A DNA stretch of 35,506 bases from Candidatus Gastranaerophilales bacterium (GTDB taxonomy: Bacteria; Cyanobacteriota; Vampirovibrionia; Gastranaerophilales; Gastranaerophilaceae), in contig CALUSW010000011.1 in the NCBI GenBank assembly GCA_944323535.1, positions 1 to 35,506 of the forward strand, given 5' to 3'. Shown here piece by piece: positions 1-35,506 of the stretch. Both the position numbers and the translations under genes were made by a program. Position 1 is the stretch's first letter, and each line of letters begins with the position of its first letter. Below the pieces are notes generated by a model. The model was not told the DNA's origin and made no database searches. It worked only from the letters and a program-made list of their open reading frames with translations.

Positions 1-84
1 CGCTTCGTATTATATTTTCAGTTTAATGGTGTTTTTCAAAAAATCAGAAAAAATTCATTTTTTCTTAAGATTTTATTATTTTCT

Positions 85-1890
85 TTAAAGATTTCTTTTT
101 GATAAATAAATCTTTATAAACACATTACAAATAAATTCAATTATTTTGTTAATCTTGGAAAGATTTATTAATTTTTTAAATATAATATGTTTTATGCCGA
201 TGCCGTATTTTGCAAGGTACAAATGGCTCAAAAGCCCGGTAGCTTTATTGGCAGCAAAAAAGTATTTATCACCATTTTTTTTATTAATAATATTGTGTAT
301 TTCTTCTGAATACATTTTTCTTTGTTCTCTGGTTGTTGTGATTAAACTTTTATAATAATCAGGATTTTGAGATAATACGGAATTTTGGAGAAATATAACA
401 CTGTCTATAACACAGATACGATCAATATATGCTTTATTCTTCTCAATAAATTCTTTATTTTTTATTATATCTTCAATCGTTTCTGTTGGATGTCCCAAAA
501 TTAGATATACCAGATTAAATATGCCTGCTTGTTTTGAGTATTTTAATATATTTGTTACAGTTTCTAAAGAAATACCTTTTTTTATATAATCTAAAATCTT
601 GGGAGAAGCAGAATCAAGCCCCCAGTATATAGTAGTACATCCGGATTTCTTTAATTTTTTTAAAATTTTTTTATTAAATCCTTTCTCAAATCTTGCGTAA
701 ATGGTGTAGCTGATATTGAGTTTGCGTTTAATTATTTCTTCTGAAAGTGATGATAAATACTGGGGCGGAAGTGCATTATCCCAGAATGAAAAATACCTTG
801 TTTTATATTTTTTTGATAAATAACAAAGTTCTTCTATTGTCTTTTTTACTGTTCTTAATTTAAATTTCTTATTTAAACTGCAATGACAAAAAATACAATT
901 ACCCCAATAACAGGAAGCAGATGATTTAATGGGAATAATGAATTCCGGAACAATATATAATGATTTATTGTATCCTGAAAAAGAAGATACAGGTAGGTTT
1001 TCATAATTAATTTCTTTGTTTAATTCATTTACTTTAATTTTTTTGTTTCGTAAAAAAATAAAATTGTCTATATCATTAACTGATATTTCTTTATTAATAA
1101 ATTTCATTATATCTATAACTGTATTAAAACTTTCTTTTATTGATATGGAGTCAAAAAACAGTCCGAATAATTCGGGTAAATTTTCTATTACCCTGTAATA
1201 ATCATTAAAAAAAGAACCTCCTATATTTATATGGATATTGGTTTTTTGTTTTAATTTGTACGCAAGCATTAGTCCTGGTATTAAATAAAAAGGCATTCCG
1301 ATTTGAATTCCTATGCAATCGGGTTTTGATTTTAATATTTCATCAGTTTTACTGTCATAAAATTTATCCAGAAAATTATATTTACTGTTGAAATAATATA
1401 TAAGAGTATCAATATCAAACGAAAACTCTTTTGCATTTTCAAGGTCGGGAAATAATTTTCTCATTAACTCTATATCAATTTTAGAAATTTGCTGAATATA
1501 TAAAGTTAAAATCTTTATATATTTCATACAAATATCATCATTGTAAAAAAATAATTTATGATTTAATATTTTTGAACAGACACTTATATCCTGTTCTTTA
1601 CCTGATAAAAAGGTTTCATTATCAGGCATAATATACTCATCTTTAAGCATATTTAAAACATCTCTTAAAGGTTTAGGTATTTTTTCTTCTTGTTTGTATA
1701 TGTTTTTGATAAATGAATCATAATTGTAAATGTTATCTTTTTTTTGCATTATATTAATATGTTCTGTATTCAAATCAATGAAATCAGTTTCATATCCATT
1801 ACTTTCCAATTGTCCGATTAACATTGGAATGCCTGGAATCGGTGCGATTTCTATTACATAACCTACGGGTTTTATGAATAAATACTTCAT
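85..1890 (-). CDS. B12-binding-type radical SAM enzyme (putative RiPP tailoring)
   Basis: The 601-residue protein has the layout of cobalamin-dependent radical SAM enzymes: an N-terminal Rossmann-like part (start to about residue 250, opening with KPVG and IPMLIGQLESNGYE) and a radical SAM core from about 320. The cluster-binding cysteines are Cys327, Cys332 and Cys335, a C-x4-C-x2-C spacing seen in the CYWGxCxFC form of this group. Further core marks are FSFWDNALPP (about 368), YWGLDSASP and LGHPTET. The cobalamin DxHxxG motif is not visible, which is common in this class. Family members methylate unactivated carbons or rearrange peptides. Its ATG overlaps the stop of the ATP-grasp gene by four bases (ATGA), so the two are translationally coupled. 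It is the last gene of the operon. The substrate, probably the peptide encoded at 4167-4286, is inferred from position only. Confidence 0.8.
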   Translation of the reverse strand: MKYLFIKPVGYVIEIAPIPGIPMLIGQLESNGYETDFIDLNTEHINIMQKKDNIYNYDSFIKNIYKQEEKIPKPLRDVLNMLKDEYIMPDNETFLSGKEQDISVCSKILNHKLFFYNDDICMKYIKILTLYIQQISKIDIELMRKLFPDLENAKEFSFDIDTLIYYFNSKYNFLDKFYDSKTDEILKSKPDCIGIQIGMPFYLIPGLMLAYKLKQKTNIHINIGGSFFNDYYRVIENLPELFGLFFDSISIKESFNTVIDIMKFINKEISVNDIDNFIFLRNKKIKVNELNKEINYENLPVSSFSGYNKSLYIVPEFIIPIKSSASCYWGNCIFCHCSLNKKFKLRTVKKTIEELCYLSKKYKTRYFSFWDNALPPQYLSSLSEEIIKRKLNISYTIYARFEKGFNKKILKKLKKSGCTTIYWGLDSASPKILDYIKKGISLETVTNILKYSKQAGIFNLVYLILGHPTETIEDIIKNKEFIEKNKAYIDRICVIDSVIFLQNSVLSQNPDYYKSLITTTREQRKMYSEEIHNIINKKNGDKYFFAANKATGLLSHLYLAKYGIGIKHIIFKKLINLSKINKIIEFICNVFIKIYLSKRNL

Positions 1891-2810
1891 GGCTTTATAT
1901 CAGTCTTTTCTTTTGTTTCCTTTTGTATATCAATTTTTTTTCCATAGATAAAATCATAAAAATCAGGTGTAAATTTCAAAAAACCGGAACAAGGAGTAAA
2001 GGTCATTTCTCCAAAATATAATTCATTATTTATTTCCATAAAATCAACTCTGACAAAATTAATATCTTTTGCCAGAAGTTGTGCGTATTTAATAACTTTA
2101 TCTTTATTGGAATTTAATAAAGGGGGATCTTCACCTTTAAACCCGATATAAAACTTGCAGGGTTCCCATCTTGAATTAAAAAAATACTGTACATTATGAA
2201 TATGATTATTTTCACTGAATTTTATGGGAAATCTGTATGATACAAATTCAGCTTTTCCGTTAAAACACCACACTTCCCAATGAACTATATCATCGGGATT
2301 TCCCAGAAATTCTTCAGCGAATATATACGGTTTTATATTTCTATAATGCAATTCATAATAACTCCAGTAAGCATAATTTATTTTTAAAATTATTTTATAT
2401 GTTTTTAATAATATTCTTATTGTTTTATAATCAAGGTTGTTTTTATTTTTGACAAAAAAATTGGTCCGCCAAGCATGATTAGTCTTTAGTACAAAACTGT
2501 CAGGAAGTTTTGTAAAATCAATATCATTAAATGAATTAGCTATCTGGTATGTTTGTGCGTATTTTAATTCTGGTACATTTTTTGATACAAAATTCTTGAC
2601 GTAAATTTTGTCGCTTAAAAGTGTTTTTCTCGGATTATCCGTATATAATTTCATCCATTGTATTTTATCTGATAGTCTTTCTGGGTTATCTAAATTAAGA
2701 CTTCTGTTATAAGTTCTTTTGTATTTAATTTTTAGTATATATTTATAAAATATTGATGGAATATGTTTGAGAAATAAGTATCTTAAAATATATTTTACGG
2801 TTAGATCCAT
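1887..2810 (-). CDS. TupA-like ATP-grasp ligase
   Basis: The 307-residue protein resembles the TupA-like ATP-grasp family: LSDKIQWMKLY near the N terminus, PDSFVLKTNHAW (ATP-binding Lys region), YIFAEEFLG, and the C-terminal metal/ATP segment VRVDFMEINNELYFGEMTF followed by CSGFLKF. ATP-grasp enzymes join a carboxylate to an amine or similar nucleophile through an acyl-phosphate. TupA relatives usually sit in cell-surface polysaccharide loci and add amino acids. I chose the ATG at 2810: a longer reading from 2900 would overlap the upstream gene by 83 bases, whereas 2810 lies 7 bases after that gene's stop and has AAAGGAAA upstream. It ends in an ATGA overlap with the B12-type radical SAM gene. 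Here it sits between two radical SAM enzymes in a peptide operon, so a role in linking or capping the peptide is plausible but unproven. Confidence 0.75.
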   Translation of the reverse strand: MDLTVKYILRYLFLKHIPSIFYKYILKIKYKRTYNRSLNLDNPERLSDKIQWMKLYTDNPRKTLLSDKIYVKNFVSKNVPELKYAQTYQIANSFNDIDFTKLPDSFVLKTNHAWRTNFFVKNKNNLDYKTIRILLKTYKIILKINYAYWSYYELHYRNIKPYIFAEEFLGNPDDIVHWEVWCFNGKAEFVSYRFPIKFSENNHIHNVQYFFNSRWEPCKFYIGFKGEDPPLLNSNKDKVIKYAQLLAKDINFVRVDFMEINNELYFGEMTFTPCSGFLKFTPDFYDFIYGKKIDIQKETKEKTDIKP

Positions 2811-2817
2811 TAAGGTA

Positions 2818-4167
2818 TTATTTCCTTTCAGCTGCTTCCATTTGTATTTTTGCATTTTCGCAAAAAAGCTTATACGGTTGCAGATAAAAGCCTGCAGCAT
2901 GTGCTACTCCGGGACAATATGCACAATATTTGCAGTATTCTTCTTTAAAACACTGTTTTAAGTCTTTATTTTTGACAGATTTAATTTTTTTTAGATTTAT
3001 TCCCGTTCCTTTGTAAGTCCATATATCTTTTAGCGAAACCGATTTGATATTGCCTAGCGGTATTTTTAATACCGGACAAACATATATATCTAAATTCGGA
3101 TTGACTAATAAGCTTTTATATCCGGCAGTACAAACTCCCAAATTCATAAAATCATCAATTGTATCTTTTGTTTTTAAATTCTTAATATCCAGTACTGATT
3201 CTTTATCAACGAGTATATTCAAAAGCTGATTTTTTGTAATTCTGACATCCGAATTACTTTTTGTAGGATTATCTATTAATTTATAATCTAATATTAAACC
3301 GGTGTTGTTCTCTTTTGCAAATTTTTCTACTTCTTTGTATTCGTATGCATTATACTTCGTAAGAAAACAATTTATTCTGACATTTATGTTATTTTCTCTG
3401 AGCTTTTTAATAACGTATAATGTTTTTTTATGCGAGTTTGTAATACCAGTAATTTTATCGTGTATTTCAGGGTTCATACTGTATAAACTCAGTACAACTT
3501 CCAAGGGATACAAGCTTATAACTTTTTCAAATAATTCGTTGTCATCATATAATTTCTGACCGTTTGTAAAAAACTCAAAAGCAATTTTTTTCTTTCGGAT
3601 GTATTCAATTATTTTTATAAAATCTTTATTTAAAGTGCATTCTCCTCCCGACAGCGTAATAAGGATGGTTCCAAGTTCAGCTGCTTCATCTATAGATTTT
3701 CTTACATCTTCAAATTTAATTTGATTTTCGCAATTTTTTTCATTAAAACAATGAATACATTTTAAATTACAATTATAGGTCATTTCAAGAAATAATTTGG
3801 ATAAAAAACCATTTGCAGCTATAGTAGAGATTATTTCCATAAAGAAAGCATCAGTGTGTTCAAAGCTGTTTACGGATTCATTTTTGTTTCTTCGGATGAA
3901 GTCACCGGTATCTGTTATTAATAATCCGGCTGATATAAGGTCATTTAAAAACTCTTCCAATTCATCTTCCAAATGATTTATTCTGGCAAATTCAGATATG
4001 TCTTTCTGTGAAACATTCTTTGCCAGTTGACTCCATAAAACAGATGAAAATCCTTCTAACTCTATAAATTCGTTTAGTTTATGATTAAATATATATGAAA
4101 CAAGCTTTCCGTCATTTAATTGATAACTCTGAGTTGAAATCCAATCGGGTACTTTAATATTTGACAT
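2818..4167 (-). CDS. PqqD-domain radical SAM/SPASM peptide maturase
   Basis: The 449-residue protein has three parts. Residues 1-90 look like a PqqD-type peptide recognition domain (FNHKLNEFIELEGFSSVLW, then a winged-helix-like region). The radical SAM core has Cys133, Cys137 and Cys140 in CNLKCIHC, then LSGGECTLN. The C-terminal SPASM domain has Cys346, Cys364, Cys406, Cys412, Cys415, Cys418 and Cys436, enough for two auxiliary iron-sulfur clusters. This is the standard form of enzymes that cross-link RiPP precursors by thioether or carbon-carbon bonds (sactipeptide, ranthipeptide and cyclophane enzymes). Its ATG at 4167 overlaps the stop codon of the 39-residue peptide gene (TAATG), which ties the enzyme to its likely substrate. 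The bond made cannot be told from sequence. Confidence 0.88.
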   Translation of the reverse strand: MSNIKVPDWISTQSYQLNDGKLVSYIFNHKLNEFIELEGFSSVLWSQLAKNVSQKDISEFARINHLEDELEEFLNDLISAGLLITDTGDFIRRNKNESVNSFEHTDAFFMEIISTIAANGFLSKLFLEMTYNCNLKCIHCFNEKNCENQIKFEDVRKSIDEAAELGTILITLSGGECTLNKDFIKIIEYIRKKKIAFEFFTNGQKLYDDNELFEKVISLYPLEVVLSLYSMNPEIHDKITGITNSHKKTLYVIKKLRENNINVRINCFLTKYNAYEYKEVEKFAKENNTGLILDYKLIDNPTKSNSDVRITKNQLLNILVDKESVLDIKNLKTKDTIDDFMNLGVCTAGYKSLLVNPNLDIYVCPVLKIPLGNIKSVSLKDIWTYKGTGINLKKIKSVKNKDLKQCFKEEYCKYCAYCPGVAHAAGFYLQPYKLFCENAKIQMEAAERK

Positions 4168-4286
4168 TAGTTAGCATCCCAATGTGATGTTTGTGTGCCG
4201 CCCCAGTTACCGCAAAAGAAATGACAGCATCCACCGGCAACTATATATGAGAATTTTACCATCCTTTTTATATATAACTTTTTCAT
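4167..4286 (-). CDS. Putative RiPP precursor peptide (39 aa)
   Basis: This short gene encodes 39 residues starting at an ATG preceded by AAAGGATAAAGT, a good ribosome binding site. The first 17 residues form a basic, hydrophobic leader (MKKLYIKRMVKF and so on). Then come GGCCHFFCGNWGG at residues 18-30 and a polar tail with His35, Trp36, Asp37 and C-terminal Asn39. Candidate modification sites are Cys20, Cys21, Cys25, Trp28, His22, His35 and Trp36. The stop overlaps the start of the PqqD/radical SAM/SPASM gene as TAATG. Gly18-Gly19 could be a double-glycine cleavage site, but no C39 peptidase or exporter is visible in the window. I do not recognise it as a member of a named precursor family. 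The gene call rests on the ribosome binding site, the overlap, the composition and the following maturases. Confidence 0.8.
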   Translation of the reverse strand: MKKLYIKRMVKFSYIVAGGCCHFFCGNWGGTQTSHWDAN

Positions 4287-4393
4287 ACTTTATCCTTTCG
4301 TTATACGGCCAGAAAAAATGTTTACATTTATCTTTTTAGTTTTATAAATCTTTAAGATATTAGAAATAAATATCATTTAGCTTTATATTAGTT

Positions 4394-4423
4394 ATTATAA
4401 CACCTATATTTATATATTGTCAA
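4394..4423 (-). promoter_or_regulatory. Sigma70-like promoter of the peptide operon
   Basis: On the minus strand TTGACA (4418-4423) and TATAAT (4394-4399) are separated by 18 bp, both hexamers being perfect consensus. The transcript would start near 4387, giving an untranslated leader of about 100 bases before the precursor ATG at 4286. An 8-1-8 palindrome (4412-4428) overlaps the -35 element. One copy of ACCTATATTT (4402-4411, plus strand) lies in the spacer, where MerR-family regulators usually bind. Confidence 0.75.
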
Positions 4424-4460
4424 TATATTATTTATCATGGTAATTTAAAAACCTATATTT
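4402..4460. repeat. Direct repeat pair ACCTATATTT, possible regulator sites
   Basis: ACCTATATTT occurs at 4402-4411 and 4451-4460, each followed by a similar TATA stretch. The first copy is inside the spacer of the leftward operon promoter. The second lies just upstream of a TATAGT hexamer (4461-4466) that could serve the divergent MerR gene. Two matching sites, one at each promoter, are what a shared regulator would leave. The AT-richness of the region makes chance matches possible. Confidence 0.4.
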
Positions 4461-4472
4461 TATAGTATTCTG

Positions 4473-4498
4473 ACCTAAATTATAATTAAAATTGAGGT
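4473..4498 (+). promoter_or_regulatory. Imperfect inverted repeat at MerR-gene start
   Basis: ACCTAAAT (4473-4480) and ATTGAGGT (4491-4498) pair at 7 of 8 positions around a 10-base AT centre, ending five bases before the ATG of the MerR-family gene. The right arm contains its GAGGT ribosome binding site, so either a bound protein or an RNA hairpin here could block translation. It may be an autoregulatory operator. Confidence 0.4.
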
Positions 4499-4503
4499 AG
4501 AAT

Positions 4504-4857
4504 ATGAAACAAATAGAACCGGATGAGCTATTTTACCAGATTAGCCAGGCGGCTAAGCTTTTAGGTATTACAAGCGACAGATTAAGAACATATGAAGAAG
4601 AAGGATTAATTAAACACTTTAGGACAAAGAATACAAAAGACGGTAAAAGATTGTTCAGCATGAATGATATAGAATGGCTTACAATAGTCAGAGATTTGAT
4701 TAAATTAGGTGTTTCAATTTCTGTTATAAGAATAATGTTAAATACTAAAATTTCTATGAATAATCAAATTTTAAAAGAAAAAGATTATGAAATTATAGAA
4801 TTAATTCATAAACTAAAATCACATAAAATATATGAATTGCTTTTAAAGCGAAATTAA
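4504..4857 (+). CDS. MerR-family transcriptional regulator
   Basis: The 117-residue protein begins with a MerR-type helix-turn-helix: YQISQAAKLLGITSDRLRTYEEEGLI (about 11-36), then KRLFSMNDIEWLTIVRDLIKLGVSISVIRIML, the usual wing and dimer-helix entry. The effector-binding part is very short and has no cysteine pair, so it is not a metal sensor of the MerR/ZntR type; it is closer in size to GlnR/HspR-like or simple SoxR-like forms. It has a clear ribosome binding site (GAGGTAGAAT before ATG). It is divergent from the peptide operon with a 217-base shared control region, which makes it the likely controller of that operon. Its end overlaps the converging kinase gene by four bases. Confidence 0.85.
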   Translation: MKQIEPDELFYQISQAAKLLGITSDRLRTYEEEGLIKHFRTKNTKDGKRLFSMNDIEWLTIVRDLIKLGVSISVIRIMLNTKISMNNQILKEKDYEIIELIHKLKSHKIYELLLKRN

Positions 4858-5951
4858 CAGGCGGAAGAAAAACATAAAGGAAGTGAAAAAATAATTGATG
4901 TTCCTTTATTCTCCGCGTTTTGTGCTGAAATTCTTCCGTTATGCGCTTCTATTATTTTTTTGCAATTATATAATTCAAGGCTGAAACCTACCTTTCGGAA
5001 TTTATTTGAGCAAGTCAGGTATTCTTCAAAGATTTCATTCGGATTTTTCAGGTTTTTTGAATATCCGTAATCAGTGAAAGATACATTAATATTTTCTTTG
5101 CTGTTTTCAATTTTAATTTTTATGATTGAATTTTCTATACTTTGTTCTGAAGCATTTATTATTAAATTATTTATAACTTTTTCCATTTCATCTATATCGA
5201 TTTCAGCTTCATGGTAATCACCTCTGATTGTAAGTTCTATTGTCTGTTTTTTTCTGTCTAACAGATTCATGAATTTGTTACATCTGTCTTTTACCAATTT
5301 TACAATTGAATATTTTTGTTTTTGAAGTTCATATAAATTAAACTCGTTTTTATATTTCATCACAAGATTATCTGTCATATAATTCATAAAACGGCAGGAG
5401 TTTAACAATTCGTCCAGTATTGTTTTTAAATTACTTTCTATTCTTCCGAATTTATTATTTAAAATTAATTCTAAAATCTGAATATTTGCACGTATAGGAT
5501 TTTTTAAATCATGCATTAATATGTCGGTAAATGTTTCTCTTTGAATTCGGTTTCTTATTTCCTGCGTGATATCATGAATTATTACAATGTAGCCTTTTAT
5601 TTTGCCTTTTTTGTTTTTTAATTTACTTATGTGTAAATCTATCGGAATGTTTTGAAAATTATTTTCGGCATTAAATATAAGTTTTAAGAATATATGATTA
5701 TTTTGCGAGTTTTTGAAATTTTCTATTGTTATTCTTATATTATCGTTCAGAAAATTTTCCATAATATCAAAAAGAGTTGTATTATTAGCTTTAATTGCAT
5801 TTTTTGAGTTATGAAACATTATATTAAACTTCTCATCTGTGATGATTAAATCACCTGATGAGTATTTAGCAATATTCATAAATATTTCACCTGTTATATC
5901 AGAATTTTTATTTAAAAAATCAACTGTAAAATCCATTCCGAATCCAATCAT
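4854..5951 (-). CDS. Soluble PAS-domain histidine kinase, degenerate ATP lid
   Basis: The 365-residue protein has no membrane segment. A PAS-like domain covers about 28-130 (IITDEKFNIMFHNSKNAI to GYIVIIHDITQE). A HisKA dimerisation helix carries the phospho-acceptor His147 in MHDLKNP. An HATPase domain follows with an N box in VINNLIINASEQS. The G1 box reads DYGYS instead of DxGxG, and the G2 region reads KVGFSLEL instead of GxGLGL, so ATP binding may be weak or lost. The final box GTSIIFSLP is intact. No response regulator is adjacent. An alternative start is Met6. The gene converges on and overlaps the MerR gene by four bases and lies 73 bases downstream of mnmE on the same strand. Confidence 0.8.
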   Translation of the reverse strand: MIGFGMDFTVDFLNKNSDITGEIFMNIAKYSSGDLIITDEKFNIMFHNSKNAIKANNTTLFDIMENFLNDNIRITIENFKNSQNNHIFLKLIFNAENNFQNIPIDLHISKLKNKKGKIKGYIVIIHDITQEIRNRIQRETFTDILMHDLKNPIRANIQILELILNNKFGRIESNLKTILDELLNSCRFMNYMTDNLVMKYKNEFNLYELQKQKYSIVKLVKDRCNKFMNLLDRKKQTIELTIRGDYHEAEIDIDEMEKVINNLIINASEQSIENSIIKIKIENSKENINVSFTDYGYSKNLKNPNEIFEEYLTCSNKFRKVGFSLELYNCKKIIEAHNGRISAQNAENKGTSIIFSLPLCFSSAC

Positions 5952-6024
5952 AAACGCAATAGTAATATTAATTTAAAAGAGAATAATAATTTTTTTATTC
6001 CCCAACCGGCTATAATATTATTGA

Positions 6025-7362
6025 CTATTTGCCTATACAGAAATTGTCAAAAATATTATTAAGGATGTCATCAGTAATGACTTCTCCCGATACTTCACTT
6101 ATAAACATCAAAGCAGATTTGATATCTATTGAAATCAAATCTTGTATTTGATTATTTTGAGCGGCAATTAGAGCATTTATTAAGGCTTCTTTTGTTTTTT
6201 CAAGACATTCCTGCTGCCTTTTATTGGTTATAAATTCAACTTCCGTAAGGTTTTGCTCTATAACGGCATTTTTTATATTTTGTTTTAAAAGTTCTATATT
6301 TTCTCCCGTTTTTAGGGAAATGCATATTGAGTTATTATCTCTTTTATTTGTTAAATCTGATTTTGTTGCTGCTTTTATATATTTTTTATTTTTAACGAAG
6401 CTGAATATTTCTTCATCTTCTTTTGTAAATCCTTCATTTAAGTCATATAAGAATATTACAATGTCGGCTTCCTGCAAATATTTTTTTGAATAATCAATAC
6501 CTATAGCTTCTACTTTATTAATATTTTTATCATTGCGTATTCCGGCAGTATCTATAAGAGTGGCAGCAATTCCGTCTATATCAAATGTTTCCTGTATAAC
6601 ATCTCTTGTTGTTCCGGCAATATCAGTTACAATTGCCCGTTCCAAGTTTAACAGTGCATTGAATAATGATGACTTTCCGGCATTAGGTTTTCCCGCAATA
6701 ACTATTTTTATCCCCTGTCTGAATATATTTGAACTTTGCGAAAAACTCAGAATATAGTTTATTTCTTTAATAATGTTCTCAAGAGTTTTTATTATATAAG
6801 GGTATTCCGGTTCCGCCACATCTTCTGGGAAATCAACTGCGGCTATAATTTTTGATAATAAATCTAGTATTTGTGCTCTTATTTTTCCTGTTTCAATGGA
6901 TAATTTACCGAAAAGATTTTTTGCGCTTGTAAGTGCGAATTTTTCCGTTTTTGCATATATTAAATCCATAACGGCTTCTGCCTGTGATAAATCTATTTTT
7001 CTGTTTAAGAAGGCTCTTTTTGTGAATTCACCTTTATCAGCGTATCTTGCGCCGTTTTTTATTGTTAAGTCCAGAATTTTATTTGTAATATGCATACCGC
7101 CGTGGCATTGAATTTCTATAACATCTTCACCGGTATAACTGTTTGGAGTTTTAAAAGGAAGAACTATAACATCATCTATTTTTTCATTATTGTCTAAAAT
7201 GAAGCCATGGTATATTTTTCCGGCGAGCAGATTTTTATGAGAAAAGATTTTATTAATTATACAAAAAGCATCGGGACCTGAAATTCTTATAATGCTAATG
7301 CCGCCGTTTCCGACCGGCGTTGCAATGGCGCTTATTGTATCAGTTGTGTATGTGTTAATCAT
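6025..7362 (-). CDS. mnmE: tRNA modification GTPase MnmE
   Basis: MnmE works with MnmG to place the (carboxymethyl)aminomethyl group on wobble U34 of certain tRNAs, using 5-formyl-THF-derived carbon. The 445-residue protein starts with DTISAIATPVGNGGISIIRISG, typical of the N-terminal folate-binding domain. The G domain is inserted in the helical part: GKPNAGKSS (224-232, G1), DIAGTTRD (247-254, G2), DTAG (G3) and TKSD (G4). The C terminus is FCIGK, keeping the catalytic Cys of the CxGK motif. Length is normal for the family. The ribosome binding site CGGAG precedes the ATG by five bases. MnmG is not in the window. Confidence 0.97.
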   Translation of the reverse strand: MINTYTTDTISAIATPVGNGGISIIRISGPDAFCIINKIFSHKNLLAGKIYHGFILDNNEKIDDVIVLPFKTPNSYTGEDVIEIQCHGGMHITNKILDLTIKNGARYADKGEFTKRAFLNRKIDLSQAEAVMDLIYAKTEKFALTSAKNLFGKLSIETGKIRAQILDLLSKIIAAVDFPEDVAEPEYPYIIKTLENIIKEINYILSFSQSSNIFRQGIKIVIAGKPNAGKSSLFNALLNLERAIVTDIAGTTRDVIQETFDIDGIAATLIDTAGIRNDKNINKVEAIGIDYSKKYLQEADIVIFLYDLNEGFTKEDEEIFSFVKNKKYIKAATKSDLTNKRDNNSICISLKTGENIELLKQNIKNAVIEQNLTEVEFITNKRQQECLEKTKEALINALIAAQNNQIQDLISIDIKSALMFISEVSGEVITDDILNNIFDNFCIGK

Positions 7363-7466
7363 AACGGCTCCGAAATTTTATTATAAAATAAAAATAATCA
7401 GGTATCAGAAAAATTTTGGAATTTATATATGATTTTTCACCGGAGATTTTAAGAAACAGTCATAAC

Positions 7467-7548
7467 GTCATTTTGAATTTGTTTCAGTATCTGACCGATT
7501 TGAAGTTTTTTTCCAACTGATAAGACCCTGAAATAAATTCAGAATGAC
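7467..7548. repeat. Palindromic dispersed repeat, copy A
   Basis: This 82-bp element begins GTCATTTTGAATTTGTTTCAG and ends with a complement matching it at 19 of 21 positions, with an internal TATCTGACCGATTTGAAG segment shared with copy B. It would fold into a long hairpin. It encodes no protein. The structure is that of a MITE- or REP-like element. Confidence 0.75.
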
Positions 7549-7597
7549 ATAAATGCGGGGTAACAAATGAATTCTCGGTAATATAACAAACTAGCCT

Positions 7598-7682
7598 GTC
7601 ACCCTGAACTCGTTTCAGGGTCTGACCGGCTTGATGTTTTTATTTCTAATTGGTAAGATCCCGAAGCGGCTTCAGGATGATA
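7598..7682. repeat. Palindromic dispersed repeat, copy B
   Basis: This 85-bp element aligns along its whole length with copy A 131 bases upstream, in the same orientation: GTCACCCTGAACTCGTTTCA, then GGGTCTGACCGGCTTGATG, and a right arm ending TTCAGGATGAT. Its arms pair less perfectly than those of copy A (about 19 of 26). Copies with differing substitutions on both arms suggest an old family. Confidence 0.75.
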
Positions 7683-7809
7683 ATTTTATCTGTTCTTAGT
7701 GTAAACTTCTATATAAATTCTAAAATCTTCTATGTTGTATTCAAAATGTTTATAATACAATACTCATATATTATATAAATTTACACGAAACATTAGGGAA
7801 ATATTAATA

Positions 7810-9603
7810 ATGGATAATACAAAAATAAGGAATGTGGCTATAATTGCCCATGTTGACCATGGAAAAACAACGCTTGTTGACAGTATTCTAAAACAATGCG
7901 GAGTATTCAGGGATAATCAGCAGGTTCAGGAAAGAGTTTTAGATTCTAATGACCTGGAAAGAGAAAGAGGAATTACAATTCTTTCAAAAAATGTATCGGT
8001 TAATTATAAAGGATACAAAATAAATATAGTTGATACTCCCGGGCATGCTGACTTCGGCGGAGAGGTAGAACGCGTTCTCGGTATGGTAGACGGAGCATTG
8101 TTGATCGTTGATGCACAGGAAGGTCCTATGCCTCAAACAAGATTTGTATTATCAAAAGCACTTGAACTCGGTATAAAAATTATTGTTGTTATAAATAAAA
8201 TAGATAAATCAGGTGCTGATCCGGATGGTGCTGTTGATAAGGTGTTTGATTTATTCACGGAATTAACCGATAATGAGGAATTAATCGATTTTCCTTATGT
8301 TTATGCAAATGGTTTAGCAGGTTTTGCAAAAACAAAAATGGAAGATGAATCAAAAACACTTGAACCTTTATTAGATTGCATAATAAAAAATATAAAACAT
8401 CCCTCCGGAGATAAAAATAAGACACTGCAATTTCAAGCAACAACTCTTGACTATAATGACTATGTTGGAAGAATTGCAATCGGCAGAATAATAAACGGTA
8501 CAATGAAATCGCAGCAGCAGGTAAATTTAATTAAAGCGGACGGAAGTATAGAACGCGGCAAGATAGTTAAACTGTATTTATTTGAAGATTTAGGACGAAT
8601 TGAAGCAAAAGAAGCAGTAGCCGGCGATATTGCGGCAATAACCGGTTTTGATGATATTCATATAGGTGAAACAATTACAAGTATTGACTCAGACGAAGCG
8701 CTCCCGTTGATTAAAGTTGATGAACCTACTCTTCAAATGATATTTTCTGTTAATGACAGCCCGTTTGCCGGACAGGAAGGGAAATTTGTAACTTCAAGAC
8801 AGGTAAGAAAAAGACTCTATGACGAACTTGAAAAAAACGTAAGCCTTCGGGTTGAAGATATGGATACAACTGAAAGTTTCAGAGTCTCTGGCAGAGGCGA
8901 GCTGCATTTAAGCATTCTTATTGAAACTATGAGAAGAGAAGGCTATGAGTTTCAGGTGTCGAAGCCGGAAGTTATTACTAAAAAGGTTGACGGTGTTTTA
9001 ATGGAACCTTATGAAAACCTTCTTCTGGATGTGCCGGAAAATTGTGCAGGGGCATGTATTGAAAAAATCTCAAATCGAAAAGGAGAAATGCTCCATATGC
9101 AAAATGCAAAGGGAAGAACACTGTTAAATTTCTCAATTCCCGCAAGAGGCTTGATAGGATTTAGAGGTGAATTTATAAGAATGACAAGAGGAGAAGGTAT
9201 AATGAATCATACTTTTGACTCTTATAAACCCTACGCAGGTGATATTTCAAAACAAAGAAACGGATCTCTTGTCTCACACGAACAGGGTGAAGCAATTCCT
9301 TATGCACTTGCCCAGTTTGAAGACAGAGGGGTATTTTTTATAACACCAAAGACAAAAGTATATAGAGGTATGGTAGTCGGTGAACACAACAGACCTCAGG
9401 ATATCGAGATTAATGTCTGCAAAACAAAAAAACTTACAAATATGAGAAGCGCAACGGCTGATGTTATGGTAACTCTTCAGGCTGCAAGAAAATTATCACT
9501 TGAAGACTGTATGGAATACATCAGTGATGATGAGCTCCTTGAAATTACTCCGAAAAATATCAGAATCAGAAAAGCGGATTTAACAAGAGTAAGATTTAAT
9601 TAA
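7810..9603 (+). CDS. typA: Ribosome-associated GTPase TypA/BipA
   Basis: TypA is a translational GTPase of the EF-G/LepA group that binds the 70S ribosome and assists 50S assembly and stress growth. The 597-residue protein has [12 protein letters not shown] (G1, about 12-23), the RGITI switch [16 protein letters not shown] (G3), NKIDKSGAD (G4), then beta-barrel, EF-G domain III/V-like parts and the TypA-specific C-terminal region with [10 protein letters not shown] and [15 protein letters not shown]. Length is normal. The ATG follows AGGGAAATATTAATA. It stands alone as a transcription unit; the next gene has its own promoter in the 53-base gap. Confidence 0.97.
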
Positions 9604-9620
9604 TTATTATCTTATGAATT

Positions 9621-9649
9621 TTGCAAAAAAAGAATAAAAATCATATAAT
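9621..9649 (+). promoter_or_regulatory. sdaAB promoter giving a leaderless mRNA
   Basis: TTGCAA (9621-9626) and TATAAT (9644-9649) are 17 bp apart. The expected start of transcription is 6-8 bases after the -10 element, at 9655-9657, which is the A of the sdaAB ATG. No ribosome binding site precedes the ATG, consistent with a leaderless transcript. Confidence 0.7.
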
Positions 9650-9656
9650 TTAAGAT

Positions 9657-10325
9657 ATGAAGCAAAGATCTTTATTTGATGTTATTTCACCGATAATGAC
9701 AGGACCCTCAAGTTCGCACACGGCAGGCGCGGTAAGATTGGGATTACTGGCAAGAAACATTTATGAGGATATTCCTGAAAAAATTACTTTTAAATTGTAT
9801 AATTCTTTTGCTCGTACAGGCAGAGGACACGGAACAGATAAAGGGCTTCTTGCGGGGTTATTAGGTTTTAATGTTGACAGTGAAAACATTAAAAATATAT
9901 ATGATCTTCCGGCGGCAAAAAATATTGATTATTTCTTTGAATATGAACAAAATATAGATCGTCATCCTAATGCTGTGGATTTTATTCTTCAGGGAAATAT
10001 TAATATGATAATATCCGGTAATTCCGTCGGTGCAGGTAATGTTGAAATAACAAAAATTGATGACTTTATAACAAATATTACAGGAGAATATAATACGGTT
10101 GTTCTGTTTTATAAAGATAAACCCGGTATGATTTCAAAAGTTTCAACGTTGATACAGAAAGAAAATATAAATATTGCTTCACTTGATTGCGACAGAAATG
10201 CCAGAGGTCAGACTGCGTCAATGTGTATATGTCTTGACGGAGAAATATCCGATAATATTATTAAAAGTATTTCGGAAATTGATGATGTATATTTTGTAAG
10301 AAATATTAAAAAACTTGAGGGGTAG
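9657..10325 (+). CDS. sdaAB: L-serine dehydratase, beta subunit
   Basis: This is the small subunit of the iron-sulfur L-serine dehydratase that turns L-serine into pyruvate and ammonia. The 222-residue protein begins with the domain signature GPSSSHTAGAVRLGL (about 16-30) and has GRGHGTDKGLLAGLLG. It ends with an ACT domain (TVVLFYKDKPGMISKVS and on, about 147-220), as in the Bacillus-type two-subunit enzyme, where ACT serves dimerisation or allostery. There is no ribosome binding site; a -10 hexamer ends eight bases before the ATG, so translation is probably leaderless. The alpha subunit gene starts one base after its stop. Confidence 0.95.
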   Translation: MKQRSLFDVISPIMTGPSSSHTAGAVRLGLLARNIYEDIPEKITFKLYNSFARTGRGHGTDKGLLAGLLGFNVDSENIKNIYDLPAAKNIDYFFEYEQNIDRHPNAVDFILQGNINMIISGNSVGAGNVEITKIDDFITNITGEYNTVVLFYKDKPGMISKVSTLIQKENINIASLDCDRNARGQTASMCICLDGEISDNIIKSISEIDDVYFVRNIKKLEG

Positions 10326-10326
10326 T

Positions 10327-11211
10327 GTGGAATATTCAATAAGTACGTTCGATAAATTGTTGTCCGTCTGTAAAAAGGAAGAGAAACAAATTTATGAAAT
10401 AATGCAGGAGAAAGAGGCTTTTGACAGTGAAATAACCGTTGAAGAAGTCAGAGAAAAGACTCTGAAAAATATTATGGCAATGAAATCGGCTATAAATAAC
10501 GGTATTAATTCAACAGAAAAGTCTTTCAGCGGATTATGCGGTGATGACTGCGGAAAACTTTCAGCAAGGTTTAAAATTTATCCTTCTCTTTTCGGAACTT
10601 TATTTGAAGATATTACAAAATATGCGCTTGCAACAATGGAAGAAAATTTAAGAATGAAAAAAATTGTTGCTTGTCCGACGGCGGGTTCTTGCGGAATTGT
10701 TCCCGCAGTGATAATTTCTTTGTCAAAGAAACTTAAATTAAAAGAGGATAAAGAAATAAATGCCCTTATAACAGCAGGGACAATAGGTTATATAATATCG
10801 GCAAAGGTTGCAATGGCCGGAGCTGTTGCCGGATGTCAGGCGGAATGCGGAGTGGCAAGTGCAATGAGTGCAGCCGCGGCGGTTTATTTATTAGATGGAA
10901 GCAATGAACAGTCGGTTAATGCGGCTGCACTTGCTCTGAAAAATCTTCTGGGGCTTACATGTGACCCTGTTGCCGGTCTTGTTGAAATTCCCTGTGTCAA
11001 AAGAAATGCTTTTCTTGCTATTCACGCGATAACAGCGGCAGAACTTTCTATTTCCGGTATAGAAAGCAAAATACCTCCCGATGAAATTGTAGATGCAATG
11101 GTTCAAACAGGGCAATTAATGTCTCCTTTACTTAAAGAAACATCTCAGGGAGGTTTAGCTGTTACAAAACAGGGTATATTAATTAATAGAGAATTAAAAT
11201 TAAACATATAA
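10327..11211 (+). CDS. sdaAA: L-serine dehydratase, alpha subunit
   Basis: This is the catalytic [4Fe-4S] subunit partner of sdaAB. The protein (294 residues from the GTG at 10327) shows CGDDCGKL, ACPTAGSCGIVPAVI, AGAVAGCQAECGVASAMSAAA and LLGLTCDPVAGLVEIPCVKRNA, the cysteine-rich blocks that hold the cluster in this family. I prefer the GTG at 10327, one base after the sdaAB stop, because GAGGGG lies just upstream; a TTG at 10315 would overlap sdaAB and lack a site. Loss of water from serine occurs at the cluster, whose open iron site binds the substrate. Confidence 0.95.
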   Translation: MEYSISTFDKLLSVCKKEEKQIYEIMQEKEAFDSEITVEEVREKTLKNIMAMKSAINNGINSTEKSFSGLCGDDCGKLSARFKIYPSLFGTLFEDITKYALATMEENLRMKKIVACPTAGSCGIVPAVIISLSKKLKLKEDKEINALITAGTIGYIISAKVAMAGAVAGCQAECGVASAMSAAAAVYLLDGSNEQSVNAAALALKNLLGLTCDPVAGLVEIPCVKRNAFLAIHAITAAELSISGIESKIPPDEIVDAMVQTGQLMSPLLKETSQGGLAVTKQGILINRELKLNI

Positions 11212-11226
11212 CAGAAGGAAAATAAT

Positions 11227-11550
11227 ATGGCAGAAGGAAAAGATCCTCAATTAAGCGGTTTAGAACAATCACTAATCAATTTTTTGCAAACAAAAAGAGA
11301 GATTGAAGAAAAAATCCCCGGAGGTGCAAGAAGGTTAAAATCATTAACTTTAAATATGAAAAAAGATAATACAAAAGTCGTATTTACTGTTCAGATTGGA
11401 ATGATGGAGGCTGCTTTTAATACTAATAACGGGCTAAAAGAACGTGGAAGCTGTTATGGACTTGAAAGATATATACGGGATTGGTTTGAACGCCCGACAG
11501 TAAGTCATGAACTTAAACTGCTTGTTAAAGAAAAATTTAGAGATAATTAA
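11227..11550 (+). CDS. Small conserved-looking protein of unknown function
   Basis: The 107-residue protein is charged, without a signal peptide or membrane segment. It contains KREIEEKIPGGARRLKSLTLNMKK in its middle and a C-terminal part rich in aromatic and basic residues (GLERYIRDWFERP). I do not recognise a domain. It has a clear ribosome binding site (AGAAGGAAA), lies 15 bases after sdaAA and is followed at once by a terminator, so it is probably the last gene of the sda operon. The tight placement supports it as real. Confidence 0.75.
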   Translation: MAEGKDPQLSGLEQSLINFLQTKREIEEKIPGGARRLKSLTLNMKKDNTKVVFTVQIGMMEAAFNTNNGLKERGSCYGLERYIRDWFERPTVSHELKLLVKEKFRDN

Positions 11551-11576
11551 AAAAGCGGAATTTCAGTTCCGCTTTT
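11551..11576. terminator. Bidirectional rho-independent terminator
   Basis: AAAAGCGGAA (11551-11560) and TTCCGCTTTT (11567-11576) form a perfect 10-bp stem around a 6-base loop. It has A- and T-runs on both sides, so it can end both the sda operon and the converging dapL transcript. Confidence 0.92.
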
Positions 11577-11579
11577 TAA

Positions 11580-12758
11580 TTAAAATAATTTTGAAAATCT
11601 GTTCATAGCTTCGATTGTTTTTTCTCTGTTACCAAAAGAAGTTAAACGGAAATACCCTTCGCCGTTTCTGCCGAAACCTGCACCCGGAGTACCTACAACC
11701 GCAATATTATTTAATAAATAGTCAAAAAAGTCCCATGAAGTCATATTATTTGGACATTTCAGCCAGATATAAGGCGAATGCTTGCCTCCCGTATACCATA
11801 TTCCTTTTTTATCCATAGTATCGGCAATTATTTTTGCATTTTCACTGTAATAGGCAATGTTTTCTTTTATCTGTTTTTGACCTAATTCGGAAAATACAGC
11901 CTCTGCACCTCTTTGTACAATATAAGGAACCCCGTTAAATTTTGTTGTCTGGCGTCTTAACCAGAATTTGTGCAGTGACGCGCCCTGTCTTTCAAGTGCT
12001 TTAGGAACGACCGTATAGCCGCATCTTGTTCCCGTAAATCCGGCAGTTTTCGAAAAAGAGCAAAATTCTATAGCGCATTTTTTGGCACCTTCTATTTGGA
12101 AAATACTGCTTGGAAGCTCTTGTGATTTAATAAAACATTCATATGCCGCATCATATAGAATGACAGCATCATTTTTTATTGCATAATCAATCCATTTTTT
12201 TAAAGCTTCTTTTGAATATACTGCGCCTGTCGGGTTGTTTGGAGAACAAATATAAATAATATCACATTGAATATTGCTGTCAGGCAGCGGAAGAAAACCG
12301 TTTGACTCATTAGCATCTGCAAAAATTATTTTTCTTCCCGCCATTACGTTTGTATCAACGTAAACTGGATATACGGGGTCAGGGATTAATACAGTATTAT
12401 CCGGTCCAAATATATCAAGAATATTTCCAAGGTCGCTTTTTGCCCCGTCGGAAATAAAAATTTCATCAGAATCTATATTAACGGATTTTGTCAAATAATA
12501 TTTTTTAATGGCTTCTTTTAAAAATTCGTAGCCTTGTTCGGGTCCGTAGCCCTTAAAGGTGGCTTGAACACCCATTTCATCAGCTGCCTTTTTTATTGCT
12601 TCAACAATCACAGGCGCCAAAGGAAGTGTAACATCGCCAATTCCAAGCCTTATTATGTCTTTATCGGGATTTTCTTTTATAAAATAATTTACTTTTTTCG
12701 CTATCGTAGAAAATAAATAACTGTCTTCCAGGTTTAAATAATTTTTGTTGATATTCAT
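11580..12758 (-). CDS. dapL: LL-diaminopimelate aminotransferase
   Basis: DapL converts tetrahydrodipicolinate and glutamate directly to LL-diaminopimelate, replacing the DapD/C/E steps for lysine and peptidoglycan. It is a PLP aminotransferase typical of Cyanobacteria, plants, Chlamydiae and relatives. The 392-residue protein has RLGIGDVTLPL, GYGPEQGYEFL, SDGAKSDLGNI, DPVYPVYVDTN, YICSPNNPTGAVY and the PLP lysine in SFSKTAGFTGTRCGY. I chose the ATG at 12758, with GGGAG six bases upstream, over an in-frame ATG at 12803. It stands alone, converging on the sda operon at a shared terminator. Confidence 0.95.
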   Translation of the reverse strand: MNINKNYLNLEDSYLFSTIAKKVNYFIKENPDKDIIRLGIGDVTLPLAPVIVEAIKKAADEMGVQATFKGYGPEQGYEFLKEAIKKYYLTKSVNIDSDEIFISDGAKSDLGNILDIFGPDNTVLIPDPVYPVYVDTNVMAGRKIIFADANESNGFLPLPDSNIQCDIIYICSPNNPTGAVYSKEALKKWIDYAIKNDAVILYDAAYECFIKSQELPSSIFQIEGAKKCAIEFCSFSKTAGFTGTRCGYTVVPKALERQGASLHKFWLRRQTTKFNGVPYIVQRGAEAVFSELGQKQIKENIAYYSENAKIIADTMDKKGIWYTGGKHSPYIWLKCPNNMTSWDFFDYLLNNIAVVGTPGAGFGRNGEGYFRLTSFGNREKTIEAMNRFSKLF

Positions 12759-12833
12759 ACTGTCTCCCGTAAATTTCTCACAAGAAATATTATACATAAA
12801 CATAATTCTTTTTTAAAATAAAAATACTTATAG

Positions 12834-12839
12834 TATAAT
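12834..12839 (+). promoter_or_regulatory. Possible -10 element for gltD
   Basis: TATAAT at 12834-12839 precedes the gltD ATG by 37 bases. The matching -35 position reads TTTTAA, which is weak. A good ribosome binding site (AAGGATATATAAA) follows downstream. Confidence 0.45.
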
Positions 12840-12876
12840 AAGGCTTAGATAGATTGAAACAAAAAGGATATATAAA

Positions 12877-14250
12877 ATGGCAGTAAGACAAAGACAACAT
12901 GAGCAGGATCCTGTAATAAGACGTACAAATTTTGATGCGGTTGAATCAAATTTAACTGATGAACAGGCAAAACTTGAGGCATCACGCTGTTTGAATTGTA
13001 AAAATCCAAGATGTGTGCAGGGCTGTCCCGTAAATATAAAAATCCCGGAATTTATACAGGCAGTAAAAAACGGTGAAATAGAAAAAGCCGGCGAAATAAT
13101 AAGAGAGTCAAGCCTTCTGCCTTCTGTTTGCGGAAGAGTTTGCCCGCAAGAACGCCAGTGTGAAGGAAAATGCGTTTTGGGGATTAAGTCTGAGCCAATA
13201 GCAATAGGAGCACTGGAACGCTATGTCGGTGATGCAACTTCTTTAAAAACAACAGAAATAAAAGAAACAGGGAAAAAAGTTGCAATTGTAGGTTCCGGCT
13301 GTGCGGGAATTACTGCAGCCGCAGACTTAAGACGTGCAGGCCACGAAGTTGTTGTTTTTGAAGCACTGCACAAACTCGGCGGAGTTCTCCGCTATGGTAT
13401 TCCTCCTTTCAGGCTTCCAAGAGTCTTTCTTGATAAAGAAATAGCAAATCTGAAGGATATGGGGGTTAAATTTATAACAAATGTTGTAGTTGGTAAATCT
13501 ATTACTATAAAACAGCTTCTGGATGACGGATTTAGTGCTATTGTTATAGGTTCCGGCGCAGGGCTTCCTAAAATGATGGGAATTCCGGGCGAGAATTTAA
13601 ACGGAGTATATTCCGCTAACGAATTTTTAACAAGAGTAAATTTAATGCAGGCAAATAATGAAGATGCTGCAACTCCTATAAGAGTAGGCGAAAAAGCGGC
13701 TGTTATAGGCGGCGGCAATGTTGCCATGGACGCTGCCAGAGTTGCCGTAAGGATAGGATTTAAAGAAGTTTATATTGTTTACAGAAGAACAGAGAATGAA
13801 CTTCCCGCACGTCTTGAAGAAATCCGCCATGCTAAAGAAGAAGGGGTAATTTTTAAATTTTTACATGCTCCAAAAGAAATATATAATAAAGACGGATATG
13901 TTAACGGAATGCAATTTGAAATAATGGAACTTGGCGAGTCTGATGAATCGGGCAGAAGAAAACCTGTTCCTACGGGTAAAACTGTTGATTTAGATGTTGA
14001 TACGGTAATTGTTGCTCTCGGAACCGGACCAAATCCTACAATTCAGGCTTCTATGCTTAAAGACCATATGAATCTTGAAACAAATCCGAAAGGATATATT
14101 ATTATTAATGCTGATACGGGCGAAACATCGGTTCCCGGAATATATGCCGGCGGCGATGTTGCTCCTGTCGGGTCTTCAACTGCAATTAATGCAATGGGGG
14201 CTGGTAAAAGAGCGGCAAAAGCAATTAATGAATTTCTTGCAAAACAGTAA
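12877..14250 (+). CDS. gltD: Glutamate synthase small subunit-like NAD(P)H oxidoreductase (GltD/NfnB-like)
   Basis: The 457-residue protein has an N-terminal iron-sulfur domain (CLNCKNPRCVQGCPV, then CGRVCPQERQCEGKC, about 38-105). An FAD dinucleotide fold follows (VGSGCAGITAAADLRRAGHEVVVFEA), then an NAD(P)H fold (VIGGGNVAMDAARVA) and the closing FAD motif GIYAGGDV. In glutamate synthase this subunit passes electrons from NADPH to the glutaminase/synthase subunit. No large subunit is nearby. Stand-alone homologues also serve as NfnB (ferredoxin:NADP oxidoreductase) or sulfide dehydrogenase subunits, so the symbol reflects family, not proven role. A terminator follows at once. Confidence 0.85.
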   Translation: MAVRQRQHEQDPVIRRTNFDAVESNLTDEQAKLEASRCLNCKNPRCVQGCPVNIKIPEFIQAVKNGEIEKAGEIIRESSLLPSVCGRVCPQERQCEGKCVLGIKSEPIAIGALERYVGDATSLKTTEIKETGKKVAIVGSGCAGITAAADLRRAGHEVVVFEALHKLGGVLRYGIPPFRLPRVFLDKEIANLKDMGVKFITNVVVGKSITIKQLLDDGFSAIVIGSGAGLPKMMGIPGENLNGVYSANEFLTRVNLMQANNEDAATPIRVGEKAAVIGGGNVAMDAARVAVRIGFKEVYIVYRRTENELPARLEEIRHAKEEGVIFKFLHAPKEIYNKDGYVNGMQFEIMELGESDESGRRKPVPTGKTVDLDVDTVIVALGTGPNPTIQASMLKDHMNLETNPKGYIIINADTGETSVPGIYAGGDVAPVGSSTAINAMGAGKRAAKAINEFLAKQ

Positions 14251-14268
14251 TCTTATATTTGATAAAAT

Positions 14269-14295
14269 AAAAGAGCCTTTTAATAAGGCTCTTTT
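14269..14295. terminator. Rho-independent terminator after gltD
   Basis: AAAAGAGCCTT (14269-14279) pairs perfectly with AAGGCTCTTTT (14285-14295) around a TTAAT loop. The right arm overlaps the stop codon of the converging membrane-protein gene, so it probably serves both directions. Confidence 0.9.
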
Positions 14296-15307
14296 ATTCT
14301 TCTATTTCTTCTTCAATGTCTTCTTTCAGCTCTTTGTAAGAAATATTATTTTTTAACATAAATAAAAATGCGATAAATGCAGTTGTCAAAGTAACAATTG
14401 CCTGTTCGACAAAAGAGATTGCAAGGGCCGTTTCTTTATTAATGTTGTAGATAGAAAAAGCGGTGATAACAGCTAACTGATAAGGTCCTATGAAAATTGA
14501 TGTAGAAGGTATCATGCAGGCTAAAGCAATAAAGCTTATTATAAATATTGTAACGGACCAGTGTATGTTATAACCGAACCCGTATATTACAATTAAAAAA
14601 TTCATACATTCAAAAAACCATATACCGAATGATGCAAACAGCGCATATAAGATTCGTTTCGGAGAGTCAATAACTTCAAATCCGGCAAAGAATGAATTGC
14701 AAAGTTTATTTATAAAATTGATGAGGTTTTTTGTAAGTTCGGCAAAAGGCAGATTCCGGCTCTTTGCTTCTATAAATCCGCAAATTTTATCGGTTTTGTT
14801 ATATTTATATGTAATAATTGCGAAAGCAACTCCTGCTATTAAAATAATTCCCGCTAAAATACATAAATTCATTGCAATTTGATTTTCATGATAAATGAAG
14901 ACACCGGAACATAACAGGCAGAATATGACTATAATATCAAAAATTCTTTCAAGCATAACCGTGCCAAAAACTTTTATTTTATTTATTTTATATTTTTGAC
15001 CGAAATAATAAGCTCTGAATATATCTCCGGCTCTTGCAGGCAGAACAACATTTAATGCTGCGCCTGTTATACATAAAAGCGCCGCGTCAAATAAAGAAAT
15101 TTTCGCTGTTTTTGAAATAAGCTGTTTAAAACATAATCCTCTTAAGCTTAATGATGTAATTATGGATAAACAAAGCAGCGGAATATATAGAATATTAAAT
15201 CTTTTTATTATATGAATAAGCTCTTTTATATCCAGATTAACAAAGACAAAATACAAAAAAACAAAAGAGATTAAAAGCAGAATCAGTTTTTTTATATTTT
15301 TTTTCAC
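14294..15307 (-). CDS. Flippase-like (LPG synthase TM domain, UPF0104) membrane protein
   Basis: The 337-residue protein is almost wholly hydrophobic with about eight membrane segments, starting at residues 8-24 (LILLLISFVFLYFVFVN). It carries the family signature NVVLPARAGDIFRAYYFG (about 86-103) and LERIFDIIVIF. The C terminus is acidic (LKEDIEEEIEE). It matches the transmembrane part of lysylphosphatidylglycerol synthase without the catalytic cytosolic domain; related stand-alone proteins occur beside glycosyltransferases and are thought to move lipid-linked substrates. It begins two bases after the stop of the upstream dehydrogenase gene, so the two form an operon. Its substrate is unknown. 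Confidence 0.82.
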   Translation of the reverse strand: MKKNIKKLILLLISFVFLYFVFVNLDIKELIHIIKRFNILYIPLLCLSIITSLSLRGLCFKQLISKTAKISLFDAALLCITGAALNVVLPARAGDIFRAYYFGQKYKINKIKVFGTVMLERIFDIIVIFCLLCSGVFIYHENQIAMNLCILAGIILIAGVAFAIITYKYNKTDKICGFIEAKSRNLPFAELTKNLINFINKLCNSFFAGFEVIDSPKRILYALFASFGIWFFECMNFLIVIYGFGYNIHWSVTIFIISFIALACMIPSTSIFIGPYQLAVITAFSIYNINKETALAISFVEQAIVTLTTAFIAFLFMLKNNISYKELKEDIEEEIEE

Positions 15308-15309
15308 AA

Positions 15310-16293
15310 TTATTTTTTCTCCATAGAAATTAATATTTTTAAAGTATCTTTATCTTTATTTCTGTCAAAAGCTTTAATTGCATCATCAATATGGTATATA
15401 CCCGAAATAAGCGGTTTAAAATCAATTTTCTTTTGCTTTAGATATCTTAATGCCGGCTTAAACTGTCCGCATCTTGAGCCTAAAACAGTTATTTCATCTA
15501 CAACAATAGGGGCAAAATTAAATTCTTTTGATGCAGCAATAGTACTTTTTAAAACTAAAGTTCCTCTCGGTTTAACAAGTGAAATTGAAGTTTCAAACCC
15601 TGATAACGAGCCTGTTGCTTCAACGACGACATCAAAATATTTATGAATATTAACTTCTTCAAGAAGCATTGTTTTTACATTTTGTTTATTGGCAATATCA
15701 AGTTTATTCTGATGTTTGCCTATCAAAATAACGTCAAGACCTGAAGCATTTAAAGCCAGAGCCGTTGTCAGCCCTAATTTGCCGTCACCCAGAACCGCAA
15801 TTTTTTCAAACGGTTTAATATGCAGCTGTTCCAATATTTCAAGAGCTGCGGCAAGGGGTTCAATAAATACCGCTTCTTCCGATAAAACATTATCAGGAAT
15901 CTCAACTAAATTTTTAATTGGGATTGTTACATATTCTGCCATACATCCGTCTTTTTTCCAGATTCCCAGAGTTTCTCTGTTAGGGCAGTGTCTTTCAAGT
16001 TCTTTTCTGCACCATTCACATTCCCCGCAGCCGTTATTTATCTCGCCTGCAACACGTTTGCCTATCCAGTATTTATCTTCGGAATTAACTTCTTCGACAA
16101 TGCCGATAAATTCATGTCCTAAAATACCTTTATATCCCATATATCCTTTTGTTATTTCATAGTCTGTATTACAGATTCCGCAAATAATAACTTTAATCAA
16201 TGCTTCATTTTCTTTTGGGACGGGTTTTTCTATATTATTAACTAATTTTATTTCTTTATCGAAAAAAACTGCTTTCATCTTCCGAACTTTCAT
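15310..16293 (-). CDS. Zinc-dependent alcohol/polyol dehydrogenase (MDR family)
   Basis: The protein (327 residues, or 322 from Met6 at 16278) is a medium-chain dehydrogenase. The catalytic zinc region reads CGICNTD with GHE; the structural zinc lobe has four cysteines in CGECEWCRKELERHC; the cofactor fold is AVLGDGKLGLTTALALNASG. Relatives oxidise threonine, sorbitol or other polyols with NAD(P). The AVLGDGKLG loop and the surrounding sequence do not fix the substrate. Neither start has an ideal ribosome binding site (AGG two bases before 16293). It is followed after two bases by the flippase-like gene, which hints at a role in a surface glycan or lipid pathway. Confidence 0.85.
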   Translation of the reverse strand: MKVRKMKAVFFDKEIKLVNNIEKPVPKENEALIKVIICGICNTDYEITKGYMGYKGILGHEFIGIVEEVNSEDKYWIGKRVAGEINNGCGECEWCRKELERHCPNRETLGIWKKDGCMAEYVTIPIKNLVEIPDNVLSEEAVFIEPLAAALEILEQLHIKPFEKIAVLGDGKLGLTTALALNASGLDVILIGKHQNKLDIANKQNVKTMLLEEVNIHKYFDVVVEATGSLSGFETSISLVKPRGTLVLKSTIAASKEFNFAPIVVDEITVLGSRCGQFKPALRYLKQKKIDFKPLISGIYHIDDAIKAFDRNKDKDTLKILISMEKK

Positions 16294-16314
16294 AACCTGA
16301 CTTATACAATTATA

Positions 16315-16893
16315 CTATACAATTTTTAAGTGTGAATGCAGGAGTTTTTTTTGCAGTTTGATTTTTTCGTTTATAAGGTTATAGTTTTCATTATAGATAA
16401 TGTTTAAAGAGTTATTATCCAAGATATTTTGTGCCTGAATAAAAGTAATATACGCCTGTTTATATTTTTTCTGGCTGACAAGAATATTTATTTTTATTTC
16501 TATCAGCTGGGATAAAAGTGAAAAATTTTGATAATTTAATAAAGTAATAGCTTTTTTGCAGTATTTAAGGGCATTTTTATAATCCTTCATTATATTATAA
16601 CAATTACAAATTGCAGCCTGCACTTTTGCGTCTGATTGAAGAATTTCACCTGCTTTAAGATAGTATCTTAAAGCTTTTTTTATATATCCTTTCATAAAAC
16701 ATATATCGGCATACATTACAATACTTTTGTAATGATACGGAGTAAGTTCAAGAGCTGTTTTAAGCTTTTTGAAAGCGGAATTTATTTTATTAAAATAGAA
16801 TAAATCATCTTCCGCTTCTCTGAAAAGGACTTCCGATTTTATATTTATTATTTTATTTTTGTTTATATAAGATGTATTATTAACATTTTGCAT
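16315..16893 (-). CDS. Tetratricopeptide repeat protein
   Basis: From the ATG at 16893 the product has 192 residues. It contains three to four TPR-like helix pairs, for example NSAFKKLKTALELTPYHYKS, IKKALRYYLKAGEIL and YKNALKYCKKAITLL. TPR arrays bind other proteins. A longer reading to 17004 adds an unlikely N terminus and has no ribosome binding site; the chosen start also has only a weak site, so the start is uncertain. It lies 21 bases upstream of the dehydrogenase gene on the same strand and may share its transcript. There is no signal peptide. Confidence 0.7.
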   Translation of the reverse strand: MQNVNNTSYINKNKIINIKSEVLFREAEDDLFYFNKINSAFKKLKTALELTPYHYKSIVMYADICFMKGYIKKALRYYLKAGEILQSDAKVQAAICNCYNIMKDYKNALKYCKKAITLLNYQNFSLLSQLIEIKINILVSQKKYKQAYITFIQAQNILDNNSLNIIYNENYNLINEKIKLQKKLLHSHLKIV

Positions 16894-17000
16894 AAAGATT
16901 AGTATTCTTAGCCTTTTATCTATCTTTAAAATGATAAGATTTAAAGCTGATAAAGGGCTACAGACAGTATGTAATACTAAATGGCAGCGCATATCGGAAA

Positions 17001-17104
17001 ACATGATGTGACATGGGTTTTCATGATTTTAAATTTAAATTAACAAATTTTAACAACTTTTTATCCTATCCGGCAAAATCATGGAAAGCATGATGAGACA
17101 TGCA
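17001..17104. repeat. Inverted repeat with CATGATGnGACATG motifs
   Basis: The motif CATGATGtGACATG at 17002-17015 recurs as CATGATGaGACATG at 17089-17102. Next to them CATGATTTT (17022-17030) and AAAATCATG (17075-17083) are perfect inverted copies. The whole 104-bp block is a loose palindrome lying between the hsdR stop and the TPR gene. It could end the hsdR transcript as a large hairpin or be a small mobile palindrome. No T-run follows a GC-rich stem, so it is not a standard terminator. Confidence 0.5.
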
Positions 17105-17131
17105 TTTTCGCCAGATTACAAAAGTTAACAA

Positions 17132-20100
17132 TTAAGCAGCACCGTAGAAATTATCATTTTTATTATTGTAGCAATCATAAAAATGTTCATAAAGTGTATT
17201 GCATTTCTGCCTGAATAAGTCTTTATCATATATTTCGGGCAATATTTCATCGCAGATTGTTTCGATTGCTTCTTTTACTTTAGCTCTCGTTGATTGTTTT
17301 TTACGCCAGTCCATGACTAATTTTTCTTTTTTTATTACTTTTATTAATTTTTGAGCTGCTGATTTAACAGTTTCAAACTCTTTTTTAGAGAGTTTGGGTT
17401 CCGGCTTTGTTAAAATATCTAAAATAGCCAGTTCTTCCTCTGATAAGTTTTCATCCAGATGGCGTTTTTCTTCTTGTGTCAATTCATTAGTCAAAGCAAC
17501 AAGCTGCACATACATTTGCTCCATCGTTAACTTTCCGTTGTTGTAATCTTCAATAATTTGTTCAAATTTTTCCTGCAAGTGTTTTCTCATATTGTTTAAC
17601 TTGACCATTACGGATAGTTTTGAGCTAATGGCAGCCTTTAATTTTTCAAGCAGTGCAAGTTTTTTTTCTTTTAATATTCTTTTTTGTAATTCCTCAAAAT
17701 CAATTTTGCTCAAATCCAGTTTTTCACCGGCATTTATTTGGTAGGAAGCCAGAGTTATAGATTCATTTAACAATTCTTCCACCTGCAGGGCAAGATTTTT
17801 TATTTCTGTTTTATCTATAAATTGGGCAAGTGATTCTTTGATTTTTAAATATAAAATGGTGCTTACAAAAACAATTTTTGCGTACCTTCTGGCTTCTGTG
17901 TCCGGCAATATTGCTTTAAATAATATTTTGAGATTTTGAGCAGATTTTAAAAATTCATTTTTATCCTTTTCTGATTCTAATAAACGATTTACTGCATTTT
18001 CAGTATTTTTAATACATTCTAATGCTCTTGTATCAAAAATCTTGTCAATTTCAATATTTTTAGAGATAAGAAGTTTTTCCATATTAATAGCTTCTTTATC
18101 AAGAAGTTCAATCAATTTAGCTTTTGTTTCGGCAGGGTCTTCTGCATCTGATATTTCAGAACCATCGGGAGAACCATATATTGCTAATGCTTTCTGTAAA
18201 GCTTTAAAAATTCCTATATAATCAACTATAATGCCGTTGAATTTCCCTTCAGCAACTCTGTTTGCCCGTGCAATTGTCTGCATTAGAGTATGCTCCTTTA
18301 GAATTTTATCAAGGTATAGAGTTGAAATCGTAGAGCAGTCAAACCCTGTAACCCACATTGCGCAGACAAAAACAAGTCTTAGTTTATCATCCTTATCTTT
18401 AAATTTTGTTGCTAAATCTTCTTTAGTCATTCGTTTTCTGTGAGGAAGAATATCCACGCCTTTTAGCTTCATTTTCTCGATTTCATTTTGAGAAGGTGAA
18501 ACAACAACAGCCATATCGGTTTCTTTCATAAAATCTATATCTTTTTGAAGAACCTCTCTATCGTCAAGGCTTGCTGTCAGAAGTTTTTTCTCAAGTTTTT
18601 GAATGTATTTCTTCCATTCAAGCTTTACTTTATCATACATTTTTACGGCAGTTGCTTTATCAATAGCAACGAACATTGCTTTTCCCATAAAACCACGGTT
18701 CATAAAATGTTCAACGACATCTTTTGCAATTATATTTAGCCTTTCATCACGTGTGATTACTTGATACAGATTCACATATTCTTTTTCAAATTGCTCTTCC
18801 TGTTCTTGAGAAAAGTCTGCAGAATCAATAATATTTTGCAAATCTTTTTCCAGTTCATCATTAGTAATCTGCATTTCAGGAATTCTTGCTTCATAATACA
18901 GAGGAACTGTCGCTTTATCTTCAATGGACTGCTTGAATGTATATTTGCTGACATAATCACCGAATACTCTTTTTGTTTTTTCATCACCTTTCATAAGCGG
19001 GGTTCCTGTGAATGCAATGAATTTTGCATTTGGTAATGCTTCACGCATATTCAACGCAAGAGTTCCGTATTGAGTTCTGTGTGCTTCATCAGTAATTACT
19101 ATAATGTCATCTCTGTCAGAAATCTTTTCAAAACTCTGACCTTTTTCTTCAGTGCCGAATTTTTGAATCATCGTAAAAATGGTTCGATGATCTTCTCTTA
19201 AAAGTCGTTTTAAATTCTCTCTGCTTTCAGCTTGAACATTTTGTTCCGTAACCGCACCTGTTGAAACAAAATTTTTGTAAATTTGATCATCAAGGTCTTT
19301 TCTGTCTGTAACTATTAGAAAAGTCCAATTGCCTTTCACTTTTCGCAATATTTTTTGTACAAAAAATATCATGGAGAAACTTTTTCCGCTTCCCTGCGTA
19401 TGCCAGAATACGCCCAATTTCCCGTCTTGATTAGTTATGAAATGTTTTATAGCGTTATTTACACCTAAAAACTGGTGATTTTTAGCACAAATTTTAATAG
19501 TTCCGCCCTTAGTTTCCTGAAAGAGTGTAAAATTTTCTATGATATCAAGTAAATTTTTTTTGCTGCACATTCCTTTCATTAAGGTATCGGCAGAAATTAT
19601 ACCTTTTTCGTTTTCATCATTAATTTTTTTCCAATCGGAAAAATGTTCCCATTTAGAAGTTATGGTTCCAAATTTTGCATCAGTTCCGTTAGATACAACA
19701 ATAAATGCGTTATACCGGAATACCTGCGGAATGGCTTCTTTATAATGGGTTATATTGTCAAAAAAAGCATTCTCTATGTGTTTGTGAGTCGCTTTTAATT
19801 CAATAAAGACAAGCGGTAATCCGTTTACAAACAGAATCAAATCAGCTCTGCAATTATAATGTTCCCCTGAAATCTTAAATTGTCGAATTAAAAGGAATTC
19901 ATTATTATCCGGGGTATTAAAATCAAGCACTTTAACAATATCTTCGGTATCTATACCGTTATTATCCTTGAATTGTACTTTTACTCCGTTTTTCAACATC
20001 TCATAAATAAATTGATTTGCAGCAACCGGCGTTTTGTTGGACAAATCCTGTGTCAATTCATAATACGCATTATCAATAGCTTCTTGCGGCAAATCGGGAT

Positions 20101-20284
20101 TTAATTTAACTAAAGTATTTTTAAGATTTTTAGATAAAATAACATCTTCCGTTGTCTGCCTGCCAAAAGTAGAATTGTCATAGCCTATAATTTCATAAGT
20201 TGCATCAAAAAGTTCAAACCCGAGCCGGTCTTTGCATTCCTGCATCAAGTCTTTTTCAAAAGCTTCTTCGGTGAGTTTATGCAT
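17132..20284 (-). CDS. hsdR: Type I restriction enzyme, R subunit
   Basis: HsdR supplies ATP-driven DNA translocation and cleavage in the type I complex. The 1050-residue protein has the nuclease core with Asp148 and ELK at 162-164, then the translocase with Walker A HTQGSGKSFSM (about 295-305) and the DEAH box DEAH at 399-402 followed by RTQYG. Later motifs include FIAFTGTPL and VTGFDCSTISTLYLDK, and LMQTIARANRV. A long helical C-terminal region (about 690-1050) binds the M-S core. Length is normal. It starts two bases after the fic stop, so it shares fic's promoter and operators, not that of hsdMS. The C-terminal two thirds is lysine-rich but intact. Confidence 0.95.
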   Translation of the reverse strand: MHKLTEEAFEKDLMQECKDRLGFELFDATYEIIGYDNSTFGRQTTEDVILSKNLKNTLVKLNPDLPQEAIDNAYYELTQDLSNKTPVAANQFIYEMLKNGVKVQFKDNNGIDTEDIVKVLDFNTPDNNEFLLIRQFKISGEHYNCRADLILFVNGLPLVFIELKATHKHIENAFFDNITHYKEAIPQVFRYNAFIVVSNGTDAKFGTITSKWEHFSDWKKINDENEKGIISADTLMKGMCSKKNLLDIIENFTLFQETKGGTIKICAKNHQFLGVNNAIKHFITNQDGKLGVFWHTQGSGKSFSMIFFVQKILRKVKGNWTFLIVTDRKDLDDQIYKNFVSTGAVTEQNVQAESRENLKRLLREDHRTIFTMIQKFGTEEKGQSFEKISDRDDIIVITDEAHRTQYGTLALNMREALPNAKFIAFTGTPLMKGDEKTKRVFGDYVSKYTFKQSIEDKATVPLYYEARIPEMQITNDELEKDLQNIIDSADFSQEQEEQFEKEYVNLYQVITRDERLNIIAKDVVEHFMNRGFMGKAMFVAIDKATAVKMYDKVKLEWKKYIQKLEKKLLTASLDDREVLQKDIDFMKETDMAVVVSPSQNEIEKMKLKGVDILPHRKRMTKEDLATKFKDKDDKLRLVFVCAMWVTGFDCSTISTLYLDKILKEHTLMQTIARANRVAEGKFNGIIVDYIGIFKALQKALAIYGSPDGSEISDAEDPAETKAKLIELLDKEAINMEKLLISKNIEIDKIFDTRALECIKNTENAVNRLLESEKDKNEFLKSAQNLKILFKAILPDTEARRYAKIVFVSTILYLKIKESLAQFIDKTEIKNLALQVEELLNESITLASYQINAGEKLDLSKIDFEELQKRILKEKKLALLEKLKAAISSKLSVMVKLNNMRKHLQEKFEQIIEDYNNGKLTMEQMYVQLVALTNELTQEEKRHLDENLSEEELAILDILTKPEPKLSKKEFETVKSAAQKLIKVIKKEKLVMDWRKKQSTRAKVKEAIETICDEILPEIYDKDLFRQKCNTLYEHFYDCYNNKNDNFYGAA

Positions 20285-20286
20285 GG

Positions 20287-21393
20287 CTATTCTCCGTCCA
20301 CTATATCTATAAGCTCGTGGAAAGCATATAAATTTCCTCGATTTCCGCTAGCTTCTCTGATAAGTGTTAACACGTGCTTATCCGCCAGTTTTTGTAATAT
20401 AGAATTAGCAGTCTTTCTGTTAGTAATACTTGCTGATTTTGCAAAAGAAGATGTTGTAAAAATAGGCTTTGAAAAAATTGTATCTAATATATTGAATGTA
20501 TACTGTGACTTTGTTGTTTCTTGGATTATATTCTTCATACGATTACTTAATTCAAGAATTTGATTAATTTTTTGCGTATTTATTTTTGACTGCTCGATAA
20601 TTGCTTTTAAGAAAAACTCAATCCAATCTTGCCAGTCGTCATTTTGAGTGATATTTCTAAGATTGTTATAATATTCTTCCCTGTGCTTTTCAAAATATTC
20701 ACTTAAATAGAATATCGGTTGTGCTAGATATTGCTTTGAGTATAAAAATATTGGGATTAGCAATCTGCCAAGCCTGCCGTTTCCATCTAAGAAGGGGTGA
20801 ATAATTTCAAATTGAGCATGAACAATAGCCAATTGTATCAATAAATCTGAATAATCGGAATTTATAAACTTTTCCCATTCATCAAGATAATCAATAATTT
20901 CATTTGGAGCCGGCGGCACAAATGATGCAGTTTCAATAGTCGAGTTTTTGGGTCCAATCCAGTTTTGTATTTTTCTGAATTCTCCTCTGGCTTTATTTTC
21001 CCCTCTTACACCGCTTAGCAATACTTTGTGTATATCCCGAATCATGTTTAAATGAATAAAAGGTCTTTCTTCCAACAGTTTTATTGCATAATCCATAGCG
21101 GTACGGTAATTAAGAATTTCTAAAATGTCTTGATTCTTATATGTATCAAAGTTTTCTCCCGCTTCATGTTGTAAAACTTCGGTCAATGTGGCTTGGGTAC
21201 CCTCAATTTGAGATGACATCGCTGATTCTTTTGTTGTCATTGGTGCAAGCAAAATCTGCGGATTGATTAAGTGGCTCAAAGCTCCGTTGTAATTAGATAG
21301 TGCGGCATGAGATTTTCCGATAAATGGTACCAGAGCAGTATAATCGATATTTATATCTGCAATTCTTTTAGGTTTAGATGGGCTATAAGTCAT
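20287..21393 (-). CDS. Fic-family AMP transferase with C-terminal winged helix
   Basis: From the ATG at 21393 the product has 368 residues. A Fic_N domain contains the inhibitory helix motif SSQIEGT (S-x3-E-G, about 60-66). The Fic core has HPFLDGNGRLGR (about 199-210), the complete catalytic His motif for moving AMP or another nucleotide to a protein hydroxyl. The C terminus (about 295-365) looks like a winged helix (FTTSSFAKSASITNRKTANSILQKLADKHVL, then a GNRGNLYAF wing). GGAG lies five bases before the chosen ATG; a GTG six bases upstream is less likely. The gene is embedded in the type I locus between hsdS and hsdR. The winged helix could bind the palindromes upstream; this is an inference. 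Confidence 0.9.
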   Translation of the reverse strand: MTYSPSKPKRIADINIDYTALVPFIGKSHAALSNYNGALSHLINPQILLAPMTTKESAMSSQIEGTQATLTEVLQHEAGENFDTYKNQDILEILNYRTAMDYAIKLLEERPFIHLNMIRDIHKVLLSGVRGENKARGEFRKIQNWIGPKNSTIETASFVPPAPNEIIDYLDEWEKFINSDYSDLLIQLAIVHAQFEIIHPFLDGNGRLGRLLIPIFLYSKQYLAQPIFYLSEYFEKHREEYYNNLRNITQNDDWQDWIEFFLKAIIEQSKINTQKINQILELSNRMKNIIQETTKSQYTFNILDTIFSKPIFTTSSFAKSASITNRKTANSILQKLADKHVLTLIREASGNRGNLYAFHELIDIVDGE

Positions 21394-21412
21394 AAACACT
21401 CCATTTTAACTT

Positions 21413-21441
21413 AATATAGCACAAAAATAATTTGTGGGCAA
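21413..21441 (-). promoter_or_regulatory. fic-hsdR promoter with operator in the spacer
   Basis: On the minus strand TTGCCC (21436-21441) and TATATT (21413-21418) are 17 bp apart. The spacer and one base of the -35 hexamer are occupied by the palindrome CACAAA-N5-TTTGTG (21420-21436). A protein bound there would block RNA polymerase. Transcription would start near 21406 with a leader of about 13 bases. Confidence 0.6.
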
Positions 21442-21576
21442 TAAATATCAAAAAATTACCTACAAAAATTTTTGTGTGTAACAAAAGTTACACAAAAGTA
21501 TTTGTGGATAACTTTAAACTATTCTTTACACACAAAAATTTTTGTGTGTACTTTATGCATCACAAATTAGCTTGTT
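21420..21576. promoter_or_regulatory. Array of CACAAA/TTTGTG operator-like palindromes
   Basis: Palindromes of the form CACAAA-N4/5-TTTGTG occur with centres at 21428, 21468.5 (left half TACAAA), 21498.5 and 21538.5. A degenerate fifth site (CACAAA, N4, CTTGTT) is centred at 21568.5. The steps are 40.5, 30, 40 and 30 bp, near whole helical turns, so bound proteins would sit on one face. The site at 21538.5 is part of a perfect 24-bp palindrome (21527-21550; half TACACACAAAAA). No gene lies in this interval. The likely binder is a dimeric regulator, possibly Fic's own winged helix. Confidence 0.7.
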
Positions 21577-21631
21577 GTTTAAATATCCATTTTTATCCAT
21601 TTGTCAATTAATGATGTAAAAAACCGTTATT

Positions 21632-21660
21632 ACGTCATTGCGAGCTGTGCGAAGCAATCT
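21632..21660. repeat. Left inverted-repeat arm of the GIY-YIG cassette
   Basis: The arm begins ACGTCATTGCGAG and ends CGAAGCAATCT. Both blocks (13 and 11 bp) are perfect inverted copies of the arm at 21938-21972, which has a few extra central bases. The last two bases overlap the stop codon of the nuclease gene. Confidence 0.8.
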
Positions 21661-21952
21661 AATCAATAATAGATGTATACAAATCTTTCCACTCCGGATT
21701 AAAATCATTAATCAGGTCAATTTTCTTTTGCCGTGAACCGCCCTTTAGTTGTTTTTCTCTTAAAATAGCTTCCTGTATGTTATCAAAACATTCATAATAA
21801 ACAAGAAAAGTAATATTATAACGTTTAGTAAATCCGTCAATAAGTTTATTTTTATGTTCATAAATTCTTCTTTTCAGGTTATTGGTAACGCCTGTATACA
21901 AGGTTGTTTTATTGTAATTTGTCATAATGTAGACAAAAGATTGCTTCGTCAT
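21659..21952 (-). CDS. Small GIY-YIG family nuclease
   Basis: The 97-residue protein has the GIY-YIG core in the form FVYIMTN and TLYTGVTNNLKRRIYEHKN, then GFTKRYNITFLVYYE, AILREKQLKGGSRQKKIDLI and NPEWKDLY. This is the short UPF0213/YhbQ-like type found in many scattered copies. I chose the ATG at 21952, preceded by GAGGAATGAA. Both the ribosome binding site and the start codon lie inside the right inverted-repeat arm. A longer reading to 22036 would translate the repeat and overlap hsdS. The next ATG, 21925, is possible. It is the only non-restriction gene between hsdS and fic and was probably inserted there. Confidence 0.85.
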   Translation of the reverse strand: MTKQSFVYIMTNYNKTTLYTGVTNNLKRRIYEHKNKLIDGFTKRYNITFLVYYECFDNIQEAILREKQLKGGSRQKKIDLINDFNPEWKDLYTSIID

Positions 21953-21972
21953 TTCATTCCTCGCAATGACGT
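21938..21972. repeat. Right inverted-repeat arm of the GIY-YIG cassette
   Basis: Read on the minus strand this arm is ACGTCATTGCGAG, then GAATGAAATGA, then CGAAGCAATCT. It supplies the ribosome binding site (GAGGA) and the ATG of the GIY-YIG gene. With the left arm it bounds a 341-bp unit that ends 36 bases from the hsdS stop codon. Confidence 0.8.
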
Positions 21973-22007
21973 TGTCTGGTTGTGTCTGAAACATTACGAA
22001 ATAGCAT

Positions 22008-23243
22008 TTATATAATCTCCATATTTTCAACATCAATTTCGCCGGAGATTAGGCGGGGGAGTAATAGGGCACGGGTTTGTTTTAGGTTTTCATTTTTTAT
22101 TGATAAGTTTTTAATTTGTTCAAATATACTATTAATAGATTTATTAAATTCAGATAAAATTGATCTTTGTGGGATTAAAATATTCATATTTTTTACTATT
22201 GTTGAATTTATAGCATTGCCTATAGATGAAGTATTGCCAAGATTACTATATTCAAAGTTTTTTAGATATAAATACAGATAGTATGTTGATAGTTGTTGCT
22301 TATCCTTAATTTGAAATTGTGCAATTGCTTCATTAGAGCACATATCTTCCGTTGTAATTGCAACTTTTCCTACTGTTAATTTAAAACTTAGTATTACAGT
22401 ATCTTTGGGGATAATTGGTACATTATATTTTATTATTGCATCTTCTGTTAAATATTCAGAAGTTTGAAAGATAAACACATTAGAGAGACCAATATCTTTT
22501 ATTGATATCCATTTTCGGTCTTTACAGTTCATGGTAAAACAATCAAAATCTTTTCTTGATGGTGTTCTACCAATGAAGATATCTGCAACATTATTAGCCT
22601 TTAAGACTTCCCAATCTTTAGGAATTTTGCCGAGGTGGGAGTCTTTGAACGTGGCGGTTTCGTGTCCGGGGAATTTAAAATCTACAAACCACTCTTTATA
22701 TATCTTCCGTGCCATCTCCTCTAATATCTTTATGCGCCTGTTGTTATTCTCTATCAAATCATCATAGTTTGATAAAAATTTGGCTATTTTCTTTTGTTTT
22801 TCTAGTTTTGGTATAGATACATTTAAATCTTCAAATATTTTTACTGTTAAACTTCCTCGGCTACTACTAGAATCCGACAACAAACGTAATTCATTGTATC
22901 TGGATGTTAAATTGTAAAATAAATACTTCGAGTCTAATAAAATAGGGTTTGTTCTTATTGCGATTATTGATTGATTTATGTATGTATCAACTAAACAATA
23001 TGCAACTTGCCCTCTTGTTTTACCTTGTCCAGCCGAAGCAATTACGACATCACCAACTTTTGCGAGTCTTGTACTTGATTTATCAATACCTAATTGAGTT
23101 ATTGTTTTTTCAGTTTTTCTAATATATGGATTTTTAGTTTCACCTGAGGATAACCAATAAAAATCACCATTCCAGTATTCCTCATTTACCGTAGAAGGTG
23201 TTCCTCCACTAAAAATGTTTATAGACAAATCTTTTAACTTCAT
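22008..23243 (-). CDS. hsdS: Type I restriction-modification specificity subunit
   Basis: HsdS recognises the bipartite DNA target for the methylase and the restriction complex. The 411-residue protein has two target recognition domains, each with its own conserved helix: KIFEDLNVSIPKLEKQKKIAKFLSNYDDLIENNNRRIKILEEMARKIY (middle) and STIVKNMNILIPQRSILSEFNKSINSIFEQI (end). The first domain opens with GGTPSTVNEEYWNGDFYWLSSGE and the second with IFIGRTPSRKDF. It starts at the ATG at 23243, just after the hsdM stop; a GTG at 23252 would overlap. The target sequence cannot be read from the protein. Confidence 0.94.
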   Translation of the reverse strand: MKLKDLSINIFSGGTPSTVNEEYWNGDFYWLSSGETKNPYIRKTEKTITQLGIDKSSTRLAKVGDVVIASAGQGKTRGQVAYCLVDTYINQSIIAIRTNPILLDSKYLFYNLTSRYNELRLLSDSSSSRGSLTVKIFEDLNVSIPKLEKQKKIAKFLSNYDDLIENNNRRIKILEEMARKIYKEWFVDFKFPGHETATFKDSHLGKIPKDWEVLKANNVADIFIGRTPSRKDFDCFTMNCKDRKWISIKDIGLSNVFIFQTSEYLTEDAIIKYNVPIIPKDTVILSFKLTVGKVAITTEDMCSNEAIAQFQIKDKQQLSTYYLYLYLKNFEYSNLGNTSSIGNAINSTIVKNMNILIPQRSILSEFNKSINSIFEQIKNLSIKNENLKQTRALLLPRLISGEIDVENMEII

Positions 23244-23244
23244 C

Positions 23245-24831
23245 TTACACACCCAACAACTGTTTTATATTATGTGCGATTTTTGCTTCGAGGTCTTTGG
23301 ATTCTGCGTTTAGTTTTTCTAGTTCGGAATTCAGTTCTTGGAGTTTTTCTTCAAAAATATAGTTTTCTTCTTCGACTTCTTTTACTCCGACATAACGTCC
23401 TGCGTTTAAGCTCCATCCTTGTTTTTCTATATCTGTAATAGTTGCAACTTTACAAAGACCTTTTATATCTTTATATTTTCCATCAGGAAAATGCTCAAGT
23501 GTCAGTTTTTTACTACCCCATTTGTATTCAGGAGCTTCTCCTCTATATAACTTGACAATATTTGTAATAAATTCTATTTGTTCATCGGTAAATTCTCTAT
23601 GGGCTCTATCTATTTGAGTATAAATTTCTCTCACATCTAAGAAAAGTACTTTGTCTTTTCTTTCTGTATTCTTCTTTCCTTTATCCAAAAACCATAGAGT
23701 ACAAGGCAAGGTTACGTTATGAAACATATTTGAACCAACTGATACCATTACATCCACGGCATTGTCTTTGATAATATTTTCTCGAATAGTCTGTTCTGTT
23801 TGTTTAGCATCACTTGCAGAATTTGGCATTACAAATCCTGCACGTGAGTTTTCTCCATTCTCAGGAGTCTTTAGTGCAGAATAAAACATTTGAATCCACA
23901 GGTAGTTAGCGTTATCAGCCTTTGGCAAACCAAAAGGAAATCTTTTATCGCCTTTTAGTCTTTCTTTATCAACCCCGTCAACATTAAACGGCGGGTTTGC
24001 AAGTACAAAATTATATTTTCCGACGGAATCAAAAACATCTTCATAAAAACTGTTTGCCTGTTTTACGTCCCCCTCAAGTCCATGGACTGCAAGGTTCATT
24101 TTGCACCATCTGACTGTTTCTTCTGTTTTTTCCTGTCCTTCAACAGTTATCAAATCGTTAACTGATTTATCAGAATCTTTGTTTTCCCTTTTTGCAAATT
24201 CGGCAGTCTGCACAAACATACCGCCTGAGCCGCATGCAGGATCATAAACTTTTCCATGGAAAGGCTTCATAATTTCAACAAGTAGTTTTACCAAGCATGT
24301 AGGTGTATAGAATTCTCCGCCCTTTTGTCCTTCCGAGCTTGCGAATTTTCCTAAGAAGAACTCATAAACCTTACCGAAGATATCACCATTGTTGCGGTCA
24401 AACTCAACATCATTAAAGATTTTCATTGTTGAAACTAATAAGTCATCAGGAATTCTTAAATAATTTTTAGGCAAAACTCCTTTTAGAATAGAGTTTTCAT
24501 TTTCCATTAACGACATAGCTTCATTTAATGCACTGCCTGCACTTTCTCCTTCAGGAAGATTTAAAAGATATTTAAAAGAGGCTTTTTCAGGAACAAATAA
24601 AACTCCTCTTGCTTGATAAGCATTTTTCTCATCAAACGCTCTACGAGAAGCGGTTGATTTTAATTTTTCTATCTCAGGTTTTGCTTTTTGAAAACGATAA
24701 TCTGCAAAACGCAAGAATATCAATCCTAATACAGGAGTAGAAAACTCATTATATTTTAAACTGGAATTAGCACGCAGGTCATCAGCTGTTTTCCAAAGTT
24801 TATTTTCAAATTCCTTCAAGTCAAAGCCCAT
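23245..24831 (-). CDS. hsdM: Type I restriction-modification methylase subunit
   Basis: HsdM is the N6-adenine methyltransferase of the system. The 528-residue protein has the N-terminal helical domain (LKEFENKLWKTADDLRANSSLKYNEFSTPVLGLIFLR), GGEFYTPTCLVKLLVEI, the SAM-binding motif I DPACGSGGMF (197-206) and the catalytic NPPF (279-282). It ends with a coiled coil (about 485-525) for joining HsdS and HsdR. The ribosome binding site GAGGTAAAGT precedes the ATG. It is the first gene of the locus and has its own promoter, apart from that of fic-hsdR. Confidence 0.96.
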   Translation of the reverse strand: MGFDLKEFENKLWKTADDLRANSSLKYNEFSTPVLGLIFLRFADYRFQKAKPEIEKLKSTASRRAFDEKNAYQARGVLFVPEKASFKYLLNLPEGESAGSALNEAMSLMENENSILKGVLPKNYLRIPDDLLVSTMKIFNDVEFDRNNGDIFGKVYEFFLGKFASSEGQKGGEFYTPTCLVKLLVEIMKPFHGKVYDPACGSGGMFVQTAEFAKRENKDSDKSVNDLITVEGQEKTEETVRWCKMNLAVHGLEGDVKQANSFYEDVFDSVGKYNFVLANPPFNVDGVDKERLKGDKRFPFGLPKADNANYLWIQMFYSALKTPENGENSRAGFVMPNSASDAKQTEQTIRENIIKDNAVDVMVSVGSNMFHNVTLPCTLWFLDKGKKNTERKDKVLFLDVREIYTQIDRAHREFTDEQIEFITNIVKLYRGEAPEYKWGSKKLTLEHFPDGKYKDIKGLCKVATITDIEKQGWSLNAGRYVGVKEVEEENYIFEEKLQELNSELEKLNAESKDLEAKIAHNIKQLLGV

Positions 24832-24855
24832 ACTTTACCTCATTTTATATCAACA

Positions 24856-24884
24856 ATATTAAGAAATGTAAATTTGCAAATCAA
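24856..24884 (-). promoter_or_regulatory. hsdM-hsdS promoter
   Basis: On the minus strand TTGATT (24879-24884) and TAATAT (24856-24861) are 17 bp apart, 25 bases before the hsdM ATG. No CACAAA/TTTGTG palindrome lies here, so hsdMS would escape the regulation proposed for fic-hsdR. Confidence 0.6.
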
Positions 24885-24926
24885 TACTTTATTTATATGA
24901 TAGCTTTTTTTATATATTCTTTTCTC

Positions 24927-24955
24927 TTGATATTAAAAAATGTGCATAGTATCAT
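24927..24955 (+). promoter_or_regulatory. rpoZ promoter
   Basis: TTGATA (24927-24932) and TATCAT (24950-24955) are 17 bp apart, 29 bases before the rpoZ ATG. It is divergent from the hsdM promoter. Confidence 0.6.
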
Positions 24956-24983
24956 AAAACTATATGAACTACCGGAGGAATAT

Positions 24984-25226
24984 ATGAATCAGATAATAAA
25001 AATAGCCTGGGATTTAAATGAAAATACAGAAAACAGATACCAGCTTGTTTATGAAATAGCAGAGCTTGCCAAAAAGCTTGTTGATGAAAATCAATTAAAA
25101 AGAGTGAAAGAAGAATACAGCTTTGATGATGTTCCGTTTGATACTTCTATAAAAAAAGAGAATCCGGTTGAACATGCCATAATGGTTAAGGCTTCCGAAT
25201 ATGATGATTCGGGACTTGTCGGCTAA
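24984..25226 (+). CDS. rpoZ: RNA polymerase omega subunit-like protein
   Basis: The 80-residue product from the ATG at 24984 has the omega-type core NRYQLVYEIAELAKKL (about 16-31), an acidic stretch and the closing NPVEHAIMVKAS, which parallels the KPVxxAIxE block of omega. Omega helps assembly of beta' and binds ppGpp in some groups. A near-perfect ribosome binding site (GGAGGAA) fixes the start; the reading frame is open further upstream but that part has no site and would cover the promoter. In many bacteria rpoZ follows gmk; here gmk is 8 kb away. The match is by pattern only and moderately sure. Confidence 0.7.
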   Translation: MNQIIKIAWDLNENTENRYQLVYEIAELAKKLVDENQLKRVKEEYSFDDVPFDTSIKKENPVEHAIMVKASEYDDSGLVG

Positions 25227-25307
25227 AACAGCGGTATATAATCCGCCTCCGCCGGTTGTCTTGAAATTTTTTAGTTTCGGTCAATATAAATCTACTTTCT
25301 AAAAATA

Positions 25308-25334
25308 AAAAGCTCCTCAATGTCAGGAGCTTTT
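25308..25334. terminator. Bidirectional terminator between rpoZ and rpsT
   Basis: AAAAGCTCCT (25308-25317) pairs perfectly with AGGAGCTTTT (25325-25334) around a 7-base loop. T-runs follow on the plus strand and A-runs precede it, so it can stop both converging transcripts. Confidence 0.92.
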
Positions 25335-25358
25335 TTAACCTTAAAATCAAATAAATAA

Positions 25359-25631
25359 TTAAGCCATTAATTTGTTAACAGCTTTTGTTAATCTTGATTT
25401 TTTTCTGGAAGCTGTATTTTTATGCAAAATACCTTTTGATGCCGCTTTGTCGCAAAGTTTATATGCTTCTGATAAAGCAGCGCTGATTGCTTCCCGGTCT
25501 TTTTCTTTGGCCTGGGCTAAAACAACAGCTTTTTTAACAGCAGTCTTTATAGCTGATTTAAAAGCTACATTTCTTTCATAATTTCTGTTTGCCGTTAAAA
25601 TTCTCTTTTTAGCCGATTTAATGTTTGCCAT
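25359..25631 (-). CDS. rpsT: 30S ribosomal protein S20
   Basis: The 90-residue, lysine-rich protein begins MANIKSAKKRILTANRNYERN and ends with HKNTASRKKSRLTKAVNKL, both typical of S20, which binds 16S rRNA at the foot of the small subunit. Length is normal. The ribosome binding site AAAGGGAAAAATT precedes the ATG. It is a single-gene unit facing the shared terminator. Confidence 0.97.
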   Translation of the reverse strand: MANIKSAKKRILTANRNYERNVAFKSAIKTAVKKAVVLAQAKEKDREAISAALSEAYKLCDKAASKGILHKNTASRKKSRLTKAVNKLMA

Positions 25632-25822
25632 AATTTTTCCCTTTCTAATTCAGTATTGTTAATGAAACAATCTGCTTAGAGGATTAGTGAGTATGTTCAT
25701 TATATAATTAAAAGAAATAAAGTAAAGGCTAATATTAACATTATTAAATTTTGCTTGTAAAATAGCAAAAAAAGTTTTTCTCTATTTTTAAAAATCTTCG
25801 GAGAAGCAAATAAGAAAAATCA

Positions 25823-27397
25823 ATGCGCATAACTTGTACACAAGCTAATATTAACAACAATATAAAGAAGAATAAAAACATAAGCAGCAAGGGCGGAAGG
25901 GAAATTGTAAGAACGCTTGCAAATCCTGATTCTCTGGCTGCAACGATTGTTCTTGAATCCGGTGTTACAGGCGGGCGCGGAATAAACGCTTATAAAAGAG
26001 GCGGGTTTCATGAATTCCGTGAACGTTTTACGGATGATATTGTTTCTGCCGTTTTTTGGATGAAGGGTGTTGATATTTTTAATAAAATCGGCGATAAGTT
26101 CGGACAAAAGGTTCTTAAACTTCCCACAACCGAATTTGATGTCGGAAAAGATGCACTTAGGACGCCTTTTAACAATCTTGTAACAGACTTGAGTTCTAAT
26201 ATGCCGGATAAAAATGCTGCAAAAACTCTTGAAAAAAAACTTGCCGCTTTTAAATTTACCAAAATAATATTGTCAACGCTCTTGGCTACAAGTTTTGTCG
26301 GATTTGCTCTGCCTAAAATAAATCAGGCGATTACGGAAAAATTAATGTCAAGAAATAATAAAAATTCTGAGAAAAATAAAACGCTTGAAAATATTGATAT
26401 TTATAAAACTCATTCTTTTGAAGAATTTGACAAAAAAATAACTGCAAAAGGAGCTTCTTTTAAAGGGCTTTCACCGCAAATGATGACGGGAGTCGCACAT
26501 GCGCTTGAAAGTAATAAAATCTGCAAAATGCTTACCTGCGATGTTGGGATACTTACAGGGCGTGTAAAAACAGCCAGAAATGCAGATGAAGGCAGAGAAT
26601 ATTTCTTCCGTGATGCTTCTTCAAGCTTTTTCTATTTTGCAAGTACCCCTCTTGTATATAAATTTCTGCAAAAAATAACGGGTAGTTCAAATACTACATC
26701 AATAGATCCGGTTGCCGCAAAACAATTGCATGAAAAAATGCTTGAAACCTTAAAAAATGCCGACGGTTCTTTTAATTCTATGAATGTAAAGGATTTTGCG
26801 GCAAAAACGCTTGGGGTGCTGGATGATAAGGCAAAAGATCTTATTTCAAAACTTCCGTTTAACTCTGATGTTATTTCATTATCTGAACTAAGCAAATATA
26901 TAACAGACGGTAAATTACTTAAAAAAGCTGAAGAAATGGCTCATTTACAGCCGGAACAGGCAGGAATCGGCAAAGTATTAACAAAGCAGCAGGTTGCGGA
27001 TGTTCTTAAAAACGGTTCATTTAATACTCCCAAATTTATGCAAAAATTATACGAAAGCAAATTTGGAGCGGCACTGACAAGCCCTTACAGGTTTATACCG
27101 ATGAAGAAAATAACATCGTTTAGAGATAATATTGATAAATACGCTAAGGCGGTAATAGATTCTGCTTCAAATACAAACGGCGGAGTTGTTGATAAAAAAC
27201 TTCTTGATAAAATAAACAAAAAAAGCTTTATGATGTCTGCAGGGTTTAGAGCAATAGCTATAGGTGTTTCCGCATTTGCTCTCGGTGTTGTAATACCTAA
27301 AATGCAATATGCAATGACAGCTAAACGAACCGGAAAAAATGAGGCTCCGGGGCTAAGAAATCTGGAAAAGACAACAGAAACATCAAATAAAAAATAA
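25823..27397 (+). CDS. Lineage-type membrane protein of unknown function (524 aa)
   Basis: I do not know a function. The protein has an N-terminal conserved block (GREIVRTLANPDSLAATIVLESGVTGGRGINAYKRGG at about 26-62, then DIVSAVFWMKGVD), a hydrophobic segment (about 148-170, IILSTLLATSFVGFALPKI), a long soluble middle, and a second hydrophobic segment near the end (about 474-494, AIAIGVSAFALGVVIPKM). Both hydrophobic segments are followed by the same pattern, [LI]PK[IM]xxA[IM]T. From memory, proteins of this form are common in Gastranaerophilales genomes. No signal peptide is evident and the nearest GGAG is about 20 bases before the ATG, so the start is not certain. Confidence 0.8.
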   Translation: MRITCTQANINNNIKKNKNISSKGGREIVRTLANPDSLAATIVLESGVTGGRGINAYKRGGFHEFRERFTDDIVSAVFWMKGVDIFNKIGDKFGQKVLKLPTTEFDVGKDALRTPFNNLVTDLSSNMPDKNAAKTLEKKLAAFKFTKIILSTLLATSFVGFALPKINQAITEKLMSRNNKNSEKNKTLENIDIYKTHSFEEFDKKITAKGASFKGLSPQMMTGVAHALESNKICKMLTCDVGILTGRVKTARNADEGREYFFRDASSSFFYFASTPLVYKFLQKITGSSNTTSIDPVAAKQLHEKMLETLKNADGSFNSMNVKDFAAKTLGVLDDKAKDLISKLPFNSDVISLSELSKYITDGKLLKKAEEMAHLQPEQAGIGKVLTKQQVADVLKNGSFNTPKFMQKLYESKFGAALTSPYRFIPMKKITSFRDNIDKYAKAVIDSASNTNGGVVDKKLLDKINKKSFMMSAGFRAIAIGVSAFALGVVIPKMQYAMTAKRTGKNEAPGLRNLEKTTETSNKK

Positions 27398-27454
27398 CTT
27401 TTTATTGTGCGACACTAGATTATTTTAAAGTGTCCGGATTGAATTTTTTTACAC

Positions 27455-27491
27455 TGTTTTGCCGTAAAATGTAAAACAACGGCTAAAAACA
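27455..27491. terminator. Possible hairpin terminator
   Basis: TGTTTTGCCGT (27455-27465) can pair with ACGGCTAAAAACA (27479-27491) with a two-base bulge and a 13-base loop. It lies between the ends of the 524-residue protein gene and rdgB. The stem has only five strong pairs, so this is weak. Confidence 0.35.
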
Positions 27492-27527
27492 AATAGCAGA
27501 AAAAACTCGGGCATATTATGGCAAAGG

Positions 27528-28109
27528 TTATAGCAGATTTTCTTTTATCCACTCAAGCATAGGTTTTAAAGCATTTGCTCTATGGGAAATATTATTTTTT
27601 ATTTCTTCGGGCAGCTGTGCTATTGTTTTATTATATTCCGGCACAAAGAAAACAGGGTCATATCCGAATCCGTTTGCGCCTTTAGGGGTATCGTCGATAT
27701 AGCCGTAAATTCTGCCTTCTTCATAGTGAACGGGATTTCCTTCGTTATCGACCAGCACCATAGAACAGATAAAATGTGCGCCTCTGTAATCATAAGGAAC
27801 CATTTTAAGCTCATTAAGCAGCTTATTTATTTTTTCCCGCTGGGTTTTTGCGTATCTTGCGGAATGTATTCCGGGCAATCCTTCAAGGACATCAACGCAA
27901 AGTCCTGAATCGTCAGCCAGACAGTATGTTTTTGTAATTTTTGCTGCTTCTTTTGCTTTTATTAATGCATTTTCTTTAAAAGTGCTGCCGTTTTCATCAG
28001 GATTAAAGTTCTCTTTTACAACGTCAAAAACAATCTCCGGATTTGTGTTTATAGCTTTTATTTCTTCCAGCTTATGGGGATTTGAAGTAGCAAGAATAAT
28101 TTTTATCAT
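27528..28109 (-). CDS. rdgB: XTP/dITP diphosphatase (RdgB/HAM1)
   Basis: RdgB removes deaminated purine nucleotides (dITP, XTP) from the pool by cleaving them to monophosphate and pyrophosphate. The 193-residue protein has ILATSNPHKLEEI (4-16), CLADDSGLCVDVLEGLPGIHSARYA (catalytic Asp and substrate loop), GFGYDPVFFVP and SHRANAL at the end. Length is normal. It starts three bases after the uppS stop and is the second gene of that operon. Confidence 0.96.
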   Translation of the reverse strand: MIKIILATSNPHKLEEIKAINTNPEIVFDVVKENFNPDENGSTFKENALIKAKEAAKITKTYCLADDSGLCVDVLEGLPGIHSARYAKTQREKINKLLNELKMVPYDYRGAHFICSMVLVDNEGNPVHYEEGRIYGYIDDTPKGANGFGYDPVFFVPEYNKTIAQLPEEIKNNISHRANALKPMLEWIKENLL

Positions 28110-28112
28110 ATT

Positions 28113-28856
28113 TTATTTTCCAAATCTTCTGCTGCGGGAGCCAAATTCAATTATGGCTTTTGCAAGCGCAGCTTCGTCAAAATCGGGCCAGAATGTTTCG
28201 GTTATGTATATTTCGGAATATGCAGCCTGCCACAATAAGTAATTACTTATTCTCTTTTCTCCGCCTGTTCTTATTAATAAATCAGGGTCGGGAATATTAT
28301 TTGTATACAAATTTTCAGATATTGTTTTTTCTGTTATTTCGTTGTAATTTAATTCCCCGTTTAGAACTTGCTTGCAGATTTTTTGTACTGCTTTTGTAAT
28401 TTCCATTCTGGAACCGTAATTAAAAGCAATTTGCAAATTTAAAGCTTTACAGTGGTTTGTCTCATTTTCTCCATATTCAAGAACTTTAACTAAATCTTTT
28501 TTTAAGGGTTCTCTGTCGCCGATAAAAGTTAATTTAATATCATTTTCCAAAAACTCCGGGACTTCATCAACAATTGTTTTAGCTAAAAGCGACATTAAAA
28601 AATCAACTTCTTCTTGTGGTCTTTTCCAATTTTCTGTTGAAAAAGCGTAAACGGTAAGATATTTTATTCCGAATTTTACACATGCTTTTAAAGTAGCTCT
28701 TAATGCTTCTACTCCTTTTTTATGTCCGGCAGCTGACGGCAGAAATTTATTTTTTGCCCATCGTCTGTTTCCATCCATAATAACAGCTATATGCTGCAAA
28801 TTAGTTTCTTTTATAATGGTTTCTATATTTTCGATTAAATCTAAAGTATCCGGCAT
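28113..28856 (-). CDS. uppS: Isoprenyl transferase (undecaprenyl diphosphate synthase)
   Basis: UppS adds isopentenyl units in cis to farnesyl diphosphate to make the C55 lipid carrier for peptidoglycan. The 247-residue protein has HIAVIMDGNRRWAK (22-35, catalytic Asp28), YLTVYAFSTENWKRP, FNYGSRMEI and DPDLLIRTGGEKRISNYLLWQ with the RxG and E needed for magnesium binding. Length is normal. An AAGAGATT site lies before the ATG. It leads a two-gene operon with rdgB. Confidence 0.96.
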   Translation of the reverse strand: MPDTLDLIENIETIIKETNLQHIAVIMDGNRRWAKNKFLPSAAGHKKGVEALRATLKACVKFGIKYLTVYAFSTENWKRPQEEVDFLMSLLAKTIVDEVPEFLENDIKLTFIGDREPLKKDLVKVLEYGENETNHCKALNLQIAFNYGSRMEITKAVQKICKQVLNGELNYNEITEKTISENLYTNNIPDPDLLIRTGGEKRISNYLLWQAAYSEIYITETFWPDFDEAALAKAIIEFGSRSRRFGK

Positions 28857-28963
28857 AATAATCTCTTTTGAAAAAAATTATAAACTAAACAAGTAAAAAA
28901 AACTATGACCGGAAAAATTCTACGGCTTATTGTAATCTTATTGTAATAAAATACCTAAATTTC

Positions 28964-28993
28964 TTGACTTCGTAATATTTCTTCTAATATCAT
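28964..28993 (+). promoter_or_regulatory. Promoter of the LysM gene
   Basis: TTGACT (28964-28969) and TATCAT (28988-28993) are 18 bp apart, 34 bases before the LysM gene ATG. An overlapping TAATAT (28985-28990) is a poorer fit by spacing. Confidence 0.5.
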
Positions 28994-29027
28994 TATATTG
29001 TAAAGGGAAAGGATTGGGGTAAAAAAT

Positions 29028-29615
29028 ATGAGAAATTCATCGATTTACAGATCAAATTTATCGGATGAAAAAATAGCGTTTTTATCTGAAATTAAAAATC
29101 AAAAAGAATATAATCAGGATGATAATGCCCCTAAAGCGTATAAAAGACCAGGGAAGCAAAAAGAACTTGATCTTTTATGGCAGAATTTTAAGATTAACCC
29201 GAAAGAAGAAAAATCTCCGGGAGTATATCTTTTAACCGGATTTATAGCGGGTGCTTTGTGCATGTTTATTATGAATGCAATTTTAAGTATAAGCTCCAAT
29301 ATTTCTTCACCCGTAACGTCTACGGCATCTTTAGGACAGCCGAAGTACGAAAAAAAGATATCCAGAAAAAGCAAACTTCCCCAAATTAATTCGCAGGTTG
29401 CGGTAGTTCCGGCGGCATCTCAATTAGTTGAAGAATCTGAAATACCTGCTGTTGAGACATATGTTGTTAAAGACGGTGATTCTATGAGCTCTATTGTTCT
29501 TCGTTTCTACGGCAAATATGATCCTGCCAAAGTTGAACAAATTAAACAGGTTAATCATTTAACAAATGCGCATAAGCTTTCTATAGGGCAAAAATTAATT
29601 ATTCCGATTGAATAA
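29028..29615 (+). CDS. Membrane-anchored LysM-domain protein
   Basis: The 195-residue protein has a charged N-terminal cytosolic part (1-63), a membrane segment at about 66-88 (VYLLTGFIAGALCMFIMNAI), a linker rich in Ser, Pro and Val, and a C-terminal LysM domain (about 145-194: TYVVKDGDSMSSIVLRFYG, then LSIGQKLIIPIE). LysM domains bind the glycan of peptidoglycan. The single-pass layout places LysM outside the cytoplasmic membrane. A GGGGT sequence lies ten bases before the ATG. No catalytic domain is present, so it is probably a wall anchor or division-related factor; this last is a guess. Confidence 0.85.
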   Translation: MRNSSIYRSNLSDEKIAFLSEIKNQKEYNQDDNAPKAYKRPGKQKELDLLWQNFKINPKEEKSPGVYLLTGFIAGALCMFIMNAILSISSNISSPVTSTASLGQPKYEKKISRKSKLPQINSQVAVVPAASQLVEESEIPAVETYVVKDGDSMSSIVLRFYGKYDPAKVEQIKQVNHLTNAHKLSIGQKLIIPIE

Positions 29616-29629
29616 CTGCGGCAATCGGA
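29603..29629. terminator. Hairpin between LysM gene and rsmD
   Basis: TCCGATTG (29603-29610) pairs perfectly with CAATCGGA (29622-29629) around an 11-base loop that contains the LysM stop codon. It lies between converging genes whose stops are 16 bases apart. No T-run follows, so efficient termination is doubtful. Confidence 0.4.
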
Positions 29630-29631
29630 TA

Positions 29632-30165
29632 TTATGCGAAGGACAAATATGTAATTTGTTTGTTTCCGTATGTCTTATTTTTTAACAATTGAAATGAGTT
29701 ATAGTCTATAATTTTTTCTAAAGGATGTTCTAATATTATAATTCCGTCTTTTTCAAGAATATTATTTGATTTTATAACTGCAAGTGATTTTTCGTATAAG
29801 TCGGAATCATAAGGAGGATCTATAAAAATAACATCAGCTTTTACATTTATTTTTGATATATTTTTTAAAGCATCTCCAAAATAGATTTCCGGTTTAATAT
29901 TTAAGGCTGTAAAACACTCTTTTACAGCCAGTGCGGTTTTTTTGTCTTTTTCCATGGAAATAACCCTAAAACCGCGCGACAGCGCTTCAAGCCCCATAAT
30001 GCCGCTGCCTGCAAACATATCAATAAATACTTTATTATCAAATGTTATCATTGTATTTAATGTATTAAAAATTCCCTGACGTGTTTTTGATAATGTCGGT
30101 TTTATATTCTCATAGTCAGGAGTTTTTATTTTTCTTGAATTATATTTCCCGCCTGTTATTTGCAT
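29632..30165 (-). CDS. rsmD: 16S rRNA (guanine966-N2)-methyltransferase RsmD
   Basis: RsmD methylates G966 of 16S rRNA in the small subunit. The 177-residue protein opens MQITGGKYNSRKIKTP and has RPT-like KPTLSKTRQGIFNTL, the SAM motif FIDMFAGSGIMGLEALSRG and the catalytic DPPY in VIFIDPPYD. Length is normal. It begins one base after the stop of the secreted-protein gene and is the last gene of the gmk operon. Confidence 0.93.
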   Translation of the reverse strand: MQITGGKYNSRKIKTPDYENIKPTLSKTRQGIFNTLNTMITFDNKVFIDMFAGSGIMGLEALSRGFRVISMEKDKKTALAVKECFTALNIKPEIYFGDALKNISKINVKADVIFIDPPYDSDLYEKSLAVIKSNNILEKDGIIILEHPLEKIIDYNSFQLLKNKTYGNKQITYLSFA

Positions 30166-30166
30166 A

Positions 30167-30697
30167 TTACAGTTCTATAAGGTTATCCGGAACGGGTGTA
30201 TTTTCTTTTTGCTCATATAGCTTTATACTGCCTAAAATATTAGACCACCGGGCAAATATATTTTGTGAATAATGCGGAGCTTTATTTATATAAATAGCAA
30301 ATATTACACCGTCTGTACCCTGGAATGCTCTTTCTACAGCACAGGTATTTTTTGCCTCGCTGCACCAGGCTACAATTGCTTCATCAAGTGTATGCTTAAT
30401 GTATTCCGGTTTAATATCGGGGTAGTTTGTCCGGTCTTTCCCTAATTGTTTATGAATCATAACTCTGGGGGATAAGTCTTTATTTTTTAAAACTCTTTCA
30501 TAAAATGTAAGCATTTCCGTATAATTCTCAGGTGTTTGATTATATGGAATATAACATTTTTTGCCCGCAATTCCGTCAGGACTTTCAATCTTGTGCCAGC
30601 CTTCATTCGGAAAATTAAATTGGATTGTATCTTTTGCAAAGCAGAAATTTTGAATTAATAACAAGCTTAAAACAGTTAAGAAAAAATTTTTTATCAT
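30167..30697 (-). CDS. Secreted protein of unknown function
   Basis: The 176-residue product starts MIKNFFLTVLSLLLIQNFCFA, a clear signal peptide with a likely cleavage after Ala at about 21. The mature part has four cysteines (CYIP, CSEAKNTC and one just before the cleavage site) and an acidic C terminus. I recognise no family. The ATG at 30697 overlaps the stop of the Nif3-like gene as ATGA and has GGGAG five bases upstream; an in-frame start twelve bases earlier is less likely. Because it is translationally coupled inside a housekeeping operon it is surely real. Confidence 0.82.
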   Translation of the reverse strand: MIKNFFLTVLSLLLIQNFCFAKDTIQFNFPNEGWHKIESPDGIAGKKCYIPYNQTPENYTEMLTFYERVLKNKDLSPRVMIHKQLGKDRTNYPDIKPEYIKHTLDEAIVAWCSEAKNTCAVERAFQGTDGVIFAIYINKAPHYSQNIFARWSNILGSIKLYEQKENTPVPDNLIEL

Positions 30698-31428
30698 ATT
30701 AACTCCCATGCCGGTTTTTCGGTTGCGGCAATAACTTCTACATCTTCATCTTTCAGCGTATTTTTAAATATATCAACAACAAATCTTTCACTTTGAAAAT
30801 GACCGAGGTCAATAATTGTCATATCTTTTGCACTTAATGCCTGATGATGTTTTAAATCACCCGTAATAAAAACATCTATTCCGATCTTTTCGAGTTCCTG
30901 AATGTATTCTGCACCTGAACCCGAACAAAATGCAATTGAACTGTAGGATTTTCTGTGACTGTTAACAACTCTTATACTTGGCAGACTGAAAATTGTTTTT
31001 AAAGTTGCTGCTAATTTTGAAAAATTTTTTTCTTCATTAAACTTTTTGTATTTTATAAATTCAAAAGCTGTATCTAAATCGGTAAAACCGCATTTCTCCG
31101 CAAGATATTCACTTACACCGCCTTGTGCTATATCAAGATTTGTATGTGCGGAATATACCTGTATATTATTTTGAATGGCTTTAATAATATACGGGGAATC
31201 TATTTCTTTTATGGGATTGAAAAATACAGGGTGGTGAGAAATAATCATATCGCATTTTTTGTTGATTGCTTCATCTACTGTTGAGTTTGTAACATCAAGT
31301 GCAAGAAGAATTCTGTTTGTATCTTCTATCCCAAGATTTATCTGCCAGCCGGAATTATCCCATTTTTGCATTGTTTCAAGCGGGGCAAACTCTTCTATCT
31401 TTTTTATTATTTTACTTACTTTCTCCAT
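30694..31428 (-). CDS. Nif3-like dinuclear metal centre protein
   Basis: The 244-residue protein belongs to the Nif3/YbgI/YqfO family of toroidal hexamers with a two-metal site. Visible metal-ligand motifs are ISHHPVFF, SAHTNLDIAQGG and, near the end, TGDLKHHQAL and IDLGHFQSE. It is the short form, lacking the central PII-like insert of Bacillus YqfO (about 370 residues). Annotated activities such as GTP cyclohydrolase are not firmly established. Its start overlaps the coaBC end by 17 bases and has GGAAA upstream. Confidence 0.92.
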   Translation of the reverse strand: MEKVSKIIKKIEEFAPLETMQKWDNSGWQINLGIEDTNRILLALDVTNSTVDEAINKKCDMIISHHPVFFNPIKEIDSPYIIKAIQNNIQVYSAHTNLDIAQGGVSEYLAEKCGFTDLDTAFEFIKYKKFNEEKNFSKLAATLKTIFSLPSIRVVNSHRKSYSSIAFCSGSGAEYIQELEKIGIDVFITGDLKHHQALSAKDMTIIDLGHFQSERFVVDIFKNTLKDEDVEVIAATEKPAWELI

Positions 31429-32596
31429 AAATTTTTTCCATTATTTTGAATGCAGCTGTTTGTTTATCTGTTTTTTCTATATGAAAAATTTCATGTTCTT
31501 TATTTATTATATACAATTCATTGTAATTTGACGAGAACCCCGTATCTTTTTTTGAAATATCATTTGCACATATATAATCACAGCCTTTTTTATCAATCTT
31601 GTTTTTTGCATTATTTAATAAGTTTTCACTTTCCGCGCAAAATCCTACTACAATTTGATTATTAGTTTTTTGTTTTGAGATTTCAGCTAAAATATCAGGA
31701 TTTTCAACAAGTTCAATTATGAGGTTATTTCCTGTTTTTTTTATTTTTTGCTCTGACATATTTTTTACTTTATAGTCGCTTACAGCAGCCGCCATTATTA
31801 AAGAATATGCATTTTTAAATTCTGATTTAACGGCATGAAACATCTCTTCTGCTGTTTTAACATTTATAACTTTATATTGTTTTTCTGTCTCAACGGTTGA
31901 AATCAAAACAACTTCCGCTCCAAGCTTATAAGCGCTGTCGGCAAGAGCAATCCCCATTTTTCCGGAGCTGTAGTTTCCGATATATCTTACGGCGTCAATA
32001 TTTTCTTTTGTTCCGCCCGCTGTTACTATAATTTTCTTACCCTTTAGGATTTGAGGCGGCAGAAGAAATTTTTTCACCGCTTCAAATATAGTATTTATAT
32101 CGGCAAGTCTGCCTTTGCCTGTTGTTCCGCAGGCAAGAAAGCCTGTTTCGGGTTCTATAATTTCCGCTCCGTGTTCTTTTAAAAATTCAATATTTTTTTG
32201 TACTGCCGGATTTTCCCACATACCTGTATTCATTGAAGGTGCAATAATAACTTGTTTCTTAAATGCACAGAAAGTTGAAGTTAAAAGATTGTCGCAAATT
32301 CCGTTTGCCATTTTGGAAATAGTATTTGCGCTTGCAGGCGCTATAAGAAAGATATCCGCATCTTCTGTCAGGGCAATGTGCTCCGGTTTATAGTCTTCTA
32401 TTTCAAATTGTTTTATGTCAACAGAGTTTTGGCTTAAGGATTCTAATGTGGTTTTTGTTACAAAATTAAGAGCATTAGGTGTAACTACAACTTTTACGTT
32501 TGCGTTATTCTTTTTTAAAAGCCTTATAAGTTCAAGTATCTTATATGCCGCAATTGCACCTGTTATACCTATTAATATGTTTTTACCTTTCAGCAT
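31412..32596 (-). CDS. coaBC: Bifunctional phosphopantothenoylcysteine synthetase/decarboxylase
   Basis: CoaBC joins cysteine to 4'-phosphopantothenate and decarboxylates the product to 4'-phosphopantetheine for coenzyme A. In the 394-residue protein the N-terminal flavin-dependent decarboxylase has ILIGITGAIAAYK, IAPSMNTGMWENPAV and FLACGTTGKGRLAD. The C-terminal synthetase has IVTAGGTKENIDAVRYIGNYSSGKMG, VSDYKVKN and VGFCAESENLL with the substrate-binding Lys-rich loop. Length is normal. It overlaps the gmk end by 14 bases and has GGAG upstream of its ATG. Confidence 0.96.
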   Translation of the reverse strand: MLKGKNILIGITGAIAAYKILELIRLLKKNNANVKVVVTPNALNFVTKTTLESLSQNSVDIKQFEIEDYKPEHIALTEDADIFLIAPASANTISKMANGICDNLLTSTFCAFKKQVIIAPSMNTGMWENPAVQKNIEFLKEHGAEIIEPETGFLACGTTGKGRLADINTIFEAVKKFLLPPQILKGKKIIVTAGGTKENIDAVRYIGNYSSGKMGIALADSAYKLGAEVVLISTVETEKQYKVINVKTAEEMFHAVKSEFKNAYSLIMAAAVSDYKVKNMSEQKIKKTGNNLIIELVENPDILAEISKQKTNNQIVVGFCAESENLLNNAKNKIDKKGCDYICANDISKKDTGFSSNYNELYIINKEHEIFHIEKTDKQTAAFKIMEKIYGESK

Positions 32597-33155
32597 TTTT
32601 ATTTACTCCGGCATCAAATATCTTTTGCAGATTATTTAATGCTTCTTCAAGATTATCGTTTACAATTTGATAATCAAATTTTTTCCCTGCTTCTATTTCT
32701 CTTTTTGCTTCGTTCAGACGTTTTTGAATTGTCTGCTCATCCTCTGTATGTCTGCCTCTCAGCCGCTTTTCCAGTGTTTCGACAGATGGGGGCATTATAA
32801 ATATTGTTATGGCATCGGGCAGTTTTTCCTTTACCTGGGCTGCTCCTTTTACTTCAATTTCAAGAATTAAGTCAATACCTTTATTTAAGGTTTTTTCAAC
32901 AAAACTTTTTTTTGTTCCGTAGTAATTGCCGCTGAATTCTGCCCATTCAAGAAATTCGTTATTTTCAGCGGAATTTATAAATTCTTCTTTGGAAATAAAG
33001 AAATAGTTTACCCCGTCTTTTTCACCGTTTCTCGGCTTTCTTGTGGTGGCGGAAATTGACAATTTTATTTCGGGATTTTTTTCCAGAAAAAGCTTTAACA
33101 GAGTTCCTTTTCCAACTCCCGAGCAGCCTGCAATTATAAACAAACGACCTTTCAT
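32583..33155 (-). CDS. gmk: Guanylate kinase
   Basis: Gmk turns GMP into GDP with ATP. The 190-residue protein has the P-loop AGCSGVGKGTLL (8-19), ISATTRKPRNGEKDGVNYFF for GMP binding, ILEIEVKGAAQVK and LRGRHTEDEQTIQKRL in the lid. Length is a little short of the 205 or so usual but complete. It leads the operon gmk-coaBC-Nif3-secreted-rsmD. The usual next gene, rpoZ, is missing here and lies at 24984-25226. Confidence 0.96.
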   Translation of the reverse strand: MKGRLFIIAGCSGVGKGTLLKLFLEKNPEIKLSISATTRKPRNGEKDGVNYFFISKEEFINSAENNEFLEWAEFSGNYYGTKKSFVEKTLNKGIDLILEIEVKGAAQVKEKLPDAITIFIMPPSVETLEKRLRGRHTEDEQTIQKRLNEAKREIEAGKKFDYQIVNDNLEEALNNLQKIFDAGVNKNAER

Positions 33156-33263
33156 AATTTTCCTTATTATATGATTTTTTTAGATTATACCTGAATTAAT
33201 ATAAAAAGGAAAATAAAATTTTGTCCGAAAAAATTTCATTTTAATACAATACCGGATTAAATT

Positions 33264-33773
33264 CTATTTTTTTTCTTCTTCATTTTTTATTTCACGTGCA
33301 ATGAGAGTTTTTAAAATTCTTGCACCTATATAAAGGCTTGTTCCTATAGCGATTACTGCTCCCGCACTGCCCATAAAAGATACCGCAATAGCACCTGCAA
33401 GTGCTGCGGTTAGAATTCCGACCTGAAATGAAGTAGAGGCTTTATCCTGCAGTTGTGCTTCCTGTCTTGCTATTGCACTCGGATCCGGTTTACTTTCTTT
33501 AACAAGCTGATCCTGAGTCATGTTATTCATTGACGCAAAAGTAGGGCTCTGGGTGGTTACTCTGCTTTCAAATAATTTTGGGGCAAGCGCTTCAAGTTTT
33601 GCAACCTGGCTTTTAACCTCAAAAATATCGCGCGTAAGCTGCCTGTCCATAACAACCCGTTCCTGGCTGCGTCTATCTTTGCCGCTGCGTCTTTCAATTG
33701 CTACAGGGATATTTTGTTGTCTTCTGTCTTCACTCTTTTGATATTGAGGATAAAGACTTGTTATTCGATACAT
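33264..33773 (-). CDS. Small membrane protein with Arg-rich repeat
   Basis: I do not recognise a family. The 169-residue product (ATG at 33773; an in-frame GTG at 33788 and TTG at 33779 are other options, the AAAGG site fitting the TTG best) has an N-terminal Arg-rich stretch with the doubled pattern ERRSGKDRRS at about 27-36. A possible short coiled coil follows (RDIFEVKSQVAKLEALAPKLF), then a C-terminal hydrophobic hairpin rich in Ala and Gly (about 118-158). It ends with a charged tail (KNEEEKK). The basic part would face the cytosol. It is divergent from the M16 peptidase gene. Confidence 0.7.
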   Translation of the reverse strand: MYRITSLYPQYQKSEDRRQQNIPVAIERRSGKDRRSQERVVMDRQLTRDIFEVKSQVAKLEALAPKLFESRVTTQSPTFASMNNMTQDQLVKESKPDPSAIARQEAQLQDKASTSFQVGILTAALAGAIAVSFMGSAGAVIAIGTSLYIGARILKTLIAREIKNEEEKK

Positions 33774-33890
33774 GCTCAATTTCTTCACCTTTAATTATTA
33801 TAATTCAAAACATTATCTTTTTTGCTATTTTTAAATTATTATGTAAATATTTCTAAAATATATTAATTATTATATCAACATTTATATTAA

Positions 33891-33921
33891 TTGTTTTTTT
33901 ATTCTTATATAGCGTTACAAT
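33891..33921 (+). promoter_or_regulatory. Possible promoter of the M16 gene, near-leaderless
   Basis: TTGTTT (33891-33896) and TACAAT (33916-33921) are 19 bp apart. The ATG at 33931 is only nine bases after the -10 element and no ribosome binding site is visible, so the transcript would start at or within a few bases of the ATG. TTATAT at 33905-33910 is a less likely -10. Confidence 0.4.
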
Positions 33922-33930
33922 TGTAAAATT

Positions 33931-35506
33931 ATGGAAATCTCAACAAATTTAATACAAAAATATATAGGTGTATCACCGTCTGCGGAAAAATCCGGAAATA
34001 ATATAAATAACAACTCTGTAGCAGTTGATATAAAAGAACTTCCTTCGGTATATCCTGCCGGAATGTCGCAGGTTAATGCCAATAAGCCTGTTGCATATTC
34101 TAAAATAGGAGAAATTTCTGTCCCCGGGTCGAAGGAGAAAGCGAGTGTCTTTAAACTTGCAAACGGTCAAAAGGTTATTATTTTTCCAAAGAAAGGTCCT
34201 ACTTATATTAAAACGACATATAACGTCGGTTCTCTTAATGAAACCGAAGATATAAGAGGAATGAGCCATTATATCGAACATAATTTATTTAACGGCAGTA
34301 AGGGGCTTGCTCCGAGAGAGTATGATAAGAAAGTTTCGGAGCTTGGCGGCAGTACTAATGCTTCAACAGGTTTAGAAAAAACGGATTATTATCTTTCTTT
34401 GCAGTTATTAAAAGATAGTTCGCTTGAAGAAGGAATAAAACTTAATGCAATGCAGACCCAATTTCCTTCTTTTCCCGTTGAACAGCTTGAAAAAGAAAAA
34501 GAACCGGTTAAGTCCGAGATCGATTTATATAAAGATAATCCTTATGATGTGGCTTCCGGAATAGCTTTAAAGAATTTATTTAATATTCAAACTAATTCTT
34601 CAAATTTTGTTTTAGGCACAAAAGACAATATAAATTCTTTTACCAGAGAACAGGTGCTTGATTATTATAATACCTGGTATACCCCCGATAATGCGGTTAC
34701 GGTTATTACAGGTGATGTTGATACGGAAGAAACAATAAGGCTTGTTTCTAAATATTATAATAAGCCTATGGATTTATCCAAAATTAATCAACGGCATTAT
34801 GAGCCTATTCAATATACTGATAAACCGGTGCGAACTGATATTATACAGCAGAATGCATCCTCTGCCGATATATTCTTGGGGTTTGCGATACCGGAGGGAA
34901 CCTCTAAAAATGATTTGGATAAAATAAATACCTTATTGAGTTTATTAATGTCCTCAAATTCAAGATTGTCAAAGGCACTTGATAAATACGGGCTTTCTTC
35001 CGAAATATACACCGAAAATATGCAGAATAAGCCTGATGGCGCAAAGGCAATTCTTGCGCATGTTTCAATGCCTGAAGACAAGATAGAAGACGTACTTAAA
35101 ATTTTGTATGAAGAAATAACTTATATTGCCAATAATCCGCCTTCACTTGAAGAATTAAATAATATTAAAAGGCGGAGTATTAATTCTTTAGAAGAAAATA
35201 CCGAAGAATCGCAAAACATAAATTCTACACTTACTAATATTGCTTTAACTAACAATTTTAATTATTTTGAAGATACAATAAGAAATATACAAAACATTAG
35301 TCCCGAAGATATTTCAGATACAGCAAGGAAATTTCTGGATCTTAATAAAGTCTCTGTCTGTGTTTCACATGAAAAAACAGCATCTCCGGATAGTATTAAT
35401 CAAAATTATAATTCAGCTTTAAACAGCCAGAAAACAATTTCTTTCGGAGCTGCAAGAAGACCTGAGGAAACGTTATCGGAAGAAACAAGAAAAATAAAAC
35501 AATTTA
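33931..35506 (+). CDS. M16-family zinc peptidase (5' part, runs off the window)
   Basis: The open frame continues to the window edge (about 525 residues present). After a low-complexity N-terminal stretch of some 70 residues without a signal peptide, the peptidase domain begins (VFKLANGQKVIIFPKKGP). The inverted zinc motif HxxEH is His113-Tyr-Ile-Glu116-His117, followed by LFNGSKGLAPREYDKKVSELGGSTNAST, and the third ligand region is in EKEKEPVKSEID. The second domain of the pair starts near residue 230 (YYNTWYTPDNAVTVITGDVD). M16 enzymes degrade peptides within a closed chamber. I recall close relatives in Gastranaerophilales. It is long enough that a fused second half is likely beyond the edge. 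Confidence 0.9.
   Translation, partial: MEISTNLIQKYIGVSPSAEKSGNNINNNSVAVDIKELPSVYPAGMSQVNANKPVAYSKIGEISVPGSKEKASVFKLANGQKVIIFPKKGPTYIKTTYNVGSLNETEDIRGMSHYIEHNLFNGSKGLAPREYDKKVSELGGSTNASTGLEKTDYYLSLQLLKDSSLEEGIKLNAMQTQFPSFPVEQLEKEKEPVKSEIDLYKDNPYDVASGIALKNLFNIQTNSSNFVLGTKDNINSFTREQVLDYYNTWYTPDNAVTVITGDVDTEETIRLVSKYYNKPMDLSKINQRHYEPIQYTDKPVRTDIIQQNASSADIFLGFAIPEGTSKNDLDKINTLLSLLMSSNSRLSKALDKYGLSSEIYTENMQNKPDGAKAILAHVSMPEDKIEDVLKILYEEITYIANNPPSLEELNNIKRRSINSLEENTEESQNINSTLTNIALTNNFNYFEDTIRNIQNISPEDISDTARKFLDLNKVSVCVSHEKTASPDSINQNYNSALNSQKTISFGAARRPEETLSEETRKIKQF

Follow-up and report, generated by a model that had tools for sequence, protein, structure and literature searches.

The window, that is, the whole stretch of DNA analyzed here, comprises 35,506 nucleotides and represents an entire contig (CALUSW010000011.1) of the Candidatus Gastranaerophilales genome G000. 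The Gastranaerophilales, gut bacteria that are widespread and for the most part uncultured, have a secondary metabolism of which little is known. At one end of the contig, a four-gene operon encodes a short peptide, two radical SAM (rSAM) enzymes, and a TupA-like ATP-grasp ligase, with a divergent regulator gene ahead of it:

4504..4857, plus strand: divergent MerR-family regulator (117 aa; Pfam), with orthologues in two intact cassettes
4402..4460, minus strand: two direct AAATATAGGT copies (4460-4451 and 4411-4402), a candidate MerR operator
4394..4423, minus strand: operon promoter, with TTGACA at 4423-4418, an 18-bp spacer, and TATAAT at 4399-4394
4167..4286, minus strand: precursor peptide (39 aa) led by a Shine-Dalgarno sequence, its leader conserved in loci L098, L219, and L120
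2818..4167, minus strand: SPASM rSAM maturase (449 aa) with an N-terminal RRE-like domain and Radical_SAM and SPASM domains (Pfam)
3930..4167, minus strand: predicted RRE (PqqD-like) domain of the maturase, residues 1-79 (AlphaFold2, Foldseek)
1887..2810, minus strand: TupA-like ATP-grasp ligase (PF14305; 307 aa), assigned by Pfam, alignment, AlphaFold2 model, and tree
85..1890, minus strand: B12-type rSAM enzyme (601 aa; Pfam Radical_SAM) with a CX4CX2C motif
1..84, no strand: contig end directly downstream of the operon

An initial annotation of this DNA had described four open reading frames at 85-4286 behind one strong promoter, and both observations were reproduced: the genes lie on the minus strand and are joined by TAATG (peptide/SPASM), a 7-base gap (SPASM/TupA), and an ATGA overlap (TupA/B12-type rSAM), while the TTGACA-N18-TATAAT promoter at 4423-4394 aligns in two other genomes. 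The MerR gene, which is a member of the cassette, was absent from that annotation. Pfam gathering cut-offs are exceeded by all three enzyme genes, with matches to Radical_SAM and SPASM, ATPgrasp_TupA, and Radical_SAM, respectively. No transporter or protease gene is encoded in the window cassette. Because the contig ends 84 bp past the B12 gene, the operon may continue beyond it, with further genes missing from the window.

Two congeneric genomes contain intact loci (L219 and L098) in which merR, peptide, SPASM, and TupA genes occur in the same order. Relative to the window, SPASM and TupA are 54% and 62% identical in L219 and 48-49% and 47% identical in L098; a third locus, L120, has the peptide and a broken SPASM gene. 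The MerR proteins of L098 and L219 are 70-77% identical to that of the window, and MerR was found in no other locus compared; given its conservation in both intact orthologous loci, the regulator belongs to the cassette. The MerR protein is devoid of Cys, which argues against metal or thiol sensing of the CueR type. The intergenic regions of the window, L098, and L219 align and share TTGACA/T-N17/18-TATAAT-like hexamers. MerR regulators usually bind within the promoter spacer, where one copy of the window AAATATAGGT repeat (4411-4402) is located, and the sequence marks this repeat as a candidate operator. A PFOR gene upstream of L098 was considered as a system member, along with genes of similar size that precede L054 and L120, and was set aside because the window lacks it. 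PLSDB plasmids yielded no DNA match to the cassette.

The window precursor, MKKLYIKRMVKFSYIVAGGCCHFFCGNWGGTQTSHWDAN, is rich in Cys, Gly, and Trp, and its gene is preceded by an AAAGGA Shine-Dalgarno sequence at 4298-4293. The orthologous precursors of L219 and L098, MNKLYIKKRLKYLLIVASACCVYYQVNNNYCKNNPSGYNY and MKKLYIKKRVKINLTYVKGRACFFHGSHNNCCSGSTSAQY, respectively, are alike in the leader and divergent in the core. Across the orthologous loci compared, the MKKLYIK+ leader is kept in L098, L219, and L120, and the cores are hypervariable. In the window peptide, the leader is predicted to span about residues 1-17 and the Cys-rich core about residues 18-39. Because the leader recurs at the same place in orthologous loci, the peptide gene is, judged by sequence, more than a chance ORF. 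Homologous clusters devoid of a conserved peptide would have spoken against the pathway proposed in the initial annotation; L098 and L219 instead keep the leader in place. The locus thereby displays the features of a RiPP cassette: a precursor encoded beside its enzymes, a conserved leader, a variable core, and, as a predicted domain, an RRE. The precursors reach no score cut-off of known precursor families in NCBIfam and Pfam. A hydrophobic residue followed by Ala at the leader-core boundary occurs in 30 of 45 peptides versus a mean of 17 for shuffled segments, a modest excess, and the idea of a cleavage motif conserved ahead of the core was set aside.

The SPASM enzyme had been annotated as a PqqD/rSAM/SPASM protein. 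Pfam confirms the Radical_SAM and SPASM parts and returns no PqqD match; the RRE is supported by the AlphaFold2 model (pLDDT 83), in which the N-terminal residues 1-79 adopt a bbb-aaa topology. An alignment of 14 relatives showed invariance of the CX3CX2C motif at residues 133-140 (C133, C137, C140) as well as seven Cys of the SPASM region (C346, C364, C406, C412, C415, C418, C436). Foldseek retrieved SuiB as the best match, with CteB and SkfB also on top, all of them RiPP maturases, and SkfB was the first PDB match in a profile search of PDB sequences. These enzymes of sactipeptide/ranthipeptide and streptide biosynthesis share the RRE + rSAM + SPASM architecture and a short Cys-containing precursor encoded directly upstream, and are the nearest solved structures by both profile and fold. 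However, identity is only ~17-19%, the window enzyme remains far below the curated NCBIfam maturase cut-offs (AlbA, 73.3/850 bits; SkfB, 63.1/300; StsB, 61.7/625), and its partner is a TupA ligase. The CX3CX2C motif, auxiliary-cluster Cys, and Cys-containing core are those of sactipeptide/ranthipeptide systems, and by analogy thioether formation is the likeliest chemistry. At a threshold of E 1e-20, 8 of 239 genomes of the family contain SPASM relatives, and at E 1e-60, 19 of the 41 genomes of the genus do. Further loci, recovered in a scan based on GTDB, belong to Gastranaerophilales MAGs and to a small number of MAGs from Clostridia, Bacilli, and Erysipelotrichaceae; IMG/VR viral contigs yielded no SPASM relative. 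In most intact loci, a Shine-Dalgarno-led short peptide precedes the SPASM gene.

The ligase scores 99.9 bits against PF14305 (gathering cut-off 25), with the likeliest start at the ATG at 2810, preceded by AAAGGA, giving 307 aa. The residues K109, K123, E166, R254, D256, and E268, corresponding to ATP-grasp catalytic residues, are invariant in 21 aligned TupA homologues, which together with the gathering score places the protein in the TupA family. Its modeled fold (pLDDT 92) resembles LysX, D-Ala-D-Ala ligases (Ddl), and RimK (TM ~0.4). The same PF14305-type domain and catalytic residues are found in Cj1438C from the Campylobacter jejuni capsule and in teichuronopeptide TupA. The TupA-like domain of Cj1438C, which has a GT2-fused design, forms an amide on the glucuronate carboxylate of the capsule (PMC11800379). 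Some relatives in other genera are likewise fused to GT2, whereas the window TupA adjoins a peptide gene and falls in a separate clade.

When the genus, a member of Gastranaerophilaceae, was searched with the TupA alignment, at least 34 of 41 genomes were matched. Two genomes, G123 and G247, accounted for 55 and 60 TupA matches, respectively, among those listed, approximate counts that include fragments at contig ends. An ORF of 40-170 aa with a Shine-Dalgarno sequence and at least two Cys lies within 60 nt after 30 of 42 TupA genes of the genus (the window and loci L236-L275, which were not chosen for SPASM, with no leader model applied) versus 1 of 33 from other genera. One leader family is common to most TupA-linked peptides: a profile of this type II leader (L[ST]xEEIxxLYSDIIE) was matched next to 55 of 80 TupA genes of the genus versus none of the 33 from other genera, and 48 of 49 distinct profile matches adjoin TupA or SPASM. 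Since the profile was built partly from the same peptides, the count made without a leader model provides the cleaner control. All loci were picked by TupA or SPASM similarity, and the counts thus describe neighborhoods rather than an unbiased genome survey.

TupA adjoins SPASM (0-450 bp) in ~34 distinct loci, at a few bp or overlapping in loci of the window type, while many other loci consist of TupA with a Cys-rich peptide directly after it and no SPASM gene. A phylogeny of 112 TupA proteins unites the type II leader loci in a single 63-member clade (support 100) and groups the window TupA with SPASM-, B12-, and YcaO-linked TupA proteins (support 90); apart from a YcaO-linked locus, TupA proteins of other genera lie elsewhere. 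The 19 distant TupA relatives detected in IMG/VR viral contigs are not accompanied by a leader-type peptide. The peptide and TupA most likely form the minimal unit, to which SPASM, B12-type rSAM, and YcaO enzymes are add-ons.

The B12-type rSAM enzyme carries its CX4CX2C motif at C327, C332, and C335. Its initial description as a B12-binding-type enzyme holds for family similarity and not for a B12-binding Pfam domain, none of which was detected. The best NCBIfam similarity is to TIGR03975 (rSAM_ocin_1), spanning the N-terminal and rSAM regions at 80.9 bits versus a cut-off of 281.85, and a profile match to TsrM (E 9e-4) is confined to the rSAM region. The enzyme differs from the RiPP B12 C-methyltransferases of TIGR03975 in its CX4CX2C motif and long N-terminal insertion as well as its sub-cut-off score; by analogy, C-methylation is its likeliest role. 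The nearest relatives reside in cassettes (L064, L066, L260, L065, L181) that often contain TupA and a different small peptide, without a SPASM of the window family; L065 also carries YcaO, GT8, and other rSAM genes, and L063 has a peptide with no TupA within 20 kb. The L065 and L181 peptides are homologous and share the ending xTYSxAGxYxFTYK. A conserved place for the B12 enzyme in the cassette was rejected: it is missing from L219, where a gene resembling the GTPase YchF follows TupA, and from L098, where a convergent gene does. Among the cassettes seen, only that of the window unites SPASM, TupA, and a B12-type enzyme. The RiPP reading and the probable Gastranaerophilales origin given in the initial annotation are well supported, while the combination it had presented as an undescribed pathway is confined to the window. 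Its emphasis on two kinds of rSAM enzyme shifts to TupA as the shared component, since what recurs is a peptide with TupA, alone, with SPASM, or separately with a B12-type rSAM or YcaO.

Taken as a whole, the locus is best explained, with moderate confidence, as a regulated RiPP cassette representing one branch of a TupA-centered RiPP family in a single Gastranaerophilaceae genus. The RiPP assignment itself is very probable, and it is likely that TupA acts on the peptide. MerR would control the single promoter of the operon, and the RRE domain of the SPASM enzyme would hold the short basic leader (MKKLYIK+) while the enzyme most likely installs thioethers between core Cys and carbons of the backbone or side chains. 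TupA would convert a peptide carboxylate, most likely that of the C-terminus, into an acyl phosphate, which would be coupled to a small exogenous amine or to an internal nucleophile with formation of a ring. The B12-type rSAM, added in the window genome, would probably C-methylate the core. Given a cassette without transporter or protease, export and leader removal would be supplied elsewhere or would not occur.

Because the ligase needs a carboxylate and acid-free precursors exist, a ligase with one mode of action throughout would either act on the C-terminal carboxylate or join an exogenous one to the peptide. Activation of the C-terminal carboxylate is our preferred option, tentatively held at somewhat below an even chance. 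The precursors do not share conserved C-terminal residues, which would be odd for a C-terminus-specific ligase and is a point against one. Some precursors do contain Asp/Glu, and side-chain use is possible in those.

Graspetide-like chemistry, in which TupA would form a lactone or lactam between Asp/Glu and Ser/Thr/Lys of the core and SPASM would add thioethers, has been proposed for Bacteroides loci with ATP-grasp and SPASM enzymes. ATP-grasp and SPASM enzymes near small variable precursors have been reported in graspetide-type Bacteroides loci with a ligase of another ATP-grasp family (PMC8939145), and the combination beside small peptides is not unprecedented. Graspetide branch 5 includes variable Cys-containing precursors that start with MKKL (PMC8939145). 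The ATP-grasp fold is the same, the graspetide ligases AMdnB, PsnB, and MdnC being also among the TupA fold matches (TM ~0.4), and the window core offers one Asp and several Thr/Ser. Nevertheless, the resemblance is at the level of fold: PF14305 is not a known graspetide ATP-grasp family, and the TupA profile matched none of the PDB sequences, graspetide ligases included, up to an E-value of 1. The L098 and L219 precursors contain no Asp/Glu throughout, making ordinary side-chain cross-linking unlikely, and ~14 of 45 predicted cores (with approximate boundaries) are likewise acid-free. The system further differs from graspetides in its short leaders of other kinds, and no peptidase-transporter gene was seen in the window cassette. 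We regard this chemistry as improbable.

Equally improbable, in our view, is attachment of the peptide by TupA to a glycan or other surface molecule, giving an anchored glycopeptide, or modification of a glycan with a small amine. The characterized TupA-like domain amidates a capsule glucuronate (PMC11800379), both of the TupA proteins examined from other genera are GT2-TupA fusions, and a GT8 or GT2 gene is present in some cassettes. Yet the peptide-linked TupA genes form clades of their own, and, in the loci annotated individually (a minority of the pairs), most peptide + TupA pairs lack a recognized adjoining glycosyltransferase. Finally, a plain sactipeptide/ranthipeptide cassette with TupA and the B12-type rSAM as mere neighbors from surface polysaccharide or cofactor metabolism is highly unlikely: SPASM relatives with a type III leader (MLKISRIARHT...) do have peptides without TupA, and the B12 gene is absent from the orthologous cassettes, but close TupA-SPASM spacing recurs across species and clades, many loci combine TupA and a peptide in the absence of SPASM, and B12 relatives also stand beside TupA and a peptide.

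Under the favored reading of a TupA-centered RiPP family, TupA-like ligases, so far known from surface polysaccharides, would be the class-defining enzymes of an undescribed RiPP class in one gut Gastranaerophilaceae genus, with the peptide-ligase pair as the minimal system, rSAM or YcaO enzymes as options, dozens of pairs with different cores in some genomes, and a carboxylate modified without an acidic core side chain; the balance of probability tips slightly toward this broader proposal. Within a limited open-access literature, NCBIfam, and Pfam, no record was found of RiPP-like pairs that join a ligase of the TupA type to precursor families of its own, and the same limited literature contained no report of such Gastranaerophilales peptides or of TupA-RiPP links. 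If TupA works on the peptide, it would add a new ATP-grasp family to the RiPP toolbox, in a minimal two-gene system. Diversification of the G123 pairs by a recombining 5′ half of TupA was considered and remained unproven by the identities observed (0.55-0.8 within the gene, ~0.35-0.4 for the core and upstream region). With dozens of ligase-peptide pairs per 2-2.5 Mb genome, the question would arise what use a small gut symbiont has for so many variable Cys-rich peptides.

Another RiPP-like system is represented by clusters at two loci from other contigs:

156-11493 (locus L065), RiPP-like cluster
4864-13310 (locus L181), RiPP-like cluster

Both clusters contain TupA, GT8, several radical SAM genes, and B12-type enzymes, along with homologous peptides of 58-60 aa ending in ..DDDFYxWxxIxxTYSxAGxYxFTYK. 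L065 additionally encodes YcaO and a weakly U32-like gene, and part of this type of system is present in duplicate at L181.

A further cassette was found at locus L053, with a distant SPASM-like protein (404 aa) encoded upstream:

6914-12643 (locus L053), peptide, SPASM, TupA, a protein of 344 aa, and, as its second radical SAM enzyme, a small one (336 aa)

The genome of the window itself harbors a further SPASM cassette, belonging to type II (G000:C29; loci L057 and L012), which is apparently decaying; its TupA is truncated and its precursor leader disrupted. TupA is especially abundant in two genomes of the same genus, with about 55 matches in G123 and about 60 in G247 (e.g., L236-L246), counts that are approximate because many copies lie at contig ends. 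For most of the copies read, the next gene encodes a distinct Cys-rich protein (90-165 aa), which carries the common leader.

Long genes (1176-1183 aa) lie upstream of the cassettes at L098, L054, and L120, possibly marking a shared insertion site; the one at L098 encodes pyruvate:ferredoxin oxidoreductase. In the window, the following gene converges on the divergent regulator gene merR and was not seen adjoining the orthologous cassettes:

4854-5951, minus strand, HATPase sensor-kinase-like gene

SPASM relatives also occur without TupA (L048, L102, L104, L121, L129, and L176); upstream of the SPASM gene, and either overlapping it or directly adjoining it, these loci encode a partner of ~300-330 aa. 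The versions of this partner at L104 and L106 (= L048) have HGRS..KGGGWN-type motifs in common, and that of L106 weakly matches Bud32-type kinases. Kin of these TupA-less loci (L050, L051, L099, and L100) contain MLKIS(R/L)xx+H-type peptides.
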